A stretch of 64,000 bases of DNA from Salinicola tamaricis (lineage in GTDB: Bacteria; Pseudomonadota; Gammaproteobacteria; Pseudomonadales; Halomonadaceae), in assembly GCF_003006155.1 (NCBI RefSeq), contig NZ_CP023559.1, positions 2,108,001-2,172,000 of the forward strand, in the 5' to 3' direction. Shown piece by piece: positions 1 to 64,000 of the stretch (position 1 is the stretch's first letter; the number at the start of each line of letters is the position of its first letter). The translations under genes and the position numbers were made by a program. Below the pieces are notes generated by a model. It saw nothing but the letters and a program-made list of their open reading frames with translations. It ran no database searches and was not told the origin of the DNA.

Positions 1-1
1 T

Positions 2-352
2 TTTGTGCTACCCGACTGCCAGCGCTGTGGCATCGGCATTCTCAAGCCGGATGTGGTGTTCTTCGGCGACAACGTGCCCAAGGCGCGGGTGCAGGCTGCC
101 TTCGACGCCCTCGAACGGGCGCCGGCCATGCTGGTGGTGGGGTCGTCGCTGATGGTCTATTCGGGCTACCGCTTCGCCCGTCACGCCGCGCGGTTGGGCA
201 AGCCGATCGCCTGCCTCAACCTGGGGCGGACGCGCGCCGATGCGCTCTACGCGCTCAAGGTCAGCGCGCCGATCGGCCCCACACTGGTCGCTGCGACGGC
301 GGCCATGAGGCTGCCCGCGGCCGCGCTCAGCGGCGAGTCGGCGGGGCCATGA
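2..352 (+). CDS. Sir2-family NAD-dependent protein deacylase, C-terminal part
   Basis: The gene enters from the left edge and its start is outside the window. The visible 116 residues include a CxxC zinc-binding pair (CQRC) followed by the family signature LKPDVVFFGDNVP, then the Rossmann-fold end with VVGSSLMVYSGYRFA and an Asn-containing loop (CLNLGRT). Sirtuins remove acyl groups from lysine using NAD+ in the cytoplasm. The other zinc cysteine pair and the catalytic His lie upstream and cannot be checked. It converges on the aldo/keto reductase gene and overlaps its end by 26 bases. The family call is firm; the subclass cannot be set. Confidence 0.85.
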   Translation, partial: FVLPDCQRCGIGILKPDVVFFGDNVPKARVQAAFDALERAPAMLVVGSSLMVYSGYRFARHAARLGKPIACLNLGRTRADALYALKVSAPIGPTLVAATAAMRLPAAALSGESAGP

Positions 353-1319
353 ACTCGGGCCCGACCGGGTCCTTGATGTGCTCGGCGAGCAGCGCATCGA
401 TGTCGGCCAGATCGCGGTCGCTCAGCTGCCAGCCGCTGATGTCGCCGACCGGGTCGACCTGGGCCGGCTTGCGCGCGCCCCACAGCGCCACGATGTTGGG
501 CGAACGGTCGAGAATCCAGCGCACCGCCAGGGCCAGCACCGATTTGTCGTGACGCTCGCGGGCCAGTGCCTCGAGGTCCTTCACCGCGGCCAGGTACTGT
601 GCGAAGCGCGGCGACTGGAACTTGGGATCCTTGTTGCGCAGGTCGTCGTCAGAGAAGGTGGAGTCGCTGTGCATCTTGCCGCTGAGCAGGCCGCGGCAGA
701 GCGCGCCATAGGTAAGCAGGGTCAGATCGTTGTCTTCGGCGTAGGGCAGGATCTGCTCGTCGATATCGCGTTCGAACAGGTTGTAAGGGGGCTGCAGCGT
801 ATGCAGCGGTGCGACCTCGCGGAAGGTCTCGCACTGCTCGGGGGAGAAGTTACTGACCCCGATGGCGCGGATCTTGCCCGCCTGATGAAAGCGCGCCATC
901 GCCTCGGCGGTTTCGGCGATCTCCACCAGCGGATCGGGCCAGTGGATCTGGTAGATGTCGATGGTGTCGGTCTGGAGACGGCGCAGCGAATCGTCGAGCT
1001 CCTTTTCCAGCCGTTTGGCGGTGGCGTTGCGGGCCAGGCTGTCGTCGTCGTACCACTCCAGCCCCGCCTTGGTCGCCAGTACCAGCCGCTCGCGCTGGCC
1101 GCTCTCGGCAACCGCCTTGCCCACCACCTCCTCGGAGTGGCCGAAGCCGTAGGCCGGGGCGGTATCGATCAGCGTAATGCCCTGATCGATGGCGGCGTGA
1201 ATGGTGCGGATGGCATTGGGGTCGTCGGTGCCGCCCCACATGCGCCCGCCCATGGCCCAGGTGCCCAGGCCCACGCGGGACATTTCGATATCGGTACCGG
1301 GTAGCTTACGCGTTTCCAT
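327..1319 (-). CDS. aldo/keto reductase
   Basis: This 330-residue protein is a full-length NAD(P)H-dependent TIM-barrel oxidoreductase. The catalytic tetrad is visible: Asp52 and Tyr57 in DTAPAYGFGHSEE, Lys84 in LATKAG and His126 in IYQIHWPD. The motif VGLGTWAMGG near the N-terminus is typical of the YajO/Tas-like group. The start at 1319 fits the family N-terminus (METRKLPGTD). The physiological substrate cannot be told from sequence. It stands alone, with 164 bases separating it from the next gene on the same strand. Confidence 0.92.
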   Translation of the reverse strand: METRKLPGTDIEMSRVGLGTWAMGGRMWGGTDDPNAIRTIHAAIDQGITLIDTAPAYGFGHSEEVVGKAVAESGQRERLVLATKAGLEWYDDDSLARNATAKRLEKELDDSLRRLQTDTIDIYQIHWPDPLVEIAETAEAMARFHQAGKIRAIGVSNFSPEQCETFREVAPLHTLQPPYNLFERDIDEQILPYAEDNDLTLLTYGALCRGLLSGKMHSDSTFSDDDLRNKDPKFQSPRFAQYLAAVKDLEALARERHDKSVLALAVRWILDRSPNIVALWGARKPAQVDPVGDISGWQLSDRDLADIDALLAEHIKDPVGPEFMAPPTRR

Positions 1320-1483
1320 GCTCGTCTCCGTCGAGGAATGACAGTCGAATCAGCGTGGTCGGTTTTCGCTCGGGCATCAAGCCAGTGGCGGTGTCACCCA
1401 TGGTATCGCCGCGGCCATGATCGGCCCGTGGTGCCGCCGCCGCCGGGGTGAGCGCTTCAGGATAAGGGCTTCAGGGTGAGGGC

Positions 1484-1915
1484 TTAGGGGGCCGAGGGGG
1501 CGAGCGCGTCGGCCCCGGTGGGCACCACGGGAATGTCGGGCTCCGCCGGATCGTGGCGACCGAATACCGCCACCGGTGTCTGGCTCAGGTAAATGATGCG
1601 CCCATGGCTGCGAATCTGGGCGCTGAGCTGGTAGATATCGTCACGCGCAATGGCATCGGGCAGATACTGCAGCGTGACCGGCAGCGGTAACTGGCCGAGC
1701 TGCTCGTAACGGCTGCTGGCCACCACGTCGCCGTGGGTGACGTCTTCGAGCTGCACTTCCAGGGTGGCACCGGCGGGCAGGGTGACCGGGTTCTCGGAGA
1801 CCACCCGGGCAGCGAGGGTCTCGAACTGCGGACCCCCGGCGCAGCCGGCGAGCGCGGCGACGGCGAGCAGGGCGGCGGCCAGACGGACGCGGCGCGAGAG
1901 GGTGGGCAACGGCAT
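1484..1915 (-). CDS. YbaY/YscW-like lipoprotein
   Basis: This 143-residue protein has a lipoprotein signal peptide: positive start, hydrophobic stretch and lipobox ALAGC, with Cys25 as the predicted lipidated residue. The mature part has the pattern of the YbaY/YscW domain, a small beta-sandwich: LEVQLEDVTHGDVVA, then a PLPVTLQY segment, then YQLSAQIRSHGRIIY. The open frame runs upstream to 2290 but that part only shadows yciH; the ATG at 1915 precedes the signal peptide. It probably sits in the outer membrane or periplasm. Function is unknown for most relatives. Confidence 0.75.
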   Translation of the reverse strand: MPLPTLSRRVRLAAALLAVAALAGCAGGPQFETLAARVVSENPVTLPAGATLEVQLEDVTHGDVVASSRYEQLGQLPLPVTLQYLPDAIARDDIYQLSAQIRSHGRIIYLSQTPVAVFGRHDPAEPDIPVVPTGADALAPSAP

Positions 1916-1983
1916 GGAAAGCGATCTCCTGACGGGGCGAACGAACGGCTTGCGTTGAGACAGGCGCGGCGGCGATAAATTCC

Positions 1984-2358
1984 TCAGCCGCCGGCCAGCT
2001 TGACCGTATACCCACGGGTTTCGAGTTCGGTTTTGAGCACCTCGCGGTGGTCGCCCTGGATCTCGATCACGCCCGCCTTGAGCGCGCCGCCGGTGCCACA
2101 GCGCTTCTTCAATGCCTTGGCCAGCGCCTTGAGTTCCTCTTGGGCGAGGGGGACGCCTTCGATCGTGGTCACGCCCTTGCCCTTGCGGCCGCTGGTTTCG
2201 CGGCGGATACGCACGACCCCGTCGAGCGCGGCAAGACGCTCGGCCTCGGCGTCGGCCTGACAGCGACACTCGGCGAGCGCCTGGCGGCACGCGGGGCAGG
2301 TCTCACCGTGCTCGGTGGAGTAGACCAGACCGCGCAACTGATCCTGTAGGGAGGGCAT
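1984..2358 (-). CDS. yciH: SUI1/eIF1-family translation factor YciH
   Basis: This 124-residue protein has the SUI1 core: GRKGKGVTTIEGVPL, then LKALAKALKKRCGTGGALKAGVIEIQGDH split across the RNA-binding fold, ending in GYTVKLAGG. The N-terminus carries a CPACRQ...CRC cluster of four cysteines, as seen in many bacterial YciH proteins, which may bind zinc. In E. coli YciH tunes start-codon selection by the 30S subunit. The start at 2358 (MPSLQDQLRGLVYS) matches family N-termini better than the longer open frame. It is 68 bases upstream of the lipoprotein gene and may share its transcript. Confidence 0.9.
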   Translation of the reverse strand: MPSLQDQLRGLVYSTEHGETCPACRQALAECRCQADAEAERLAALDGVVRIRRETSGRKGKGVTTIEGVPLAQEELKALAKALKKRCGTGGALKAGVIEIQGDHREVLKTELETRGYTVKLAGG

Positions 2359-2453
2359 GACGGGCTCCGCTGCAATGGCTGATGCGCCATGATAGCGCGC
2401 TCGGCGGGGCGCGGACGAGCGGCCCGCGGCCCCGCCGGGAGATCGGGCCGCCA

Positions 2454-3134
2454 TCAGGCGTGGTTGGCGGCGAGCATCGGCAGCAGTCGCTCGACGGTGC
2501 CAGGCAGCTCACGCATGTGGCCGATGGCGATGGCGCCCGTTGGTGTGGCTTCGCGCTCGGGGAAGCGGTTGATGTGTATCACCCGCATGCCGGCGGCCAG
2601 CGCGGCGCGCACGCCGACCTGGGCATCATCGATCACCACGCAGTGAGCCGGATCGAATCCCATGTCGCGGCCGGCGTGCAGGAACAGGCCGGGGTCCGGC
2701 TTCCAACTGCCTACGCTGTAGGCACTGTAGATATGATCGCCGAAGAAGCCGCGCAGTCCGGTGCTGTCGAGCGCGCGGCGGATCTTGTGCTCGGGGCCGT
2801 TGGAGGCGACGCAGCGCGGCAGCCCGCCCAGCGCATCGAGGGCACCGGCGGCGCCCTCGATCGGCGCGAGTTCGGTAGCCATGCGCTCGTTCATCTCGCG
2901 GCGCATGTCGCGCTCCGTCTCTTCGCGCAGCGTGGGGTCGATCTCGCCATAGGCGCGTTCGAGATGCGCCACGATGCTGGCGAAACGTGCGCCGCGAAAG
3001 TCGTTCATGTAATCGAGGGGGCGAAAGGGAAGGCCTGCCTGGGTGAGGTACTTGGCCATGATCTCGGCCAGCAGCGGTTCGCTGTCGACCAGGGTGCCGT
3101 CGCAATCGAAGAGCAAGCAGAGCGGGTCGGGCAT
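2454..3134 (-). CDS. HAD-superfamily phosphatase (YieH/GPH-like)
   Basis: The 226-residue protein has all four HAD motifs. Motif I is DCDGTLVDSE with nucleophile Asp10 and Asp12, motif II is the Ser in CVASNGPEHK, motif III is the Lys in SWKPDPGLF, and motif IV is VVIDDAQVG. The alpha-helical cap between motifs I and II marks subfamily IA, as in beta-phosphoglucomutase, GPH and YieH. It should hydrolyse a small phosphorylated metabolite in the cytoplasm; the exact substrate is not predictable. Confidence 0.88.
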   Translation of the reverse strand: MPDPLCLLFDCDGTLVDSEPLLAEIMAKYLTQAGLPFRPLDYMNDFRGARFASIVAHLERAYGEIDPTLREETERDMRREMNERMATELAPIEGAAGALDALGGLPRCVASNGPEHKIRRALDSTGLRGFFGDHIYSAYSVGSWKPDPGLFLHAGRDMGFDPAHCVVIDDAQVGVRAALAAGMRVIHINRFPEREATPTGAIAIGHMRELPGTVERLLPMLAANHA

Positions 3135-3440
3135 GATGGGTCGCCTCGAGGGCGCTGTCAGTGAAAGGGGTGACCGGCGGCCTTGGCCGGCGAGTCGTTG
3201 GCCGTTGCGCCAGTATCCCGGTTATCGGCGCCGTGACCTCATTGTTGAGATAAGGTTACGGAACACTGTTTTCAATGACGCCTGCCAACTTTAGTCGCCG
3301 TGCTTCGGCTTGACAAGACGGCGCGCCCCGCGGAGCGAGAATTGCACACTTTTTGACCGATGACGCCGGCCCGAGCGAATCGCATTATCGCCTTCAGCAC
3401 CGCCCCGTGGTGCTGTCGTGGTTCGCGCCCTGTCTGGCGT
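3135..3440. other. intergenic region, 306 bases
   Basis: No credible gene is present. The region is less G+C-rich than its surroundings around 3230-3360, which suits a promoter region. A minus-strand candidate promoter for the HAD gene is listed separately. No terminator-like hairpin was recognised. Confidence 0.5.
3288..3316 (-). promoter_or_regulatory. candidate sigma70 promoter for the HAD phosphatase gene
   Basis: Read on the minus strand, TTGTCA (3316-3311) is followed after exactly 17 bases by TAAAGT (3293-3288). These match 5 of 6 and 4 of 6 consensus bases. The spacing is ideal and it lies about 155 bases upstream of the HAD start. It is found by eye only. Confidence 0.35.
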
Positions 3441-4424
3441 TCAGCCGAGCCGCTCGGGCCAGACTTCGGGGTTGAACGGGCTGAGCGGGCGTTTGCCCTC
3501 CAGTGCCAGCAGCAGATTGTCGACGGCGCGCTGGGCCATGGCGGTACGTGTCTCGTGGGTGGCGGAGCCGATGTGCGGCAGGGCGACCACGTTGGCCATG
3601 CGCGGTAGCGGCGAGTCGGCCGGCAGCGGCTCCTGCGCGAACACGTCGAGACCGGCGCCGCGAATCTCGCCACGTTCGAGGGCATCGATCATCGCGGCTT
3701 CGTCGACCACCTCGCCGCGGGCCAGGTTGATGAAGATCGCGCTCGACTTCATACGCGCGAACTCGGCCGCGCCGATCAGGTGCCGGGTGTCGGCGTTGAG
3801 CGGCACGATCGCACAGACGAAGTCGGCCTCGCGCAGCAGCTCGTCCAGCTCGCAGTGGCGTGCTCCCAGCGCCTGCTCCAGTGCCGGTTTGGGCGAGGCC
3901 TTGGCGTAGAGCACGCGCATGCCGAAGCCCAGCGCGCCGCGGCGGGCGATCGCCTGGCCGATCCGGCCGAAGCCGATCATGCCCAGGGTCTTGCCATGCA
4001 CGTCGGTGCCGAACTGCTCGGCGCCGATACTCGCCTGCCACTCGCCGCGTTTGACGTACTCGGCCAGCTCCACCACCCGCCGGGCATCGCCATGATCAGC
4101 GCGAGCCGGTGTCGGCGGTGGTCTCGGTGAGCACGTCCGGGTGTGGCTGAGCAGGATACCGCGCCGGGTCAGCTCTTCGACCGGATAGCTGTCCACGCCC
4201 ACCGAGATGCTCGAGATGGTCTCGAGATTCGGCGCCGTCGTCAGCAGCTCGGACGTGATCTTCACCCCCGCGCCGATCAGCCCGTGGACCTGGCCCAGCG
4301 CCTCACGAAATGCCGGGTCGTCGGCGGAGGCGAGCTTGCCGAAGTAATCGACCTGATAGCGCTCGCGGAGCTGGTCGAGCTGCTGCTCGTCGAGACGGCG
4401 ATAGGCCAGGATTCGCTTACGCAT
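3441..4424 (-). CDS. D-2-hydroxyacid dehydrogenase, GhrB/2-ketogluconate reductase-like
   Basis: The 327-residue protein has the NAD(P)-binding motif GMIGFGRIGQAIARR. The catalytic set is Arg (NLARGEVVDE), Glu (the E of AQEPLP) and His (LPHIGSATHETR). It is closest to glyoxylate/hydroxypyruvate or 2-ketogluconate reductases. The stretch at about 4083-4145 reads as nonsense (HTRTCSPRPPPTPA). Restoring three single bases gives the family sequence HTPDVLTETTADTG, so three nearby one-base losses cancel and keep the frame open. The start at 4424 (MRKRILAYRR) is preferred to the longer open frame at 4481. Confidence 0.85.
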   Translation of the reverse strand: MRKRILAYRRLDEQQLDQLRERYQVDYFGKLASADDPAFREALGQVHGLIGAGVKITSELLTTAPNLETISSISVGVDSYPVEELTRRGILLSHTRTCSPRPPPTPARADHGDARRVVELAEYVKRGEWQASIGAEQFGTDVHGKTLGMIGFGRIGQAIARRGALGFGMRVLYAKASPKPALEQALGARHCELDELLREADFVCAIVPLNADTRHLIGAAEFARMKSSAIFINLARGEVVDEAAMIDALERGEIRGAGLDVFAQEPLPADSPLPRMANVVALPHIGSATHETRTAMAQRAVDNLLLALEGKRPLSPFNPEVWPERLG

Positions 4425-4747
4425 GGAACTCTCCGTTGGGTGGCATGGACCGGCTGACCCAGCCTTACGTGGCCGGTGCAAGACGCCAAGACCGCGGCGG
4501 CACGACGCTGAGCGCGGGCATGGACTTCACTGATGATCACCGCATCATGGCGAGTCGGCCTGCGTAAAGTCCAGACCGCTGACGCTGATTCCGACGGCGC
4601 AGGTTATCGTGCCCGTGGCGCTTGGTTGCGCCGGGGTTGCTGTTATCATCGACTTTCATGGGTGTTACAGGGTTCGTCACAGGGGTCGGCATCGGCTATG
4701 ACCCAGGGGCGGGGCTGTCGCGTGTGTTCGAGAGCTGAGGAGTGGCT
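4425..4747. other. divergent intergenic region, 323 bases
   Basis: This lies between the minus-strand dehydrogenase and the plus-strand oxidase and should hold both promoters. A plus-strand candidate at 4622-4649 is listed separately. No gene was recognised. Confidence 0.5.
4622..4649 (+). promoter_or_regulatory. candidate sigma70 promoter upstream of the DadA-like gene
   Basis: TTGGTT (4622-4627), a 16-base spacer and TATCAT (4644-4649) match 3 of 6 and 5 of 6 consensus bases. It lies about 100 bases upstream of the oxidase start. Confidence 0.35.
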
Positions 4748-5983
4748 ATGCAAGCGGATGTGGTGGTGCTGGGCGCCGGCATGATCGGGGTGTCGACCGC
4801 GCTGCAGTTGCAGCGGCGTGGGCGCAACGTGGTGCTGGTGGATCGCCGGGCCCCCGGGGAGGAGACCTCCTACGGTAATGCCGGCCTGATCCAGCGCGAG
4901 GCGGTGGAGCCCTATCCCTTCCCGCACGACAGCCGCATGATCTTCAAGGTCGCGCGCAAGGGCGGCATCGACGTCAACTACCACCCCTCGGCGCTGCCGC
5001 ATCTGGCCTCGCCGCTGGCGCAGTACTGGTGGTGGTCCTCGCCGTCGCGTTACGCCCAGGTGGCGCGTGAGTACAGCCGGCTGATCGCCCACTGTCTGAG
5101 CGAGCACGACAGCCTGATCACCGAGGCCGGCGCCGAGGCGCTGGTGCGCAAGAGCGGTTGGCGCACCGCCTACCGAAGCCAGGCGGCGCTGGAGAAGGGG
5201 TTGGCCAACGCCGAGCGGCTGGCTCAGGAGTACGGGGTCGAGCATGCACCGGTCAGCGGCGACGAGCTGGCGCGGCTGGAACCCGGGCTGACCCAGCGCA
5301 TGGCGGGGGCGGTGCACTGGACCCAGCCGTGGTCGGTGCGCGACCCCGGCGCGCTGGTGGCGAGCTACGCCAGCCTGTTCCAGGCCCGTGGTGGCGCCTT
5401 CGTCAGCGGCGACGCCGCGACCCTCGAGCGCCAGAGCGCCGGCTGGCGCGTGACCACCAGCGAAGGCCCGGTCGAGGCCGCCGAAGCGGTGGTGGCGCTG
5501 GGCCCCTGGTCCGACGAACTGCTGCGGCGTTTCGGCTACCACCTGCCGCTGTTCGTCAAACGTGGCTACCACCGCCACTACGTCATGCCGACGCCGCTGA
5601 GCATGGCAATGCTGGATGCCGAGAACGGCATCATGCTGGCGCCGATGAATCGCGGTCTGCGTATCACCACCGGCGCCGAATTCGCGCGTCTCGACGCCCG
5701 CGCCACGCCGCTGCAGTCGAGCAAGGCCGAGAAGGTCGCACGCGAGCTGCTGGCGATCGGCGATGCGGTCGAGCAGACCCCGTGGCTCGGCGCGCGGCCG
5801 TGCACGCCGGACATGAAACCGGTGATCGGCCCGGCACCCAAGCATGACGGGCTCTGGTTCCATTTCGGCCATGCCCATCAGGGCTTCACCCTGGGGCCGG
5901 CGTCGGGGCGGCTGCTGGCGGAGATGATGTGCGGCGAGACGCCCTATATCGAGCCGGCGCCCTATTCGGCCAAGCGCTTCTGA
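4748..5983 (+). CDS. FAD-dependent D-amino acid dehydrogenase, DadA-like
   Basis: The 411-residue protein begins with the dinucleotide-binding motif VVVLGAGMIGVSTALQL. It continues with the DAO-fold signature ETSYGNAGLI and ends with the FAD-contacting GxxP...GHAHQGFTLGPASGRLLAE. Such enzymes oxidise D-amino acids to 2-oxo acids and pass electrons to the respiratory chain at the inner membrane. The start is set by the ribosome site GAGGAG at 4737-4742, five bases before ATG 4748; the upstream GTG at 4742 overlaps that site. It lies next to the lysine/pipecolate-type genes and might feed them, for example from D-lysine. That role is inference. Confidence 0.85.
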   Translation: MQADVVVLGAGMIGVSTALQLQRRGRNVVLVDRRAPGEETSYGNAGLIQREAVEPYPFPHDSRMIFKVARKGGIDVNYHPSALPHLASPLAQYWWWSSPSRYAQVAREYSRLIAHCLSEHDSLITEAGAEALVRKSGWRTAYRSQAALEKGLANAERLAQEYGVEHAPVSGDELARLEPGLTQRMAGAVHWTQPWSVRDPGALVASYASLFQARGGAFVSGDAATLERQSAGWRVTTSEGPVEAAEAVVALGPWSDELLRRFGYHLPLFVKRGYHRHYVMPTPLSMAMLDAENGIMLAPMNRGLRITTGAEFARLDARATPLQSSKAEKVARELLAIGDAVEQTPWLGARPCTPDMKPVIGPAPKHDGLWFHFGHAHQGFTLGPASGRLLAEMMCGETPYIEPAPYSAKRF

Positions 5984-6179
5984 GAGGGTGTTTACAAAAT
6001 GCCTGCGCTCGACAATACGGCGTTGAAATCGACCTCACTGAACGAAGTTCAGAACGTCCGAAGGACGGCCCGAAGGGCGAGCGGAGCGAGTAAAGTACTC
6101 ATTTACCCCACGTAAACTCCGTTTTTTCGGTCGATTTCGCCTTGTCTTGCCTTCGCTCGTCGAATTTGTAGACACCCTC
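5984..6179. repeat. MITE-like palindromic repeat, copy A
   Basis: This 196-base element is bounded by inverted repeats GAGGGTGTTTACAAA and TTTGTAGACACCCTC (one mismatch). TGA lies directly outside both ends (5981-5983 and 6180-6182). The left TGA is the stop codon of the DadA-like gene. The interior holds three consecutive hairpins with GAA loops (about 6031-6080). Copies B (14608-14818, inverted) and C (41319-41459) are in this window. It contains no reading frame of its own. Confidence 0.88.
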
Positions 6180-6191
6180 TGAGCGGGCGCG

Positions 6192-7609
6192 TCAGTTATC
6201 GGCACTGCAGGCTTCGAGCCCCAGGGCGTGCATCACGCGTTGGCGTGATGCCGCCTCGCGCCGGGCATAGAGCGAAAGCTCGTCGATGACCTCTGCCCCC
6301 AGCGCCTGCTCGAAGTCGTCACGATTGGCGTGGCCGGCGTAGCCGTCGCTGCGCGCATCGCCGAGGTTGGACTGGAAGATGCCGGCCGCACTCACCGGCA
6401 GGAAATCCTCGTAGGTGATCGGCTGGGCGCTGACCCAGCCGCGGGCGATTGCCGCTTCCAGGTCCACTGTGGCCAGATCCACGGCTGCCAGGTCCGCCGT
6501 GTCCCCACCACCGCTGCCTCTCTGACCGCCTCGCCTGCCGGGGTCAGGCGGTAATCGAAGTAGGCCAGGCCGTGGCGACGTAGCTGAGCAGCATCATCGG
6601 GAAACGCCGAGAAGACGTCGTCGAGCACCTGCTGGTGGGCGGCGTTGTCGAGGCCCTGGCTGCGCTCGCGGGCGTCTGCCAGCAGGCGGTCGTAGCGCTC
6701 GCGGCCGGCCGGTGTCAGCGCCATGCCGCGCTGCTCGATCTCACCGAAGCGCGCGCTGTGCGAGCCCTGCTGGCGGTCGGCGAAACGAATCTCCTCCTCC
6801 AGCGCCTTGAAGCTGGTCTGACGCAGCAGAATCGGACAGGCGCGCCGGGGTGGACCCTCGATCACCGCCTTGGGGGTGATACCGGCCTGCGGCATGCGCC
6901 GCTGAACCGCGTCGATGTCGAGGGTGCGCGGGGTCAGGTGATTGATATGCGGGCCGCGGAAGCAGACCACGTCGGCGATCAGCCGGTGCTGGTCGTGCAG
7001 GGCGCAGTAGGTGGGCCAGTCCACGGTCGCCTCGCGGTGCCAGCGGAAGGTCTCCAGCGCGGCGGCGACGAAGCGCTCGGCGTCCTCTTCGTTCAGCCCG
7101 CCCTGGTCTTCGTGGCGCTCGATCAGCGCCAGCGCCTCCGGGGTGAAGATCTGGCGTGACGCAAGGATGTCTGCGGCGCGATCGCGCAGCTGGGCATCCT
7201 CGATCAGCTCCAGGCGCAGCAGCGAGGTGAAGACGCGGAACGGGTTGCGCGCCAGCGCGGCATCGTCCACCGGGCGGAAGGCGGTGGAGTGAACCGGAAC
7301 CCCCGCCGCGGAGAGATCGTAGTAGCCCACCGGCTGCATGCCCATCACCGCGAACAGCCGGCGTAGCCCGGCCAGCTCCGCTGCCGTGCCCACGCGAATG
7401 GCGCCGTGGCGCTCGACGCCGAGGCGCGCCAGGTCATCGTGGGCCTCGAGTCTGGCGGCCAGCTCGGGGTCGCCGGCGAGGGTCTCGCGATTGACGGTCT
7501 CGACCAGCGCCAGGAGCGTGCCGTACTGGGGGACTTCTGTCTGATACATCGCCGACATGGCGCGCGAGAAGCGGTCGCGGATCGCATCGGGGGAGAGAAA
7601 CGAGGGCAT
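6192..7609 (-). CDS. 2-oxoadipate dioxygenase/decarboxylase (HglS/YdcJ, DUF1338), frameshifted
   Basis: The reconstituted product has about 472 residues and matches the DUF1338/YdcJ family throughout, including FRGPHINHLTPRTLDID with the probable metal-binding His and the conserved C-terminal ITYEDFLPVSAAGIFQSNL. HglS enzymes are Fe(II)-dependent and turn 2-oxoadipate into D-2-hydroxyglutarate in lysine breakdown. A single base is missing near 6512 (GGGG for GGGGG on the coding strand). The frame then shifts from a nonsense tail to VDLATVDLEAAIARGW. The start at 7609 (MPSFLSPDAIRDRF) is preferred to the upstream ATG at 7639. Neighbours support the lysine/aminoadipate role. Confidence 0.85.
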
Positions 7610-7699
7610 GGCAAGTCTCCTGCGTATGAGGGGCGTCAAAAAGGGGCGCGTCGCGGCGCGTCAGGGGGTGGCGGGGGCGAAGACATGGACGCGACGCGC

Positions 7700-8952
7700 T
7701 CAGGCGCGCAGCGTGGCCAGGGCCTCGCCGAGCCGCGCCAGGCCCTCATCGAGAATCTCGGGTTCGCTGGTCAGTGGGGGCAGCAGGCGCAGCACGTTGC
7801 GCTTGCGCCCGCTGGGCATCAGTAGCAGGCCGCGCTCGCGCGCTGCGTGAGCAGCGCGCTCAGGTGCTCGGCCCCGCTGGCGTTGGGGGTGTCGTCGAGC
7901 ACGATGCCGCGCATCGCGCCGATGCCGGTGAGGGCGCCGACCATGGGGTAGCGGCCGCTGGCCTGCCACTCGCGGTGGTGAGCCAGCACGCGGGACTCGA
8001 CCGCCTGCGACCAGCGCGCCAGATTGGCGTCGCTCATCTCCGCGATCACCGCCAGGGCCGCGGCACAGGCCAGGGCGTTGCCCGAGTAGGTACCGCCCAG
8101 CCCGCCCCGGGGCAGCGCGTTCATTACCGCCTCGCGCCCGGCGACGGCGGCCAGCGGCAGCCCCGCGGCCATGCTCTTGCCCATTAGCAGCAGGTCGGGC
8201 TCGACCTCCAGATGCGAGAACGCGAAGCGTGCCCCGGTGCGCCCGAAGCCGGACTGGATCTCGTCGAAGATCAGCACGATGCCCAGCGCCTGACAGCGCG
8301 CTTGGAGCTGGCGGGCGAAGTTGGGGCAGAGCCGGCGGAAGCCGCCTTCGCCCTGGACCGGCTCGACGATGATCGCGGCGACTTCCTCGGCGTCGACCTC
8401 GACCGAGAACAGCCGTTCCAGCGCGGCCAGGGCGGTGGCGGCGTCGACCCCACTGTCCGGCCCCGGAAACGGCAGGTGATACACCGGGCCGGGCAGACTG
8501 CCGAGACGCTGCTTGTAGGGGGCGACCTTGCCGCCGAGGTTGAGTGCCGCCAGGGTGCGCCCGTGGAAGGCGTCGTCGAAGGCGATCACCGCCGTGCGGT
8601 CAGTGCGCGCACGGGCGAGCTTGAGCGCGTTCTCGGTCGCCTCGGCGCCGCTGTTGGTGAGCATGCAGCTGAGCGGATAGCTGACCGGCACGAAGGTATC
8701 GAGTGCCTGGGCCAGATCGAGATAGCCGCGGTGGGGCAGGGCGTTGAAGGCCGAGTGGGTCAGCTTGCCGAGTTGCGCCTGGATGGCGGCCTGGACGCGT
8801 GGGTGGCCGTGCCCCAGGTTGAGCACGCCGATCCCGGCGACGAAGTCGATATAGCGCTGGCCCTGCTCGTCCCAGACCTCGGCGTTGGCGCCGCGCTCCA
8901 GACAGATCGGGTGCACCACCCCGAGGGCGTGGCTGACGTGGGGAAACTCCAT
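7700..8952 (-). CDS. class III aminotransferase, GabT-like, candidate 2-aminoadipate transaminase, frameshifted
   Basis: The product is about 417 residues after repair. It carries the fold-type I PLP signatures NSGAEATENALKLAR, IIVEPVQGEGG, FDEIQSGFGRTG and the Schiff-base Lys259 in LLMGKSMAAGLPL. A one-base loss near 7842 diverts the C-terminus; the true end continues in another frame as ERGLLLMPSGRKRNVLRLLPP. Relatives include 4-aminobutyrate transaminase and the Pseudomonas putida 2-aminoadipate transaminase. The adjacent HglS and ALDH7 genes favour the 2-aminoadipate to 2-oxoadipate step. Substrate assignment from context is inference. Confidence 0.82.
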
Positions 8953-9098
8953 GGGCGGCTACCTGCGGTGGCGACGATGACGGTTCGGGGTCATCAAAGC
9001 AGCCCGGCAGGCGGCGCTTCAAACGAAAAAAAGCCGCGGTATCATTCCAAAAATTCTGGATTCGCCCAGCGTACATCGACTCAGCGCGGGGCGGGCGC

Positions 9099-10031
9099 CT
9101 AGCGCTCAGTTGGCGCGGACTCTTGAACCGGACCCAGCGTGGGGCGGTCGCGATGTTCGCGCATCCAGTCGAGAAAGCCGCGCACCTTGGCCACCTCACC
9201 CTTGTGTTCGGGATAGGCGAGGTAATAGGCATCGCGGCTCGCAAGCGCGTGGGGCCAGGCCTGCACCAGCAGCCCCTGATCGAGCTCCTCGGCGGCGAGC
9301 ACCCGCGGCACCAGCGCTACCCCGCAGCCTACCCGCGCCGCGCGCAGCAGCATCTCGAAGGTATCGAAGCGCGGCCCGTGGTAGCTGTGCTGGGTGTAGA
9401 GCTTCTGATCGGCGAACCAGGCGTGCCACGCCTCCGGGCGCGAGTCGCTCTGCAGCAGCACCTGACCGGTGAGCGCGAGCGGGGTCGTCGAAGCCGCCGG
9501 TGGGCACCAGCGAGGGCGCGCATACCGCCACCATCTCCTCGTCGAGCATATGGATGCACTCCGCCTTGGCCACACGCCGCGGCCGTAGAAGAAGGCGGCG
9601 TCGACCCGCTCCTGTTCGAGGTCGAACGCGCTGCGTGCGGATACCGATGTTGAGATAGACGCTGGGTTGCCGCAGGCGGAAGCCATTGAGACGCGGCACC
9701 AGCCAGCGTGCGCCGAAGGTCGGCAGGGTGGTGACGTTGAGCACCTCGCTCTCGCCGCCGTAGGACTGCATGTAGCGAGTCGACATCTCCACCTGGGCCA
9801 GCACCTTGCGTACCTCGGTGAGATAGGCGACCCCTCCGGGGTGACCTGCAGCCGGCGTCGCACGCGGCGGAACAGCGGATGTTCGAGAATCGCCTCGAGC
9901 TGGGCGACCTGCTTGCTCACCGCGCTCTGGGTCAGGCTCAGCTCGTCGGCGGCGCGGGTAAAGCTCAAATGGCGTGCCGCAGCCTCGAAGCACTGCATGG
10001 CGGTGAGGGTGGGGAGATGACGGCGATTCAT
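9099..10031 (-). CDS. LysR-family regulator, GcvA-like, frameshifted
   Basis: The N-terminus is a clear LysR helix-turn-helix (MQCFEAAARHLSFTRAADEL, then TQSAVSKQVAQLE). The effector domain is recognisable only by switching between two frames. Changes fall near 9832, 9640, 9570 and 9490; pieces such as VLNVTTLPTFGARWLVPRL and GCGVALVPRVLAAEELDQGL belong to a GcvA-type regulator of about 300 residues. It is divergent from the ALDH7 gene, with 119 bases between the two starts. It probably controls that gene and perhaps the whole catabolic block. Four indels could mean sequence error or a decayed gene. Confidence 0.75.
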   Translation of the reverse strand: MNRRHLPTLTAMQCFEAAARHLSFTRAADELSLTQSAVSKQVAQLEAILEHPLFRRVRRRLQVTPEGSPISPRYARCWPRWRCRLATCSPTAARARCSTSPPCRPSAHAGWCRVSMASACGNPASISTSVSARSAFDLEQERVDAAFFYGRGVWPRRSASICSTRRWWRYARPRWCPPAASTTPLALTGQVLLQSDSRPEAWHAWFADQKLYTQHSYHGPRFDTFEMLLRAARVGCGVALVPRVLAAEELDQGLLVQAWPHALASRDAYYLAYPEHKGEVAKVRGFLDWMREHRDRPTLGPVQESAPTER

Positions 10032-10150
10032 GGCAGCCTGCTGACAGGAAAAAAAGGAATGACGTCGGTATAAAACGTCGTTTGTGGCGCGTCAATGGCC
10101 GGCGCAATACTGCCGCGACACCTTTTTCGTTCCGGCAGCAGGAGAACAAC

Positions 10151-11642
10151 ATGATCGACGAGATCCTCGGACGCCTCGGCGTAGCGACTTCGGCCTACCG
10201 CGACGGCGACTACGTGGTCACCTCGCCCACCGACGGCGGCGAGCTGGGCCGGGTCAGCAACGAGTCGGCGGCAGCGGTGACCGCGCGTATCGACCGCGCC
10301 GAGCGTGCCTTCGTTGCCTGGCGTCAGGTGCCGGCGCCGCGGCGCGGCGAGCTGGTGAGGCTGTTCGGCGAGCAGTTACGCCGGCACAAGGAGGATCTCG
10401 GGGCGCTGGTCAGCTGGAGTGCGGCAAGATTTTCAGGAGGGGCTGGGCGAGGTCCAGGAGATGATCGATATCTGCGATCTCGCCGTGGGCCAGTCGCGCC
10501 AGCTCTACGGCCTGACCATCGCCTCCGAGCGCCCCGGCCATCACATGCGCGAGAGCTGGCATCCGCTGGGGCCGATCGGCCTGATCACCGCCTTCAACTT
10601 TCCGGTCGCGCCCTGGGCCTGGAACGCTGCGCTGGCGTTGGTGTGCGGCAACAGTCTGCTGTGGAAGCCCTCCGAGAAGACCCCGCTGTGTGCGCTCGCC
10701 TGCCAGGCGCTGCTGGAGCGCGCCATGGCCGACTTCGGCGACGACGCCCCGGCGGATCTGAGCCAGGTGATCATCGGCGAGCGCGAGGCCGGTGAAGTCC
10801 TCACCGACGACCCGCGGGTGCCGTTGATCAGCGCCACCGGCAGCACGCGCATGGGCCGCGAGGTCGCGCCCCGGGTCGCCGCGCGCTTCGGCCGCAGCAT
10901 TCTCGAGCTGGGCGGCAACAACGCCATGATCCTGGCGCCCAGTGCCGATCTCGACATGGCCGTGCGCGGCATCCTGTTCTCGGCAGTCGGCACCGCAGGC
11001 CAGCGCTGCACCACCCTGCGTCGTCTGATCGTCCACGAGTCAGTGCGTGACGAAGTGGTCGAGCGGATCAAGAAGGCCTACGCCAACGTCACCATCGGCG
11101 ACCCGATGCAGGGCAACCTGGTCGGCCCGCTGATCGACGCCCAGGCCTTCGACCAGATGCAGTCGGTGCTGGAGAAGGCGCGCCAGCAGGGGGCCAAGGT
11201 GTTCGGCGGCGAGCGCCAACTGGCCGAGACCTACCCCCATGGCTACTACGTCTCGCCGGCGATCGTCGAGGTCGCCGAGCAGGACGAGCTGGTCAGGCAC
11301 GAGACCTTCGCGCCGATCCTCTACGTGCTCAGTTATCGCGACTTCGATCAGGCCCTGGCGCTCAACAACGACGTGCCGCAGGGGCTGTCGTCGTGCATCT
11401 TCACCACCGATGTGCGCGAGGCCGAAGCCTTCGTTTCCGATCAGGGCAGCGATTGCGGTATCGCCAACGTCAATATCGGGCCGAGCGGTGCCGAGATCGG
11501 CGGCGCCTTCGGCGGCGAGAAGGAGACCGGCGGCGGGCGTGAGTCCGGTTCCGACGTGTGGAAGAGTTACATGCGCCGTCAGACCAATACCGTCAACTAT
11601 TCGCGCGAGCTGCCGCTGGCCCAGGGCATCAAGTTCGACTGA
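10151..11642 (+). CDS. ALDH7-family aldehyde dehydrogenase, AmaB-like, frameshifted
   Basis: About 497 residues after repair. The active-site Glu lies in ILELGGNNAMI and the nucleophilic Cys in GTAGQRCTTLRRL. GGNNA with GTAGQRCTT is the pattern of ALDH7 (antiquitin), which oxidises alpha-aminoadipate semialdehyde (piperideine-6-carboxylate) to 2-aminoadipate. Two one-base losses near 10421 and 10433 disrupt the ECGKIFQEGLGEVQEMID segment. The ATG at 10151 is preceded by an AGGAGA ribosome site. It should be cytoplasmic and NAD-dependent. Its place next to transaminase, HglS and amino acid oxidase genes supports the lysine/pipecolate role. Confidence 0.86.
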
Positions 11643-11741
11643 CGCCTTGCCGGAGCGCACCCCGCGCTTCGGCACCCTTTCCCGTATCTCTCCAACGCGC
11701 TCCCCGACCCGTGCGCCAATAACAACTCCGGGAGAATGTCG

Positions 11742-13204
11742 ATGAGTGACAACGTTCGCGTGGGCGCCATTCCCAGCCTGCCGCTGGCGCTGGCGCCGCT
11801 ACTGCTCACCGTGGCACTGCTGATGACGCAGTTCTTCGTCTTCGGCGACTTCACGCCCCACATTCCGCTCGCCTGCGGCATCCTGATCTGTGCCTTCTTC
11901 GCGCGCCTGCGTGGCATCGCCTGGACGCGCATGGAGGCGTCGATGCTCAAGGTGATCAAGCTCGGCCTGCCGGCGATCCTGATCCTGCTCGCGGTGGGCA
12001 TGCTGATCGGTACCTGGATTCTCGCGGGAACGGTGCCGACGCTGATCTACTACGGCATCAATCTGGTGTCGCCGGGCTGGTTTCTGGTCGCCACCTGTCT
12101 GATCAGCTCGCTGATCTCGCTCGCCGTGGGCACCTCCTGGGGCACGGTGGGCACCGTCGGTCTGGCGCTGATGGGCATCGGCCATGGCCTGGGTATTCCG
12201 GTCTATCTGACCGCGGGTGCGCTGGTCTCCGGGGCCTTCTTCGGTGACAAGATGTCGCCGCTCTCCGATACCACCAATCTCACCCCGGCGGTCTGCGAGA
12301 CCGACCTGTGGACCCATATCAAGAGCATGATGGCGACCACGGTGCCGGCAATGACGCTGGCGCTGCTGGCCTATGCCTGGCTCGGTTCCGGCTACGCCGA
12401 TCAGCTGATCGACGTCGGCGGCATCGATGCCCTGCGCCGCACGCTGGCCGAGCACTTCACCCTGAGCTGGATCACGCTGATCCCGCCGGTGGTGGTGATC
12501 TCGCTGTCGATGGCCCGGTTTCCGCCGTTCCCCACCATCTTCGGCGGTGCCGCGCTGGGTGGCGTGATCGCGATCCTGCTCCAGGGCAGCGATGTGCAGG
12601 CGGTGTTCGACGTGATGCAGAACGGCTACGTCGCGGACACCGGCAGCGCGGCGATGGATACGCTGCTCTCCAAGGGGGGCGCGATGTCGATGACCTGGGT
12701 GGTGACCCTGACGCTGTTCGCACTCGGTTTCACCGGGATGCTCGAAGCCTACGGCACCATCGACGCGATCATGCTGCACCTGGCCAAGCTGATGCGGGGC
12801 GCTTCAGCATGGTGCTGACCAGCTCGGTCACCACCGCATCGGTGGGCACCGTGGTTGGCGACGTCTATACCACCCTGGTGCTGCCGGGGCGGCTACTGCA
12901 CGGGCAGTATAAGCAGATGGGCTACCGCACTTCGGTGCTGTCGCGCACCATCGAAGACAACGGCACGCTGCTGTCGCCGCTGATCCCGTGGAACATGGGC
13001 GGCAGTTTCGTCGCCGCCACCACCGGCGTGCCCACGCTGCTCTATGCGCCGTTCGCCTTTGCCTGCTGGCTGTCGCCGCTGTTCGGCCTGCTGTGGGCGC
13101 TGCTCGGCCGCTTTGTCCCGCGGGAGTCCGCGCCAGCGCGCCAGGCCACTCAGGCGGGCCGGGTATCGTCGTCGTCCGGGAGTACGGCGCCGGCTGAGGC
13201 CTGA
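11742..13204 (+). CDS. NhaC-family Na+/H+ antiporter-like permease, frameshifted
   Basis: A polytopic membrane protein of about 487 residues. The segment GTSWGTVGTVGLALMGIG followed by GAFFGDKMSPLSDTTNL is the hallmark of the NhaC/MleN family. It exchanges Na+ and H+, or substrates with Na+/H+, across the inner membrane. A one-base loss near 12800 breaks the frame before SMVLTSSVTTASVGTVVG. The ribosome site GGGAGA (11730-11735) abuts the ATG at 11736 but is six bases from the ATG at 11742, so MSDNVRVGAI is the likely start. Within the block it may supply substrate or sodium balance; this is a guess. Confidence 0.85.
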
Positions 13205-13328
13205 GCGGGCAAGGCGCGATCGGTGGCGGTCGTGAGGGAAAACGGGGCATGGCCAGCGTGACAGTGGCCGTGTCCTCGTGAGTCAGGCGGAAAGCAGCGA
13301 GCGACAAGCGTTCAGGCGAGGAGCGGTC

Positions 13329-14607
13329 ATGCAAGAGCAATGTCTATGGACCCAGGGGGCGCAGGAGCCGGCGCCCGTCACCGAGACGCTGGATGGCGCG
13401 CTGCGTACCCGCGTGTGCGTCGTCGGCGGTGGGATCACCGGCCTCTCCACCGCGCTGCATCTGAGCGCCAGCGGCACCGAGGTCTGCGTGCTGGAGGCGG
13501 GAGACATCCCCACCGGGGGCTCCGGGCGCAATGTGGGGCTGGTCAACGCCGGCCTGTGGGTGCCGCCGGACGATATCGTCAAGGCGCTCGGCGAGGCCGA
13601 CGGCGAGCGCGCCAACCGGGTGCTCGGCGGGGCCCCGGCCAAGGTGTTCGCGCTGATCGAACGCCATGGTATCCAGTGTCATCCTACGCGCACCGGGACC
13701 CTGCACCTGGGCCACAACGCCAAGGGCTGCGAGGAGCTGGCCCGCCGGCGCGACCAGCTCGTCGCACGCGGGGCACCGGTCGAACTGATCGAGGGCGAGG
13801 CGTGCGAGCGGCTCACCGGGACCCGTCGCATTCGCGCCGCGCTGTGCGACCGCCGTGCCGGTACGCTCAACCCTGCCGAGTATACCCGCGGGCTGGCGCG
13901 TGCCGCCCAGACCCAGGGCGCGGCTGTTCACCCACAGCCCGGTGACGGGCATCCAGCGTGAAGGCGACGGCTGGCGCCTGAGCACCCCCCGCGGCAGTGT
14001 CGTCGCCGACCGCGTGGTGCTCGCCACCAACGCCTACGCCCAGGACAGCTGGAACCAGGCGCGCCAGCACTTCTTCGCCGGCTACTATATGCAGGTCGCC
14101 TCGCGCCCACTCTCAGGGGCGGCGGCGGATGCCATCCTGCCCGAGCGCCAGGGCGCCTGGGATACCCGCACGGTGCTCTCGAGCATCCGCCGCGACGCCG
14201 CCGGGCGGCTGGTACTGGGCAGCCTGGGGCGCGGCGAAGGGCGGCCGCGGGCCTATCTGAAACGCTGGGCCGACCGCATCGCCGGCCACTATTTCCCCGA
14301 GCTGGGCCCGGTCGAGTGGGAGTGCACCTGGAGCGGCCGTGTCGCCTTCACCCCGGACCACACCCTGCGTCTGTTCGAGCCGCTGCCGGGGATCGTCGCC
14401 GCCTGTGGCTACAACGGCCGCGGCGTCACCACCGGCACGGTCGTGGGCGAGGGCTTTGCCGAGTATCTCAGCCGCGGCGACGACAGCCTGCTGCCGCTGC
14501 CGCTCAAGTCCTATCGCGCCATACGCGGGCGCGGACTCTGGAGCGCCGCCTACGAAAGCGGCTTCTCGCTCTATCACCTGGGGCAGTGCCTGCGTCTGGT
14601 GAACTGA
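13329..14607 (+). CDS. FAD-dependent amino acid oxidase, candidate L-pipecolate oxidase (AmaA/OrdL-like), frameshifted
   Basis: About 426 residues. The FAD-binding motif is VCVVGGGITGLSTALHL, followed by the DAO-fold segment GGSGRNVGLVNAGLW and a C-terminal GYNGRGVTTGTVVGEGFAEYL. A frame change near 13925 joins AQTQGA to LFTHSPVTGIQ. The ATG at 13329 is chosen because GAGGAG lies five bases upstream. Related enzymes are gamma-glutamylputrescine oxidase (PuuB/OrdL) and L-pipecolate oxidase (AmaA). The context with an ALDH7 gene favours pipecolate. Its stop TGA is also the TGA bordering repeat copy B. Confidence 0.8.
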
Positions 14608-14818
14608 GAGGGTGTTTACAAATTCGACGAGCGAAGGTGAGACAAGGCGAAATCGGCCGAAAAGAGGACCGGGCTGGCGTCCCAGTTTACGTGGTGTAAA
14701 TGAGTACTTTACTCGCTCCGCTCGCCCTTCGGGCCGTCCTTCGGACGTTCTGAACTTCGTTCAGTGAGGTCGATTTCAACGCCGTATCGTCGAGCGCAGG
14801 CATTTTGTAAACACCCTC
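14608..14818. repeat. MITE-like palindromic repeat, copy B (inverted relative to A)
   Basis: This 211-base element has perfect 15-base terminal inverted repeats GAGGGTGTTTACAAA and TTTGTAAACACCCTC. TGA flanks both ends (14605-14607 and 14819-14821), the left one being the stop codon of the oxidase gene. The interior is the reverse complement of copy A and includes the three GAA-loop hairpins. Copies A and B form an inverted pair about 8.4 kb apart. Confidence 0.9.
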
Positions 14819-14884
14819 TGAGCGGTGCCCGCCCTGGGCGCTCGTTACGTTGAGTGCCCATTGGCCGGCGCGACCGCGGCCGCC

Positions 14885-16410
14885 TCAGGACACGTACAGC
14901 GGCCAGTGGCGTGAGCGGATCCGCGTCAGACAGTGACGCAGCTCGCCATCCAGGGCGCGGTCCTCGCCCACCGGGGCAAAATCCTCACGCAGCGTCGCGA
15001 CCATGGCGGTCAACGGTGCGGGCAGCGGGTCGTCGCGTAGATGCACCCCCTGCAGCGCCGCCAGCAGGGTGGCGGCGGCGACCTGCTCACTGAGTTCGAG
15101 CACTCGCAGGGCGTCACGGGCGGCGATGGTGCCCATGCTCACCTTGTCCTGATTGTGGCACTCGGTGGAGCGCGAGAAGACGCTCGCCGGTAGGGTGCCC
15201 TTGAGCGCCTCGGCGGCCCAGGCGGAGGCGCCGATCTGCACCGCCTTGAAGCCGTGATTGATCATCGCCCGCTCGGCCGGGGCGCCGGAGAGATTGCCCG
15301 GTAGCCCGTGGTTGTAGCGGCTGTCGACCAGTAGCGCGAGCTGGCGGTCGAGCAGGTCGGCGACGTTGGCGGTGAGGTCTTGAGGCTATCCATGGCGAAG
15401 GCGATATGGCCGCCGTAGAAGTGGCCGCCATGCATCACCTCGCCCGAGTCGGGGTCGATCACGGTTATCGTTGGCGCTGTTGAGTTCGGTCTCGATGAAG
15501 CCGCCGCAGCCAGCCCAGACTGTCGGCCAGCACTCCTAGCACGTGCGGGGGCGCAGCGTAGCGAGTAGCGATCCTGCAGGCGCTGCTGCGGTGCGGCCGT
15601 TTCGCTCTCCAGATCCGCACGCAGCCAGGCGGCGACCTGGCCCTGGCCGGGATGCGGCTTGGCGGCGAACAGCCGGGCGCCGAAATGCGCTGGGTTGCCG
15701 CGCAGCGCAACCACATTGAGGCGGGTGATGCGGGTGGCGAGCTTCAGCAGGTACTCGGCGCGGACGAAGGCCTGGCACGCCAGCGCGGTCATCACCGCGG
15801 TACCGTTCATCAAGCGCCAGCGCCTCCTTGGGGCGCAGGGTCAGCGGTTCCCAGCCCAGCTCCGCATGGACATCGCCGCCATCCGGACATCGCCGCGCCA
15901 GATCACCTCGCGCTCGCCGCAGAGCATGGCGGCGACGTAGGAGAGCGGTGTCAGGTCGCCGCTGGCTCCCACCGAGCCCTCTTCGGGGATTCTCGGCAGC
16001 AGATCCTCCCGCAGACAGGCGTGGAGCCGCTCGAGCAGTTCGAAGCGCACTCCGGAGACGCCCTGGCACAGCGACTGCAGGCGTGCCGCGAGCACCGCCC
16101 GGGCCGCCTCGGGCTCGAGAAAGCGGCCCAGGCCGCAGCCGTGGAAGGTGTAGAGCTGACGCGGCAGCGCCGCCACCTGGCTCAGTGGCACCGCGGTGAC
16201 GCAGGAGTCACCGTAGCCGGTGGTGATGCCGTAGATCTGCCCCTCGCGGTCGAGCAGCCCTTCGACCGCCTGGGCGCCGCGGGCGATGCGAGCACGCCAC
16301 GTCGGGTCGTCGTCCAGGCGTGAGGCGGCGCGGCGTTCGGCCAGCGCGACCACCGCTTCCAGGGTCAGCGGGATGGGGCCGAAGACGATCGGCGCGGGGG
16401 CATGAGGCAT
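14885..16410 (-). CDS. HAL/PAL/TAL-family aromatic amino acid ammonia-lyase, heavily frameshifted
   Basis: About 508 residues are recoverable across three frames. The Ala-Ser-Gly triad that forms the MIO cofactor is present in EEGSVGASGDLTPLSY, with YGITTGYGDSC and YSLRCAP. The selectivity pair is Phe-His (TFHGCGLG), not the Ser-His usual in histidine lyases. The HAL segment NQEDHVS is replaced by CHNQDKVSMG, closer to Tyr/Phe lyases. It should deaminate an aromatic amino acid to an aryl acrylate; the substrate is uncertain. Frame changes fall near 15868, 15812, 15543, 15510, 15468 and 15385, so it is either badly sequenced or a pseudogene. The start at 16410 gives MPHAPAPIVFGPIPLT. Confidence 0.75.
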
Positions 16411-16513
16411 GGCTCGGCATCCACTGGGTTCGGGAAGGGGCCGAGTGTAGCCGGGCTGTGCATCCGGCGGCCAGCGCCGCCGGGTGCGGGGAGTGGAACC
16501 TAGCGCTAAAGGC

Positions 16514-16831
16514 TCAGGCCGACGGGCGTTCGGCGGTGAGGAAGAAGCGCACCTTGGGCTCAGCGGCCAGCAGCGGGGCGGAACCCTCCTTGAACGGGGC
16601 GTAGTGCGGCATGGTGGTGTGGTGCTCGAAAGCGGCACGGTCACGGTAGACCTCGTGCAGCACCACTAGGTCTTCGCTACCTTCGGGGGTCAGCACGTCG
16701 AAGGCGAGGCAGCCCTCCTCGTTGGCCAGCGACTCGCTGGCATCGTTGTGCGCCAGCGCCAGAAAGGCCGGCACCTGACCCGGTTTGATCTGAAACTCGG
16801 CAATCACGACGAAATAGGTGGTCTCGGCCAT
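16514..16831 (-). CDS. antibiotic biosynthesis monooxygenase (ABM) domain protein
   Basis: A 105-residue single-domain protein of the YgiN/ABM ferredoxin-like fold. It opens with YFVVIAEFQIKPGQVPAFLALA and ends with the typical EVYRDRAAFEHHTTMPHYAPF. Family members are dimeric, usually cofactor-free, and act on quinols or other electron-rich aromatics. It lies about 100 bases upstream of the lyase gene on the same strand, so co-transcription is possible. Confidence 0.85.
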   Translation of the reverse strand: MAETTYFVVIAEFQIKPGQVPAFLALAHNDASESLANEEGCLAFDVLTPEGSEDLVVLHEVYRDRAAFEHHTTMPHYAPFKEGSAPLLAAEPKVRFFLTAERPSA

Positions 16832-16956
16832 GCGGCTCTCCTGGGTTGTCTATGGGGATGTCTATGCAGTCGATGACTCTTAGGTGCGGGTGGTACTGGG
16901 CTCACGCAACCCTGGTGAGGACGAAAGCCCGGCGAACGCCATCTTGTCAGGCGGCG

Positions 16957-17372
16957 CTAATGAATGCGCGGTGCCTCGCCCATCCCCAACCGCTCCTGGA
17001 ACTCGGCCACGGCGCTCTTGAGCAGCTCCATCAGCCGGGAATCAGCGCTGCGCCCTGCTCGGGGCCGCTGACGAACTGCTCGACGCTGACGTGCACCGCC
17101 TCCTGGTGGACCACCAGCTTGGCCGCCTTGATCGTATTCATCACGTCGTTGGCGGTCTCCAGCAGCCGCAGCCGATTGCTCGAGGCGGCGGCCTGCCACA
17201 CCCCGGGCAGCATCAGCTGGAAGAAGGCCGGCTCGTCGGCCGCTACCACCAGCACGAATTCGAGATGATCCTGACGCAGGCGCGCGGCCTGTTCGTCCAT
17301 GGCTTCGATATCGATCTCTTCGGCGCGCAGCCGCTCGATGTATTGCGCCAGTGGCGTCTGTTCGGATGACAT
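16957..17372 (-). CDS. uncharacterised small protein, frameshifted
   Basis: I do not recognise this gene with certainty. The first frame gives 113 residues from MSSEQTPLAQYIERL; a frame change near 17040 adds LMELLKSAVAEFQERLGMGEAPRIH, for about 138 in all. It looks cytosolic, with an acidic N-terminal helix and alternating beta/alpha pattern (LEFVLVVAADEPAFFQLMLP; AAKLVVHQEAVHVSVEQFV) reminiscent of YbjN or type III chaperone-like folds. That likeness is only by eye. It is divergent from radD, with 194 bases between the starts. Confidence 0.6.
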
Positions 17373-17566
17373 GGTGGCGCTCCGCTAATCAAGTCAATCA
17401 GGCTTCGAGCCATGAGCGGCGACGCCGTTGGCGACACGGCCCGGTTCGAAGGCGATCCCCCCAGTGTAAGCGAGATCGCCGGCCAGGACCTGGCCGTATG
17501 CGTCAGTGACTTGCTGTCACGGCAGGCGCGGCTGCCCGGTGGCGGTGCGCATGCTACCCTCGCGCC

Positions 17567-19534
17567 ATGTCTGCCAACGCCCCCCAACTCCGCCCCTATC
17601 AGACCCAGGCCGTCGACAACGTCATCGCCCACTTTCGCGGCAGTGACGACCCGGCGGTAGTGGTGTTGCCCACGGGGAGCGGCAAGTCTCTGGTGATCGC
17701 CGAGCTGGCGCGGCGTGCGCGGGGGCGCGTACTGGTGCTGGCGCACGTGCGTGAGCTGGTCGAGCAGAACCACGCCAAGTACCTACTCGCCTACGGGCTG
17801 GAGGCGGATATCTTCAGCGCTGGCCTCAAGCGCAAGGAGAGCGCGCGCCAGGTGGTGTTCGGCTCGGTGCAGTCGGTGGTCAACGGCCTCGAGGCGTTCG
17901 CCGCCGGTGACTTCACCCTGCTGGTGATCGACGAGTGCCACCGGGTCGCGCTGCGCCACGGTGGGGCGGAGACCGAGACACAGACGAGTGCTGCGGAGCG
18001 GGCGCGGGCATCCTCGAGCTATACCCAGGTGATCGCCCGGCTGCGCCAGGCGCGGCCCAATCTCAAGATTCTGGGGCTGACCGCCACCCCCTACCGGCTG
18101 GGCGAGGGCTTTCTTTACTATCGCCACTACCACGGCATGGTGAAGGGGCCGGATGACGCTTTCTTTCGCGACTGTGTGTTCGAGCAGCCGCTGCGGGTGA
18201 TGGTGCGCCAGGGCTATCTCGCCGAACCCCGGCGCCTCGACGCCGCCCTGGCGTTCTACGACTTCTCGCAGCTCACCACGCAGCGCAATGGCCAGTTCGC
18301 CGAGCGCGATCTGAACGGCGTGGTCCAGGGCAACCGCGCCACGCCGCAGATCGTGGCCGACGTGATCGAGCGCGCCCGCGATCGCGAGGGCGTGATGATC
18401 TTCGCCGCCACCGTGGCGCATGCCGAGGAGGTGCTGGGGCTGCTGCCGGCGGACGCCAGCGCCCTGGTCACCGGGGCGACGCCGGGGCCGGAGCGCGAGC
18501 GTCTGATCGCCGCCTTCAAGGCGCGCGAGCTCAAGTATCTGGTCAACGTGGCGGTACTCACCACCGGCTTCGACGCGCCCCATGTCGATGTGATCGCGAT
18601 CCTGCGGCCGACCGAGTCGGTGGGGCTCTATCAGCAGATCGTCGGCCGCGGCTTGCGGCTCTCGCCCGGCAAGCGCGACTGTCTGGTGCTCGACTATGCC
18701 GGCAACCCATGGGATCTCTACGCCCCCGAGATCGACCAGGCGCGCCCGGACAGCGATAGCGAGCCGGTCCAGGTCGAGTGCCCCGAGTGCGGCTTCGCCA
18801 ACACCTTCTGGGGCAAGCGTGATGGCGATCTGGTGATCGAGCATCACGGCCGCCGCTGCCAGGGGCTGCTATCCACACGCGACGCTGTTGATCGCGCCCA
18901 ATCCGGCGCGCAAGACGACAGGTCGAATCCGGACGCGTCAGCCGGTGTCGGCGTGGGGGCGGGCGCCAATGAAGGCAAGGGCGCGGCTTCGGGCGCCCAT
19001 AAAGCCAAGGGCGCGGCTTCGGGCGCCAGTAATAAGGTGCAGTGCACCTTTCGCTTCCGCTTCAAGGTGTGCGAGCAGTGCGGCGGCGAGAACGACATCG
19101 CTGCACGCGCCTGTGGCCACTGCGGCGAGCGCCTGGTCGACCCCGACGACAAGCTGCGCGATGCGCTCAAGCTCAAGCACGCCAAGGTGCTGCGGGTCAG
19201 CGGCATGCAGTTGCAGGCGACTACCAACGGCCGCGGCGTGCCGCGTCTCAAGGTGACTTATCACGATGAGGATGGTGACACCCTGGACGAGTGGTTCGGC
19301 CTCGAGACCCGGGGGCAGCGCCATGTCTTCGCGCGGGTCTTTCTGCGCCAGCATCTGCGTGCTCCGGGCAGCGACTGGCAGCCCGCCTCGGCCGAGGAGG
19401 CCGCTGCCGAAGCGCATCGCCTGCGGGCGCCCGATTTCGTCATCGCGCGCAAGAGCGGCCGCTACTGGCGTCTGGGCGAGAAGCTGTTCGACTATGCCGG
19501 GCGCTATCGCACCGCCGAGGCGGCGAGTGGTTGA
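17567..19534 (+). CDS. radD: RadD-like superfamily 2 DNA helicase (YejH)
   Basis: The 655-residue protein has Walker [11 protein letters not shown], the DECH box (VIDECHRV), motif [11 protein letters not shown] and the C-terminal helicase motif [14 protein letters not shown]. Two zinc-ribbon pairs follow: CPECGF with a later Cys, and CEQCGG...CGHCGE. This is the architecture of E. coli RadD, which acts with RecA/RecG-type repair and single-strand binding protein. It is longer than E. coli RadD (586 residues, from memory), mainly through a low-complexity insert at about residues 445-490. That insert contains a repeated KGAASGA segment. Confidence 0.88.
18975..19031 (+). repeat. tandem repeat inside radD
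   Basis: Two copies of AAGGGCGCGGCTTCGGGCGCC lie 33 bases apart, starting at about 18977 and 19010. They encode KGAASGA twice in the linker before the last zinc ribbon. Since 33 is a multiple of three, copy-number change keeps the frame. Confidence 0.8.
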
Positions 19535-19642
19535 ACCGAGACGATCGTTCACCGGCTAATTGTTTCACGCAGTCGGGTCGGATTGGCTAGAATGCACAGG
19601 CGTTCGTTGGAGCGCCACGCCACTCGACTCAAGGAGCTCGCC

Positions 19643-19720
19643 ATGAGCTGGACGACCCCGGAAGTGAAGGAAATCTGCATCGGCATGGAAATCAACGACT
19701 ACATGCCCGCCGAGTTTTGA
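19643..19720 (+). CDS. pqqA: PqqA, PQQ precursor peptide
   Basis: A 25-residue peptide, MSWTTPEVKEICIGMEINDY followed by MPAEF. It carries the conserved Glu16 and Tyr20 in the ExxxY spacing that PqqE cross-links to make pyrroloquinoline quinone. An AAGGAG ribosome site at 19630-19635 lies seven bases before the ATG. A -10-like TAGAAT lies at 19588-19593. It heads the pqqABCDE operon and its stop overlaps the pqqB start. Confidence 0.95.
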   Translation: MSWTTPEVKEICIGMEINDYMPAEF

Positions 19721-20658
19721 GTTCGGCAGCAGGTGCACGCGAAGCCGCAGGCCTGCGGCTTCGCGTGCTGGGGGCGGCCGCCGGTGGCGGCTCCCCGCAG
19801 TGGAACTGTCGTTGCGAGGTGTGCCGCCTGGCCTGGGCCGGCGACCCGCGCATCACCCCGCGCACGCAATCCTCGATTGCCATCAGCCGCGACGGCGAGC
19901 AGTGGGCGTTGATCAACTGCGCCCCCGAGATTCTCGCCCAGATTCGACAAAACCCGGTGCTGCAGCCGCAGCACGGTGACCGCCATACCCCGATTCGCAG
20001 CGTGCTGCTGACCAACGCCGACGTCGACCATATCGGTGGATTGCTCAACCTGCGTGAGCGCTCGCCGTTTCGGCTGCTGGCGACGCCGTCGATCCAGGCA
20101 GTGCTCAAGGCCAATCCGATCTTCGGCGTGCTCAACGCAGAATGCGTGACGCGCGAGCCGGTGGCGCTCGAAACCGCCTTCGAACTGCTCGACGGCGTCA
20201 GCGCAAAACTCTTCGCGGTGCCGGGCAAGACCGCACTCTACCTGGAAGGCGACACGGTCGAGATCGGCGTCGAGGGCGAGGACACTGTGGGCGTGGAGTT
20301 CATCGGCGCCGGTTCGCGGGTCTACTACATTCCCGGCTGTGCGACGATGACCCCGACGCTTGCCGCGCGTCTGGAGGGCGCCGACCTGGTGCTGTTCGAC
20401 GGCACCCTGTGGCGCGACGACGAGATGATCAGCGCCGGTGTCGGGGTCAAGACCGGCGCACGCATGGGGCACATGTCGATGTCGGGCGACGCGGGCAGTA
20501 TCGCCGCCTTCGCCGAATTGGCGGTGCGCCGGCGCGTCTTCGTGCATATCAACAACACCAACCCGGTGCTGATCGAGGGCTCGCCAGAGCGCGCCCAGGC
20601 CGAGCGCGCGGGTTGGGAAATCGCCTACGACGGCATGGAGCTTGCGTGTCGCAGCTGA
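19717..20658 (+). CDS. pqqB: PqqB, PQQ biosynthesis protein
   Basis: This 313-residue metallo-beta-lactamase-fold protein shows the PqqB signatures: LRVLGAAAGGGSPQWNC, the zinc-binding CRCEVC, and LLTNADVDHIGGLL in place of the standard HxHxDH. It ends with HINNTNPVL. PqqB is thought to hydroxylate a Tyr-derived intermediate in PQQ synthesis. No ATG precedes the conserved core. The TTG at 19717 overlaps the pqqA stop (TTGA), which suggests translational coupling. This gives about 14 extra residues before the family N-terminus. Confidence 0.93.
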   Translation: MSSAAGAREAAGLRLRVLGAAAGGGSPQWNCRCEVCRLAWAGDPRITPRTQSSIAISRDGEQWALINCAPEILAQIRQNPVLQPQHGDRHTPIRSVLLTNADVDHIGGLLNLRERSPFRLLATPSIQAVLKANPIFGVLNAECVTREPVALETAFELLDGVSAKLFAVPGKTALYLEGDTVEIGVEGEDTVGVEFIGAGSRVYYIPGCATMTPTLAARLEGADLVLFDGTLWRDDEMISAGVGVKTGARMGHMSMSGDAGSIAAFAELAVRRRVFVHINNTNPVLIEGSPERAQAERAGWEIAYDGMELACRS

Positions 20659-21431
20659 AAGTCGAGAACCATCCCGATCTGGTCGAGCCCCTGAGCATGG
20701 CAGCGCTGGAAGCGCGCCTGCGCGAGGTGGGCGAGACCCGCTATCACCATCGCCATCCGTTCCAGCTGATGCTGCAGAACGGCGAGCTGGACAAGCGCCA
20801 GGTGCAGGCCTGGGCGCTCAACCGCTACTACTACCAAGCGATGATTCCGATCAAGGATGCCTCCTTGATCGCGCGTCTCGACGACCCCGAGCTGCGTCGC
20901 ATCTGGCGCGCCCGGCTGGTCGACCATGACGGCGAGGCGCCGGGCGAGGGCGGCATCGCGCGCTGGTTGAAGCTGACCGATGGTCTGGGACTGGCGCGTG
21001 AGCTGGTGGTCTCGACCCGCGGCATCCTGCCGGCCACGCGCTTCGCGGTGGAGGCCTACACCCACTTCGTGCGTGATCGCACGCTGCTGGAAGCGGTGGC
21101 CTCTTCGCTCACCGAGCTGTTTTCGCCGATGGTGATCGGCCAGCGGGTGCGCGGCATGCTGGCGCACTATGACTTCGTTTCGGCCGAGACCCTGGCCTAC
21201 TTCGAGCCGCGCCTGACCCAGGCCCCGCGGGATGCCGAGATGGCGCTGGATTACGTCAAGCGCCATGCCCAGCGGGCCGACCAGCAGCAGGCGGTGATCG
21301 ATGCGCTGCGCTTCAAGTGCAGCGTGCTGTGGGCCATGCTCGATGCGCTCCAGCACGCCTACGTGACGCCTGGCCAAGTCCCGCCAGGGGCCTGGAACGG
21401 CGAGCCGGAAAGGGGAGGGCAGCCGACATGA
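20646..21431 (+). CDS. pqqC: PqqC, pyrroloquinoline-quinone synthase
   Basis: The 261-residue protein matches PqqC throughout: HHRHPFQLMLQNG, AWALNRYYYQAMIPIKDA, the dyad-like VDHDGEAPGEGGI and SSLTELFSP. It catalyses the final ring closure and eight-electron oxidation to PQQ, without a metal, in the cytoplasm. GTG 20646 is taken as start (MSQLKVENHPDL). It overlaps the end of pqqB by 13 bases and has GGAG upstream. An ATG 51 bases further in is a less likely start. Confidence 0.94.
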   Translation: MSQLKVENHPDLVEPLSMAALEARLREVGETRYHHRHPFQLMLQNGELDKRQVQAWALNRYYYQAMIPIKDASLIARLDDPELRRIWRARLVDHDGEAPGEGGIARWLKLTDGLGLARELVVSTRGILPATRFAVEAYTHFVRDRTLLEAVASSLTELFSPMVIGQRVRGMLAHYDFVSAETLAYFEPRLTQAPRDAEMALDYVKRHAQRADQQQAVIDALRFKCSVLWAMLDALQHAYVTPGQVPPGAWNGEPERGGQPT

Positions 21432-21721
21432 GTCCGTCAGCGCCAGCGCTCGCCGAAGAGGCGATCGTGCGTCTGCCGCGCGGCGTGAGACTGCGGGAAG
21501 ACAGGGCCCGCGGCGGCTGGGTGCTGCTCGCCCCGGAGCGCGTGTTCCAGCTCGATCCGGTGGCCCGGGAGGTCCTCTCGCGGGTCGACGGCGAACGCGA
21601 TATCGGTGCTATCGTCGATGATCTGGCCGCTGCCTTCGCGGCCCCGCGCGAACGCATTTTAGGCGACGTGCGCGCCATGCTCGCCGATCTGATCCTCAAG
21701 CAAGTGCTGGAAGTGGTATGA
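21428..21721 (+). CDS. pqqD: PqqD, PqqA-binding chaperone
   Basis: A 97-residue PqqD/RRE-type winged-helix peptide chaperone that presents PqqA to PqqE. Family pattern: VRLREDRARGGWVLLAPERV, then LDPVAREVLSRVDGERDI and a C-terminal MLADLILKQVLEV. ATG overlaps the pqqC stop as ATGA. It is a stand-alone protein here and is not fused to PqqC or PqqE. Confidence 0.93.
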   Translation: MSPSAPALAEEAIVRLPRGVRLREDRARGGWVLLAPERVFQLDPVAREVLSRVDGERDIGAIVDDLAAAFAAPRERILGDVRAMLADLILKQVLEVV

Positions 21722-21730
21722 GCCATCTCG

Positions 21731-22827
21731 ATGACCCGGCCCGCCCCGCCGCCGCTCGGCATGCTGGCGGAGCTCACCCACCGTTGCCCGCTGCAGTGCC
21801 CCTACTGCTCCAACCCGCTCGAACTGACGCGCAAGCGCGACGAACTCGACACGGCGACCTGGCAGCGTGTCTTCGCCGAAGCCGCCGAGCTGGGTGTGCT
21901 GCAGGTGCATCTCTCCGGCGGCGAGCCGGCGGCACGGCCGGATCTCGAAGCGCTGGTGGCGAGCTGCGTCGAACACGGGCTCTACACCAATCTGATCACC
22001 GCCGGGGTCAATCTCTCGCGGGCGCGGCTCGACGCTCTGGCCGAGGCCGGGCTCGACCATGTGCAGCTATCGATCCAGGGCGCCAGCGCCGAGGTCAACG
22101 ATCGCATCGCCAATCTGCCCGGCGCGTTCGAGAAGAAGCGCGCCTTCGCTGCCGAGGTCACCGACGCTGGCCTGCCGCTGACCCTCAATAGCGTGATCCA
22201 CCGCCACAACCTGCACCAGTTGCCCGAACTGGTGGAACTCGCGCTCGACCTGGGCGCGGGCGCCTGGAGATCGCCCACGCCCAGTACTACGGCTGGGCGC
22301 TGGAGAACCGCGCCGCGCTGATGCCGCCGCGCGAGCAGGTGATGGAGGCGCTCGCGCTGGTCGAAGCCGCGCGGGAGCGGCTCGCGGGCAAGCTGGTGAT
22401 CGATGCCGTGGTGCCTGACTACTATGCGCGCCTGCCCAAGCCATGCATGAACGGCTGGGGGCGGCAATCGCTCAATGTCACCCCGGCTGGGCGTGTGCTG
22501 CCGTGCCACGCGGCGGAGACGATTCCTGGGCTCGCGTTCTGGAACGTGCGCGAACACGGCCTCGGCGAGATCTGGTACGACAGCCCGGCGTTCAACGCCT
22601 ATCGCGGCACGGCGTGGATGCCGGATACCTGCCAGAGCTGCGAGCGGCGCGAGATCGACTGGGGCGGCTGTCGCTGTCAGGCGCTCGCGCTCACCGGTGA
22701 CGCCAGCCAGATGGACCCGGTGTGCGAGCGTTCGCCCTATCACGGCGAGGTCCAGACGCTGGCGATCGTCGACGCCAGCCGCGACGCCGAGTTCCGCTAT
22801 CGGCGATTCGCTCGCGAGGGGCGCTGA
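21731..22827 (+). CDS. pqqE: PqqE, radical SAM PqqA-peptide cyclase, frameshifted
   Basis: The radical SAM motif is CPLQCPYC near residue 20, followed by [14 protein letters not shown]. The SPASM domain has [22 protein letters not shown] and CQSCERR...GGCRC. PqqE forms the Glu-Tyr carbon bond in PqqA. A one-base loss near 22260 shifts the frame between ALDLGAG and [25 protein letters not shown] 21731 is the in-frame start. ATG 21718, which overlaps the pqqD stop, is in another frame and would apply only if a further base were missing early in the gene. Confidence 0.9.
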
Positions 22828-22844
22828 CTGGCTTCTCTCGGTCC

Positions 22845-22856
22845 TGAGACGTCTCA
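22845..22856. promoter_or_regulatory. perfect 12-base palindrome between pqqE and scpA
   Basis: TGAGACGTCTCA is self-complementary and lies about 110 bases upstream of scpA. It has the size of a dimeric regulator half-site pair, but no regulator can be assigned. Confidence 0.3.
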
Positions 22857-22964
22857 CCCCTAGACGTTCTATTCCGCAGCCCGCTATCCCGCCGTTCGCC
22901 ATCCCTTGTTAGACTGCCGGATTGGCGTTGAGCGATTTCATCCAGCACCCGGCGGGGAGGCGGC

Positions 22965-23933
22965 ATGCGCGTGATCGATTCCGAGCAGGAGCCCGATGCC
23001 GCCGAGGCGGCGTCACCCGAGCAGTTGCCGCTGGACTTCGTGGTACGGGTCAATGGCGAGACGCTGACCCAACTGCCTGAGGATCTCTATATTCCCCCGG
23101 AGGCGCTCAAGGTCTTTCTCGAGACCTTCGAGGGGCCGCTGGACTTGCTGCTCTATCTGATTCGGCGCCATAACCTGGATATCCTGGCGATCAACGTCGC
23201 CGCGATCACCCATCAGTACGTCGAGTACGTCGAGTTGATGCAGGCGATGGAGATCGATCTCGCCGGCGAATATCTGGTGATGGCGGCGATGCTCGCCGAG
23301 ATCAAATCGCGCAGCCTGCTGCCGCGCCCGCCCAAGGCGGCGGAAGACGACGAGGAGGAGGATCCCCGCGCCGAGCTGATCCGCCGGCTGCAGGAGTACG
23401 AGCAGCTCAAGCTCGCCGCCGAGGAGCTCGACGCGCTGCCGCGCCAGGGCCGCGACTGGCATCCGGCCCAGGCGGCGCTGCCCACGCTCACGCCGCGGGT
23501 GGTGCATCCGGACGTCGAGCTGGGCGAGCTGCTCGGCGCGCTGGGGCAGATGCTCAAGCGTGCCGACCTGCGCCAGTCGCACCGTATCAGCCGCGAGGCG
23601 CTGTCGACCCGCGATCGCATGCAGGCGATCATGCAGCGGCTCAGCGCCGATCAATTCACCCCGTTCGAGGCGCTGTTCACTCCCCGCGAAGGGCGTGCCG
23701 GGGTGATCGTCACCTTCATGGCGATTCTCGAATTAGCGCGTGAGTCGATGATCGAAATCGTGCAGAATGCGCCGCTCTCGCCGATCCACGTGCGTGCACG
23801 GCTGGCGCTGGAGGCGGGCGCCGAGGCCGCCTTCGACGCCGACGACATGGCGGGCGCCGCGGCGGACGAGCCGGTCTTCGAGACCGATGGCGTGAGCGAC
23901 AGCGGCGCGTCATCCGGCCGACAGCAGCGATAG
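22965..23933 (+). CDS. scpA: ScpA, segregation and condensation protein A
   Basis: The 322-residue kleisin subunit of the SMC-ScpAB complex. The N-terminal signature is FEGPLDLLLYLIRRHNLDILAINVAAITHQYVEY in shorter pieces, followed by MAAMLAEIKSRSLLP. The C-terminal winged helix has LFTPREGRAGVIVTFMAILEL. It bridges SMC heads during chromosome segregation. It is followed by scpB after 12 bases. The extra C-terminal tail is acidic and poorly conserved. Confidence 0.94.
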   Translation: MRVIDSEQEPDAAEAASPEQLPLDFVVRVNGETLTQLPEDLYIPPEALKVFLETFEGPLDLLLYLIRRHNLDILAINVAAITHQYVEYVELMQAMEIDLAGEYLVMAAMLAEIKSRSLLPRPPKAAEDDEEEDPRAELIRRLQEYEQLKLAAEELDALPRQGRDWHPAQAALPTLTPRVVHPDVELGELLGALGQMLKRADLRQSHRISREALSTRDRMQAIMQRLSADQFTPFEALFTPREGRAGVIVTFMAILELARESMIEIVQNAPLSPIHVRARLALEAGAEAAFDADDMAGAAADEPVFETDGVSDSGASSGRQQR

Positions 23934-23945
23934 CGAAGCGATACC

Positions 23946-24830
23946 ATGAACCGTCTGACCGATCCCTACCTGACGCCGGCGCTCGACGAGATTCTCGAGG
24001 CCGTGCTGTTGGCCGCGGGCGAGCCGCTGTCGCTGGAGCGGATCGAGGCGGTGTTCGACGAGGGCAAGCCGCCTTCGCGGGCGGCGATCCGGGAGTCGCT
24101 CAACAAGCTCTCCGAGCGGCTGCTCGCGGGCGGTGCATTGGAGCTGATGGAGTCCGCCTCCGGCTATCAGGTGCGCATTCGCCAGCGCTACTCGCCGTGG
24201 GTCTCGCGGCTGTGGGACGAGCGCCCGCAGCGCTACTCGCGGGCACTGCTGGAGACGCTGGCGCTGATCGCCTATCGTCAACCGGTGACCCGCGGCGACA
24301 TCGAAGAGGTGCGCGGCGTGGCGGTGTCGAGCTCGATCATGCGCACCCTGGTTGAGCGCGGCTGGATACGCGCCGTTGGGCAGCGCGACGTCCCCGGGCG
24401 CCCGGCGGTGTATGCCACCACCCGGGCGTTTCTCGACGCCCTGGGGCTGAAGAGTCTCGATGCGCTACCGCCGATGCACGAGCTAAAGCACTTCGAGACC
24501 GCGCTGCACACGCCGCCGACGGAGGACACCGTGGCCGCCGACCAGGCGCCTGCGGCAGAGACCGAGAGCCCGGCGTCGGAAAGCGAGAGCCCTGCGGCGG
24601 AGAGCGAGACGCCAAGCGGCGACGAACAGGCAGTATTTTCGGCAGCGTCGGCAGTGCCCGACGCAGGCGAGCACGCCGAGACGGCGTCCCCCGGCCAGTC
24701 GTTGAGTTTTGCCGAGCTCGACGCACGTCTGGCCGAACGCGCCCGCGAGCGCCAGGCGGTGGAGCCCGACTCCACCGCCGACGCCACGGGCGCGGACACC
24801 CCGGAAGCCTCGGACGAACAGGATCCCTGA
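23946..24830 (+). CDS. scpB: ScpB, segregation and condensation protein B
   Basis: The 294-residue partner of ScpA in the SMC complex. Two winged helices are visible: LEAVLLAAGEPLSLERIEAVF and LLETLALIAYRQPVTRGDIEEVRGV, then GRPAVYATTRAFLDALGL. The core ends near residue 185. The remaining 110 residues are a Glu/Ser/Pro/Ala-rich acidic tail with imperfect repeats (SPASESESPAAESETPS), much longer than in most ScpB and probably disordered. Confidence 0.94.
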   Translation: MNRLTDPYLTPALDEILEAVLLAAGEPLSLERIEAVFDEGKPPSRAAIRESLNKLSERLLAGGALELMESASGYQVRIRQRYSPWVSRLWDERPQRYSRALLETLALIAYRQPVTRGDIEEVRGVAVSSSIMRTLVERGWIRAVGQRDVPGRPAVYATTRAFLDALGLKSLDALPPMHELKHFETALHTPPTEDTVAADQAPAAETESPASESESPAAESETPSGDEQAVFSAASAVPDAGEHAETASPGQSLSFAELDARLAERARERQAVEPDSTADATGADTPEASDEQDP

Positions 24831-24868
24831 GCCTGGCTTCCCGCAGCCGATGAGGCATCGATAGACCC

Positions 24869-25732
24869 ATGACAGACACCAATACCGAAAAACTGCAGAA
24901 AGTTCTGGCCCGGGCCGGCTACGGCTCGCGCCGTGAGATGGAGACCGCGATCGGCGCCGGGCGCGTCAAGGTCAACGGCAGTGTCGCCACCCTGGGTGAC
25001 CGGGTCGGCATGCGCGACCGGATCACCCTCGACGACCGTCCGGTCAACCTGCGCGCCAACGACGAGGTGCCGCGCCGGGTGATCATGTACAACAAGCCGG
25101 AAGGCGAGCTGTGCACGCGCAAGGACCCGGAAGGGCGACGCACCGTGTTCGAGCGGCTGCCGCGCCTGAAAGGCGAGCGCTGGATCGCGATCGGGCGTCT
25201 CGACATCAACACCAGCGGGCTTTTGCTGTTCACCACCGACGGTGAGTTGGCCAACCGGCTGATGCACCCGTCGCACCAGATCGAGCGCGAATACGCCGTG
25301 CGCGTCATGGGCGAAGTGCAGCGCGAGCACGTGGTCAATATGGTCGAGGGCGTGATGCTCGAGGATGGCCCGGCGCGCTTCACCGATGTCCAGGAGTTCG
25401 GCGGTGAAGGTATCAACACCTGGTTCCACGTGGTGATCCTCGAAGGTCGCAACCGTGAGGTGCGCCGGCTGTGGGAGTCCCAGGGGCTGACCGTGAGCCG
25501 GCTCAAGCGCGTGCGCTACGGCAATATCTTCCTCGACAAGCGCGCCAAGGCCGGCGAGTGGCTCGAACTTTCCCAGGACGAGATCGACGAACTCTCCACC
25601 ATGGCCGGGCTGGAGCCGCGCAAGGTGCCGGAGCTGACCCCGGACGAGAAGAATCGCTGGAGCCGCGACAAGAACAAGCGGCGCCCGGTCACGGCGATGA
25701 AGAAGCCGCGGCGGCCGCGACGCGACGCCTGA
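24869..25732 (+). CDS. rluB: 23S rRNA pseudouridine(2605) synthase RluB
   Basis: The 287-residue protein has an N-terminal S4 RNA-binding domain ([21 protein letters not shown]). The RsuA-type catalytic motif [17 protein letters not shown] contains the nucleophilic Asp. It ends in a basic tail ([20 protein letters not shown]). It converts U2605 of 23S rRNA to pseudouridine. The scpA-scpB-rluB order is common in gammaproteobacteria and supports the subtype. Confidence 0.92.
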
Positions 25733-25759
25733 TCTCGCAGCGGCTCGATCATAGCCGGG

Positions 25760-25780
25760 CCCGCGTCTCCGCGACGCGGG
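25760..25780 (+). terminator. candidate terminator after rluB
   Basis: CCCGCGTC and GACGCGGG form an 8-bp stem around TCCGC. It is followed by TTCGGCTTGG rather than a clear T run, so it is weak. Confidence 0.4.
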
Positions 25781-25901
25781 TTCGGCTTGGGGCCTTCGCC
25801 GGCTCATGGTGAGTTCTCGGCCTGTGCTTGATGGGTTCTTGGCGGGTGCTTGGCGTCAGACCCGTGGTACGCAGCCGGCGCGGGGAAGTGGGAAAAAACG
25901 C

Positions 25902-25930
25902 TTGCCTGCTCCGAGGCTTACCAGTAATAT
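25902..25930 (+). promoter_or_regulatory. tRNA-Lys cluster promoter
   Basis: TTGCCT (25902-25907), exactly 17 bases, then TAATAT (25925-25930). A G+C-rich discriminator (GTGCGCCC) follows, as is usual for stable RNA promoters under stringent control. It ends 17 bases before the first tRNA. Confidence 0.6.
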
Positions 25931-25947
25931 GTGCGCCCAGTCGGTAA

Positions 25948-26023
25948 GGGTCGTTAGCTCAGTTGGTAGAGCAGTTGGCTTTTAACCAATTGGTCGTAGG
26001 TTCGAATCCTACACGACCCACCA
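25948..26023 (+). tRNA. tRNA-Lys(UUU), copy 1
   Basis: A 76-base cloverleaf with acceptor stem GGGTCGT/ACGACCC, discriminator A and encoded CCA. The anticodon loop CTTTTAA gives anticodon UUU. The T arm GTAGGTTCGAATCCTAC is standard. It is identical to the next two copies. Confidence 0.98.
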
Positions 26024-26055
26024 CCGCCGACGGGTCGATGCAGTTTGCAAGTTTT

Positions 26056-26131
26056 GGGTCGTTAGCTCAGTTGGTAGAGCAGTTGGCTTTTAACCAATTG
26101 GTCGTAGGTTCGAATCCTACACGACCCACCA
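26056..26131 (+). tRNA. tRNA-Lys(UUU), copy 2
   Basis: Sequence identical to copy 1, including encoded CCA, after a 32-base spacer. It probably shares the same transcript. Confidence 0.98.
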
Positions 26132-26191
26132 TCGATCTCTCCCTCGCCGTTCTCGGCAATCGATTCGACACCCTCGTCGATCGTCTGCAAT

Positions 26192-26267
26192 GGGTCGTTA
26201 GCTCAGTTGGTAGAGCAGTTGGCTTTTAACCAATTGGTCGTAGGTTCGAATCCTACACGACCCACCA
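26192..26267 (+). tRNA. tRNA-Lys(UUU), copy 3
   Basis: Third identical copy with encoded CCA, after a 60-base spacer unrelated to the first spacer. A T-rich stretch follows but no clear terminator hairpin. Confidence 0.98.
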
Positions 26268-26444
26268 TTGCTTCTTTGTTTTCGCTCTCCCTTGCACGTC
26301 GTTCCGTTTCCAGTTGCCCGTTTCCTACTGCCCATGGCCTGCTGTGTCTTGCGTTGTCGCGTCTGTCGAGACGGCAGGTGAGTGCGCGGCGCCACGTGGC
26401 ATGTAACTGTGATAGAGATGGGGGATTCGCCGAGGAGAATCGCC

Positions 26445-27640
26445 ATGCCCCCAGGGTCACTCGACCACACCGCTTCCCATGCCGCCTGCTACCGCCACGC
26501 CGAGGAGCCGATCGGTAGCGTCACCGATGCCTATTCGGGGCGCCTGACGCCGGATCTGGCGGTATCGACCTATCGCAATATCCAGCGGCTGTTTCCGTCG
26601 CGCACCATCGCCGCCGGCGCAGCGGTGCGAGAGTTGCCACGCTCGCCGCGGTCACTGGGGGAGATCAGCGTGGCGCAGGGGGCGAGCACTATGATCTCTA
26701 CGACTACTTGGCGCTGAACAGCGTCACTGGCCTGCTGGTGCTGCACCGCGGGGAGATCCGCCATGAGACCTATCAGCGCGGCAATGGCCCTGATACCCGC
26801 TGGATGTCGATGTCGGTGGCCAAGTCGGTGACCTCCACGCTCGCCGGCATGGCGATCCACGACGGTGCCATCGCCGAGGGGCTGGCTGCGCGGGTGGGCG
26901 ACTACGTGCCGGCGCTGGCCGATAGCGCCTATACCGAGGTGACCCTGCGCGAGCTGCTGCTAATGGCCTCCGGGGTGGGCTGGAACGAGACCTATACTGA
27001 CCCGGGCTCCGACCGGCGGGCGCTGCTGGCGGCCCAGCTCGAACAGCGCCCGGGTGCGGCGATGGCGCTGATGGCGACGCTGCCGCGGGTGGCACCTGCG
27101 GGTACGCGGCACAACTACAGCACCGGCGAGACCCAGATCCTGGCGGAGATGGTCAGCCGCGCCGTGGGTCGCCCGCTGGCCGACTACCTGACCCAGAAAC
27201 TGTGGCAGCCCTATGGCATGGAGGCGGACGCCAGCTGGTGGCTGGCGTCGCCGCAGGGCGTCGAGATCGGCGGCAGTGGCATCGCCGCGACCCTGCGCGA
27301 TTACGCCCGCTTCGGCCAGTTCCTGCTCGAAGGCGGCTGCGTGGCGGAGGCGTCTCTGCTGCCCGCAGGTTGGATCGCCGAGGCCACGCAGCCGAGCGTG
27401 CTCGCCGGCGGCGAATCGATCGACTACGGCTACATGTGGTGGAGCGGCTGGACCGAACCCTCGCGCCGCGATCGCGCCTTCGCCGCGCGCGGCATCCATG
27501 GCCAGTATCTCTACTACGTCAATCCGCGGCGCGAGCTGGTGATCGTGCAGCACGCCGCGGCGCCCAAGCCAATGGGCCGGATGGTGATCGAGCCGATGTC
27601 GCTATTCGATGCGATCGCTGCGGCGTTGGCGAACGATTGA
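26445..27640 (+). CDS. serine hydrolase of the beta-lactamase/6-aminohexanoate-dimer hydrolase family, frameshifted
   Basis: About 398 residues. The SxxK motif is in SMSVAKSVTS. The second motif Tyr is in NYSTGETQILAEM, and the third is probably the HGQ of GIHGQYLYY. The pattern LLLMASGVGWNETYTDPGSD is typical of NylB-like class C hydrolases that act on small amides or esters. No signal peptide is seen, so it is likely cytoplasmic. A frame change near 26675 joins the N-terminal 80 residues to YDLYDYLALNSVTG. ATG 26445 has GAGGAGA six bases upstream. Confidence 0.82.
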
Positions 27641-27704
27641 GATCACGACCTGCGTTTGGACGTCCAGCAACGGCGGGCGTCGATGTCGCCAGCGTGTGCG
27701 TCGC

Positions 27705-29225
27705 TCAGAAGTTCTGCATCGCCTCTCGATAGTCGAGAAAATCCTGGCGCCGCTGCGCGATCCGGCTGGCCATGGCGTAGTCGCCGCTGCGCTTGGCGCT
27801 TTTGCTGGCCGAGTCGAGCTGGCGGATCGCGGTGTCGATCTGCCCCTCTAGCTGTAGCTGCTCGGCCCGCGCCAGCTGGCCCCATACCTCACGCCCGCTG
27901 CGACCGGCGGCTTCGGCCAGCAGGCCGAACACGTTGGGGTCTTCCGGGTACTGCTCGCTCATCCCACGCAGCACATCGAAGGCTTGGCCCGGCTGCATCT
28001 GCAAAAGCGCCTCGGCCTCGACCCACTGCGCCGGGAAGTAGCCAGGGGAGAGCCGCAGGATGCGCCGTGCCCGTTCCAGGGCGCCGGGGCGGTCGTCGGC
28101 GTCGAAGGCGATCTGCGCCGCGGTAGCGGGGATCATCGACAGATCCGGGTGGGTCTTGGCCAGTGCATCGAGTGTCGCCAGCGCTTCGCTGTAGTGGGCT
28201 TGCCGGGCCGCGAGCAGTGCCTGTAGGTAGCGCACCGCAGCTTCGGGCGGGTGATCCTGTTCGAGCTCGGTCAGCGCCTGGGAGGGCGTGTCCTGATTGA
28301 GCAGCAGCGCGCGGGCGCGTATCATGGCGTAGGCCGTGTCGTCGTGGGTGGGCGGCGAAGGTAGCTGATCGGCGCGCGCCTGGGTGTCGCTGATACGCGA
28401 TTCGGTGACCGGGTGGGTGAGCAGGAACTCCGGTGGGTTGCCGCCCTGCAGCGTGGCCAGCTTCTGCAGCGAGCGGAACATCTTCGGCATCGCCTGCGGG
28501 TCGAAGCCCGCCTTGGCCATGGCGTTGAGTCCCACGCGGTCGGCCTCCTGCTCGAAGCGGCGCGAGTAGGCCAGCTGGTCCTGGGCGAAGGCGGCGGTGG
28601 AGCCGACCATGGTCGCCAGCCCGGCGCCGCCGCCGCCACCGGCGGCGATGATCATCCCGGCTAGCATGGCGGCCATGGTCGGCAGCTGGGTCTGCTCGAT
28701 ACGTGCCATGCGGCGGGCGTAGTGGCGCTGGGCCAGGTGGCCCAGCTCGTGGGCCAGCACCGAGGCGAATTCGTCCTCGTCCGGGGCCGAGGCGAACAGG
28801 CCGGCGTTGACCCCGACGATGCCGCCGGGCACGGCGAAGGCGTTGAGCAAACGGCTGTCGATCAGCGTCACCACCAGTTGGTCGTCGACGCCGCTGTAGG
28901 GCACCAGCCGGGCGAGAATCGACCGGACGTAGGTCTGGGCGATGGGGTCCTGCCAGGGGTCGGTCTGGGCGCGGAACTGGCGTAGCCAGGCGCGCCCGAG
29001 GCGGTGCTCGTCGCTGGTGGTGACGGTGGCGCTGGTGCTGCCCATATCGGGCAGTTGATAGCTCCCTCCGCCGGACGGCTGAGGGCTCTCTATACCAGCC
29101 CGCTGAGGGCTCTCCATGCCAGTCTGCTGTGCCATGGCGGGCGCCCCGCCGAGCCCGAGCGCAGCGACGGCCAGCGTGCCCAGCAGCACTCCGCGCGACG
29201 CGCGCGCATGCAATCTCTTGTTCAT
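27705..29225 (-). CDS. bepA: BepA-like M48 metalloprotease with TPR domain
   Basis: The 506-residue protein has a cleavable signal peptide ending near ALGLGGAPAMAQ. The zinc-protease motif HELGH (His159, Glu160, His163) is in SVLAHELGHLAQRHYARR. A C-terminal TPR region has ALTELEQDHPPEAAVRYLQAL and similar helices. BepA in the periplasm cuts stalled LptD and assists outer membrane assembly. Near the mature N-terminus ESPQ occurs twice within a 24-base duplication. The start at 29225 is fixed by the signal peptide. Confidence 0.9.
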   Translation of the reverse strand: MNKRLHARASRGVLLGTLAVAALGLGGAPAMAQQTGMESPQRAGIESPQPSGGGSYQLPDMGSTSATVTTSDEHRLGRAWLRQFRAQTDPWQDPIAQTYVRSILARLVPYSGVDDQLVVTLIDSRLLNAFAVPGGIVGVNAGLFASAPDEDEFASVLAHELGHLAQRHYARRMARIEQTQLPTMAAMLAGMIIAAGGGGGAGLATMVGSTAAFAQDQLAYSRRFEQEADRVGLNAMAKAGFDPQAMPKMFRSLQKLATLQGGNPPEFLLTHPVTESRISDTQARADQLPSPPTHDDTAYAMIRARALLLNQDTPSQALTELEQDHPPEAAVRYLQALLAARQAHYSEALATLDALAKTHPDLSMIPATAAQIAFDADDRPGALERARRILRLSPGYFPAQWVEAEALLQMQPGQAFDVLRGMSEQYPEDPNVFGLLAEAAGRSGREVWGQLARAEQLQLEGQIDTAIRQLDSASKSAKRSGDYAMASRIAQRRQDFLDYREAMQNF

Positions 29226-29380
29226 CGACCTTCTCGTCTGGACGCCGACGAAAGCGACGGCAGTCGCTGTCGGTTCTGCGCTATGATGCCTTCGACCGCA
29301 GCCTGTGGCAGACGTTGCCTGCAAACCCCAGGGTATGCAACTGTCGCCCCGCTGCCCACTCAACCGATGCAGGAAGTGTC

Positions 29381-29632
29381 ATGTCTCACGCCCCCGATCA
29401 TCGGCTCGACGCCTCGGGTCTGAGCTGTCCGTTACCGCTGCTCAAGGCCAAACAGGCGCTCGCCGGCATGCAGCCGGGGGAGCTGCTCGAAGTGGTAGCC
29501 ACCGACGCCGGCTCGTGGCGGGATTTCGAGAGTTTCGCCGCGCACAGCCGGCACACCCTGATCGAGCGCACGGCCGCGGCGGGCAGCTACCGCTACTGGC
29601 TGCGCAAGGCGGGTAAGGATAGCGAGGCATGA
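29381..29632 (+). CDS. TusA/SirA-like sulfur carrier
   Basis: An 83-residue protein with the family motif LDASGLSCPLPLLKAKQAL, where Cys16 carries persulfide sulfur. AGGAAG lies five bases before the ATG. It overlaps the next permease gene by four bases (ATGA). That pairing is known in Pseudomonas-like genomes. Its exact partner, in tRNA thiolation or another sulfur path, is not shown here. Confidence 0.88.
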   Translation: MSHAPDHRLDASGLSCPLPLLKAKQALAGMQPGELLEVVATDAGSWRDFESFAAHSRHTLIERTAAAGSYRYWLRKAGKDSEA

Positions 29633-30711
29633 GTTTGAAAGGCGTACTGCGGCAGTGGTTCGAGCGTTACCTCTCCGACGAACAGGCGATCGTCCTGCTG
29701 GCGCTGCTGGTCGGCGGCTTCGCCGTGGTGATCTGGATGGGGCAGGCGCTGGCGCCCTTTTTCACCGCGCTGGTGCTGGCCTTTCTGCTGCAGGGCGTGG
29801 TTGGCTGGCTCGAACGCCGCGGTCTGCCACGGCTGCTGGCGGTGGGGCTGGTGTTCCTGCTGTTCCTCGGCGCGCTGCTGGCGCTGGCGCTGATCGTGCT
29901 GCCGCTGGTGTGGAATCAGTTGGTAGAGCTGGTGCAGGAGGCGCCGCGCATGTTCGCCAGCAGCCAGCTCTGGCTCGACGAGCTGCAGGCGCGCTACCCC
30001 ACGGTGGTGACCCCGGATCAGATCCAGGGCTGGATCGCCTCCGCCGGGCGCCAGGCGTCTACCCTGGGCCAGCGCGCGCTGACCCTCTCGCTCGCCTCGC
30101 TGGGCAGCCTGATGGCGCTGATCATCTATCTGGTGCTGGTGCCGATCCTGGTCTTCTTCATGCTCAAGGATCGCGAACGTCTGGTCGCCTTCCTGCTTTC
30201 GCTGCTGCCGCGCCAGCGGACCCTGATGACCCGGGTATGGCAGGAGATGGACGACCAGATCGCCAATTACGTGCGTGGCAAGACCATCGAGATCATCATC
30301 GTCGGCAGCGTCGCCTTCATCACCTTCTGGGCTTTCGGGCTGCCCTACGCGGCGCTGCTCGGGCTGATGGTGGGGCTATCGGTGCTGGTGCCCTATATCG
30401 GCGCCGCGGTGGCCACGCTGCCGGTCGCCGCGGTGGCGGGCTTTCACTTCGGCATGGGCGAGCAGTTCTTCTACGTACTGCTGGCCTACGCCATTCTGCA
30501 GGCGCTGGATGGTAACGTGCTGGTGCCGATCCTGTTCTCGGAAGCGGTCGACCTGCACCCGGTCTCGATCATCCTGGCGGTGCTCTTCTTCGGCGGGCTG
30601 TGGGGCTTCTGGGGCATCTTCTTTGCCATCCCCCTGGCGACCCTGATCAAGGCGCTGGTCCAGGCCTGGCCGCGCGGTATCGCCAGCCAGGCCGAGATCG
30701 GGTCGCAGTGA
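29629..30711 (+). CDS. AI-2E/PerM-family membrane protein
   Basis: A 360-residue inner membrane protein with about eight hydrophobic segments and the conserved family end: GLPYAALLGLMVGLSVLVPYIG, then VHPVSI-like DLHPVSIILAVLFFGGLWGFWGIFFAIPLATLIKAL in pieces. PerM/YdbB relatives have unclear roles; some act as exporters or Na+/H+ antiporters. It is translationally coupled to the TusA-like gene. Confidence 0.88.
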   Translation: MSLKGVLRQWFERYLSDEQAIVLLALLVGGFAVVIWMGQALAPFFTALVLAFLLQGVVGWLERRGLPRLLAVGLVFLLFLGALLALALIVLPLVWNQLVELVQEAPRMFASSQLWLDELQARYPTVVTPDQIQGWIASAGRQASTLGQRALTLSLASLGSLMALIIYLVLVPILVFFMLKDRERLVAFLLSLLPRQRTLMTRVWQEMDDQIANYVRGKTIEIIIVGSVAFITFWAFGLPYAALLGLMVGLSVLVPYIGAAVATLPVAAVAGFHFGMGEQFFYVLLAYAILQALDGNVLVPILFSEAVDLHPVSIILAVLFFGGLWGFWGIFFAIPLATLIKALVQAWPRGIASQAEIGSQ

Positions 30712-30717
30712 GGGTGT

Positions 30718-31188
30718 TCAGCCGTTGAGTTCCTGGGCCGCGGCGAGCACTTCGTCGACGTGGCCCGGTACCTTGACCCCGCGCCACTCGCGGGCGAGCT
30801 TGCCCTCGGTGTCGATCAGGAAGGTGCTGCGCTCCACGCCCAGGTGCTCTTTGCCGTACATCTTTTTGAGCTTGATCACGTCGAACTGACGGCACACTGC
30901 CTCGTCGCGATCCGAGATCAGCTCGAACGGAAAGCCCTGCTTGGCCTTGAAGTTCTCGTGTGCCTTGAGGCCGTCGCGGGAGACCCCGACCACTACGGTA
31001 TTGGCGGCGCGGAAGGCGTCGATATTGTCGCGGAAGTCGCCCCCTTCGGTGGTACAGCCGGGGGTGCTGTCCTTGGGATAGAAGTAGATCACCACCTGCT
31101 GGCCGCGGTAGTCGCTGAGGCGGAAGGTGGTGTCGCTGGTGGCCTCGGCGGAGAAGTCCTCGACCGGTTGTCCGATGCTGAGTGTCAT
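30718..31188 (-). CDS. bcp: thioredoxin-dependent thiol peroxidase, Bcp/PrxQ type
   Basis: A 156-residue peroxiredoxin. The peroxidatic Cys45 is in KDSTPGCTTEGGDFRD. The resolving Cys found five residues later in E. coli Bcp is Gly50 here, so it should act as a 1-Cys form. FAKQGFPF-like FKAKQGFPFELISD and RSTFLID follow as in the family. It reduces peroxides in the cytoplasm. The start at 31188 matches family N-termini (MTLSIGQPVEDF). It converges on the PerM-like gene with six bases between stops. Confidence 0.9.
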   Translation of the reverse strand: MTLSIGQPVEDFSAEATSDTTFRLSDYRGQQVVIYFYPKDSTPGCTTEGGDFRDNIDAFRAANTVVVGVSRDGLKAHENFKAKQGFPFELISDRDEAVCRQFDVIKLKKMYGKEHLGVERSTFLIDTEGKLAREWRGVKVPGHVDEVLAAAQELNG

Positions 31189-31560
31189 GCTGGCCTCCCA
31201 TGAGCCGTGAAGACGGGGAAACAGGGGCACGCTTCGGCGGTTGATGCGAGTCAGCGTGCCACTGGCATCGAACGATAGCCGATCTCGGCGGTCAATGCTC
31301 GGTGGCGTGGGCGCCGCCGGGGGTAGCAGGGGCGGCGCTGCGGCTGTACAGGTCGCAGCAGCCTGAGTACCATTCGGTGTTTGCGAAAAGCGTAGCGCGG
31401 GCAGTGCCGCGGGCGTCCGGAGCGGCCTATCGGGCCTGGCGATGGCCTCCATTCTTTGGCCCGTGTCTTGTTTTTGGCCCATGTCTTGTTTTTGGTCCAC
31501 GTCTTGGAATCCTGTGCCAGGCCCACGCGCCCGTCAGGTCATAAGGGAGAGAACCGCAAC
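31189..31560. other. divergent intergenic region, 372 bases
   Basis: This lies between the peroxiredoxin gene and dapA. It should hold both promoters, but no strong -35/-10 pair was recognised. A tandem 18-base repeat lies at 31458-31507. AGGGAGAG at 31544-31551 is the dapA ribosome site. Confidence 0.5.
31458..31507 (+). repeat. tandem 18-base repeat upstream of dapA
   Basis: Units start GGCCCGTGTCTTGTTTTT (31458), GGCCCATGTCTTGTTTTT (31476) and a partial GGTCCACGTCTTGG (31494). The T-rich ends recur every 18 bases. Confidence 0.85.
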
Positions 31561-32446
31561 ATGATCACAGGCAGCATCGTCGCCTTGGCGACACCGATGA
31601 AGCCCGGTGGCGAGATCGACTGGGAGGCGCTGCGCCGCCTGGTGAACTTCCATCTCGACCAGGGCACCGACGCCCATCGTCGCCGCCGGCACCACCGGTG
31701 AGCCGACCACCATGTCGTTCGCCGAACACTTCGACGTGATCCGCACCGTGGTGGAAGAGGTCGGCGGGCGCATCCCGGTGATCGCCGGGACCGGGGCCAA
31801 CAACACCGCCGAGGCGGTGGAGCTGGCGCGCTACGCCAGCGAGGTCGGGGCCGACTGCTGCCTGTCCGTGGCACCCTACTACAACAAGCCGACCCAGGAA
31901 GGCTTGTACCAGCACTTCAAGGCGGTCGCCGAGGCCAGCGAGCTGCCGATCATTCTCTACAACGTGCCGGGGCGCACCTGCTCGGATATCTACAACGAGA
32001 CCGTTTTCCGTCTCGCCGAGCTGGAGCGCATCGTCGGACTCAAGGATGCCACCGGCAATCTGGAGCGCGCCGAGGAGCTGATCGACCGTCTCAAGGGCAG
32101 CGACTTCGCGCTCTACTCCGGTGACGACCCCACCGCCTGCGACTTCATGCTGATGGGTGGCCACGGTGATATTTCGGTGACCGCCAACGTCGCGCCCAAG
32201 GCGATGCACGAGCTGTGCGTGGCCGCCGCTGGCGGCAACCACGAGCGTGCCCACCAGATCAACGCGCGCCTGGCGCCGCTGCATACCGCACTGGGGATCG
32301 AGTCCAATCCGATTCCGGTGAAGTGGGCGCTCAACCGCATGGGCTACGCCGACAAGGGCATTCGTCTGCCGCTGACCTGGCTCTCCGAGCGCTACCATGG
32401 CAGCGTCGGCGAGGCGCTGCAGCTGGCCGGAATCGAGACCGCGTGA
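31561..32446 (+). CDS. dapA: 4-hydroxy-tetrahydrodipicolinate synthase, frameshifted
   Basis: About 295 residues. The family start [10 protein letters not shown] is followed by Thr-Thr-Gly in [10 protein letters not shown], Tyr in LYNVPGRT and the Schiff-base Lys in [10 protein letters not shown]. It condenses pyruvate with aspartate semialdehyde in lysine and cell-wall diaminopimelate synthesis. Near 31668 one C too many (or two bases missing) shifts the frame between DQGTDA and [10 protein letters not shown]. Because the gene is normally essential, this is probably a sequence error. The neighbour bamC downstream is the classical arrangement. Confidence 0.92.
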
Positions 32447-32504
32447 GCCGGCCCCAGTCGCAGGCCGGATGCCGAATAGACTTGCTTCGAACAAAGGTGG
32501 ATGC

Positions 32505-33455
32505 ATGAAGCCCATCCTCAAAGGGATGCCCCTGGTGCTGTGCGCGACGCTGACGCTGTCGGGCTGTGGTCTGTTCCAGGATGGTTACTACTACAATCGC
32601 GACGACGAGTATCGCGATGCCAAGATGAGCGAACCGCTGCAGCTGCCATCGTCGAGCAACCCGATCCGCTATCAGGACTCGATGCCGGTGCCCCAGGCGG
32701 ACAGCGACTTCATGGCCTCTTCGGATACCGACGCGCCGCGGCCGCAGCCGCTGGCGGCGGGGCCGAGCGAGGGGCAACCGTTCGTCGAGGCGCGCCAGGC
32801 GGGCAACGAGCGCTGGCTGCTGGTCAACGCCGCGCCGGCCAGTGTGTGGCCGCGGCTGCAGGGCTTCGCCGTCGACCACGGCGTACGCGCCACCGGTATC
32901 GATCCCGCCAAGGGGCGTATTCAGACCGAGCAGGGCGCGATCAGCCTGCGTCAGGGGCTGCGCAGCGGCACCAGTGAGGTGCGCTGCGACATCGGCGATG
33001 CCGGTCAGTGCCTGAGCGGGATCAAGGCCTATCTCGAAGCCAGCGGTGCCAGCGACAGCGGCGTCTCTCTGGCGGCCCAGCCGCTCGACCAGAGCGAGCG
33101 GGTCAAGCTGATCAACCGTGAGGGTACCTGGCAGCTCAATCTCGCCCTGGATGCCAATCGCGCTTGGTCCGAGCTCTACTACCAGCTCCAGAACGGTTTC
33201 GACCAGCAGCGGCTCAAGCTGGTCGACCAGAACCGCAGCGCCGGCGAGTTCTTCGTCGACTACCGCCCCGCGGATCAGGGCGGCGGCTGGTTCGACTGGT
33301 TCGGTGGCGGCGGTGACGATTACCGCTCGTATCGTCCTGCAGCTCGTGTCCAGGCCGCGCTTACCTCGGTGACCGTGACCGATCCCAAAGGCAAGCCGGT
33401 GCCGCCGGTCGACGCGCGCGACCTGCTCGACGCCATCGCCGCGACCCTGCGCTGA
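32505..33455 (+). CDS. bamC: BamC outer membrane assembly lipoprotein
   Basis: A 316-residue lipoprotein with lipobox LSGC and lipidated Cys21. The mature N-terminus (DGYYYNRDDEYRDAKMSEPL) resembles the unstructured BamC segment that binds BamD. Two helix-grip domains follow, with RWLLVNAAPASVWPRLQGF and LNLALDANRAWSELYYQL. A Gly/Trp-rich loop (GGGWFDWFGGGGDD) lies near residue 270. It is part of the BAM complex at the outer membrane. Position directly after dapA supports the call. Confidence 0.88.
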   Translation: MKPILKGMPLVLCATLTLSGCGLFQDGYYYNRDDEYRDAKMSEPLQLPSSSNPIRYQDSMPVPQADSDFMASSDTDAPRPQPLAAGPSEGQPFVEARQAGNERWLLVNAAPASVWPRLQGFAVDHGVRATGIDPAKGRIQTEQGAISLRQGLRSGTSEVRCDIGDAGQCLSGIKAYLEASGASDSGVSLAAQPLDQSERVKLINREGTWQLNLALDANRAWSELYYQLQNGFDQQRLKLVDQNRSAGEFFVDYRPADQGGGWFDWFGGGGDDYRSYRPAARVQAALTSVTVTDPKGKPVPPVDARDLLDAIAATLR

Positions 33456-34258
33456 TGGCGCAGGGGTCGCCGCTGGCGCCGGGTGCCGCGCCCGGGCTCT
33501 ACTTCGCCTCGCTGGGCAGTGGCAGCAAGGGCAACGCGACCCTGGTCAGCGACGGCGAAACGCTGATCCTAGTCGACTGCGGTTTCGGCATGCGCGAGGC
33601 CGAGCGGCGCATGGCGCGGCTCGGCGTGCATCCGCGACAGCTCTCGGCGCTGCTGGTGACCCATGAGCACAGCGACCACATCACCGGCGTCGGCGCCTTG
33701 GCGCGGCGCTATCGCCTGCCGGTGCACCTGAGCGCCGGTAGCTGGCTCGCGGGCAAGCTCGGCGAGGTGCCCGAGCTCGATCTGCTCACGCCCCAGTCGC
33801 GCTTCGCCATCGGCGGGCTGGAGATCGATCCGGTGACCGTGCCCCACGATGCCCGCGAGCCGGTCCAGTTTCGGATCCGCGCCCAGGCGCGTAGCCTGGG
33901 GCTGCTGACCGACCTTGGCCATCCCACGGCGCACGTGGTCGAGGCGTTTCGCCACTGCGACGCGCTCTTCCTCGAGTGCAACCACGACCCGCGCATGCTT
34001 GCCGAGGGGCCTTATCCGCCTCACCTCAAGCGTCGCGTCGCCGGCCGCTGGGGGCATCTGGCCAACGCCCAGGCGGCGACCCTGCTGCAGCGGCTGGGCC
34101 TGGATCGGCTGGCGCGGATTGTGTGCTCGCACCTCTCGGCGCAAAATAACCACCCCGAACGCGTCCTGGAAACGCTGACGCCGCTGCTCGACGGCGACGA
34201 GTCGCGGCTGATGATCTCGACCCAGGACCACGGCACCGACTGGCAGCGGGTGGCCTGA
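33455..34258 (+). CDS. MBL-fold metallo-hydrolase (YycJ/WalJ-like)
   Basis: The 267-residue protein starts ASLGSGSKGNATLVSDGETLILVDCG and has the dimetal motif THEHSDH, then DLGHPT and a late His in CSHLSAQNNHPE. YycJ-like enzymes act as nucleases or phosphodiesterases in the cytoplasm. The ATG overlaps the bamC stop (TGATG), so the two are coupled. The exact substrate is not predictable. Confidence 0.87.
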   Translation: MAQGSPLAPGAAPGLYFASLGSGSKGNATLVSDGETLILVDCGFGMREAERRMARLGVHPRQLSALLVTHEHSDHITGVGALARRYRLPVHLSAGSWLAGKLGEVPELDLLTPQSRFAIGGLEIDPVTVPHDAREPVQFRIRAQARSLGLLTDLGHPTAHVVEAFRHCDALFLECNHDPRMLAEGPYPPHLKRRVAGRWGHLANAQAATLLQRLGLDRLARIVCSHLSAQNNHPERVLETLTPLLDGDESRLMISTQDHGTDWQRVA

Positions 34259-34336
34259 ACAGGCCGGCTTCTGCAGCGTTGCGCGACACCCAACCTCAAG
34301 ACAGCCGCCCGACGGCGGCGACGCGGAGACAGCTCC

Positions 34337-35050
34337 ATGCAAAAACGCGATCTTCTCTATGCCGGCAAGGCCAAGTCGGTCTATCTGAGCGATGACCCCC
34401 AGCGGCTGGTGCTGCACTTCCGCGACGACACCAGCGCCTTCGACGGCAAGAAGAAGGAAGCGCTGGAACGCAAGGGCATGGTCAACAACCGCTTCAACGC
34501 CTTCATCATGAGCAAGTTGGCCGAAGCGGGCATTCCCACCCATTTCGATCAACTGCTCTCCGATACCGAGTGCGTGGTCAAGAAGCTCGAGATGATCCCG
34601 GTGGAGTGCGTGGTGCGCAATCTGGCCGCGGGCGGCCTGGTGCGGCGTCTCGGGGTCGAAGAAGGTATCGCTCTGGAGCCGCCGACGTTCGAGCTGTTCC
34701 TCAAGAACGACGAGAAGGGCGACCCGATGATCAACGAGTCGCTGGCCGAGACCTTCGGCTGGGCGACCCCCGATCAGCTCGCGACCATGAAGTCGCTCAC
34801 CTTCCGCGTCAACGAGGTGCTCAAGCAGCTGTTCCTCGATGGCGGCATGCTGCTGGTCGACTACAAGCTCGAGTTCGGCGTGTTCGATGGCGAGATCGTG
34901 CTCGGTGACGAGTTCTCCCCCGACGGCTGCCGCCTGTGGGACGCCGAGACCCGCGAGAAGATGGACAAGGATCGCTTCCGTCAGGGACTGGGCGGGGTGA
35001 TCGAGGCCTACGAAGAGGTCGGCCGGCGTCTGGGCATGAGCTTCGACTGA
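34337..35050 (+). CDS. purC: phosphoribosylaminoimidazole-succinocarboxamide synthase
   Basis: The 237-residue protein has the family length and signatures: [47 protein letters not shown] and [20 protein letters not shown]. It ligates aspartate to CAIR with ATP in purine synthesis. The frame is intact. A strong hairpin follows at 35112-35141. Confidence 0.96.
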
Positions 35051-35111
35051 GCGCGGCTGCCCGCCGCCAGGATAGCCTTGCGGCGCGATAGCCCAAGTGG
35101 CCCGAATGAAC

Positions 35112-35141
35112 AGAGCCCCGGCACCCAAGTGCCGGGGCTCT
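35112..35141 (+). terminator. terminator after purC
   Basis: AGAGCCCCGGCAC pairs perfectly with GTGCCGGGGCTCT around a CCAA loop (13-bp stem). The T tract is weak (TCGTCGTT), but the stem is very stable. Confidence 0.7.
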
Positions 35142-35174
35142 CGTCGTTATGAGCACTCATTGTCAAACCCGCTA

Positions 35175-35310
35175 ACGATGGGCGCCGGGGGCAGGGCAAA
35201 GCGAGGGTCCTTTGCCAGGGATGGCAAAGGTAGCGCCCAGGGATGGGTTCATAGCGCCCTCGCGACGCCCTGCCGCTGGATAAGCCCACGTCGTCCGCTG
35301 GTTCGGAAGG
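35175..35310 (+). repeat. structured dispersed repeat, family 2, copy 1
   Basis: About 136 bases shared with 35993-36130 and, inverted, 41547-41684. The nested palindrome contains CCTTTGCCA/TGGCAAAGG (9-bp hairpin, GGGA loop), enclosed by GCGAGGG/CCCTCGC and GGCAGGGC/GCCCTGCC. It lies between purC and the end of ppiA. There is no convincing coding capacity. Confidence 0.85.
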
Positions 35311-35340
35311 TTCGCGCGGATGCGGTGTGAGAGCCGCGCG

Positions 35341-35907
35341 TCAGTCGATCCGCTCGGCGCCGACGATGGTGATCGGCTGGGTCGGCACGTCGGCGTGCGG
35401 TCCGCGGCGGCCGGTGGGCGTCTCGGCGATCTTGTCGACGACATTCATGCCCGAGACCACGTGTCCGAACACGGTGTAGCCGGGGTTGTAGAGATCGCGA
35501 TAGTTCAGCGCATCGTTGTCGACCAGATTGATGAAGAACTGGCTGGTGGCGGAGTCCGGGTTGGCGGTGCGCGCCATGGCGATGGTGCCACGGGTGTTTT
35601 TCAGACCGCTCTTCTCCAGCGGGATCGGGTCATGGGTCGGCTTGGGTTCGAGATCCGCATCCAGGCCGCCGCCCTGGATCATGAAGTCGGGAATGACCCG
35701 GTGGAACACCGTGCCCTGGTAGTGCCCCTCGTCGACATAGCGCAGAAAGTTGGCCACCGTGCGCGGCGCCGCCTTGGCGTCGAGTTCGAGCTCGATATTG
35801 CCCTGGCTGGTCTCCAGGCGCACGTGGGGATGATCGGCATCGGCCAGCGCCGAGGTCGAGAGCAGCGGCAGGGCGACGAGCCCGACCGCCAGGATCGATT
35901 TCAACAT
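35341..35907 (-). CDS. ppiA: periplasmic peptidyl-prolyl cis-trans isomerase (cyclophilin)
   Basis: A 188-residue cyclophilin with a signal peptide (MLKSILAVGLVALPLLSTSA, cleavage near ALADA). The cyclophilin core has FHRVIPDFMIQGGG with the catalytic Arg, SATSQFFINL and YTVFGHVVSGMNVVDKI. It catalyses proline isomerisation in exported proteins. The start at 35907 is fixed by the signal peptide. Direct copies of repeat family 2 lie on both sides of it. Confidence 0.93.
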   Translation of the reverse strand: MLKSILAVGLVALPLLSTSALADADHPHVRLETSQGNIELELDAKAAPRTVANFLRYVDEGHYQGTVFHRVIPDFMIQGGGLDADLEPKPTHDPIPLEKSGLKNTRGTIAMARTANPDSATSQFFINLVDNDALNYRDLYNPGYTVFGHVVSGMNVVDKIAETPTGRRGPHADVPTQPITIVGAERID

Positions 35908-35992
35908 GTAGTAACGCTCCGGTCTTTGATATGAGCACCCTAGCGGGGGTGGCGTCACTAGGCCAGCCTAAGAGCTCATTTCCAAATCCTCT

Positions 35993-36130
35993 GACGATGG
36001 GCGCCGGGGGCAGGGCAGAGCGAGGGTCTTTTGCCAGGGATGGCAAAGGTAGCGCCCAGGGAGGGGTTCACAGCGCCCTCGCGACGCCCTGCCGCCGGAT
36101 AAGCCCACGTCGTCTGGCAGTTGTGAAAGG
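35993..36130 (+). repeat. structured dispersed repeat, family 2, copy 2
   Basis: Same orientation as copy 1, 818 bases away and nearly identical through the core. It keeps the GCGAGGG/CCCTCGC and CCAGGGATGGCAAAGG elements, with TTTTGCC for CTTTGCC on one hairpin arm. Similarity to copy 3 continues at the right end with TTGTGAAAGG (36121-36130). Confidence 0.85.
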
Positions 36131-36150
36131 CGTGCTAAACCGCTGGTGTC

Positions 36151-37041
36151 TCAGACCGCCCCGGACGCGCGCGGTTCGATAGCGACCACCTGCAGGCTGT
36201 CGCCGGTATCGTCCGACACCGCCCGGAAGCGCACATTGGCGTCGCGCAGGCAGACCCCGTACTCGCGCCCCGAGTCGCCGCCGGCTTTGGCGTGATAAGC
36301 CGGGCGCGGGTCCTGGGCCAGCACCTCCTCGATCAGTGCGCTCAGCCCGGCGCCGTCGGCATGTGCGGCGAGGGCGCGCCGGGCGCTGTCACTGAAGCGG
36401 ACCGCCATGGGCGCGGGCGCAGCCGGAGCGAAGCCGGCCCGGGCCTGTGGTTGCGCTTCCGCCCACGGCAGATAGGGCCGGATGTCGACGATCGGGGTGG
36501 CGTCGCACAGGTCATGGCCGCGCAGATGCAGCTTCACCCGGCTGCGCCGGGCGGCCAGCGGCGAGCCGGCGATGGGCTCGGCGGCCGGTGTTGGCCGGGT
36601 GCTGAGTTCGACCTTCACCAGCTCTACCAGCGACAGCCCCAGGCGATTGGGGCGGTGGGTGCTGCGGCTGGCGAAGACCCCCACGCGCTGGTTGCCGCCC
36701 AGGCGTGGCGGGCGCACCCGTGGCGACCAGGTGGTCGGGCTGCGGTCGAACACGAAACTCAGCCACAGGTGGCTGAAGGCATCGATCCCTTCCACTGCCA
36801 GCGGGTCGTCGAATGCCGCCTCCAGATAGAGGATGGCACGCGCGCTGGGGGCCAGCCCCGGCTGGCGCGGAATGCCGAACTTGTCGGGGTAATCGCTGGC
36901 GAGAGTGCCGATCGGGGTCAGCGAAAGCGGCCCGGAGGGGGCGTCGAGTCTGGAATCTAGCGTGGTCAAGGCGGGCGTGTCCGAAGCCGATGATGGCGCC
37001 ACCCCGTGCGGCAGCGCCGCGGCGGGGCGAGAAGGCGTCAT
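36151..37041 (-). CDS. trmO: tRNA (N6-threonylcarbamoyladenosine37-N6)-methyltransferase TrmO (TsaA/YaeB)
   Basis: The 296-residue protein has the TsaA/TrmO core: PIGTLASDYPDKFGIPRQPGL, then GIDAFSHLWLSFVFDRSP and HRPNRLGLSLVEL. It uses SAM to methylate t6A37 in tRNA-Thr. It is about 60 residues longer than E. coli YaeB because of an N-terminal extension (MTPSRPAAALPHG...). The ATG at 37041 is the most upstream reasonable start; a later start near the core is possible. The much longer open frame to 37854 is antisense shadow. Confidence 0.87.
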   Translation of the reverse strand: MTPSRPAAALPHGVAPSSASDTPALTTLDSRLDAPSGPLSLTPIGTLASDYPDKFGIPRQPGLAPSARAILYLEAAFDDPLAVEGIDAFSHLWLSFVFDRSPTTWSPRVRPPRLGGNQRVGVFASRSTHRPNRLGLSLVELVKVELSTRPTPAAEPIAGSPLAARRSRVKLHLRGHDLCDATPIVDIRPYLPWAEAQPQARAGFAPAAPAPMAVRFSDSARRALAAHADGAGLSALIEEVLAQDPRPAYHAKAGGDSGREYGVCLRDANVRFRAVSDDTGDSLQVVAIEPRASGAV

Positions 37042-37247
37042 GGTGGCGTTTGAGGCGGCCGCGCGCAATGCGCGGCATGCCCGTGACCCGCACCAGCGGG
37101 GCGACGACAGGGTAGCCGCGCGCCGGCCTAGCCGGATGCGCAGGCGGTGCCATACTGTCAGCTTCACACCCCCGCGAGCTGGCCCGAAGGAACGGGCCGC
37201 GCGCATCTCGACGGCGCCAGAGTCGCGCCATACCAGGGAGAGGTTGG

Positions 37248-37818
37248 ATGAGTTTCCTACGCGTCTATCACGAGGCTGACGGCGAACAGCCGCTGTTGAC
37301 GACCCACGAGCCCGAGCGCCTGCGCCTCGAACTCGACGCCAGTGCGATCCACTATCGCCATCACCCGCTGCCGGCAATGCCGGAGCGTGCGCCGAGCGAG
37401 GCGCTGCTGGCGCGCTACACGCGCGATCATCGACGAGGTCGGCCAGACCAGTGGCTGCCGGCGGGTCGAGCTGCGCGGGATGAGCCCGCGCTATCTCGAC
37501 GACGGCAGCGCAGGCACGCTCGAGCGTGAGCGTCTCTCCAGCGAGTCGCGCAGTGACAGTGACAACTGGCACCTGCTGCTCCACGGCCAGGTGGTGTTCT
37601 ATCTCCATCTCAATGGCCGCGTCTATGTCATCGGCTGTGAGCGTGGCGATCTGCTGTTGATCCCGGCGGGTGTACCGCACTGGTTCGACATGGGACCCAG
37701 CCCCGACTTCGTGGTCTTGAGTTGGAGCGATGAGACAGCGCATCATCTGCTGGAAACCACCAGCGACATTGCGCTGCGTTTTCCACGCTATGAAGCGCTC
37801 TACGCTGAAGTTGCCTAA
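37248..37818 (+). CDS. acireductone dioxygenase-like cupin with metal ligands replaced, frameshifted
   Basis: About 190 residues with clear ARD (MtnD) sequence: FYLHLNGRVYVIGCERGDLLLIPAGVPHWFDMG. ARD uses the metal site HxHxxxxE plus a later His. Aligning from FYLH backwards, the two His and the Glu fall on Ser, Ser and Asn in SSESRSDSDNWHLL; only the later His (PHWFD) remains. It therefore probably does not bind Fe/Ni normally. A frame change near 37424 joins ARYTR to IIDEVGQTSG. No methionine-salvage partner genes are nearby. It may be a non-catalytic paralogue or a decayed gene. Confidence 0.72.
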
Positions 37819-37879
37819 ACCCGGTGCTGGCCCGATGATGGCGCGGCTCACCACCCATGCCGAATCCGGAGAGACCCCG

Positions 37880-38371
37880 ATGCTTGAACGTACCCGCTTT
37901 CGAGAAGCGCTGCCGCGGGATGCCGCTGATCAGGCCGAAGTCTTTCACCATGCGGTCATGGAGGGGGCGTCGAGCCGCTATACCCTGTCTCAGCGCGAGG
38001 CGTGGTCGGCGGCACTGCCGCGCACCGCCGAGGCGTGGATGGCGCGCCAGACCCTCTATCCGACCCTGGTCGCGGAGTGCGACGGCCACTGTGTCGGCTT
38101 CTGCGAGCGCGACGCTAACGACGGGCGCATCGAGACGCTCTATGTGTGGCCCGCGATCACCCGCCAGGGCGTCGGCTCGCGACTGCTCGAACTGTCACTG
38201 GAGGCGCTGCTCGACGCCGGTCACAGCCGCGTGCTGATCGATGCCAGTCTGATGCTGGCACCGGCGCTGGAGTCGCGTGGCTGGACCCGACTCGCCGAGG
38301 AAACCGTGGAGCGCTTCGGCGAGTCGCTGCCGCGGGTGCGGCTGGCCTTTAGTCGATCGGACACGCCCTGA
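37880..38371 (+). CDS. GNAT-family N-acetyltransferase
   Basis: The 163-residue protein has the GNAT core: LVAECDGHCVGFCERD, ETLYVWPAITRQGVGSRLLELSLEAL with the acetyl-CoA loop RQGVGS, then RVLIDASLMLAPALESRGW. ATG 37880 is preceded by GGAGAG. The acceptor substrate is unknown. It stands 61 bases after the ARD-like gene and may be co-transcribed with it. Confidence 0.85.
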   Translation: MLERTRFREALPRDAADQAEVFHHAVMEGASSRYTLSQREAWSAALPRTAEAWMARQTLYPTLVAECDGHCVGFCERDANDGRIETLYVWPAITRQGVGSRLLELSLEALLDAGHSRVLIDASLMLAPALESRGWTRLAEETVERFGESLPRVRLAFSRSDTP

Positions 38372-38425
38372 GCCCTGGCCCATGGCTTTCCCTGTCGCAG
38401 GGAATCCGGTACAGTCGCTTGCATT

Positions 38426-39034
38426 ATGAAAGTGAGCGAAGAGCCCGACCTCTGCCCCATCGCCCGCGCGCTGGCCTGCGTGGGCGATAGCTGGACGCTG
38501 CTGATCCTGCGCGACGCCTTCCAGGGGGCGACGCGCTTCGATCAGTTCCAGCGCGGTCTCGGCATTGCTTCCAACATGCTCACCCGGCGTCTCGAGCGCA
38601 TGGTCGACAATGGCCTGCTCGAAAAGCACCGCTATCAGAGCCGTCCGCCGCGCTTCGAATATCGATTGACCGACAAGGGGCGGGGTCTGGCCCCGGTGCT
38701 GTTGACGCTCTACGCCTGGGGCGAACACCACCTGCCGATCGCCGCCCGCGGGGTCGAACTGGTGCATCGCGATAGCGGCGAGCCGATCGTGCCGGTCATC
38801 TACGACCACCACCAGGGCATCCCGCTGGTACCGCGCGATGTGATGATGGTCGCCGGCCCTGACGCCACGCCAGCGATGCGCCAGCGCGCCGAGCGGGCCC
38901 GGGCCCAGGGGGAGGCCCTGTTCAGCTCTGCCATGCAGGATACCGCCACGGTGGACACCGCTGCGGCGACAGACCCATGCACCGAGGCCGCCGTTACCCC
39001 ATCCGCCGAGATTACCGGCCAGCGGCCGCAGTAA
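38426..39034 (+). CDS. HxlR-family transcriptional regulator
   Basis: The 202-residue protein has the HxlR winged helix: CPIARALACVGDSWTLLILRDAF, RFDQFQRGLGIASNMLTRRLERMVDNGLLEK and YRLTDKGRGLAPVLLTL. Cys10 in this segment is the residue that senses aldehydes or thiol stress in some relatives. The C-terminal 90 residues (HRDSGEPIVPVIYDH...) form an extension seen in a subset. It lies upstream of the fabF-like gene and may regulate neighbours. Confidence 0.88.
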   Translation: MKVSEEPDLCPIARALACVGDSWTLLILRDAFQGATRFDQFQRGLGIASNMLTRRLERMVDNGLLEKHRYQSRPPRFEYRLTDKGRGLAPVLLTLYAWGEHHLPIAARGVELVHRDSGEPIVPVIYDHHQGIPLVPRDVMMVAGPDATPAMRQRAERARAQGEALFSSAMQDTATVDTAAATDPCTEAAVTPSAEITGQRPQ

Positions 39035-39071
39035 TAGTGATATTCGATCAACGACCAGTAAGGACAACGTC

Positions 39072-40335
39072 ATGCGACGTATCGTAGTGACAGGTATGGG
39101 CATTCTTTCGCCGCTGGGCTGCCAGCTGGAGACCGTCTGGCAGCGCCTGCTCTCCGGTGCTTCCGGGCTGCGCCGCCTGCCCGCAGAGACCGTCGAAGGT
39201 CTCGCCGTCGGCGTCGGCGGCCCGGTGCCCAGCATCGAAGAGGACAGCGCCGGGTTCGATCTCGACCGCGCCATCGACCCCAAGGAGCGGCGCAAGATGG
39301 ACCGTTTCATCCAGATGGCGGTGGTGGCCGCCGACGACGCGCTCAAACAGGCCAACTGGTACCCTCAGAGCGAAGACGAGAAGACTCGCACCGCGACCCT
39401 GATCGGCTCGGGGATCGGCGGCTTCCCGGCGATCGCCGATGCGGTACGCACCACCGACAGCCGCGGCCCGCGACGGCTGTCGCCGTTCACCATTCCGTCG
39501 TTCCTGGCCAACCTGGCCTGCGGCCATATCTCGATTCGTCACGGCTTCAAGGGGCCGCTGGGTGCCCCGGTGACCGCCTGTGCGGCCGGCCTGCAGGCGA
39601 TCGGCGACGCCGCGCGCATGATCCATGCCGGTGAGGCAGAGATCGCCGTGTGTGGCGGCAGTGAAGCGTGCATCGACCGCGTGAGCCTGGGTGGCTTCGC
39701 CGCAGCCAAGGCGCTCTCCAGCCACTACAACGAGACCCCCGAAGCGGCCTCGCGGCCGTTCGATCAGGGCCGTGACGGCTTCGTCATGGGCGAGGGCGCC
39801 GGGGTGATCGTGATCGAGACCCTGGAGCACGCCCAGGCCCGTGGCGCCACGCCGATCGCCGAGCTGGTCGGCTACGGCACCACCTCGGATGCCTACCACC
39901 TGACCGCCGGGCCGGAGGATGGCGAGGGCGCCGCCCGGGCGATGCAGATCGCGCTGCGTCAGGCCGGCCTGGCCCCCAGCGACATCGCTCACCTCAACGC
40001 CCATGCGACCTCGACTCCGGTGGGTGACCGTGGCGAGCTGGCCGCGGTCAAGCGTGTCTTCGGCGCGAGCACCGCCCGGCGATCAGCGCGACCAAGGCCG
40101 CCACCGCCACCTGCTCGGCGCCGCAGGCGGCGTCGAGGCGATCTTCACCCTGCTGGCGCTGCGTGATCAGGTCGCGCCGGTGACCCGAAACTATCTCGAC
40201 CCCGACCCATTGGCCGCGGAGATGGACGTGGTTCATGGCGAGTCGCGCCCGATGGCGATGGAGCACGCGATCTGCAACGCCTTCGGCTTCGGCGGGGTGA
40301 ATGCGAGCGTGATCTTCAAGCGCTTCGAGGGCTGA
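39072..40335 (+). CDS. beta-ketoacyl-ACP synthase II, FabF-like, frameshifted
   Basis: About 421 residues. The thiolase-fold catalytic residues are Cys in VTACAAGLQAIGDA, His in LNAHATSTPVGD and His in GHLLGAAGGVEA. It elongates acyl-ACP by condensation with malonyl-ACP. Two one-base losses between about 40078 and 40122 hide the GHLLGAAG segment; the ending NAFGFGGVNASVIF is in the second frame. Whether this is the main housekeeping FabF or a second copy cannot be told; the usual fab neighbours are absent. Confidence 0.88.
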
Positions 40336-40377
40336 AACGGGCGGAGCTTGCCAGCGTTTCAGCGGACTCGACGAAAG

Positions 40378-40410
40378 ACGCGTGCCAGCGGTGATACCGC
40401 TGGCACGCGT
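40378..40410. terminator. bidirectional terminator between the fabF-like and SDR genes
   Basis: ACGCGTGCCAGCGGT pairs perfectly with ACCGCTGGCACGCGT around GAT, a 15-bp stem. It is located 43 bases after one stop and about 100 bases after the other, between convergent genes. Confidence 0.75.
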
Positions 40411-40468
40411 CGTTTGAGTTGCTCAGCTCAAGACACCAAGCCACAGACGCAAAGCCTGAGCGCCAGGT

Positions 40469-40497
40469 CTGCAAAGCCAGGTCTGCAAAGCTAGAGC
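40469..40497. repeat. short direct repeat
   Basis: CAGGTCTGCAAAGC occurs twice in immediate succession just downstream of the SDR gene end. It is probably a small duplication. Confidence 0.7.
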
Positions 40498-40509
40498 CAG
40501 CGCCGAGCG

Positions 40510-41304
40510 TCAGGCCATGGTATCGACGATACCGCCTTCGACCCGCATCGCCGCGCCAGTGGTGGCGCTGGCCTGCTCGGAGGCCAGATAGACGCTCAGA
40601 TTGGCGACCTCTTCGACCTCGGCCACCCGCTGGATGATCGAGGAAGGGCGGTTGTCCTTGACGAAGTTGGCTTCCGCCTCGGCCTCGCTTACCCCCTGCT
40701 CCGCGGCCATCTTGGCGATCATCTTGCCCACGCCTTCCGACTTGGTCGGCCCCGGCAGCACCGCGTTGACGGTGACCCGGGTGCCTGACAGCACCTTGGC
40801 CAGCCCGCGCGAGATCGACTGTACCGCGCTCTTGGTCATGCCGTAGTGGACCATCTCGGCGGGAATATTGAGCGCCGACTCGCTGGAGAGGAACTGGATG
40901 CGACCCCAGTCGCGCTGCTTCATACCCTGGGCATAGTGGCGCGACAGGCGCACTGCGCTCATCACGTTGACGTCGAAGAACTGCTGCCACTCGGCGTCTT
41001 CGATCTCGAAAAAGTCCTTGGGCCCGAAGATGCCGACGTTGTTGATCAGGATGTCGCACTCGGGGCGCGCCGCAATCAGCGTCTGGCAGCCATCGGCGCT
41101 GCCCAGATCGGCGGCTACGCCGTCGATGCTGGCGCCGGGCACCTCGCGGGTGAGGGTGGCGATCGCCTGGTCGACGCGCGCCTGTGTACGCCCGGTCACG
41201 GTGACACTAGCGCCGGCCTGGGCCAGCCCCTTGGCGATGGCCAGGCCGATACCGGCGGTGGAGCCAGTGACGATGGCGTGCTTGGTGCTGAGATCGATCT
41301 GCAT
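40510..41304 (-). CDS. short-chain dehydrogenase/reductase (SDR)
   Basis: The 264-residue classical SDR has NAD(P)-binding TGSTAGIG, NNVG, the catalytic Ser (LSSESAL) and YxxxK (YGMTK). Thr-Gly-Arg after beta-2 (VTGRTQAR) suggests NADPH preference. Substrate is unknown. GGAGG (41310-41314, minus strand) precedes the start. Repeat copy C sits directly upstream of that ribosome site. Confidence 0.9.
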   Translation of the reverse strand: MQIDLSTKHAIVTGSTAGIGLAIAKGLAQAGASVTVTGRTQARVDQAIATLTREVPGASIDGVAADLGSADGCQTLIAARPECDILINNVGIFGPKDFFEIEDAEWQQFFDVNVMSAVRLSRHYAQGMKQRDWGRIQFLSSESALNIPAEMVHYGMTKSAVQSISRGLAKVLSGTRVTVNAVLPGPTKSEGVGKMIAKMAAEQGVSEAEAEANFVKDNRPSSIIQRVAEVEEVANLSVYLASEQASATTGAAMRVEGGIVDTMA

Positions 41305-41318
41305 ACAAACCTCCTTGA

Positions 41319-41459
41319 GAGGGTGTTTACAAAATGCCTACGCTCGGCAATACGGCGTTAAAATCGGCCTCAAAATGCTCATTTACCCCATGTAAACTCC
41401 GCTTTTTCGACCGATTTTGCCTTGTCTTGCCTTCGCTCGACGAATTTGTAAACACCCTC
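41319..41459. repeat. MITE-like palindromic repeat, copy C (short form)
   Basis: A 141-base element with perfect 15-base terminal inverted repeats identical to copy B. TGA lies on both sides (41316-41318, 41460-41462). It is oriented like copy A but lacks the roughly 55-base triple-hairpin block. It lies 15 bases upstream of the SDR start codon, next to its ribosome site. Confidence 0.9.
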
Positions 41460-41462
41460 TGA

Positions 41463-44316
<2,854 letters not shown>

Positions 44317-44317
<1 letters not shown>

Positions 44318-45336
44318 TGCGTCTGAGACCCATCAGCCATCACGATATCGATGAACTCAAGTCGCTGGCTCAGGAGACCGGGGTCGGGTTCACCTCGTTG
44401 CCCAACGATCACGACTTCCTCGTCGCCAAGATCGACAAGGCGGTAGCGGCCTTCGAGGGCCGTGTACCCGCCTGCGAGCGGCTCTACTTCTTCGTGCTCG
44501 AAGACGAGCAGAGCGGCGAGTTGGCCGGCTGCTGCGCCATCGAGGCGGAGGTCGGGCGCGAGACGCCCTTCTATCACTACCGGGTGGGCAAGCTCGCCCA
44601 CTCCTCGGTCCAGCTCGATCTGCATCGCACCATCGATACGCTGTTCTTGAGCTCCGACCACACCGGCGATGCCGAGGTCGCCTCGCTGTTCCTGCGCCCG
44701 GCCTACCGCCGCGACCGTAACGGTACGCTGCTCTCCAAGGCGCGCTGGCTGTTCATGGCGGAGTTCCGCGATGGCTTCCCGGACAAGGTGCTCGCCGAGA
44801 TGCGCGGGGTGATCGATGCCGACGGTATCAGCCCGTTCTGGCAGTGTCTGGGCAGCCATTTCTTCCCCATGGAGTTCAAGCAGGCGGATCAGCTCACCGG
44901 GCTGGGCCAGAAGAGCTTCATTGGCGAGCTGATGCCCAAGTACCCGATCTACACGCCGTTCCTGCCCGAGGCGGCGCGGGCGTGCATCGGTCAGGTCCAT
45001 GAGCAGACCCGCCCGGCGCTGGAGATGCTCAAGAAAGAGGGGCTGCGCTGGGAAGGCTATATCGACATCTTCGATGGCGGCCCCACCGTGGAGGCCTATA
45101 TCGATGACGTGGGCGCCATTCGCCACTCGCAGCGGGCACTGGTCGAGGTCAGCGGCGGCGAGCTCGACCACGCCGAGCGGCCTAGCTGGCTGGCGGCGAC
45201 CACCGGCATGGCGGATTTCCGCTGCAGCTTCATCGGTCGCGGCCCCGATGCCGATGGCGTGGTCCACCTGAGCGAGACGGAAGCGCAGCGCCTGAACGTG
45301 ACCGGCGGCGACGCCCTGCGCCTGCTGCAGACCTGA
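44317..45336 (+). CDS. aruG: arginine N-succinyltransferase, subunit beta (AruG/AstA)
   Basis: The 339-residue AstA-family protein begins MRLRPISHHDIDELKSLAQETGVGFTSLP, the usual AstA start, in pieces. It has FWQCLGSHFFPMEF, KSFIGELMPKYPIYTPFLP and IDIFDGGPTVEAYID. It is co-translated with aruF and presumably forms a heteromer with it. Similarity between the two subunits is evident (KSFI-GE/AE-MP; DIFD-GP). Confidence 0.94.
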
Positions 45337-45425
45337 CCTGAACCAGAGCGCCGGCGCGGCGGCCGCATCCGGTGGGGCGCCGCCGCGAGCCGAGCCGACT
45401 TTTCAGAATCCAACCGGAGGGAACC

Positions 45426-46895
45426 ATGGACGCCACACAACAACTGCTGATCGACGGCCAGTGGCAAGCGGGTGCTGCGGCTGCCTTCACCAAGTACGAT
45501 CCGGTCGCCGGCACGCGTCTATGGCAGGCCAACGCCGCCTCCACGGAACAGGTCGGCATGGCGGTGAGTGCTGCACGGCGCGCTTTTGCCGGCTGGGCGC
45601 GGCTGCCGCTGGCCGAGCGCCAGGCGGTGGTCGAACGCTTCCGCGACCAGCTCGAGGCCAACCGCGAGCCGCTGGCCGAAAGCATCGCCCGCGAGACCGG
45701 CAAGCCGCTGTGGGAGGCGCGCACCGAAGTCGGCGCGATGATCGGCAAGATCGCCATCTCGGTGAATGCCTATCACGAGCGTACCGGTGAGCGCGCCCGC
45801 GACGCCAACGGCACCCGCGCGGTGCTGCGCCACCGCCCCCACGGCGTGCTGGCGGTATTTGGCCCCTACAACTTCCCTGGCCACCTGCCCAATGGGCATA
45901 TGGTGCCGGCGCTGCTGGCGGGCAACTGCGTGGTGTTCAAGCCCAGCGAGCAGACCCCGCTGACCGCCGACCTGATCCTGCAGTGCTGGGTCGCAGCCGG
46001 CCTGCCCGCCGGGGTGATCAACTTGGTCCAGGGGGCGGCCGAGGTGGGCCAGGCGCTGGCTGGCCACAGCGATATCGACGGCTTGCTGTTCACCGGCAGC
46101 GCCAAGATCGGCGGCCTGCTGCATCGCCAATTCGGTGGTCAGATCGGCAAGCTCCTGGCGCTCGAACTGGGCGGCAACAACCCGCTGGTGGTGCGCGACG
46201 TACGCGACCCCGAAGCGGTGGTGCTGACCATCCTGCAGTCGGCGTTTCTCTCCGGCGGCCAGCGCTGCACCTGCGCCCGTCGCCTGATCGTGCCCGAGGG
46301 CGAGAGCGGCGATCAGTTGATCGCGCGGTTGGCCGAGGCGATGCAGAAACTGCGTGTGGCAGCGCCGTTCAGCGAGCCGGCGCCGTTCTACGCAGGGCTC
46401 GTCAGCCCGGCGGCGGCCGAGGGGCTACTCGCGGCTCAGGCCGATCTCGAGGCGCGCGGCGGCCGGGTGATCGTGCGCATGGCCTCGCTCGAAGCCGGCA
46501 CCAGCCTGCTCTCGCCGGGGTTGGTGGATGTCACCGGCTGCGAGGTGCCCGACGAGGAGCACTTCGGTCCGCTGCTCAAGGTCTACCGCTATCGCGACTG
46601 GGACCATGCCATCGCACTGGCCAACGATACTCGCTACGGCCTCTCCGCCGGGCTGATCGGCGGCGACCAGCCGGAATGGGATGACTTTCTGTTGCGCATT
46701 CGCGCTGGCATCGTCAACTGGAACCGCCAGACCACCGGTGCTTCCGGTGATGCGCCCTTCGGCGGTATCGGCGACAGCGGTAACCACCGCCCCAGCGCCT
46801 ACTATGCCGCCGACTACTGCGCCTATCCCGTCGCCTCGATGGAGTCCGATACCTTGACGCTGCCCGGCGAACTGCCGCCCGGGGTGAGTTTATGA
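45426..46895 (+). CDS. astD: succinylglutamate semialdehyde dehydrogenase
   Basis: The 489-residue ALDH has [22 protein letters not shown], the catalytic Glu in [10 protein letters not shown] and Cys in [11 protein letters not shown]. It also has the AstD-typical [28 protein letters not shown] (in parts). It oxidises N-succinylglutamate semialdehyde with NAD+. ATG 45426 follows a GGAGG ribosome site. The frame is intact. It overlaps astB as ATGA. Confidence 0.95.
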
Positions 46896-48244
46896 GCGAC
46901 GCTGCGGACGACGTGCGCGAGGTCAATTTCGACGGACTGGTCGGGCCGACCCACAACTATGCCGGCCTGGCCCACGGCAACGTGGCCTCGATGCGCCACG
47001 GCGGTCTTGCCTCCAATCCGCGCGAGGCGGCGCTGCAGGGGCTGGCCAAGATGAAGTCGCTGATGGATGCCGGCTACGCCCAGGGCGTGCTGCCGCCGCA
47101 GCAGCGCCCCGATCTCGGCGCGCTGCGCGCGCTGGGCTTTACCGGCAGCAATGCCGAGGTGCTGACCCGGGCCGCCCGCGAGGCGCCGCAGCTGCTGCGT
47201 GCGGTGTGTTCGGCGTCGAGCATGTGGACCGCCAATGCCGCCACGGTGACGCCGAGTATCGACGCCGCGGATGGCCGCGTGCACTTCACCCCGGCCAACC
47301 TGCAGTCGAGCTTTCACCGCTATCTGGAGCCGGAGACCACCGCCCGCGTGCTGGCGGCGATCTTCCGCGATCCGGCCTACTTCGCCCATCATTCGGCGCT
47401 GCCGGCGACCCCGGCGTTCTCCGACGAGGGCGCGGCCAACCACACCCGGCTTTGCGGCGATCACGGCGAGCCGGGGGTGCATCTCTACGTCTATGGGCGC
47501 CAGGCGTTCGGCGGCGAGCGTGGCCCGCAGCGTTACCCCGCACGCCAGACGCTGGAGGCCAGCCAGGCGGTGGCGCGTCAGCATGGCCTGGCTGAGGCGC
47601 AGACGGTGTTCGCCCAGCAGCACCCCGAGGCGATCGATGCCGGGGTGTTCCACAACGACGTGATCGCGGTGGGCAACGGCCCGGTACTGCTCTACCACGA
47701 GATGGCGTTCCTCGACGAGGAGCAGACCCTGGATGCACTGCGCAGCCGAATGGCCACGCCGCTGATCCCGGTGCGCGTGCCCAGCGAGGCGATCAGCCTG
47801 GAGGAGGCGGTCTCGACCTATCTGTTCAACTCGCAGCTGCTCACCAACCCCGGCGGCGACATGACGCTGGTGGTGCCGGGCGAGTGCCAGGAGAACGAGA
47901 CGGTGTGGCGGGCGATCCAGGATCTGCTGCTGGCCGGTCACAATCCGATCGGCGAGATCCTGGTCAAGGACGTCAAGCAGAGCATGCGTAACGGGGGCGG
48001 GCCGGCGTGTCTGCGCCTGCGCGTGGCGCTCTCGGCGCAGGAGCGCTGCGCCCTGGGCGGGCGCGTGCTGCTCGATGAGCGTCTGCACGGCGAACTGGTG
48101 GGGTGGGTCGAGCGTCACTACCGTGACCGGCTGACGCCCGATGATCTGGCCGACCCGCAGCTCGCCGAGGAGACGCTGGCAGCGCTGGACGAACTCACCC
48201 GCCTGCTGGGTATCGGCAACGTCTATCCGTTTCAGCTCGGCTGA
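46892..48244 (+). CDS. astB: N-succinylarginine dihydrolase
   Basis: The 450-residue amidinotransferase-fold enzyme begins [22 protein letters not shown]. It contains the catalytic His and Cys segments [18 protein letters not shown] and [16 protein letters not shown]. It splits succinylarginine into succinylornithine, CO2 and ammonia. It is the last ast gene here; astE (succinylglutamate desuccinylase) is not next to it and a terminator follows. Confidence 0.95.
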
Positions 48245-48310
48245 GAGGGGCCGTTCCCACCCGACTGACGTCGGGCGTTTCGGTAGGTATGACTAGCGGT
48301 TGTTAGAAAA

Positions 48311-48369
48311 GCCTGCGAGCGCAGGCAGTTTTCGTACCCAGCCTGATGGCCCGGGCGCCTGCCCGGGCC
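48311..48369. terminator. double hairpin between astB and the stomatin gene
   Basis: GCCTGC-GAGC-GCAGGC (48311-48326) is flanked by AAAA and TTTT, so it can end transcripts from both sides. A second hairpin GGCCCGGGC-GCCT-GCCCGGGCC (48348-48369) follows. The genes on either side converge. Confidence 0.7.
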
Positions 48370-48377
48370 TTCGGTGC

Positions 48378-49411
48378 TCAGCTCTGGCTGGCGGCGCCGC
48401 CGACCATGCCGCGCTGCAGGTCGTTGTCGCGCAGGTGCTTGGCGACTGTGTCTTCCGGTGAGCCGGCCATCTCGCGGAACATGCCCATCGAGCCCAGCAG
48501 GGCAGAGGACTCGTAGGGCACGAAGACCCGCTCGCCTGCCTTGGCCATGTTCGGTAGCGCCTTGATATAGCTCTGGCCGAGCAGGTAGCCCACCACGGTG
48601 CGCTTGTTCTCGTCGCTCTCGCCGATGGCGTTGAGCACCAGCTTGATCGACTCCTGCTCGCCCTGGGCACGCAGAATTGCCGACTGCTTGTCGCCCTCGG
48701 CGTTGAGAATCGCCGACTCGCGCTGGCCCTGGGCCATGGCGATGGCGGCGGACTTCTCGCCCTCGGCTTCGGTCACCGTGGCGCGGCGTTTACGCTCGGC
48801 GGCCATCTGCAGGCGCATGGCGCTCTCCACCTCCTCGGGCATGGCGATGTCCTGAACCTCGACGCGGGTGATCTTGACCCCCCACTTGGAGGCCGGCGTC
48901 TCCATGTCCGCCTGGATGGCGTTGTTGACCTCGGCGCGGGACTCGAACAGCTTGTCCAGCTCCATCTTGCCCACCACCGAACGCAGCGTGGTCTTGGCCA
49001 GCACCTCGACCGCCTGGCTCATGTTGGCGACTTCATACACGCCCGCTTGGGATCGATGATCTGGTAGTAGAGCGCGCCGTTGATGGTGACGGTGACGTTG
49101 TCGGTGGTCACCACCGGCTGGCCGGGGAAGTCCATCACCGTCTCGCGGCGGTCGATGCGCACCTCCTCGGTGGAGATCGGATAGTACTCCTCGCCCTGCT
49201 TGCGATAGCGAATCATGCTGATCGCCCGCGGTTGCTCGATGAACGGGATGATCACGTTGATCCCGCTCTCCAGCAGCCGGTTGAAGGAGCCGAGACGCTC
49301 GACCACCATCACCTCCGACTGGCGCACGATGACCAGCCCCTTGATGATGAGGATCACGCCCAGCGCGACGATGATCAGGCTGATCAGCAGCCCGGGCCCG
49401 ATGAAATTCAT
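48378..49411 (-). CDS. SPFH/Band 7 membrane protein, stomatin/QmcA-like, frameshifted
   Basis: About 345 residues. One N-terminal membrane segment (LLISLIIVALGVILIIKGL) is followed by the SPFH domain (VRQSEVMVVERLGSFNRLLESG; VTTDNVTVTINGALYYQI) and a long Ala/Glu coiled coil with QMAAERKRRATVTEAEGEK. A missing G near 49043 shifts the frame between IIDPKRA and YEVANMSQAVEVL. Such proteins build membrane microdomain scaffolds. It overlaps the NfeD gene by four bases, the usual partner arrangement. Confidence 0.9.
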
Positions 49412-49872
49412 GATGATGACTCCCTAGTGTGGGGGAGCGTGACGATGGCGAGGGTGCCCTCGAAACGCTGGAAGATGACCTCGCTGTTGGCGGACAGCTC
49501 GGTCGTGTCGCTGTCGGCGACGCGCAGCCGATAGAAGTCGCCGTTGATCTCGATGCCGCTGGCGCCATCGAAATCGCGCTTCAGCGTGCGATAGCGCTGG
49601 CCGCGTTCGGTGCCGGTGCCGGTGGTGCCGTAGGCGACCCCGCGGGGCGAGAAGCGCGGGCGGATCACCTTGATCACCAGCGGCAGCATCACCCCGGCGG
49701 CCAGGCCCAGCCCCAACAGCTGCCAGCTTAACGAGGCGCCGAGCGCGGCCAGCAGCACCGCGACCAGGGTCGCCAGCGCCAGCGCCAGCAGCACCAGCGC
49801 GCCGGAGAGCAGCTCGGCCAGCCCCAGCAGCAGGGCCGCCACCAGCCAGACATAGGCCATGTTCCAGTCCAT
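49408..49872 (-). CDS. NfeD-family membrane protein
   Basis: The 154-residue short NfeD has three or four hydrophobic helices (VWLVAALLLGLAELLSGALVLL and following). A C-terminal OB-fold domain follows (GTERGQRYRTLKRDFDGASGIEINGDFYRLRV, in parts). It partners the downstream SPFH protein, with an ATGA overlap. The start at 49872 begins MDWNMAYVWLV; the longer frame upstream covers a repeat element. Confidence 0.88.
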   Translation of the reverse strand: MDWNMAYVWLVAALLLGLAELLSGALVLLALALATLVAVLLAALGASLSWQLLGLGLAAGVMLPLVIKVIRPRFSPRGVAYGTTGTGTERGQRYRTLKRDFDGASGIEINGDFYRLRVADSDTTELSANSEVIFQRFEGTLAIVTLPHTRESSS

Positions 49873-50205
49873 CGTGTCTCCACCGATCGGATCACAAGAA
49901 AGAGGGGCGCCGGGGCGCTGTCTGAAAAGTCGCAGCGCGGTGCTTTTCGGAAAGTGCCTAAGCTCTGTCTGAAAAGTCGGCGAGCGATGGCCAGACAAGG
50001 CAAAAATTGTCGAAAAAGCGCAGTTTACAAGTCGTAAACGAGCATTTTGAGTCAATTTTTAACGCCGTATGGGCGAGCGTAGACATTTTTCAGGCAAAGC
50101 GTAGTGTGCCCGTTGGTACGACGGCTGGGTATCAGCGATCGCCTTCACATCGTGTAAGACTTCGACCATAGCCGCCGTTGGCGCGCAATACTTTTCAGAC
50201 ATGGT
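49873..50205. other. intergenic region holding a repeat element
   Basis: The 333 bases contain the divergent repeat D (49962-50100) and an extra copy of its end motif CTGTCTGAAAAGTCG at 49918-49932. No gene was recognised. It lies upstream of nfeD and downstream of the MFS gene. Confidence 0.6.
49962..50100. repeat. MITE-like repeat D, same interior as A-C with different ends
   Basis: The interior matches copy C: AGACAAGGCAAAA, GTCGAAAAAGCG, AGTTTACA, GAGCATTTTGAG, TTTTAACGCCGTAT and CGAGCGTAG occur in the same order. The ends differ: GCTCTGTCTGAAAAGTC pairs imperfectly with GACATTTTTCAGGCAAAGC instead of the GAGGGTGTTTACAAA type. It is likely a diverged relative. Confidence 0.7.
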
Positions 50206-51429
50206 CTAATCGTCACCGAGCCTGACCATCCGCGGCCGCCCCAATAGCACTCCGGCCACGCTCTGGCCGGCCAGCAACAGCAGCAAAAACCCCAGCGAGA
50301 GCTGCCAGTCGCCGCTCAAGCCGTGCAGGGCGCCGAAAAGCAGCGGGCCGCAGGCCGCCAGCAGATAGCCCAGGCTCTGCGACATGCCCGAGAGCATGGC
50401 AGCGTGCTGCGGCTGACGCGTGCGCAGCACGATCATGGTCAACGCGAAACTGAAGCAGCCGCCTTGGCCGGCGCCGAGCAGCAGCAGCGCCCAGCCGATC
50501 GGCGACGCGGTAGGGGCCAGCATCAGCCCCAGCAGGGCGACCGCGATCAGCGCACACAGGCCGAGCACCAGCAGACTGTGGTGGGTCAGACGCGAGGCGA
50601 GACGGGCAATGAAATAGCTGGCGGGGATGCTGGTGAGGTTGATCATCGACAGCATCAGCCCGGCGGTGGCTTCGGGCACGCCGGCCTGCATCGCCACCGC
50701 CGGCACCCAGGTCTGCAGGGTATAGAAGCCGAGCGACTGGGCGCCCATGAACAGCGTCAGCGTCCACGCCACCGGGCTGCGGAACAGGCGCGACATCGGC
50801 GGGCGCTTGGTGGCAGCGCCGTCGCCCGCGGGCAGACGCAGCGCCAAACGCCACCACAACAGCGCCGAGAACACGCCGAAACCGGCCCATAGCCAGATCG
50901 GGGTCGACCAGCTGCCCGAGGCGCGCATCAGCGGGACCGCGCTGCCGGCGCTGATCGTCGCGCCCACGCCCATCATCACCGTATAGAGCCCCATGGTACG
51001 GCCCAGGCGATCACCGCGGTCGCGCTTGACCAGGCTCGGCATGAACACATTGCCGAAGGCGATACCCAGCCCCGCGCACAGGGTGCCCGCCAGCATCAGC
51101 GTCACGCTCTCCATCCCGCGCAGCAGCCCGCCCAGGGCGATCAGGCTGAGCGCCCAGGCGATCGCGCGGTCGAGGCCCACGCGCCCGGCGAAGCCCGGCG
51201 CCAGCGGCGACAGTAGCCCGAAGCAGAGAATCATCCCGGTGGTGAAGAGACTGGCGGTGCCGGCGCCGATGGAGAGCGTCGACATGATCGGTTCGAGCAC
51301 CGGCCCCACCACCACGATCGGCGCGCGCAGGTTGATCGCGGCGAGGCCAAAGGCCAAGAGCCACAGCCAGGCGGGAAGCGGGTGACGAGTGATCGGGGCT
51401 GACGACACGGGGAAGACTCTCTGAAGCAT
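50206..51429 (-). CDS. CynX/NimT-family MFS transporter
   Basis: A 407-residue, 12-helix major facilitator protein. The first helix has AINLRAPIVVVGPVLEPI, the pattern of CynX/NimT (YeaN) proteins. The central loop has the basic DRGDRLGRTMGLY. Relatives export cyanate, nitroimidazoles or other small compounds; the substrate here is unknown. The start at 51429 (MLQRVFPVSSAP) is chosen; the open frame continues to 52290 only as antisense shadow of yceI. Confidence 0.87.
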   Translation of the reverse strand: MLQRVFPVSSAPITRHPLPAWLWLLAFGLAAINLRAPIVVVGPVLEPIMSTLSIGAGTASLFTTGMILCFGLLSPLAPGFAGRVGLDRAIAWALSLIALGGLLRGMESVTLMLAGTLCAGLGIAFGNVFMPSLVKRDRGDRLGRTMGLYTVMMGVGATISAGSAVPLMRASGSWSTPIWLWAGFGVFSALLWWRLALRLPAGDGAATKRPPMSRLFRSPVAWTLTLFMGAQSLGFYTLQTWVPAVAMQAGVPEATAGLMLSMINLTSIPASYFIARLASRLTHHSLLVLGLCALIAVALLGLMLAPTASPIGWALLLLGAGQGGCFSFALTMIVLRTRQPQHAAMLSGMSQSLGYLLAACGPLLFGALHGLSGDWQLSLGFLLLLLAGQSVAGVLLGRPRMVRLGDD

Positions 51430-51657
51430 GGGGCTGCATCTTAGCACTCCTACTCCATGCCGAGACGTCTTGCGGACGGCGCGATCACGGGTGGCGGCCG
51501 TGGTGGGGGAGATATCCCCAGCGGCAGCGCCCATCTGGGCTAGCCTAGACAGAGACCGAGTGGTCGTGCCGCGGCCCCCGCGCGGTTCGAGAGGGGTATC
51601 GCGTTGCGATCGACAGGATTTGGCCGACTGGATTCTACCGACTGGGGGAGAGCACGC

Positions 51658-52293
51658 ATGAGACTGACAACGATCACGCTGGGTGCCGCCGGGCTGGTGA
51701 CGCTGCTGGGCAGCACCAGTGCCCTGGCCGCGCCGCCACCCGCGACCCGCGATATTACCCAGGTGCTCGCCGGTACCTACCGCCTCGATCCACTGCACTC
51801 CAAGGTGACCTGGGCGGTGGATCACTACGGCTTCTCGACCTATCAGGGGCAGTTCACCGCTGCCAGTGGCACGCTGGCACTGGCTGAGGATCCGACGCGC
51901 AGCCAGCTCACCATCCAGATCCCGCTCGACCAGGTGGTGACCGGGAGCGCGCTGGACGAGCACCTGGCCGGCGATGACTTCTTCGACGTCGCCGTCAACC
52001 CGATTGCCACCTTCCGCTCGACGCGCATCACGCTGGCAGGTGACAACCAGGCGACCATCGAAGGGCAGTTGACGCTCAACGGCCAGACCCACCCGCTGAC
52101 CCTGGACGCTACGTTCAATCGTGCCGCCGTCTACCCCTACGACGATACCTATCGTCTGGGCTTCGACGCGGATGCCGAGATGAGGCGCAGCGACTGGGGC
52201 ATCGACTTCCTGTTGCCCAAGGGCAGCGACGGTATGGGGATCAGCGATCGGGTCGCTCTGGAGATCGAGGCGGAGTTCACCCCGGCACATTGA
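51658..52293 (+). CDS. yceI: YceI-family periplasmic protein
   Basis: The 211-residue protein has a signal peptide (MRLTTITLGAAGLVTLLGSTSALA). The YceI lipocalin-like domain follows: YRLDPLHSKVTWAVDHYGFSTYQGQF, FDVAVNPIATFRST, GQLTLNGQTHPLTLDATF and RSDWGIDFLLP. Family members bind polyisoprenoid or quinone-like lipids in the periplasm. It is a single gene, divergent from the MFS transporter gene. Confidence 0.92.
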   Translation: MRLTTITLGAAGLVTLLGSTSALAAPPPATRDITQVLAGTYRLDPLHSKVTWAVDHYGFSTYQGQFTAASGTLALAEDPTRSQLTIQIPLDQVVTGSALDEHLAGDDFFDVAVNPIATFRSTRITLAGDNQATIEGQLTLNGQTHPLTLDATFNRAAVYPYDDTYRLGFDADAEMRRSDWGIDFLLPKGSDGMGISDRVALEIEAEFTPAH

Positions 52294-52353
52294 TGGCTGA
52301 CGATGAGCGGCGTCCTGAAGCTCGTGTCACCCGATAGCGGTGCGCGTCCGCTT

Positions 52354-53728
52354 TCATGGCGCCAGCATCGCCTCCACCACGCCGGCATGCTGCAACAGCA
52401 CGGCATCGTCGCCCTGGGGGCGCGATAGCATCAGGCCGATGGGGAGCTCGGCGCCGGTGGCGAGGTAGGGCAGCGAGATCGAGGCTGCGTCGAGATAGTT
52501 GAAGACGCTGGTATTGCGCAGCGCCAGCCGGTTGGCGCGCTGGAAGGCGGCGGCGTCGTTTTCGAGCTCGGCCCGTCTCGGGGGCAGCGTGGCGACGGTG
52601 GGCAGCAGCACCGCATCGAAGCCGGCCATCTCCTGTTCAAAGCGCTGCTGCCAGCCCGCCCTTGGCCACAGACGCTGCAGGTAATCCGCGGCGCTGATAT
52701 CCCGGCCGCCCTTCAGGCGTTCGGCGATCAAGGGGTCGTAGTCGGCCTCGGCGCGGGCGAGCTGCTCGCGGTGCAGCGCGGCCGCTTCCGGCACCACCAG
52801 ACCACCCTGCTGGTTGATCGCTAGCGCCGCGTCGACGGCCGCGAACGGGAGACGCTCGACGTGACACCCACTGGCTTCGAGGACAGCAACGGCCGCCTCG
52901 AAGCCGTCGCGAACCGCATCATCGAGCTCGCTCATCAGGCCGCCTTCGGCGATCGCCAGCCGCAGCGGCCGCGGCGTGGCATCCAGCGTCGGCAGTGGCC
53001 GCTCGGCCAGAATCGACCAGAGGCTGGCGCAGCACGCGACGCTGGGCGCGATCGGGCCCACGCAGTCGAGGCTCGGCGCGAGCGGGTAAGCCCCTTCGCC
53101 GGGCACGCTGGCCTGGCTCGGCTTGAAGCCGGTCAGGCCGAGAACGCCGCCGGGATCCTGAGCGAACCGCCGGTATCGCTGCCCAGCGCGGCGGCGGCGA
53201 GACCGAAGGCGACCGAGGCCGCGCCGCCCGAGGTCGAACCGCCGGTGATGCGTTCGCCATCGAACGTATTGGGGGCGTGCCGTAGTGTCGATTGAGGCCG
53301 AGCCCCGAGAACGCGAACTCGCTCATGTTGGTGCGCCCGGTCAGCAGCGCCCCGGCACGGCGCAGACGCTGGACCGCCGGCGCATCGCGACCGGCGGGCG
53401 GGTTGCCCCCCAGCACGCGGGAGGCGGCACGGGTCACCTCGCCCTGGACGTCGAACAGATCCTTGATGCTGATCGGCACACCCGCCAGAGGTTGGGTGGG
53501 GTCGACCCGCGCCAACCGGTCCGTCAGCTTGTCGGCATCGAATTCGAGATAGGCCGTAGCGGTGACCGCAGCCTGTGACCGGGCTCGCTCGACCAGGGCC
53601 TCCAGCGCCTGGGCGGAGGTGAAGTCGCCGCTGTCGATGGCCGCCTGCCAGTCGTGCAGGCAGCGTTGGCCGGCAGGGCGCGCCCAGAACGCGCGAGCGG
53701 CATCCTGTGGCGTCTCTGGTGAGCTCAT
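52354..53728 (-). CDS. amidase-signature (AS) family hydrolase, frameshifted
   Basis: About 458 residues. The AS catalytic Lys is in [11 protein letters not shown]; the Gly/Ser-rich block with cis-Ser and nucleophile Ser ([21 protein letters not shown]) appears after correcting the frame. Changes lie near 53272 and in 53110-53160. The C-terminal part ([14 protein letters not shown]) is intact. It hydrolyses an amide in the cytoplasm; the substrate is unknown. The start at 53728 overlaps the DUF2848 stop, so it is the last gene of the TRAP operon. Confidence 0.82.
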
Positions 53729-54408
53729 TGCGCGACCTCGAGCTCGATGACGGTGTAGCGGTGGCTCAGGCGGCGATTCAGCACGGGGTCGGTGAGCGTC
53801 ATCGAGAAGCGCTGGCTGGGTCGGATACCGTCGATGGCCGGTACCGTGCCGCACAGCAGCAGCGTGTTGGGGGCCAGCGATTCGCCCTGCTTGAGTGCGG
53901 CCGGCAGCTTGGCCAGCAGCGTGTCGACGTTCAGCAGTTCGGCCAGCGTGCCCTGCTGATAGGTGACGACCTGGCCGTTCTCTTCGATCTCACTGGCCAG
54001 TTCCAGCGCATCCCAATGCTCGCGGATGGCCGCCAGCGGCCAGGCCTGTCGGGCGACCGGCTTGGCGCAGAGCTGCTTGGACTCGGCGACACCGACCGCC
54101 TCGAGTTTACGATCGGTGTGATCGGAGGCGAGCGTCACCCACAGTCGGCCATCTTCGTCGCTGACCAGGCAGACCTCGGCTTCGCCGGAGCCGTCGCCGC
54201 CGAGCATCTCGACGTTCTCCGCCTGGGTCAGCAGTTGCGCGCTGGCGCGATAGAACAGCGGTACGCTGGAGGGCGGCTTGACGCCGATGGCGGCCAGCTC
54301 GTCGATGTGATGTTGCACGTTTGCCTGATCGCGGCCTGCCCAGCCGGCGATCGCCAGCCGTTGCGGCGTGACGGTGAGCGCGTTCTCGGGGGTATCGAAA
54401 GTCAGCAT
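53725..54408 (-). CDS. DUF2848-family protein
   Basis: The 227-residue protein matches DUF2848, a family related to fumarylacetoacetate hydrolase-like folds: [23 protein letters not shown], the metal-site-like [28 protein letters not shown] (in parts) and [12 protein letters not shown]. No characterised activity is known to me. It lies between a TRAP permease gene and the amidase gene, with a four-base overlap to the latter. A role in the same catabolic route is likely. Confidence 0.8.
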
Positions 54409-54447
54409 GAGCGGTTCCTGAGTTGTCTTTGTCGATGACGCGGCGAG

Positions 54448-55727
54448 TCAGAGCGAGTTCGGCAGCCACAGGGCGATGCCGGGGAACAGGATCAGCAGCA
54501 CGGCCATCACCACCATGGCGGCAATGAACGGCAGCGTGCCGACGATCACGTCGGAGAACGGCTTACCGCGCCGGGCTGCCTGCACGATGTAGAGGTTGAG
54601 ACCGACCGGCGGGGTGATCAGCGCCATCTCGACGAACAGGATCATCACCACGCCGAACCACACCTTGTCGAAGCCCGCGGCGAACAGCAGGGGCGCGATG
54701 ATCGGCAGCGTGATCACCATCATCGACAGCGTCTCGATGAAGAAACCGAGCACCACCAGCAGCGCCAGCACGCAGAGCAGCAGCGCCATCGGCGACAGGT
54801 CCAGTTGCGTCAGCAGCTGCGTCAGCTGTTGGGAGAGACCCGCCGAGGCGAGCGCGAAGTTGAGAAACGAGGCCGCCAGCATGATGAACAGAATCATCGA
54901 GGTGGTGCGCACGGTGTTGTCGAGCGCTTCGGTCAGCATGCGCCAGTCCAGCCGCCGGTTGAACCCGGCGAGCATCAGCGCCACCACCACGCCGATGGCG
55001 GCGGCTTCAGTAGGCGTCGCCCAGCCGGTGTAGATCGAGCCGACGATGGCGACGAACAGGATCAGCAGCGGCAGCAGAAACTTCAGATGACGCAAACGCT
55101 CAGGCCAGCTCGAGCGACGGCGTGGCCCGCCCAGCGACGGCTTGAAAGCGCAGAACAGGATCGCCGTCAGCATGAACAGGCCTGTCAGCAGCAGCCCCGG
55201 CAGCAGCCCGGCCACGAACAGCTTGGGGATCGAGGTCTCGGTCAGGAAGCCGTAGACGATCAGGTTGATCGATGGCGGGATCAGGATGCCCAGCGTGCCG
55301 CCGGCGGCGATGCTGCCGCAGAAGAGCCGCGGGTGATAGCCGAGCTTGTCGCCCTGCGGCAGCGCCACTGTGGAGATCGTGGCCGCGGTGGCCACGGAGG
55401 AGCCCGAGGTCGCGGAGAACAGCATCGAGGTCATCACGTTGGCATGCAGCAGGCCGCCGGGCAGCCAGGAGAGCCAGTGATCCATGGCGCGATAGGCGCG
55501 CTCGGCGATGCCCGCGCGCACGATGATCTCGCCCATCAGCACGAACAGCGGAATCGCGATCAGCAGAAAGGAGTCCGCCGCCGACCACAGATTCTGGCCG
55601 AGCGCCGCATCAGCGGGAAGAACGAGAAGAACTGATCGACGCCGAAGGCGAGCAGGAACAGCGTGATGGCCACCGGGATGCCGGTCAGCAGCAGCGCCAG
55701 AATCCCGATGGAGAGATAGGCGAGCAT
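54448..55727 (-). CDS. TRAP transporter large permease (DctM), frameshifted
   Basis: About 426 residues with 12 predicted helices. The DctM signatures are FSATSGSSVATAATIS, GGTLGILIPPSINLIVYG and EMALITPPVGLNLYIVQA. A one-base loss near 55610 breaks the N-terminal 40 residues (MLAYLSIGILALLLTGIPVA) from LGQNLWSAADSFLLIAIPLF. It imports a carboxylate-type substrate with Na+ across the inner membrane. Its start overlaps the DctQ stop by one base. Confidence 0.92.
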
Positions 55728-56365
55728 CAGGATTTCCCTCCGGGTGCGGCGTTGTCGTGCGCGCGGGCTTCGAGCTCGTTGATCTCGAACGGGGCGGACT
55801 CGAGCGGATCGGCCTCGTGGCCCATGCCGATCAGCTTGCGAATCGTGGCGATATCGCCGCCGGCCGCCGCCAGCAGGGCGCGAATCGCCAGCACCGCCGC
55901 CGCCAGGGCGAACCAGGTGTAGCCCAACACCCAGACCAGCTGCGGTATCCACAGCGGCGTCGACAGCGGCGTATTGGCGGTGGTGTGGTTGGAGAGTGAC
56001 CCCGAGAACACCGGCCAGGCGTGGATGACGATCATCCAGCCGACCAGATTGACGGCGAGTATCGAGAGCAGGTCGAGCGCTGCCCGAGCAGCGCTCGGCA
56101 GCTTCGAGTAGCCGACATCGATGCGGATATGGGCACGTTCGACCAGCGTGTGCGAGAGCCCCCAGGCCGAGAGAACGGCGAGGACATAACCGGCAGTCTC
56201 CTGGACGCCTTCGAAGGAGCGACCCAGCAGCTTGCGGCTGACCACTTCCAGGATGACCATTGCTACGACGGCCAGCAGCAGCAGGCCGATGAGCCGAGCG
56301 GCCCAGCGCGAGACGAGGCGGACGGCGCCCACGAGGGCGTCGAACAGAGAGACGAGAGCGAGCAT
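55727..56365 (-). CDS. TRAP transporter small permease (DctQ)
   Basis: A 212-residue protein with four hydrophobic helices and DctQ features: VSRKLLGRSFEGVQETAGYVLAVLSAWGLSHTLVERAHIRIDV, in pieces. It pairs with the large permease. The C-terminal 40 residues are a charged cytoplasmic tail. It is 72 bases downstream of the binding-protein gene. Confidence 0.9.
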   Translation of the reverse strand: MLALVSLFDALVGAVRLVSRWAARLIGLLLLAVVAMVILEVVSRKLLGRSFEGVQETAGYVLAVLSAWGLSHTLVERAHIRIDVGYSKLPSAARAALDLLSILAVNLVGWMIVIHAWPVFSGSLSNHTTANTPLSTPLWIPQLVWVLGYTWFALAAAVLAIRALLAAAGGDIATIRKLIGMGHEADPLESAPFEINELEARAHDNAAPGGKS

Positions 56366-56437
56366 GTTGAATACCTGCCGGCGGCTGAGAACGGGTGTCT
56401 AGGGCCGGGCACCGGCGTGCCCGACCCTGTGGCCCGT

Positions 56438-57483
56438 TTACTTGACGATGGGGAGGGCGACGAGGGGAGCGACGTTCTCGTTCCAGAGCGAGATCGTTTC
56501 GTCATCGATCCGCGAAGCCCAGCTCGGCAGGACCGCACTGACCAGCGCCTGATGGGCGCGCTCGCGGTCGGCATCGGTCACCGCGGCCAGTGTCATGTCG
56601 CCCGGCTTGCCGTGCTCGCACTCGCCATGGCCGGTCAGGCAGGCGATGCCCTGCTGCTCGTCCTTGGCCAGGTTGTTCCACACCGGATCGATGAAGCCGG
56701 GTACGATCTGGCTCTCGATGGTCCGCTTGGTCTCGTCGTCGAGCGAGTTCCAGGTGTCGTCACTGACCGCCGTGATGACCGTATCCCAGCCGCCGATGGG
56801 GAGCGGCAGCAGATAATCGGCGACATCCTGCCAGCCGGAGTTGTAGCCGGAGAGCGAGCCGGTGACGGCACAGTCGATCACCCCGCGCTCCAGCGCGCCG
56901 GGCACTTCGTTGAAGGCCATGACCGTGCTCTGGGCGCCGATGGCGGAGAGGAACTCCGCCGTGGTGCGGCCGCTGGCGCGGACCTTCTTGCCCTGCAGAT
57001 CGCCGAGGCCCTTGATCGGCGTGTTGCAGAACACCACCTGCGGCGTGTTGGGCGCGATCGCCAGCACGTGCGCCTTGTAGTGAGACTGCATCGCTCTTTC
57101 GGCGATTGGCATGAACGCCTCGCTGACCTCGCGGGCCTTCTCGGGGTCGGTGGTCATCATCGGCAGGTCGAGCCTTCGAGTGCCGGCGCCTCGCCGCCGA
57201 CATAGTCGGAGAAGGTCATGCCGACATTGAACAGGCCGTTCTTCAGGTAGGTGAAGACATCGCTGCCTTCGATACCCATCTGATCGAAGGTCGTCATCTG
57301 GACCTGGATCTGGCCATCGCTCGCCTTGGGCAGGGTCTCGGTCCAGAACGGCTTCTCGAAGTTCTTGTGCAGGGAGACCGCGCTCCAGGTACCGACGACG
57401 TTGAGGCTGGTTTCCGCACTTGCCTGTTGGGTGAGACCGGCGGCCAGGGCGGTCATGGTGAGGCCGAGCAGCATCTTTTTCAT
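56438..57483 (-). CDS. TRAP transporter substrate-binding protein (DctP), frameshifted
   Basis: About 348 residues with a signal peptide (MKKMLLGLTMTALAAGLTQQASA). Type DctP elements: FWTETLPKASDGQIQVQM, VFTYLKNGLFNVGMTF, GKKVRASGRTTAEFLSAIGA with the substrate-binding Arg, and VPGALERGVIDCAVTG. A one-base loss near 57170 separates EAPALEG from PMMTTDPEKA. It captures substrate in the periplasm for DctQM. Confidence 0.92.
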
Positions 57484-57559
57484 GGGACTCTCTCGCGTAT
57501 TGAGTTTGTTGTACGAGGGTGGGTCATCGCCTGACGGCCGCGCTCGTCGCGCGATCTCG

Positions 57560-58369
57560 TCAGCGGTACTTCAAACGATGGTTGGGAATGTCGGTGATCA
57601 GCATGTGGCCCGGCGCGTGGGCCATGGCGAAGGGCAGCTTCGCATTCATCAGTGCGATCTGCGGCGTTACCCCGCAGGCCCAGAACACCGGAATGTCACC
57701 GGCTTCCATCACCGGGGCATCGCCGAAGTCCGGCCGATGGATATCGTCGATACCGATCAGCTCCGGTCGCGCCAGGTGCAGGGGCGCGCCGTGAACGCTG
57801 GGCATGTCGGTGGTGATCTGAATGGCGCGGATGGCATCGGCCGGCGACATGGCGCGCATCGACACGACGTAGCTGCCGTGGAACGGGCCGGCGGGGATCA
57901 ACGGAAGGCTGGTTCGGTACATCGGTACGATGGTGCGTGCGGCCATGTGGCGGACCGGTACGCCCTCGGCGATCAGCGACTCCTCGAACGAGAACGAGCA
58001 GCCGAGCGAGAAGGTGACCAGATCGTCGCGCCAGCGGGAGACGAGATCGGCCGGTTCGTCGACCAGTTCGCCCTCTTCGTAGACGCGGTAGCGCGGCACG
58101 TCGGTGCGCAGGTCGATCGCTTCACCCAATACCTGCGGGTGAAAGCTGCCCGGTTCGCTGACGTCGAGCACCGGACAGGCGGCGCGGTTGGCCAGGCAGA
58201 AACGCAGGAAGTCGGCGGCGTAGGTTTCGGGAATGATGACCAGATTGGCCTGGGCGTAGCCGTTGGCGATACCGGTGGTGGTGGTGGGCCAGTCGCCGCG
58301 ACGGATGGCGTGCTCGGCCGGAGAGACGGTGGCGTCGAGAGAGGTCATGTCGTCGATCCTGATTGTCAT
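57560..58369 (-). CDS. DUF1445 putative hydro-lyase (D-glutamate cyclase-like)
   Basis: The 269-residue protein matches PF07286: GYAQANLVIIPETYAADFLRFC, FSLGCSFSFEESLIAEG, HGAPLHLARPELIGI and WACGVTPQIALMNAKLPFAMAHAPGHMLITD, in parts. The mitochondrial homologue domain converts D-glutamate to 5-oxo-D-proline; bacterial members are poorly studied. Start 58369 or 58348 are both possible. It is upstream of the TRAP genes on the same strand. Confidence 0.87.
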   Translation of the reverse strand: MTIRIDDMTSLDATVSPAEHAIRRGDWPTTTTGIANGYAQANLVIIPETYAADFLRFCLANRAACPVLDVSEPGSFHPQVLGEAIDLRTDVPRYRVYEEGELVDEPADLVSRWRDDLVTFSLGCSFSFEESLIAEGVPVRHMAARTIVPMYRTSLPLIPAGPFHGSYVVSMRAMSPADAIRAIQITTDMPSVHGAPLHLARPELIGIDDIHRPDFGDAPVMEAGDIPVFWACGVTPQIALMNAKLPFAMAHAPGHMLITDIPNHRLKYR

Positions 58370-58579
58370 TGTCGTGGCCGCTACGACTGCCAGGGCCGAG
58401 CGCCACCTTTATGCAATCCAACGCTATGGGTTCACGGCGCATCAATCCAATCGATTTTTATGATTCCCTTTCATTGGCAAAAACCTTTCAATCTCAGCGC
58501 TTTCGACAAAACCTTTCGATGTCAGGCACATCGCCAACGCCTTGCGCCATGAGCCTCCTCGGTAACGCCTCGTCCGACG

Positions 58580-59479
58580 TCAGGCGTGTTCGCGCTGGTC
58601 CCGTTGGCCGAGCTCGATTGCCAGATCGATGACGCCATCGGCCAGTGCCTTGTCGATGTGCTGCGGCCAGGAGGCTGCGAAATCGAGCCAGGGCAGATCA
58701 CAGGGCAGCGTGATGAGTTCGCCGCGGGCGATCTCCTGCTCGACGATGCGCGGCGGGATGGCACCGACGCCGATACCATCCAGCGCCAGGCGTACGATGG
58801 TCCACACCGAGCCGGAGCAGTGCAGCTTGATCCGCTCGAGGCGCTCCTGGTGGAGCAGCGACTGCAGCGCGCGATAGGGGCGGCTGTCACTGGCGAAGGT
58901 GATCAACGGTGTTCCGGTTCGCGCCAGCGCTTCCAGGGTGAAGGTCTGGGCCGAGAAGCCCAACTGCGGGGTGGCGATCAGACCCGTGGCATAGTGGCAC
59001 AGTGGCCGGCTGAGGATGTCCTTGGCGTCCACCGGCCCCAGTGTAAAGGCCATGTCGACCTGGCGATTGAGCAGCCGGTTGGCGAGCCCCGGCGTGCCAT
59101 CCACCTCGAGCTGCAGCGTCATGTCGGGAAAGCGGTTGGCGAGCTCGGCAATGAACGCCGGCAGCCAGCTGTGGGCGATGGTCTCGACCACGCCGAGACG
59201 CAGTACCCCCTGGAACGGGTTGCTGGCCTCGAGCATCGCCATCGCCTCCTGACGCGTCTCCAGCAGCAGCTCGGCGTGGCGATAGAACTGCCGCCCCTTG
59301 AGGGTCGGCTGGATCGGACGCTGGGCGCGATCCAGCAGCGCGCCACCGACGATTTCCTCCAGCCGCGCGACCCGATCGGAGATCGAGGGCTGGGTCAGAT
59401 GCAGGTGCTGGGCCGCCAATCGGAACGAGCCGAGGCGCACGATCCAGACGAAGGCTTCGATTTCCTTGAAGTCGAACAT
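58580..59479 (-). CDS. LysR-family transcriptional regulator
   Basis: The 299-residue regulator has the N-terminal helix-turn-helix: FVWIVRLGSFRLAAQHLHLTQPSISDRVARLEE (in parts). The effector domain contains LRLGVVETIAHSWLP and GLIATPQLGF. It lies 210 bases upstream of the DUF1445 gene on the same strand and is divergent from ilvD, with 205 bases between. It probably controls the hydro-lyase/TRAP/amidase genes. The start at 59479 begins MFDFKEIEAF. Confidence 0.9.
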   Translation of the reverse strand: MFDFKEIEAFVWIVRLGSFRLAAQHLHLTQPSISDRVARLEEIVGGALLDRAQRPIQPTLKGRQFYRHAELLLETRQEAMAMLEASNPFQGVLRLGVVETIAHSWLPAFIAELANRFPDMTLQLEVDGTPGLANRLLNRQVDMAFTLGPVDAKDILSRPLCHYATGLIATPQLGFSAQTFTLEALARTGTPLITFASDSRPYRALQSLLHQERLERIKLHCSGSVWTIVRLALDGIGVGAIPPRIVEQEIARGELITLPCDLPWLDFAASWPQHIDKALADGVIDLAIELGQRDQREHA

Positions 59480-59684
59480 GACGAGCCGCCGCGAAGTGAG
59501 AGAGGATGAGGGCAATAGCGCCGCGCCAGTATGACATGGACAGGGGGCCGCCCGACCTCCGCCGGTGCCACCGGTCGCAGACGCCAGCCCGGCGCGGCAG
59601 TCGGACACGATGTCGAGACCACACGCCGGCATCACACGCCAAAACCACAAGACCCAGCATCACAAGCGAGAAGAGGAGCGCCCG

Positions 59685-61396
59685 ATGAGCGAGCACGATT
59701 CCCCCCACGAGAACGACCCGCGGCGGCGCCATTCGGCCAAGGTGGTCGATGGCCCCGGCAAGGCCGCCAGCCGCGCCATGCTGCGCGCCGTCGGTTTCAA
59801 TGACGACGACTTCAAGAAACCGCAGATCGGGGTCGCCTCGACCTGGAGCCGGGTCACGCCGTGCAACAGTCATATCGACGTGCTCGCCGACGCGGCCAGC
59901 GACGGCGCCGATGCCGCCGGCGGCAAGGGCGTGGTGTTCAACACCATCACCATCAGTGACGGCATCGCCAACGGCACCGAGGGCATGAAGTACTCGATGG
60001 TCTCGCGCGAGATCATCGCCGACTCCATCGAGGCGGTGGCCGGGTGCGAGGGCTTCGACGGCGTGGTCGCGATCGGCGGCTGCGACAAGAACATGCCGGG
60101 CTGCATGATCGGCCTGGCGCGTCTCGATCGCCCGGGTATCTTCGTCTACGGCGGGACCATCCAGCCCGGCGCCGGGCACACCGATATCGTCTCGGTGTTC
60201 GAGGCGATGGGCGCCTACTCCCAGGGCAACAAGTCGTTGATCGAGGTCAAGCAGATCGAGGAGACGGCGATCCCCGGCCCGGGCTCCTGCGGCGGCATGT
60301 ACACCGCCAACACCATGGCCTCGGCGATCGAGGCGCTGGGCATGAGCCTGCCCAACTCCTCGGCCCAGGAGGCGGTATCGCAGACCAAGCGCGACGATAG
60401 CCACGCCGCCGGTGAGGCGGTGCTCAATCTGCTGGCGCTGGACCTGAAGCCGTCGGACATCATGACCCGCCAGGCGTTCGAGAACGCCATCACCGTGGTC
60501 ATCGCCCTCGGCGGCTCCACCAACGCGGTGCTGCACCTGCTGGCGATCGCCAACACCATCGGGGTCGAACTCACGCTGGATGACTTCACTGCGATCGGCA
60601 AGCGCGTGCCGGTGCTGGCCGACCTGCGCCCCAGCGGCCACTACATGATGAGCGAGCTGGTGGCGATCGGCGGCATCCAGCCGCTGATAAGACTCTGCTC
60701 GATGCCGGCCTGCTGCACGGCGACTGCGTCACGGTCACCGGCAAGACGCTGGCGGAGAACCTCGCCGAGGTCGCGCCCTATCCGCTCGACCAGCAGATCA
60801 TCAAGCCGTTGGACGCGCCGGTGAAGGCGACCAGCCACCTGCGCATTCTCTACGGCAACCTCGCCCCGGAAGGTGCGGTGGCCAAGATCAGTGGCAAGGA
60901 GGGCACCCGCTTCACCGGCCGCGCACGGGTTTTCAATTCCGAGGAGGAGGCCCAGGCCCGGATCAACGATTTGACGGTGGTCGCCGGCGATGTCGTCGTC
61001 ATCCGCTACGAAGGGCCCAAGGGCGGGCCGGGCATGCGCGAGATGCTCACGCCCACCTCGGCGATCATGGGCCGCGGCCTGGGCGACCAGGTGGCGTTGA
61101 TCACCGACGGCCGCTTCTCCGGCGGCAGCCACGGCTTCGTGGTCGGCCACATCACGCCGGAAGCGTTCGTCGGCGGGCCGATCGGCCTGGTCGAGGATGG
61201 CGACGAGATCACCATCGACGCCGAGAACGACGTGATGACCGTGCATATCGATGATGCCGAGATGGAGCGTCGGCGCGAGGCGTGGCGGCGGCCGACGCCG
61301 CGCTACGCCCGCGGCGCCCTGGCCAAGTACGCCAAGACCGTCAGCTCGGCCTCGCGCGGCGCGGTGACCGATCTGCCCGAAGTCCTGGATGACTGA
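59685..61396 (+). CDS. ilvD: dihydroxy-acid dehydratase, frameshifted
   Basis: About 570 residues. The iron-sulfur cluster Cys residues are in [14 protein letters not shown] and [13 protein letters not shown]-terminal signatures are [16 protein letters not shown] and EGPKGGPGM. It makes 2-oxo acids from dihydroxy acids in branched-chain amino acid and pantothenate synthesis. A missing A near 60687 (ATAAGA for ATAAAGA) breaks the frame at [21 protein letters not shown] lies six bases before ATG 59685. Length fits the shorter IlvD class. Confidence 0.92.
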
Positions 61397-61430
61397 GCTC
61401 TAGATGACTGAGCCCTGGACGGCTGAGCGC
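61386..61430 (+). repeat. three 15-base tandem repeats at the ilvD stop
   Basis: Units TGGATGACTGAGCTC, TAGATGACTGAGCCC and TGGACGGCTGAGCGC follow each other. The first contains the ilvD stop TGA; each unit repeats the TGA in the same register. Confidence 0.85.
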
Positions 61431-61449
61431 TCGGCGACAGTCATTCTGG

Positions 61450-61483
61450 ACCACTGAGGCGGCCAGCAGCGCCCCTCAGTGGT
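61450..61483 (+). terminator. candidate terminator after ilvD
   Basis: ACCACTGAGG pairs with CCTCAGTGGT (10 bp) and the loop ends can extend it by GCG/CGC. It is followed by TCGCG, so the T run is weak. Confidence 0.5.
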
Positions 61484-61612
61484 TCGCGCCTCCGGTATGA
61501 GCCCGGCTCATAACGGAGGCGCGGAATTTTCACGTGTGTACGCCAGTTTCCGCGGCGCGGCTTGGGTATCCTTGGCGGCTGATTCATCACCATGACAGCG
61601 TTGAGGGACCCC

Positions 61613-62792
61613 ATGCAGACCAGCCGAGACCGCATCATCACCACCCACAGGCAGCCTGCCGCGCACCCCGGCGCTGTCGCGCATGCTGGTGCTGCGTGAG
61701 CAGGGCAAGCCGGTAGATAGCGCAGCGTTCGAGGCCGAGGTCGCACGCTGTCTCGACGGGGTGATCGGCGCCCAGCTCGAGGCGGGGCTCGACAGCATCA
61801 ACAACGGCGAGGCGCCGCGGGTGGGGTTCTCGACCTATGTCACTGAGCGCATGAGCGGCTTCGGCGGCGAGGGGCGGCGCAAGCCGACGCTGGATATCCA
61901 GAAGTTCCCCGGCTATGCCGAGCACATGGCGCGCCAGATCGGCGTCTCCGAGGATCTGGCCAAGGTGTGGAACACGCCGCTGGCGCAGCGGGCGGTGCGT
62001 TACGACCCGACGCTGGCTGGGGTCAAGGCGGAGCTGGCCTCGTTCGCGGCCGCGCTGGCGGGGCGCCCGGCACCGCGCGAGACCTTCATGACTGCGGCGT
62101 CTCCTGGCGTGGTCACCACCACCATGCTGCGCGCTCAGGACAATCCTGATTACCCGACCGACCGCGACTACGTGCTCGCCGTTGCCCGCGAGCTGAAGCA
62201 GGAGTACGAGGCGATCGTGGCCGCTGGCCACGTGCTGCAGCTGGATGCCCCGGACCTGGCCATGGAGCGCGTGATCCTGTTCGGCGATGCCGATCTGGGC
62301 ACCTTCCTCGAGCGCGTCGAGCTGCACGTCGAGGCGATCAATCTGGCGCTGGAGAACATCCCGGCGGACCAGGTGCGCCTGCACGTCTGCTGGGGCAACT
62401 GGCAGGGGCCGCACCAGGACGACGTGCCGGTGGCCGAGCTGCTGCCGATCCTCTACCGGGCCAAGGTGGGGGCACTCAGCATCCCGCTGGGCAATCCGCG
62501 CCACGAGCACGAGACGGTCTCGTTCAAGACTCACCCGCTACCCGATCACATGCTGCTGATGCCGGGGGTGATCGATGTCACCACCAACTATCTCGAGCAT
62601 CCCGAAGTGGTGGCCAATCGCATCTGCGCCTCGGTGGATGCCATTGGCGATCGCGAGCGAGTGGTGGCGGGCACCGACTGCGGCTTCGGCACCTTCGCCA
62701 GCTACGAGTTCGTGGCCCAGGACGTGGCCTGGGCCAAGCTCAAAGCGTTGAGCGAGGGCGCGGCGATCGCCACCCGGCGGCTGTGGGGCTGA
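61613..62792 (+). CDS. MetE C-terminal-like (cobalamin-independent methionine synthase II) protein, frameshifted
   Basis: About 393 residues resembling the catalytic half of MetE and YxjG/YxjH-type or epoxyalkane:CoM transferase-like proteins. Zinc ligands are His and Cys in LHVCWGNW and Cys in VAGTDCGFGTF. The start MQTSRDRIITTH joins GSLPRTPALSRM after a frame change near 61650. It uses a thiol acceptor with zinc; the donor and acceptor are unknown, and short MetE-like proteins need not be true methionine synthases. GAGGGA precedes the ATG. Confidence 0.85.
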
Positions 62793-62883
62793 AGCCGAGG
62801 TCAGCGCGCGGCATCCCGGGCTCTTCTATACTGCAAGCGTCCATGGCTCGACCGAGCCTGATGTGATGACAAGGAGAGGTAGC

Positions 62884-63339
62884 ATGACCGGGAGAGGGGC
62901 GATGAGCGCAAGCAGTGCGGTGAACGTAAGCAGTGCGATGAACGTGATGAGAGCGATGGTCATGGGCGTCGGGGTGTCGCTGTGTCTGGCAAGCGCCGGG
63001 GCGATGGCCCAGGCGCAGGGAGCCAGCCAGCCGCACCATCCCAAGGAGACCCGGGTGCTGGAAGAGGGCGCGCCTGAGATTGCCAAGCAGTGCCTGGCAC
63101 TGGCGCTCGACAGCGGCGAGAACCGCGAGATCGAGGGCAAGGCGATCTACGACACCAACGCCTGGGACTATGCCGCCGATGAGCTCGACAGTGGCGATAC
63201 CTTCGAGCTGCTGGTCGATCTGCTGGGGCCGGGCAATACCAAGTACAACCTTACCTGTCAGGTGGATGCCGACGGTAAGGTGACGTTCGACAGCGTCGAG
63301 ACCTCATCCACCGTCAAGTCCAATCCCGGCGGTGCATGA
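62884..63339 (+). CDS. secreted protein of unknown function
   Basis: I do not recognise this gene. The 151-residue product has a signal peptide, AMVMGVGVSLCLASAGAMAQAQ, preceded by an unusual Met/Ser/Asn-rich stretch with near-repeats (SSAVNV, SSAMNVM). The mature part has two Cys (AKQCLALAL and NLTCQVD) that could form a disulfide. It is acidic with a VTFDSVETSSTV end. AGGAGAGG seven bases before ATG 62884 sets the start over the ATG at 62863. It overlaps the next gene by eight bases. Confidence 0.7.
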   Translation: MTGRGAMSASSAVNVSSAMNVMRAMVMGVGVSLCLASAGAMAQAQGASQPHHPKETRVLEEGAPEIAKQCLALALDSGENREIEGKAIYDTNAWDYAADELDSGDTFELLVDLLGPGNTKYNLTCQVDADGKVTFDSVETSSTVKSNPGGA

Positions 63340-63843
63340 GACGCTGACTGCCCCGAGGCGCACGCTGCGTATCGACAGCGCGGCGCCGCTCGGGGTGATC
63401 GCCGACACCCATGGCCTGCTGCGCGACGAGGCACTGGCGCTGCTCGCCGACTGCCCGCAACTGATTCACCTCGGCGACGTCGGCGACCCCGAGATTCTGA
63501 CGCGACTGGCTGCCCGCGGCCCGCTCTATGCGGTGCGCGGCAATATCGACCGGGAGGGCCCCTGCCGGCGCTGCCCACGCACCTTCAACTGGTCGTCAAC
63601 GGCCAGCCGCTGCAACTGGTGCACGATATCGCCGACTGCGATGAGCGGCTGGCCTGCACGGCGATTCTGCACGCTCACTCGCACAAGCCGCGTCAGACCT
63701 GGCGTGATATCGACGGCCGGCGTCAGCTGCTGTTCAACCCGGGTGCGGCGGGGCGGCGGCGTTTCCGCCTGCCGCTGACCCTGGGCAAGCTGTGGGTCAC
63801 CCCCGCCGGGCTGCGCTCGGCGATCCTCCATCTGCCACTGTAG
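63332..63843 (+). CDS. YfcE/MJ0936-type metallophosphoesterase, frameshifted
   Basis: About 170 residues. Calcineurin-like motifs appear in order: GVIADTHG, HLGDVGD, GNIDRE and ILHAHSHKP, then NPGA. It hydrolyses phosphodiesters using two metals. A one-base loss near 63557 hides the middle (LPALPTHLQLVVNGQPLQLVHDIA). It starts inside the end of the upstream secreted-protein gene, so the pair is coupled. Confidence 0.87.
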
Positions 63844-63859
63844 AGCGAGCGGGGCCAAG

Positions 63860-64000
63860 TCACTGCCTACCGGGCAGCAGCCGCACCAGAGCGCCGTCGC
63901 GGGCATCGGTCAACGCCCATAGCGCACCGTCCGGCCCTTCATCCACGTCGCGTACCCGCCCCAGTTCGGACGCCAGACGCGCTTCGCCGCTCACCCGTTC
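63860..64000 (-). CDS. PQQ-dependent sugar dehydrogenase (Asd/YliI type), C-terminal end
   Basis: Only the last 46 residues are in the window. The segment [31 protein letters not shown] matches the last blade of soluble aldose sugar dehydrogenases (pattern RIRDVR-GPDG-Y-LTD--DG---R--P), which use pyrroloquinoline quinone in the periplasm. If confirmed it is a plausible user of the PQQ made by the operon at 19.6-22.8 kb. The N-terminal signal and active-site residues are outside. Confidence 0.8.

Follow-up and report, generated by a model that had tools for sequence, protein, structure and literature searches.

Insertion sequences of the IS1031 subgroup insert at TNA targets and generate 3-bp direct repeats, and insertion at TGA has been reported (accessible part of PMC12016507). 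The MITE described here and its full-length relatives resemble IS5-family elements of the IS1031 type in the transposase family (NF033580, with PF01609 and PF13340), the TNA target and the 3-bp direct repeat. They differ in that the target extends to C-TNA-G, and in that the two intact transposases are 370 and 386 aa long, with about 95-110 residues preceding the IS5 domain; the subgroup is assigned by the target rule.

Small repeats of other kinds offer further points of comparison. Pneumococcal BOX elements have a module structure, and Rickettsia palindromic elements are palindromic repeats that touch coding frames, lying in frame inside genes. Unlike the latter, the element described here keeps the stop codon, and its open frame shows no sign of coding selection. 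BIMEs are mosaics of REPs, which are small interspersed repeats (accessible parts of PMC2817692 and PMC3049150). Both BIME/REP and BOX are, as is the present element, small interspersed mosaic repeats. To our knowledge, no swap of different IS5-type terminal inverted repeats around one core has been described for either.

The element is also comparable with MITEAba12 of Acinetobacter, which is likewise short, non-autonomous and IS-derived (accessible part of PMC6382973). The hosts differ, and the insertions described in the accessible part of that source disrupt or truncate genes, none of them lying on a stop codon. In the open-licence PMC literature, neither this element nor any MITE of Salinicola was found described, nor was a bacterial MITE that lands on stop codons. 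The kind of element is known, and its modular variant is unusual.

Copies in the window and across the genus

The window, that is, the whole stretch of 64,000 nucleotides of the Salinicola tamaricis genome analysed here, carries three copies of the element (A, B and C). Six end motifs with at most three mismatches were found in it, whereas 100 shuffles averaged 0.14 and never exceeded 2. As the first-pass annotation had noticed, 15-base inverted repeats bound every copy and TGA stands outside both ends; the ends of copies B and C pair perfectly, and those of copy A (GAGGGTGTTTACAAA and TTTGTAGACACCCTC) pair at 14 of 15 positions. It was also correct in noting that, for copies A and B, the upstream frame terminates at the left TGA. 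The features, in window coordinates, are listed below.

4742–5983, plus strand: FAD-dependent oxidoreductase gene that precedes copy A (PF01266, E 7.8e-62)
5981–5983, plus strand: left target duplication TGA of copy A, which ends the upstream gene as its stop codon (the orthologous empty site, L332, likewise has TGA there)
5984–5998, plus strand: left terminal inverted repeat of copy A, GAGGGTGTTTACAAA
5984–6179, plus strand: copy A, a 196-bp MITE made of the core and module 1
6037–6091, plus strand: module 1, an optional 55-bp insert of small hairpins, missing from 141-bp copies
6165–6179, minus strand: right terminal inverted repeat of copy A, one mismatch against the left end
6180–6182, plus strand: right target duplication TGA of copy A
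13855–14607, plus strand: DAO frame of 250 codons preceding copy B, matching only positions 164-352 of 353 of PF01266
14605–14607, plus strand: left target duplication TGA of copy B, a stop codon (empty site L324)
14608–14818, minus strand: copy B, a 211-bp MITE in the opposite orientation to the gene
14819–14821, plus strand: right target duplication TGA of copy B
41316–41318, plus strand: left target duplication TGA of copy C, no stop codon
41319–41459, plus strand: copy C, MITE of 141 bp, core only
41460–41462, plus strand: right target duplication TGA of copy C

Copy C does not touch a stop codon; a short-chain dehydrogenase gene on the minus strand has its start side 14 bp away. Upstream of copy B, the frame covers the C-terminal half of DAO only, and the gene may be truncated or split. 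At the stop codon of copy B (14605–14821), the orthologue in genome G010 (locus L301) carries a copy in the opposite orientation that differs in length and inserts, apparently a second hit on one stop codon or a replacement. Elsewhere in the window, three nearly identical tRNA-Lys(TTT) genes stand in tandem at 25948–26267.

Two-ended copies number 22 in the host genome (4.28 Mb, one contig). Across the genus, the element or its core was matched in all 18 genomes, and an exact TNA-flanked end in 13 of the 18; exact left ends also occur in Modicisalibacter coralii, Kushneria aurantia and Halomonas sp. EAR18. Altogether, at least 133 paired copies were identified in 16 genomes, which represent 99 insertions independent by flank, and the length ranges from 123 to 225 bp. 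Being short, with inverted ends, a target duplication, many dispersed copies and no transposase gene, the element is a MITE. The set of close species comprises the host genome (G000), G005, G006 and G016, with 93 two-ended copies, those of G005 and G016 being among the matches listed. Copies whose second end was absent or had more than three mismatches were left out of the counts, and unpaired end motifs were dropped (7 in the host genome and 16 in the four-genome set, some arising by chance). A wider search with the left end gave 40 loci, of which 19 were read, the others being in two genomes already covered; 11 of these 19 entered the count of 99. A group of 13 copies joined by a neighbouring repeat was treated as one cluster in that count and omitted from the age comparison. 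Viral contigs gave no match to one exact left-end pattern. Two plasmid records showed partial matches, none covering 80% of copy A (39% in H1, from Halomonas sp. PA16-9, and 33% in H2, a Salmonella plasmid), which suggests that pieces of the core occur outside Salinicola.

Target rule and transposase partner

Among the copies listed in the four close genomes, 74 of 93 have identical 3-bp flanks and 19 have unequal ones. The identical flanks are TNA in 72 of the 74 cases and, read in the orientation of the element, comprise TGA (44), TCA (14), TAA (10) and TTA (4). Counted over independent MITE copies with equal flanks, TNA is found in 75 of 79. The triplet is preceded by C in 91% of the stop set (n=34) and 74% of the non-stop set (n=19), and followed by G in 82% and 89%, respectively. 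The target of the MITE is C-TNA-G, which shares its TNA with IS5-family elements of the IS1031 type. TGA predominates among the flanks because it is the main stop codon (60 of the 69 predicted genes of the window end with it) and because TGA and TCA are the commonest TNA triplets here. Flanks other than TGA nevertheless occur genome-wide.

Orthologous empty sites were sought in 17 relatives for 11 of the 12 stop-codon copies of the host genome, and 20 of the 22 strongest junction-spanning matches were read, the weaker ones (G010, G002 and G008) being left out. At all 20 empty sites, which represent 11 insertions, the orthologue has its TGA stop at that very codon, as the first-pass annotation had anticipated for a duplication. 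The 3-base flank is a target-site duplication, not element sequence. The proposed duplication with a TGA preference therefore stands as regards the duplication and falls as regards the preference, the target being C-TNA-G. No further TGA is present within 10 bases after the stop codon at 15 of the empty sites; the other five (L319, L327, L333, L334 and L335) have one 4-6 bases past the stop, with the spacer GAGC at L319, and these could be chance or excision footprints.

In the host genome an intact transposase of this type was not found. The one PF01609 match has an internal TAG and is located within a decayed IS (L096:897-2070), the ends of which differ from the MITE ends at 1 and 2 of 15 bases; its transposase fragment scores below the NF033580 cut-off (42.9 of 110 bits). 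IS relatives are present in 12 of 201 family genomes, the host included, and relatives carry IS5-family transposases between the same ends, with 0-1 mismatch to the MITE at each end in L145, L148, L149 and L150. Equal flanks were found in four of eight two-ended IS relatives or fragments (TAA at L145, TCA at L149, TTA at L150 and L156) and unequal flanks in the other four (TAA/TTA at L096, TGA/TTA at L146, GTA/TTA at L148, TGA/TCA at L157). L150 and L156 form a tandem of two intact IS5-family elements; their transposase frames are identical, and TTA stands at each of the three borders, one of which is shared. Two intact transposases match NF033580 (IS5 family) above its cut-off, with E values of 1.5e-61 and 1.4e-56, and contain PF13340 and PF01609; helix-turn-helix matches in the transposases of two relatives are weak. 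Judged by their sequences, autonomous elements with nearly the ends of the MITE appear to exist, decayed in the host genome and others in relatives, and such an IS probably moved these MITE copies.

Insertion at stop codons

Genes were called with a small codon-usage finder built here and trained on the window, no annotation being used. By the scored gene finder, 12 of the 22 copies of the host genome lie on stop codons (about 14 by open frames, two of these on short frames), and 49 of the 93 copies listed in the four close genomes coincide exactly with a stop codon by the same finder. For the independent insertions, where the count permits a stop up to 2 bases from the element end, the figure is 53 of 99; 51 of these are exact, and in 2 the stop is one base away. 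Harmless landing of the element on the stop codon of a gene, which the first-pass annotation had put forward, is therefore common.

The expected share depends on the target assumed, being 9.5% for TNA in non-coding DNA, 29% for C-TNA-G in non-coding DNA and 43% for C-TNA-G beside gene 3' ends. Against 29%, the 53 of 99 insertions remain in excess (p = 3e-7; p = 2e-6 for the 51 exact ones), and so do the 53 of 84 copies beside a 3' end against 43% (p = 2e-4). The initially large excess is mostly a product of the target rule, because the last codon frequently has C in third position and the stop is frequently followed by G. Together with the loss of gene-breaking insertions, the target rule accounts for much of the stop-codon share but not all of it, and a nearly two-fold excess over the C-TNA-G expectation is left unexplained. 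Background C-TNA-G sites comprise 54 at stop codons, 132 in non-coding and 296 in coding DNA (296/484 inside genes). A predicted gene crosses the element border by more than 30 bp in only 2 of the 93 copies listed; this scarcity fits the removal of harmful insertions, and selection presumably removed genic MITE insertions. At G000:1845657-1845797, a gene frame of at least 525 codons enters the MITE and stops inside it, so that the element supplies the C-terminus. Equal flanks have been kept at 46 of 52 stop-codon copies compared with 32 of 46 others (p = 0.025), as expected if the stop codon is under selection.

Copies at stop codons are also strongly oriented in the close species. In G000, G005, G006 and G016, 36 are in sense and 4 in antisense (p = 2e-7), or 34 and 4 for exact copies, compared with 6 and 6 in other lineages, where one further copy touches stops on both sides. 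Non-stop copies beside a 3' end number 8 in sense and 11 in antisense, two copies with shifted ends being left out. A palindromic target does not predict the 36:4 bias. An intrinsic link between one end and TGA was rejected as its source, as non-stop clusters with equal flanks have TGA in 9 and TCA in 7 cases. GC is slightly higher in non-stop copies over the 12 bases left of the element (p = 0.013) but not over 6, 25 or 50 bases, and flanking GC, significant at one of four lengths only, was set aside as the cause of orientation. Age was rejected as well: shared, and therefore older, insertions lie on stop codons in 13 of 18 cases compared with 39 of 80 others, which is not significant (p = 0.12).

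We favour, with a probability of roughly 0.85, the interpretation that the element is a non-autonomous IS5-family MITE, IS1031-type by its target rule, which is moved by a full-length IS with the same ends and is placed by a C-TNA-G target and by tolerance. A DDE transposase from a full-length IS with the same 15-bp ends would mobilise the MITE in trans and cut the 5-bp palindrome C-TNA-G with a 3-base stagger, by which TNA would be doubled on both sides. On one strand or the other, any TNA triplet reads TGA or TAA; a target in frame on the strand in question is therefore always a stop codon, which the TNA duplication would restore on the side of the gene. Genic insertions would be lost, and stop-codon and intergenic insertions would survive. 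In this GC-rich genome, in which a TGA stop commonly has C before it and G after it, stop codons would make up a large share of the harmless targets. Stop-codon landing is real and largely explained by the C-TNA-G target and tolerance; the residual excess, the sense bias and the presence of the modular core on two further end types are not explained in this way.

Modular core, end types and competing explanations

Sister MITEs were found where BLAST matches within the host genome ended at inverted repeats (loci L336-L395). With the MITE ends of copies A–C named type G, two further end types are distinguished, Y (GGGTTTGTACGAAAA) and X (GGCACTGTCTGAAAA), both flanked by TA; one example of each is given here.

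G000 1925836–1925976: sister MITE, end type Y
G000 911414–911608: sister MITE, end type X

In all 15 sister MITEs examined in the host genome, the core is 83-89% identical to G-type references and 6-10 of the 15 end positions differ. We read 62 X and Y copies in five genomes, and the core was matched over at least 60 bases in 56 of them. Two-sided TA flanks are present in 30 of 35 copies of type Y and in 19 of 27 of type X, mostly with C or T before and G or A after the TA; the target of X and Y is YTAR. The nearest neighbour by core identity has the same end type for 116 of 117 G, 30 of 30 Y and 21 of 23 X copies, so the exchange of ends is old or rare, not continual. A different dispersed GC-rich repeat of about 125-153 bp is present in the window (35156–35308, 35975–36127 and 41568–41691); copies related to it (L075, L189, L209, L213 and L233) start with GAGGGTGTTTACAAACCC, which is a G-type end on a different core.

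Optional inserts occupy three fixed places: the 55-bp module 1 or the 16-bp b, module 2 of about 15 bp, and module 3 of 14 bp. All 12 of the 12 module combinations occur among the 192 of 195 copies that were called (2 left out by length and 1 ambiguous), with 11 combinations in G, 5 in Y and 9 in X, some from one copy, and the X and Y sister MITEs share optional modules with the G type. Module 1 of copy A (6037–6091) consists of successive small hairpins with C-GAA-G loops, which are unusually stable in DNA. Copy A as a whole folds into one long branched hairpin (z -5.2 as DNA and -5.9 as RNA). In the 141-bp form, the minus-strand fold has 95 paired double-change cells, where shuffles average 34 (maximum 44), and the plus-strand fold has 72, where they average 28 (maximum 37). 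As the shuffles ignore relatedness, these paired changes support conserved pairing and are no proof of it, and they may stem from RNA, from DNA cruciforms or from copying between the arms. Strand-specific RNA selection, read from G-U pairs that favoured the minus strand, was dropped since the fold of each strand picks its own G-U pairs.

A rather unlikely alternative to mobilisation and tolerance alone is that the structured core functions at stop codons, as a 3'-end hairpin affecting mRNA stability, termination or supercoiling, and that selection keeps the sense copies. The 36:4 bias, the paired changes in the hairpin and the retention of the core across three end types agree with it, as does the placement of X, which has the same core and needs YTAR, so its stop codons are TAA or TAG, rare here (9 of 69 window genes). 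Even so, the stop-codon share of X is 10 of 25 independent copies, where 10.6% would be expected (p = 1e-4), and 8 of these 10 are in sense. The far side of these ten shows TAA or TAG in six, no TA in three and TAT in one, so hits on tyrosine codons or later deletions are possible in the last four; counting only the copies with TAA or TAG on the far side, 6 of 25 are on stop codons (p = 0.04). Similar placement by two target rules would favour selection on placement, and the result for Y is against it: with the same core, Y is on stop codons in 2 of 30 copies and, near them, in 8 antisense and 3 sense copies. A function of the core is further opposed by the even orientation in other lineages and among non-stop copies beside 3' ends, and by the lack of significant enrichment of older insertions on stop codons. 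Over copy A, no intrinsic terminator (GC stem followed by a T run) was found, nor anything in a promoter consensus scan, and in its region Rfam gave nothing above the gathering score, with one match at 15.9 of 50 bits (E 0.93). It is likewise conceivable, though we would not expect it, that one modular hairpin core is the real unit, with three end sets as interchangeable vehicles (C-TNA-G and YTAR) and modules assorting freely at three places, and that it is kept in sense at stop codons because it acts at gene 3' ends.

It seems improbable to us that the transposase complex is steered to stop codons; the guide might be transcription, the termination of translation or the base composition of the flanks, for example, and would determine the orientation as well. 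The nearly two-fold excess over the C-TNA-G null, the restriction of the orientation bias to stop codons, the slightly higher GC left of non-stop copies and the apparent double hit on the stop codon of copy B could all be read in this way. However, two relatives show transposase domains with only weak helix-turn-helix matches, and Modicisalibacter and other lineages are without the orientation bias.

It is very unlikely that the element encodes a small gene. In the 141-bp form the frame after the stop codon is open for 47 codons up to the right TGA, and it is open in 65 of 75 copies of 141 bp. Across 68 unique sequences, however, the non-synonymous/synonymous ratio is 1.03 of expectation, with 12 stop gains seen and 12 expected, and the length variants of 140, 142, 155, 196 and 211 bp shift the frame; with substitutions free of coding constraint, the small gene was rejected. 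That TGA belongs to the element, as the first-pass annotation allowed, or that the element adds a new stop codon truncating the gene, has almost no probability left, since the TGA on both sides of all three window copies is outweighed by copies flanked by TCA, TAA and TTA and by the empty sites, where the gene already ends with TGA.

In conclusion, a non-autonomous IS5-family MITE with a C-TNA-G target would exemplify how a transposon can spare its host by a simple rule, as an in-frame TNA on the right strand is a stop codon that the duplication restores. With one core, three end types and 12 module combinations, the element lends itself to a natural test of recombination among MITE ends, cores and target rules, in related species that have been sequenced and with empty sites included. 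If the core were selected at gene 3' ends, these MITEs would be mobile 3'-end parts.
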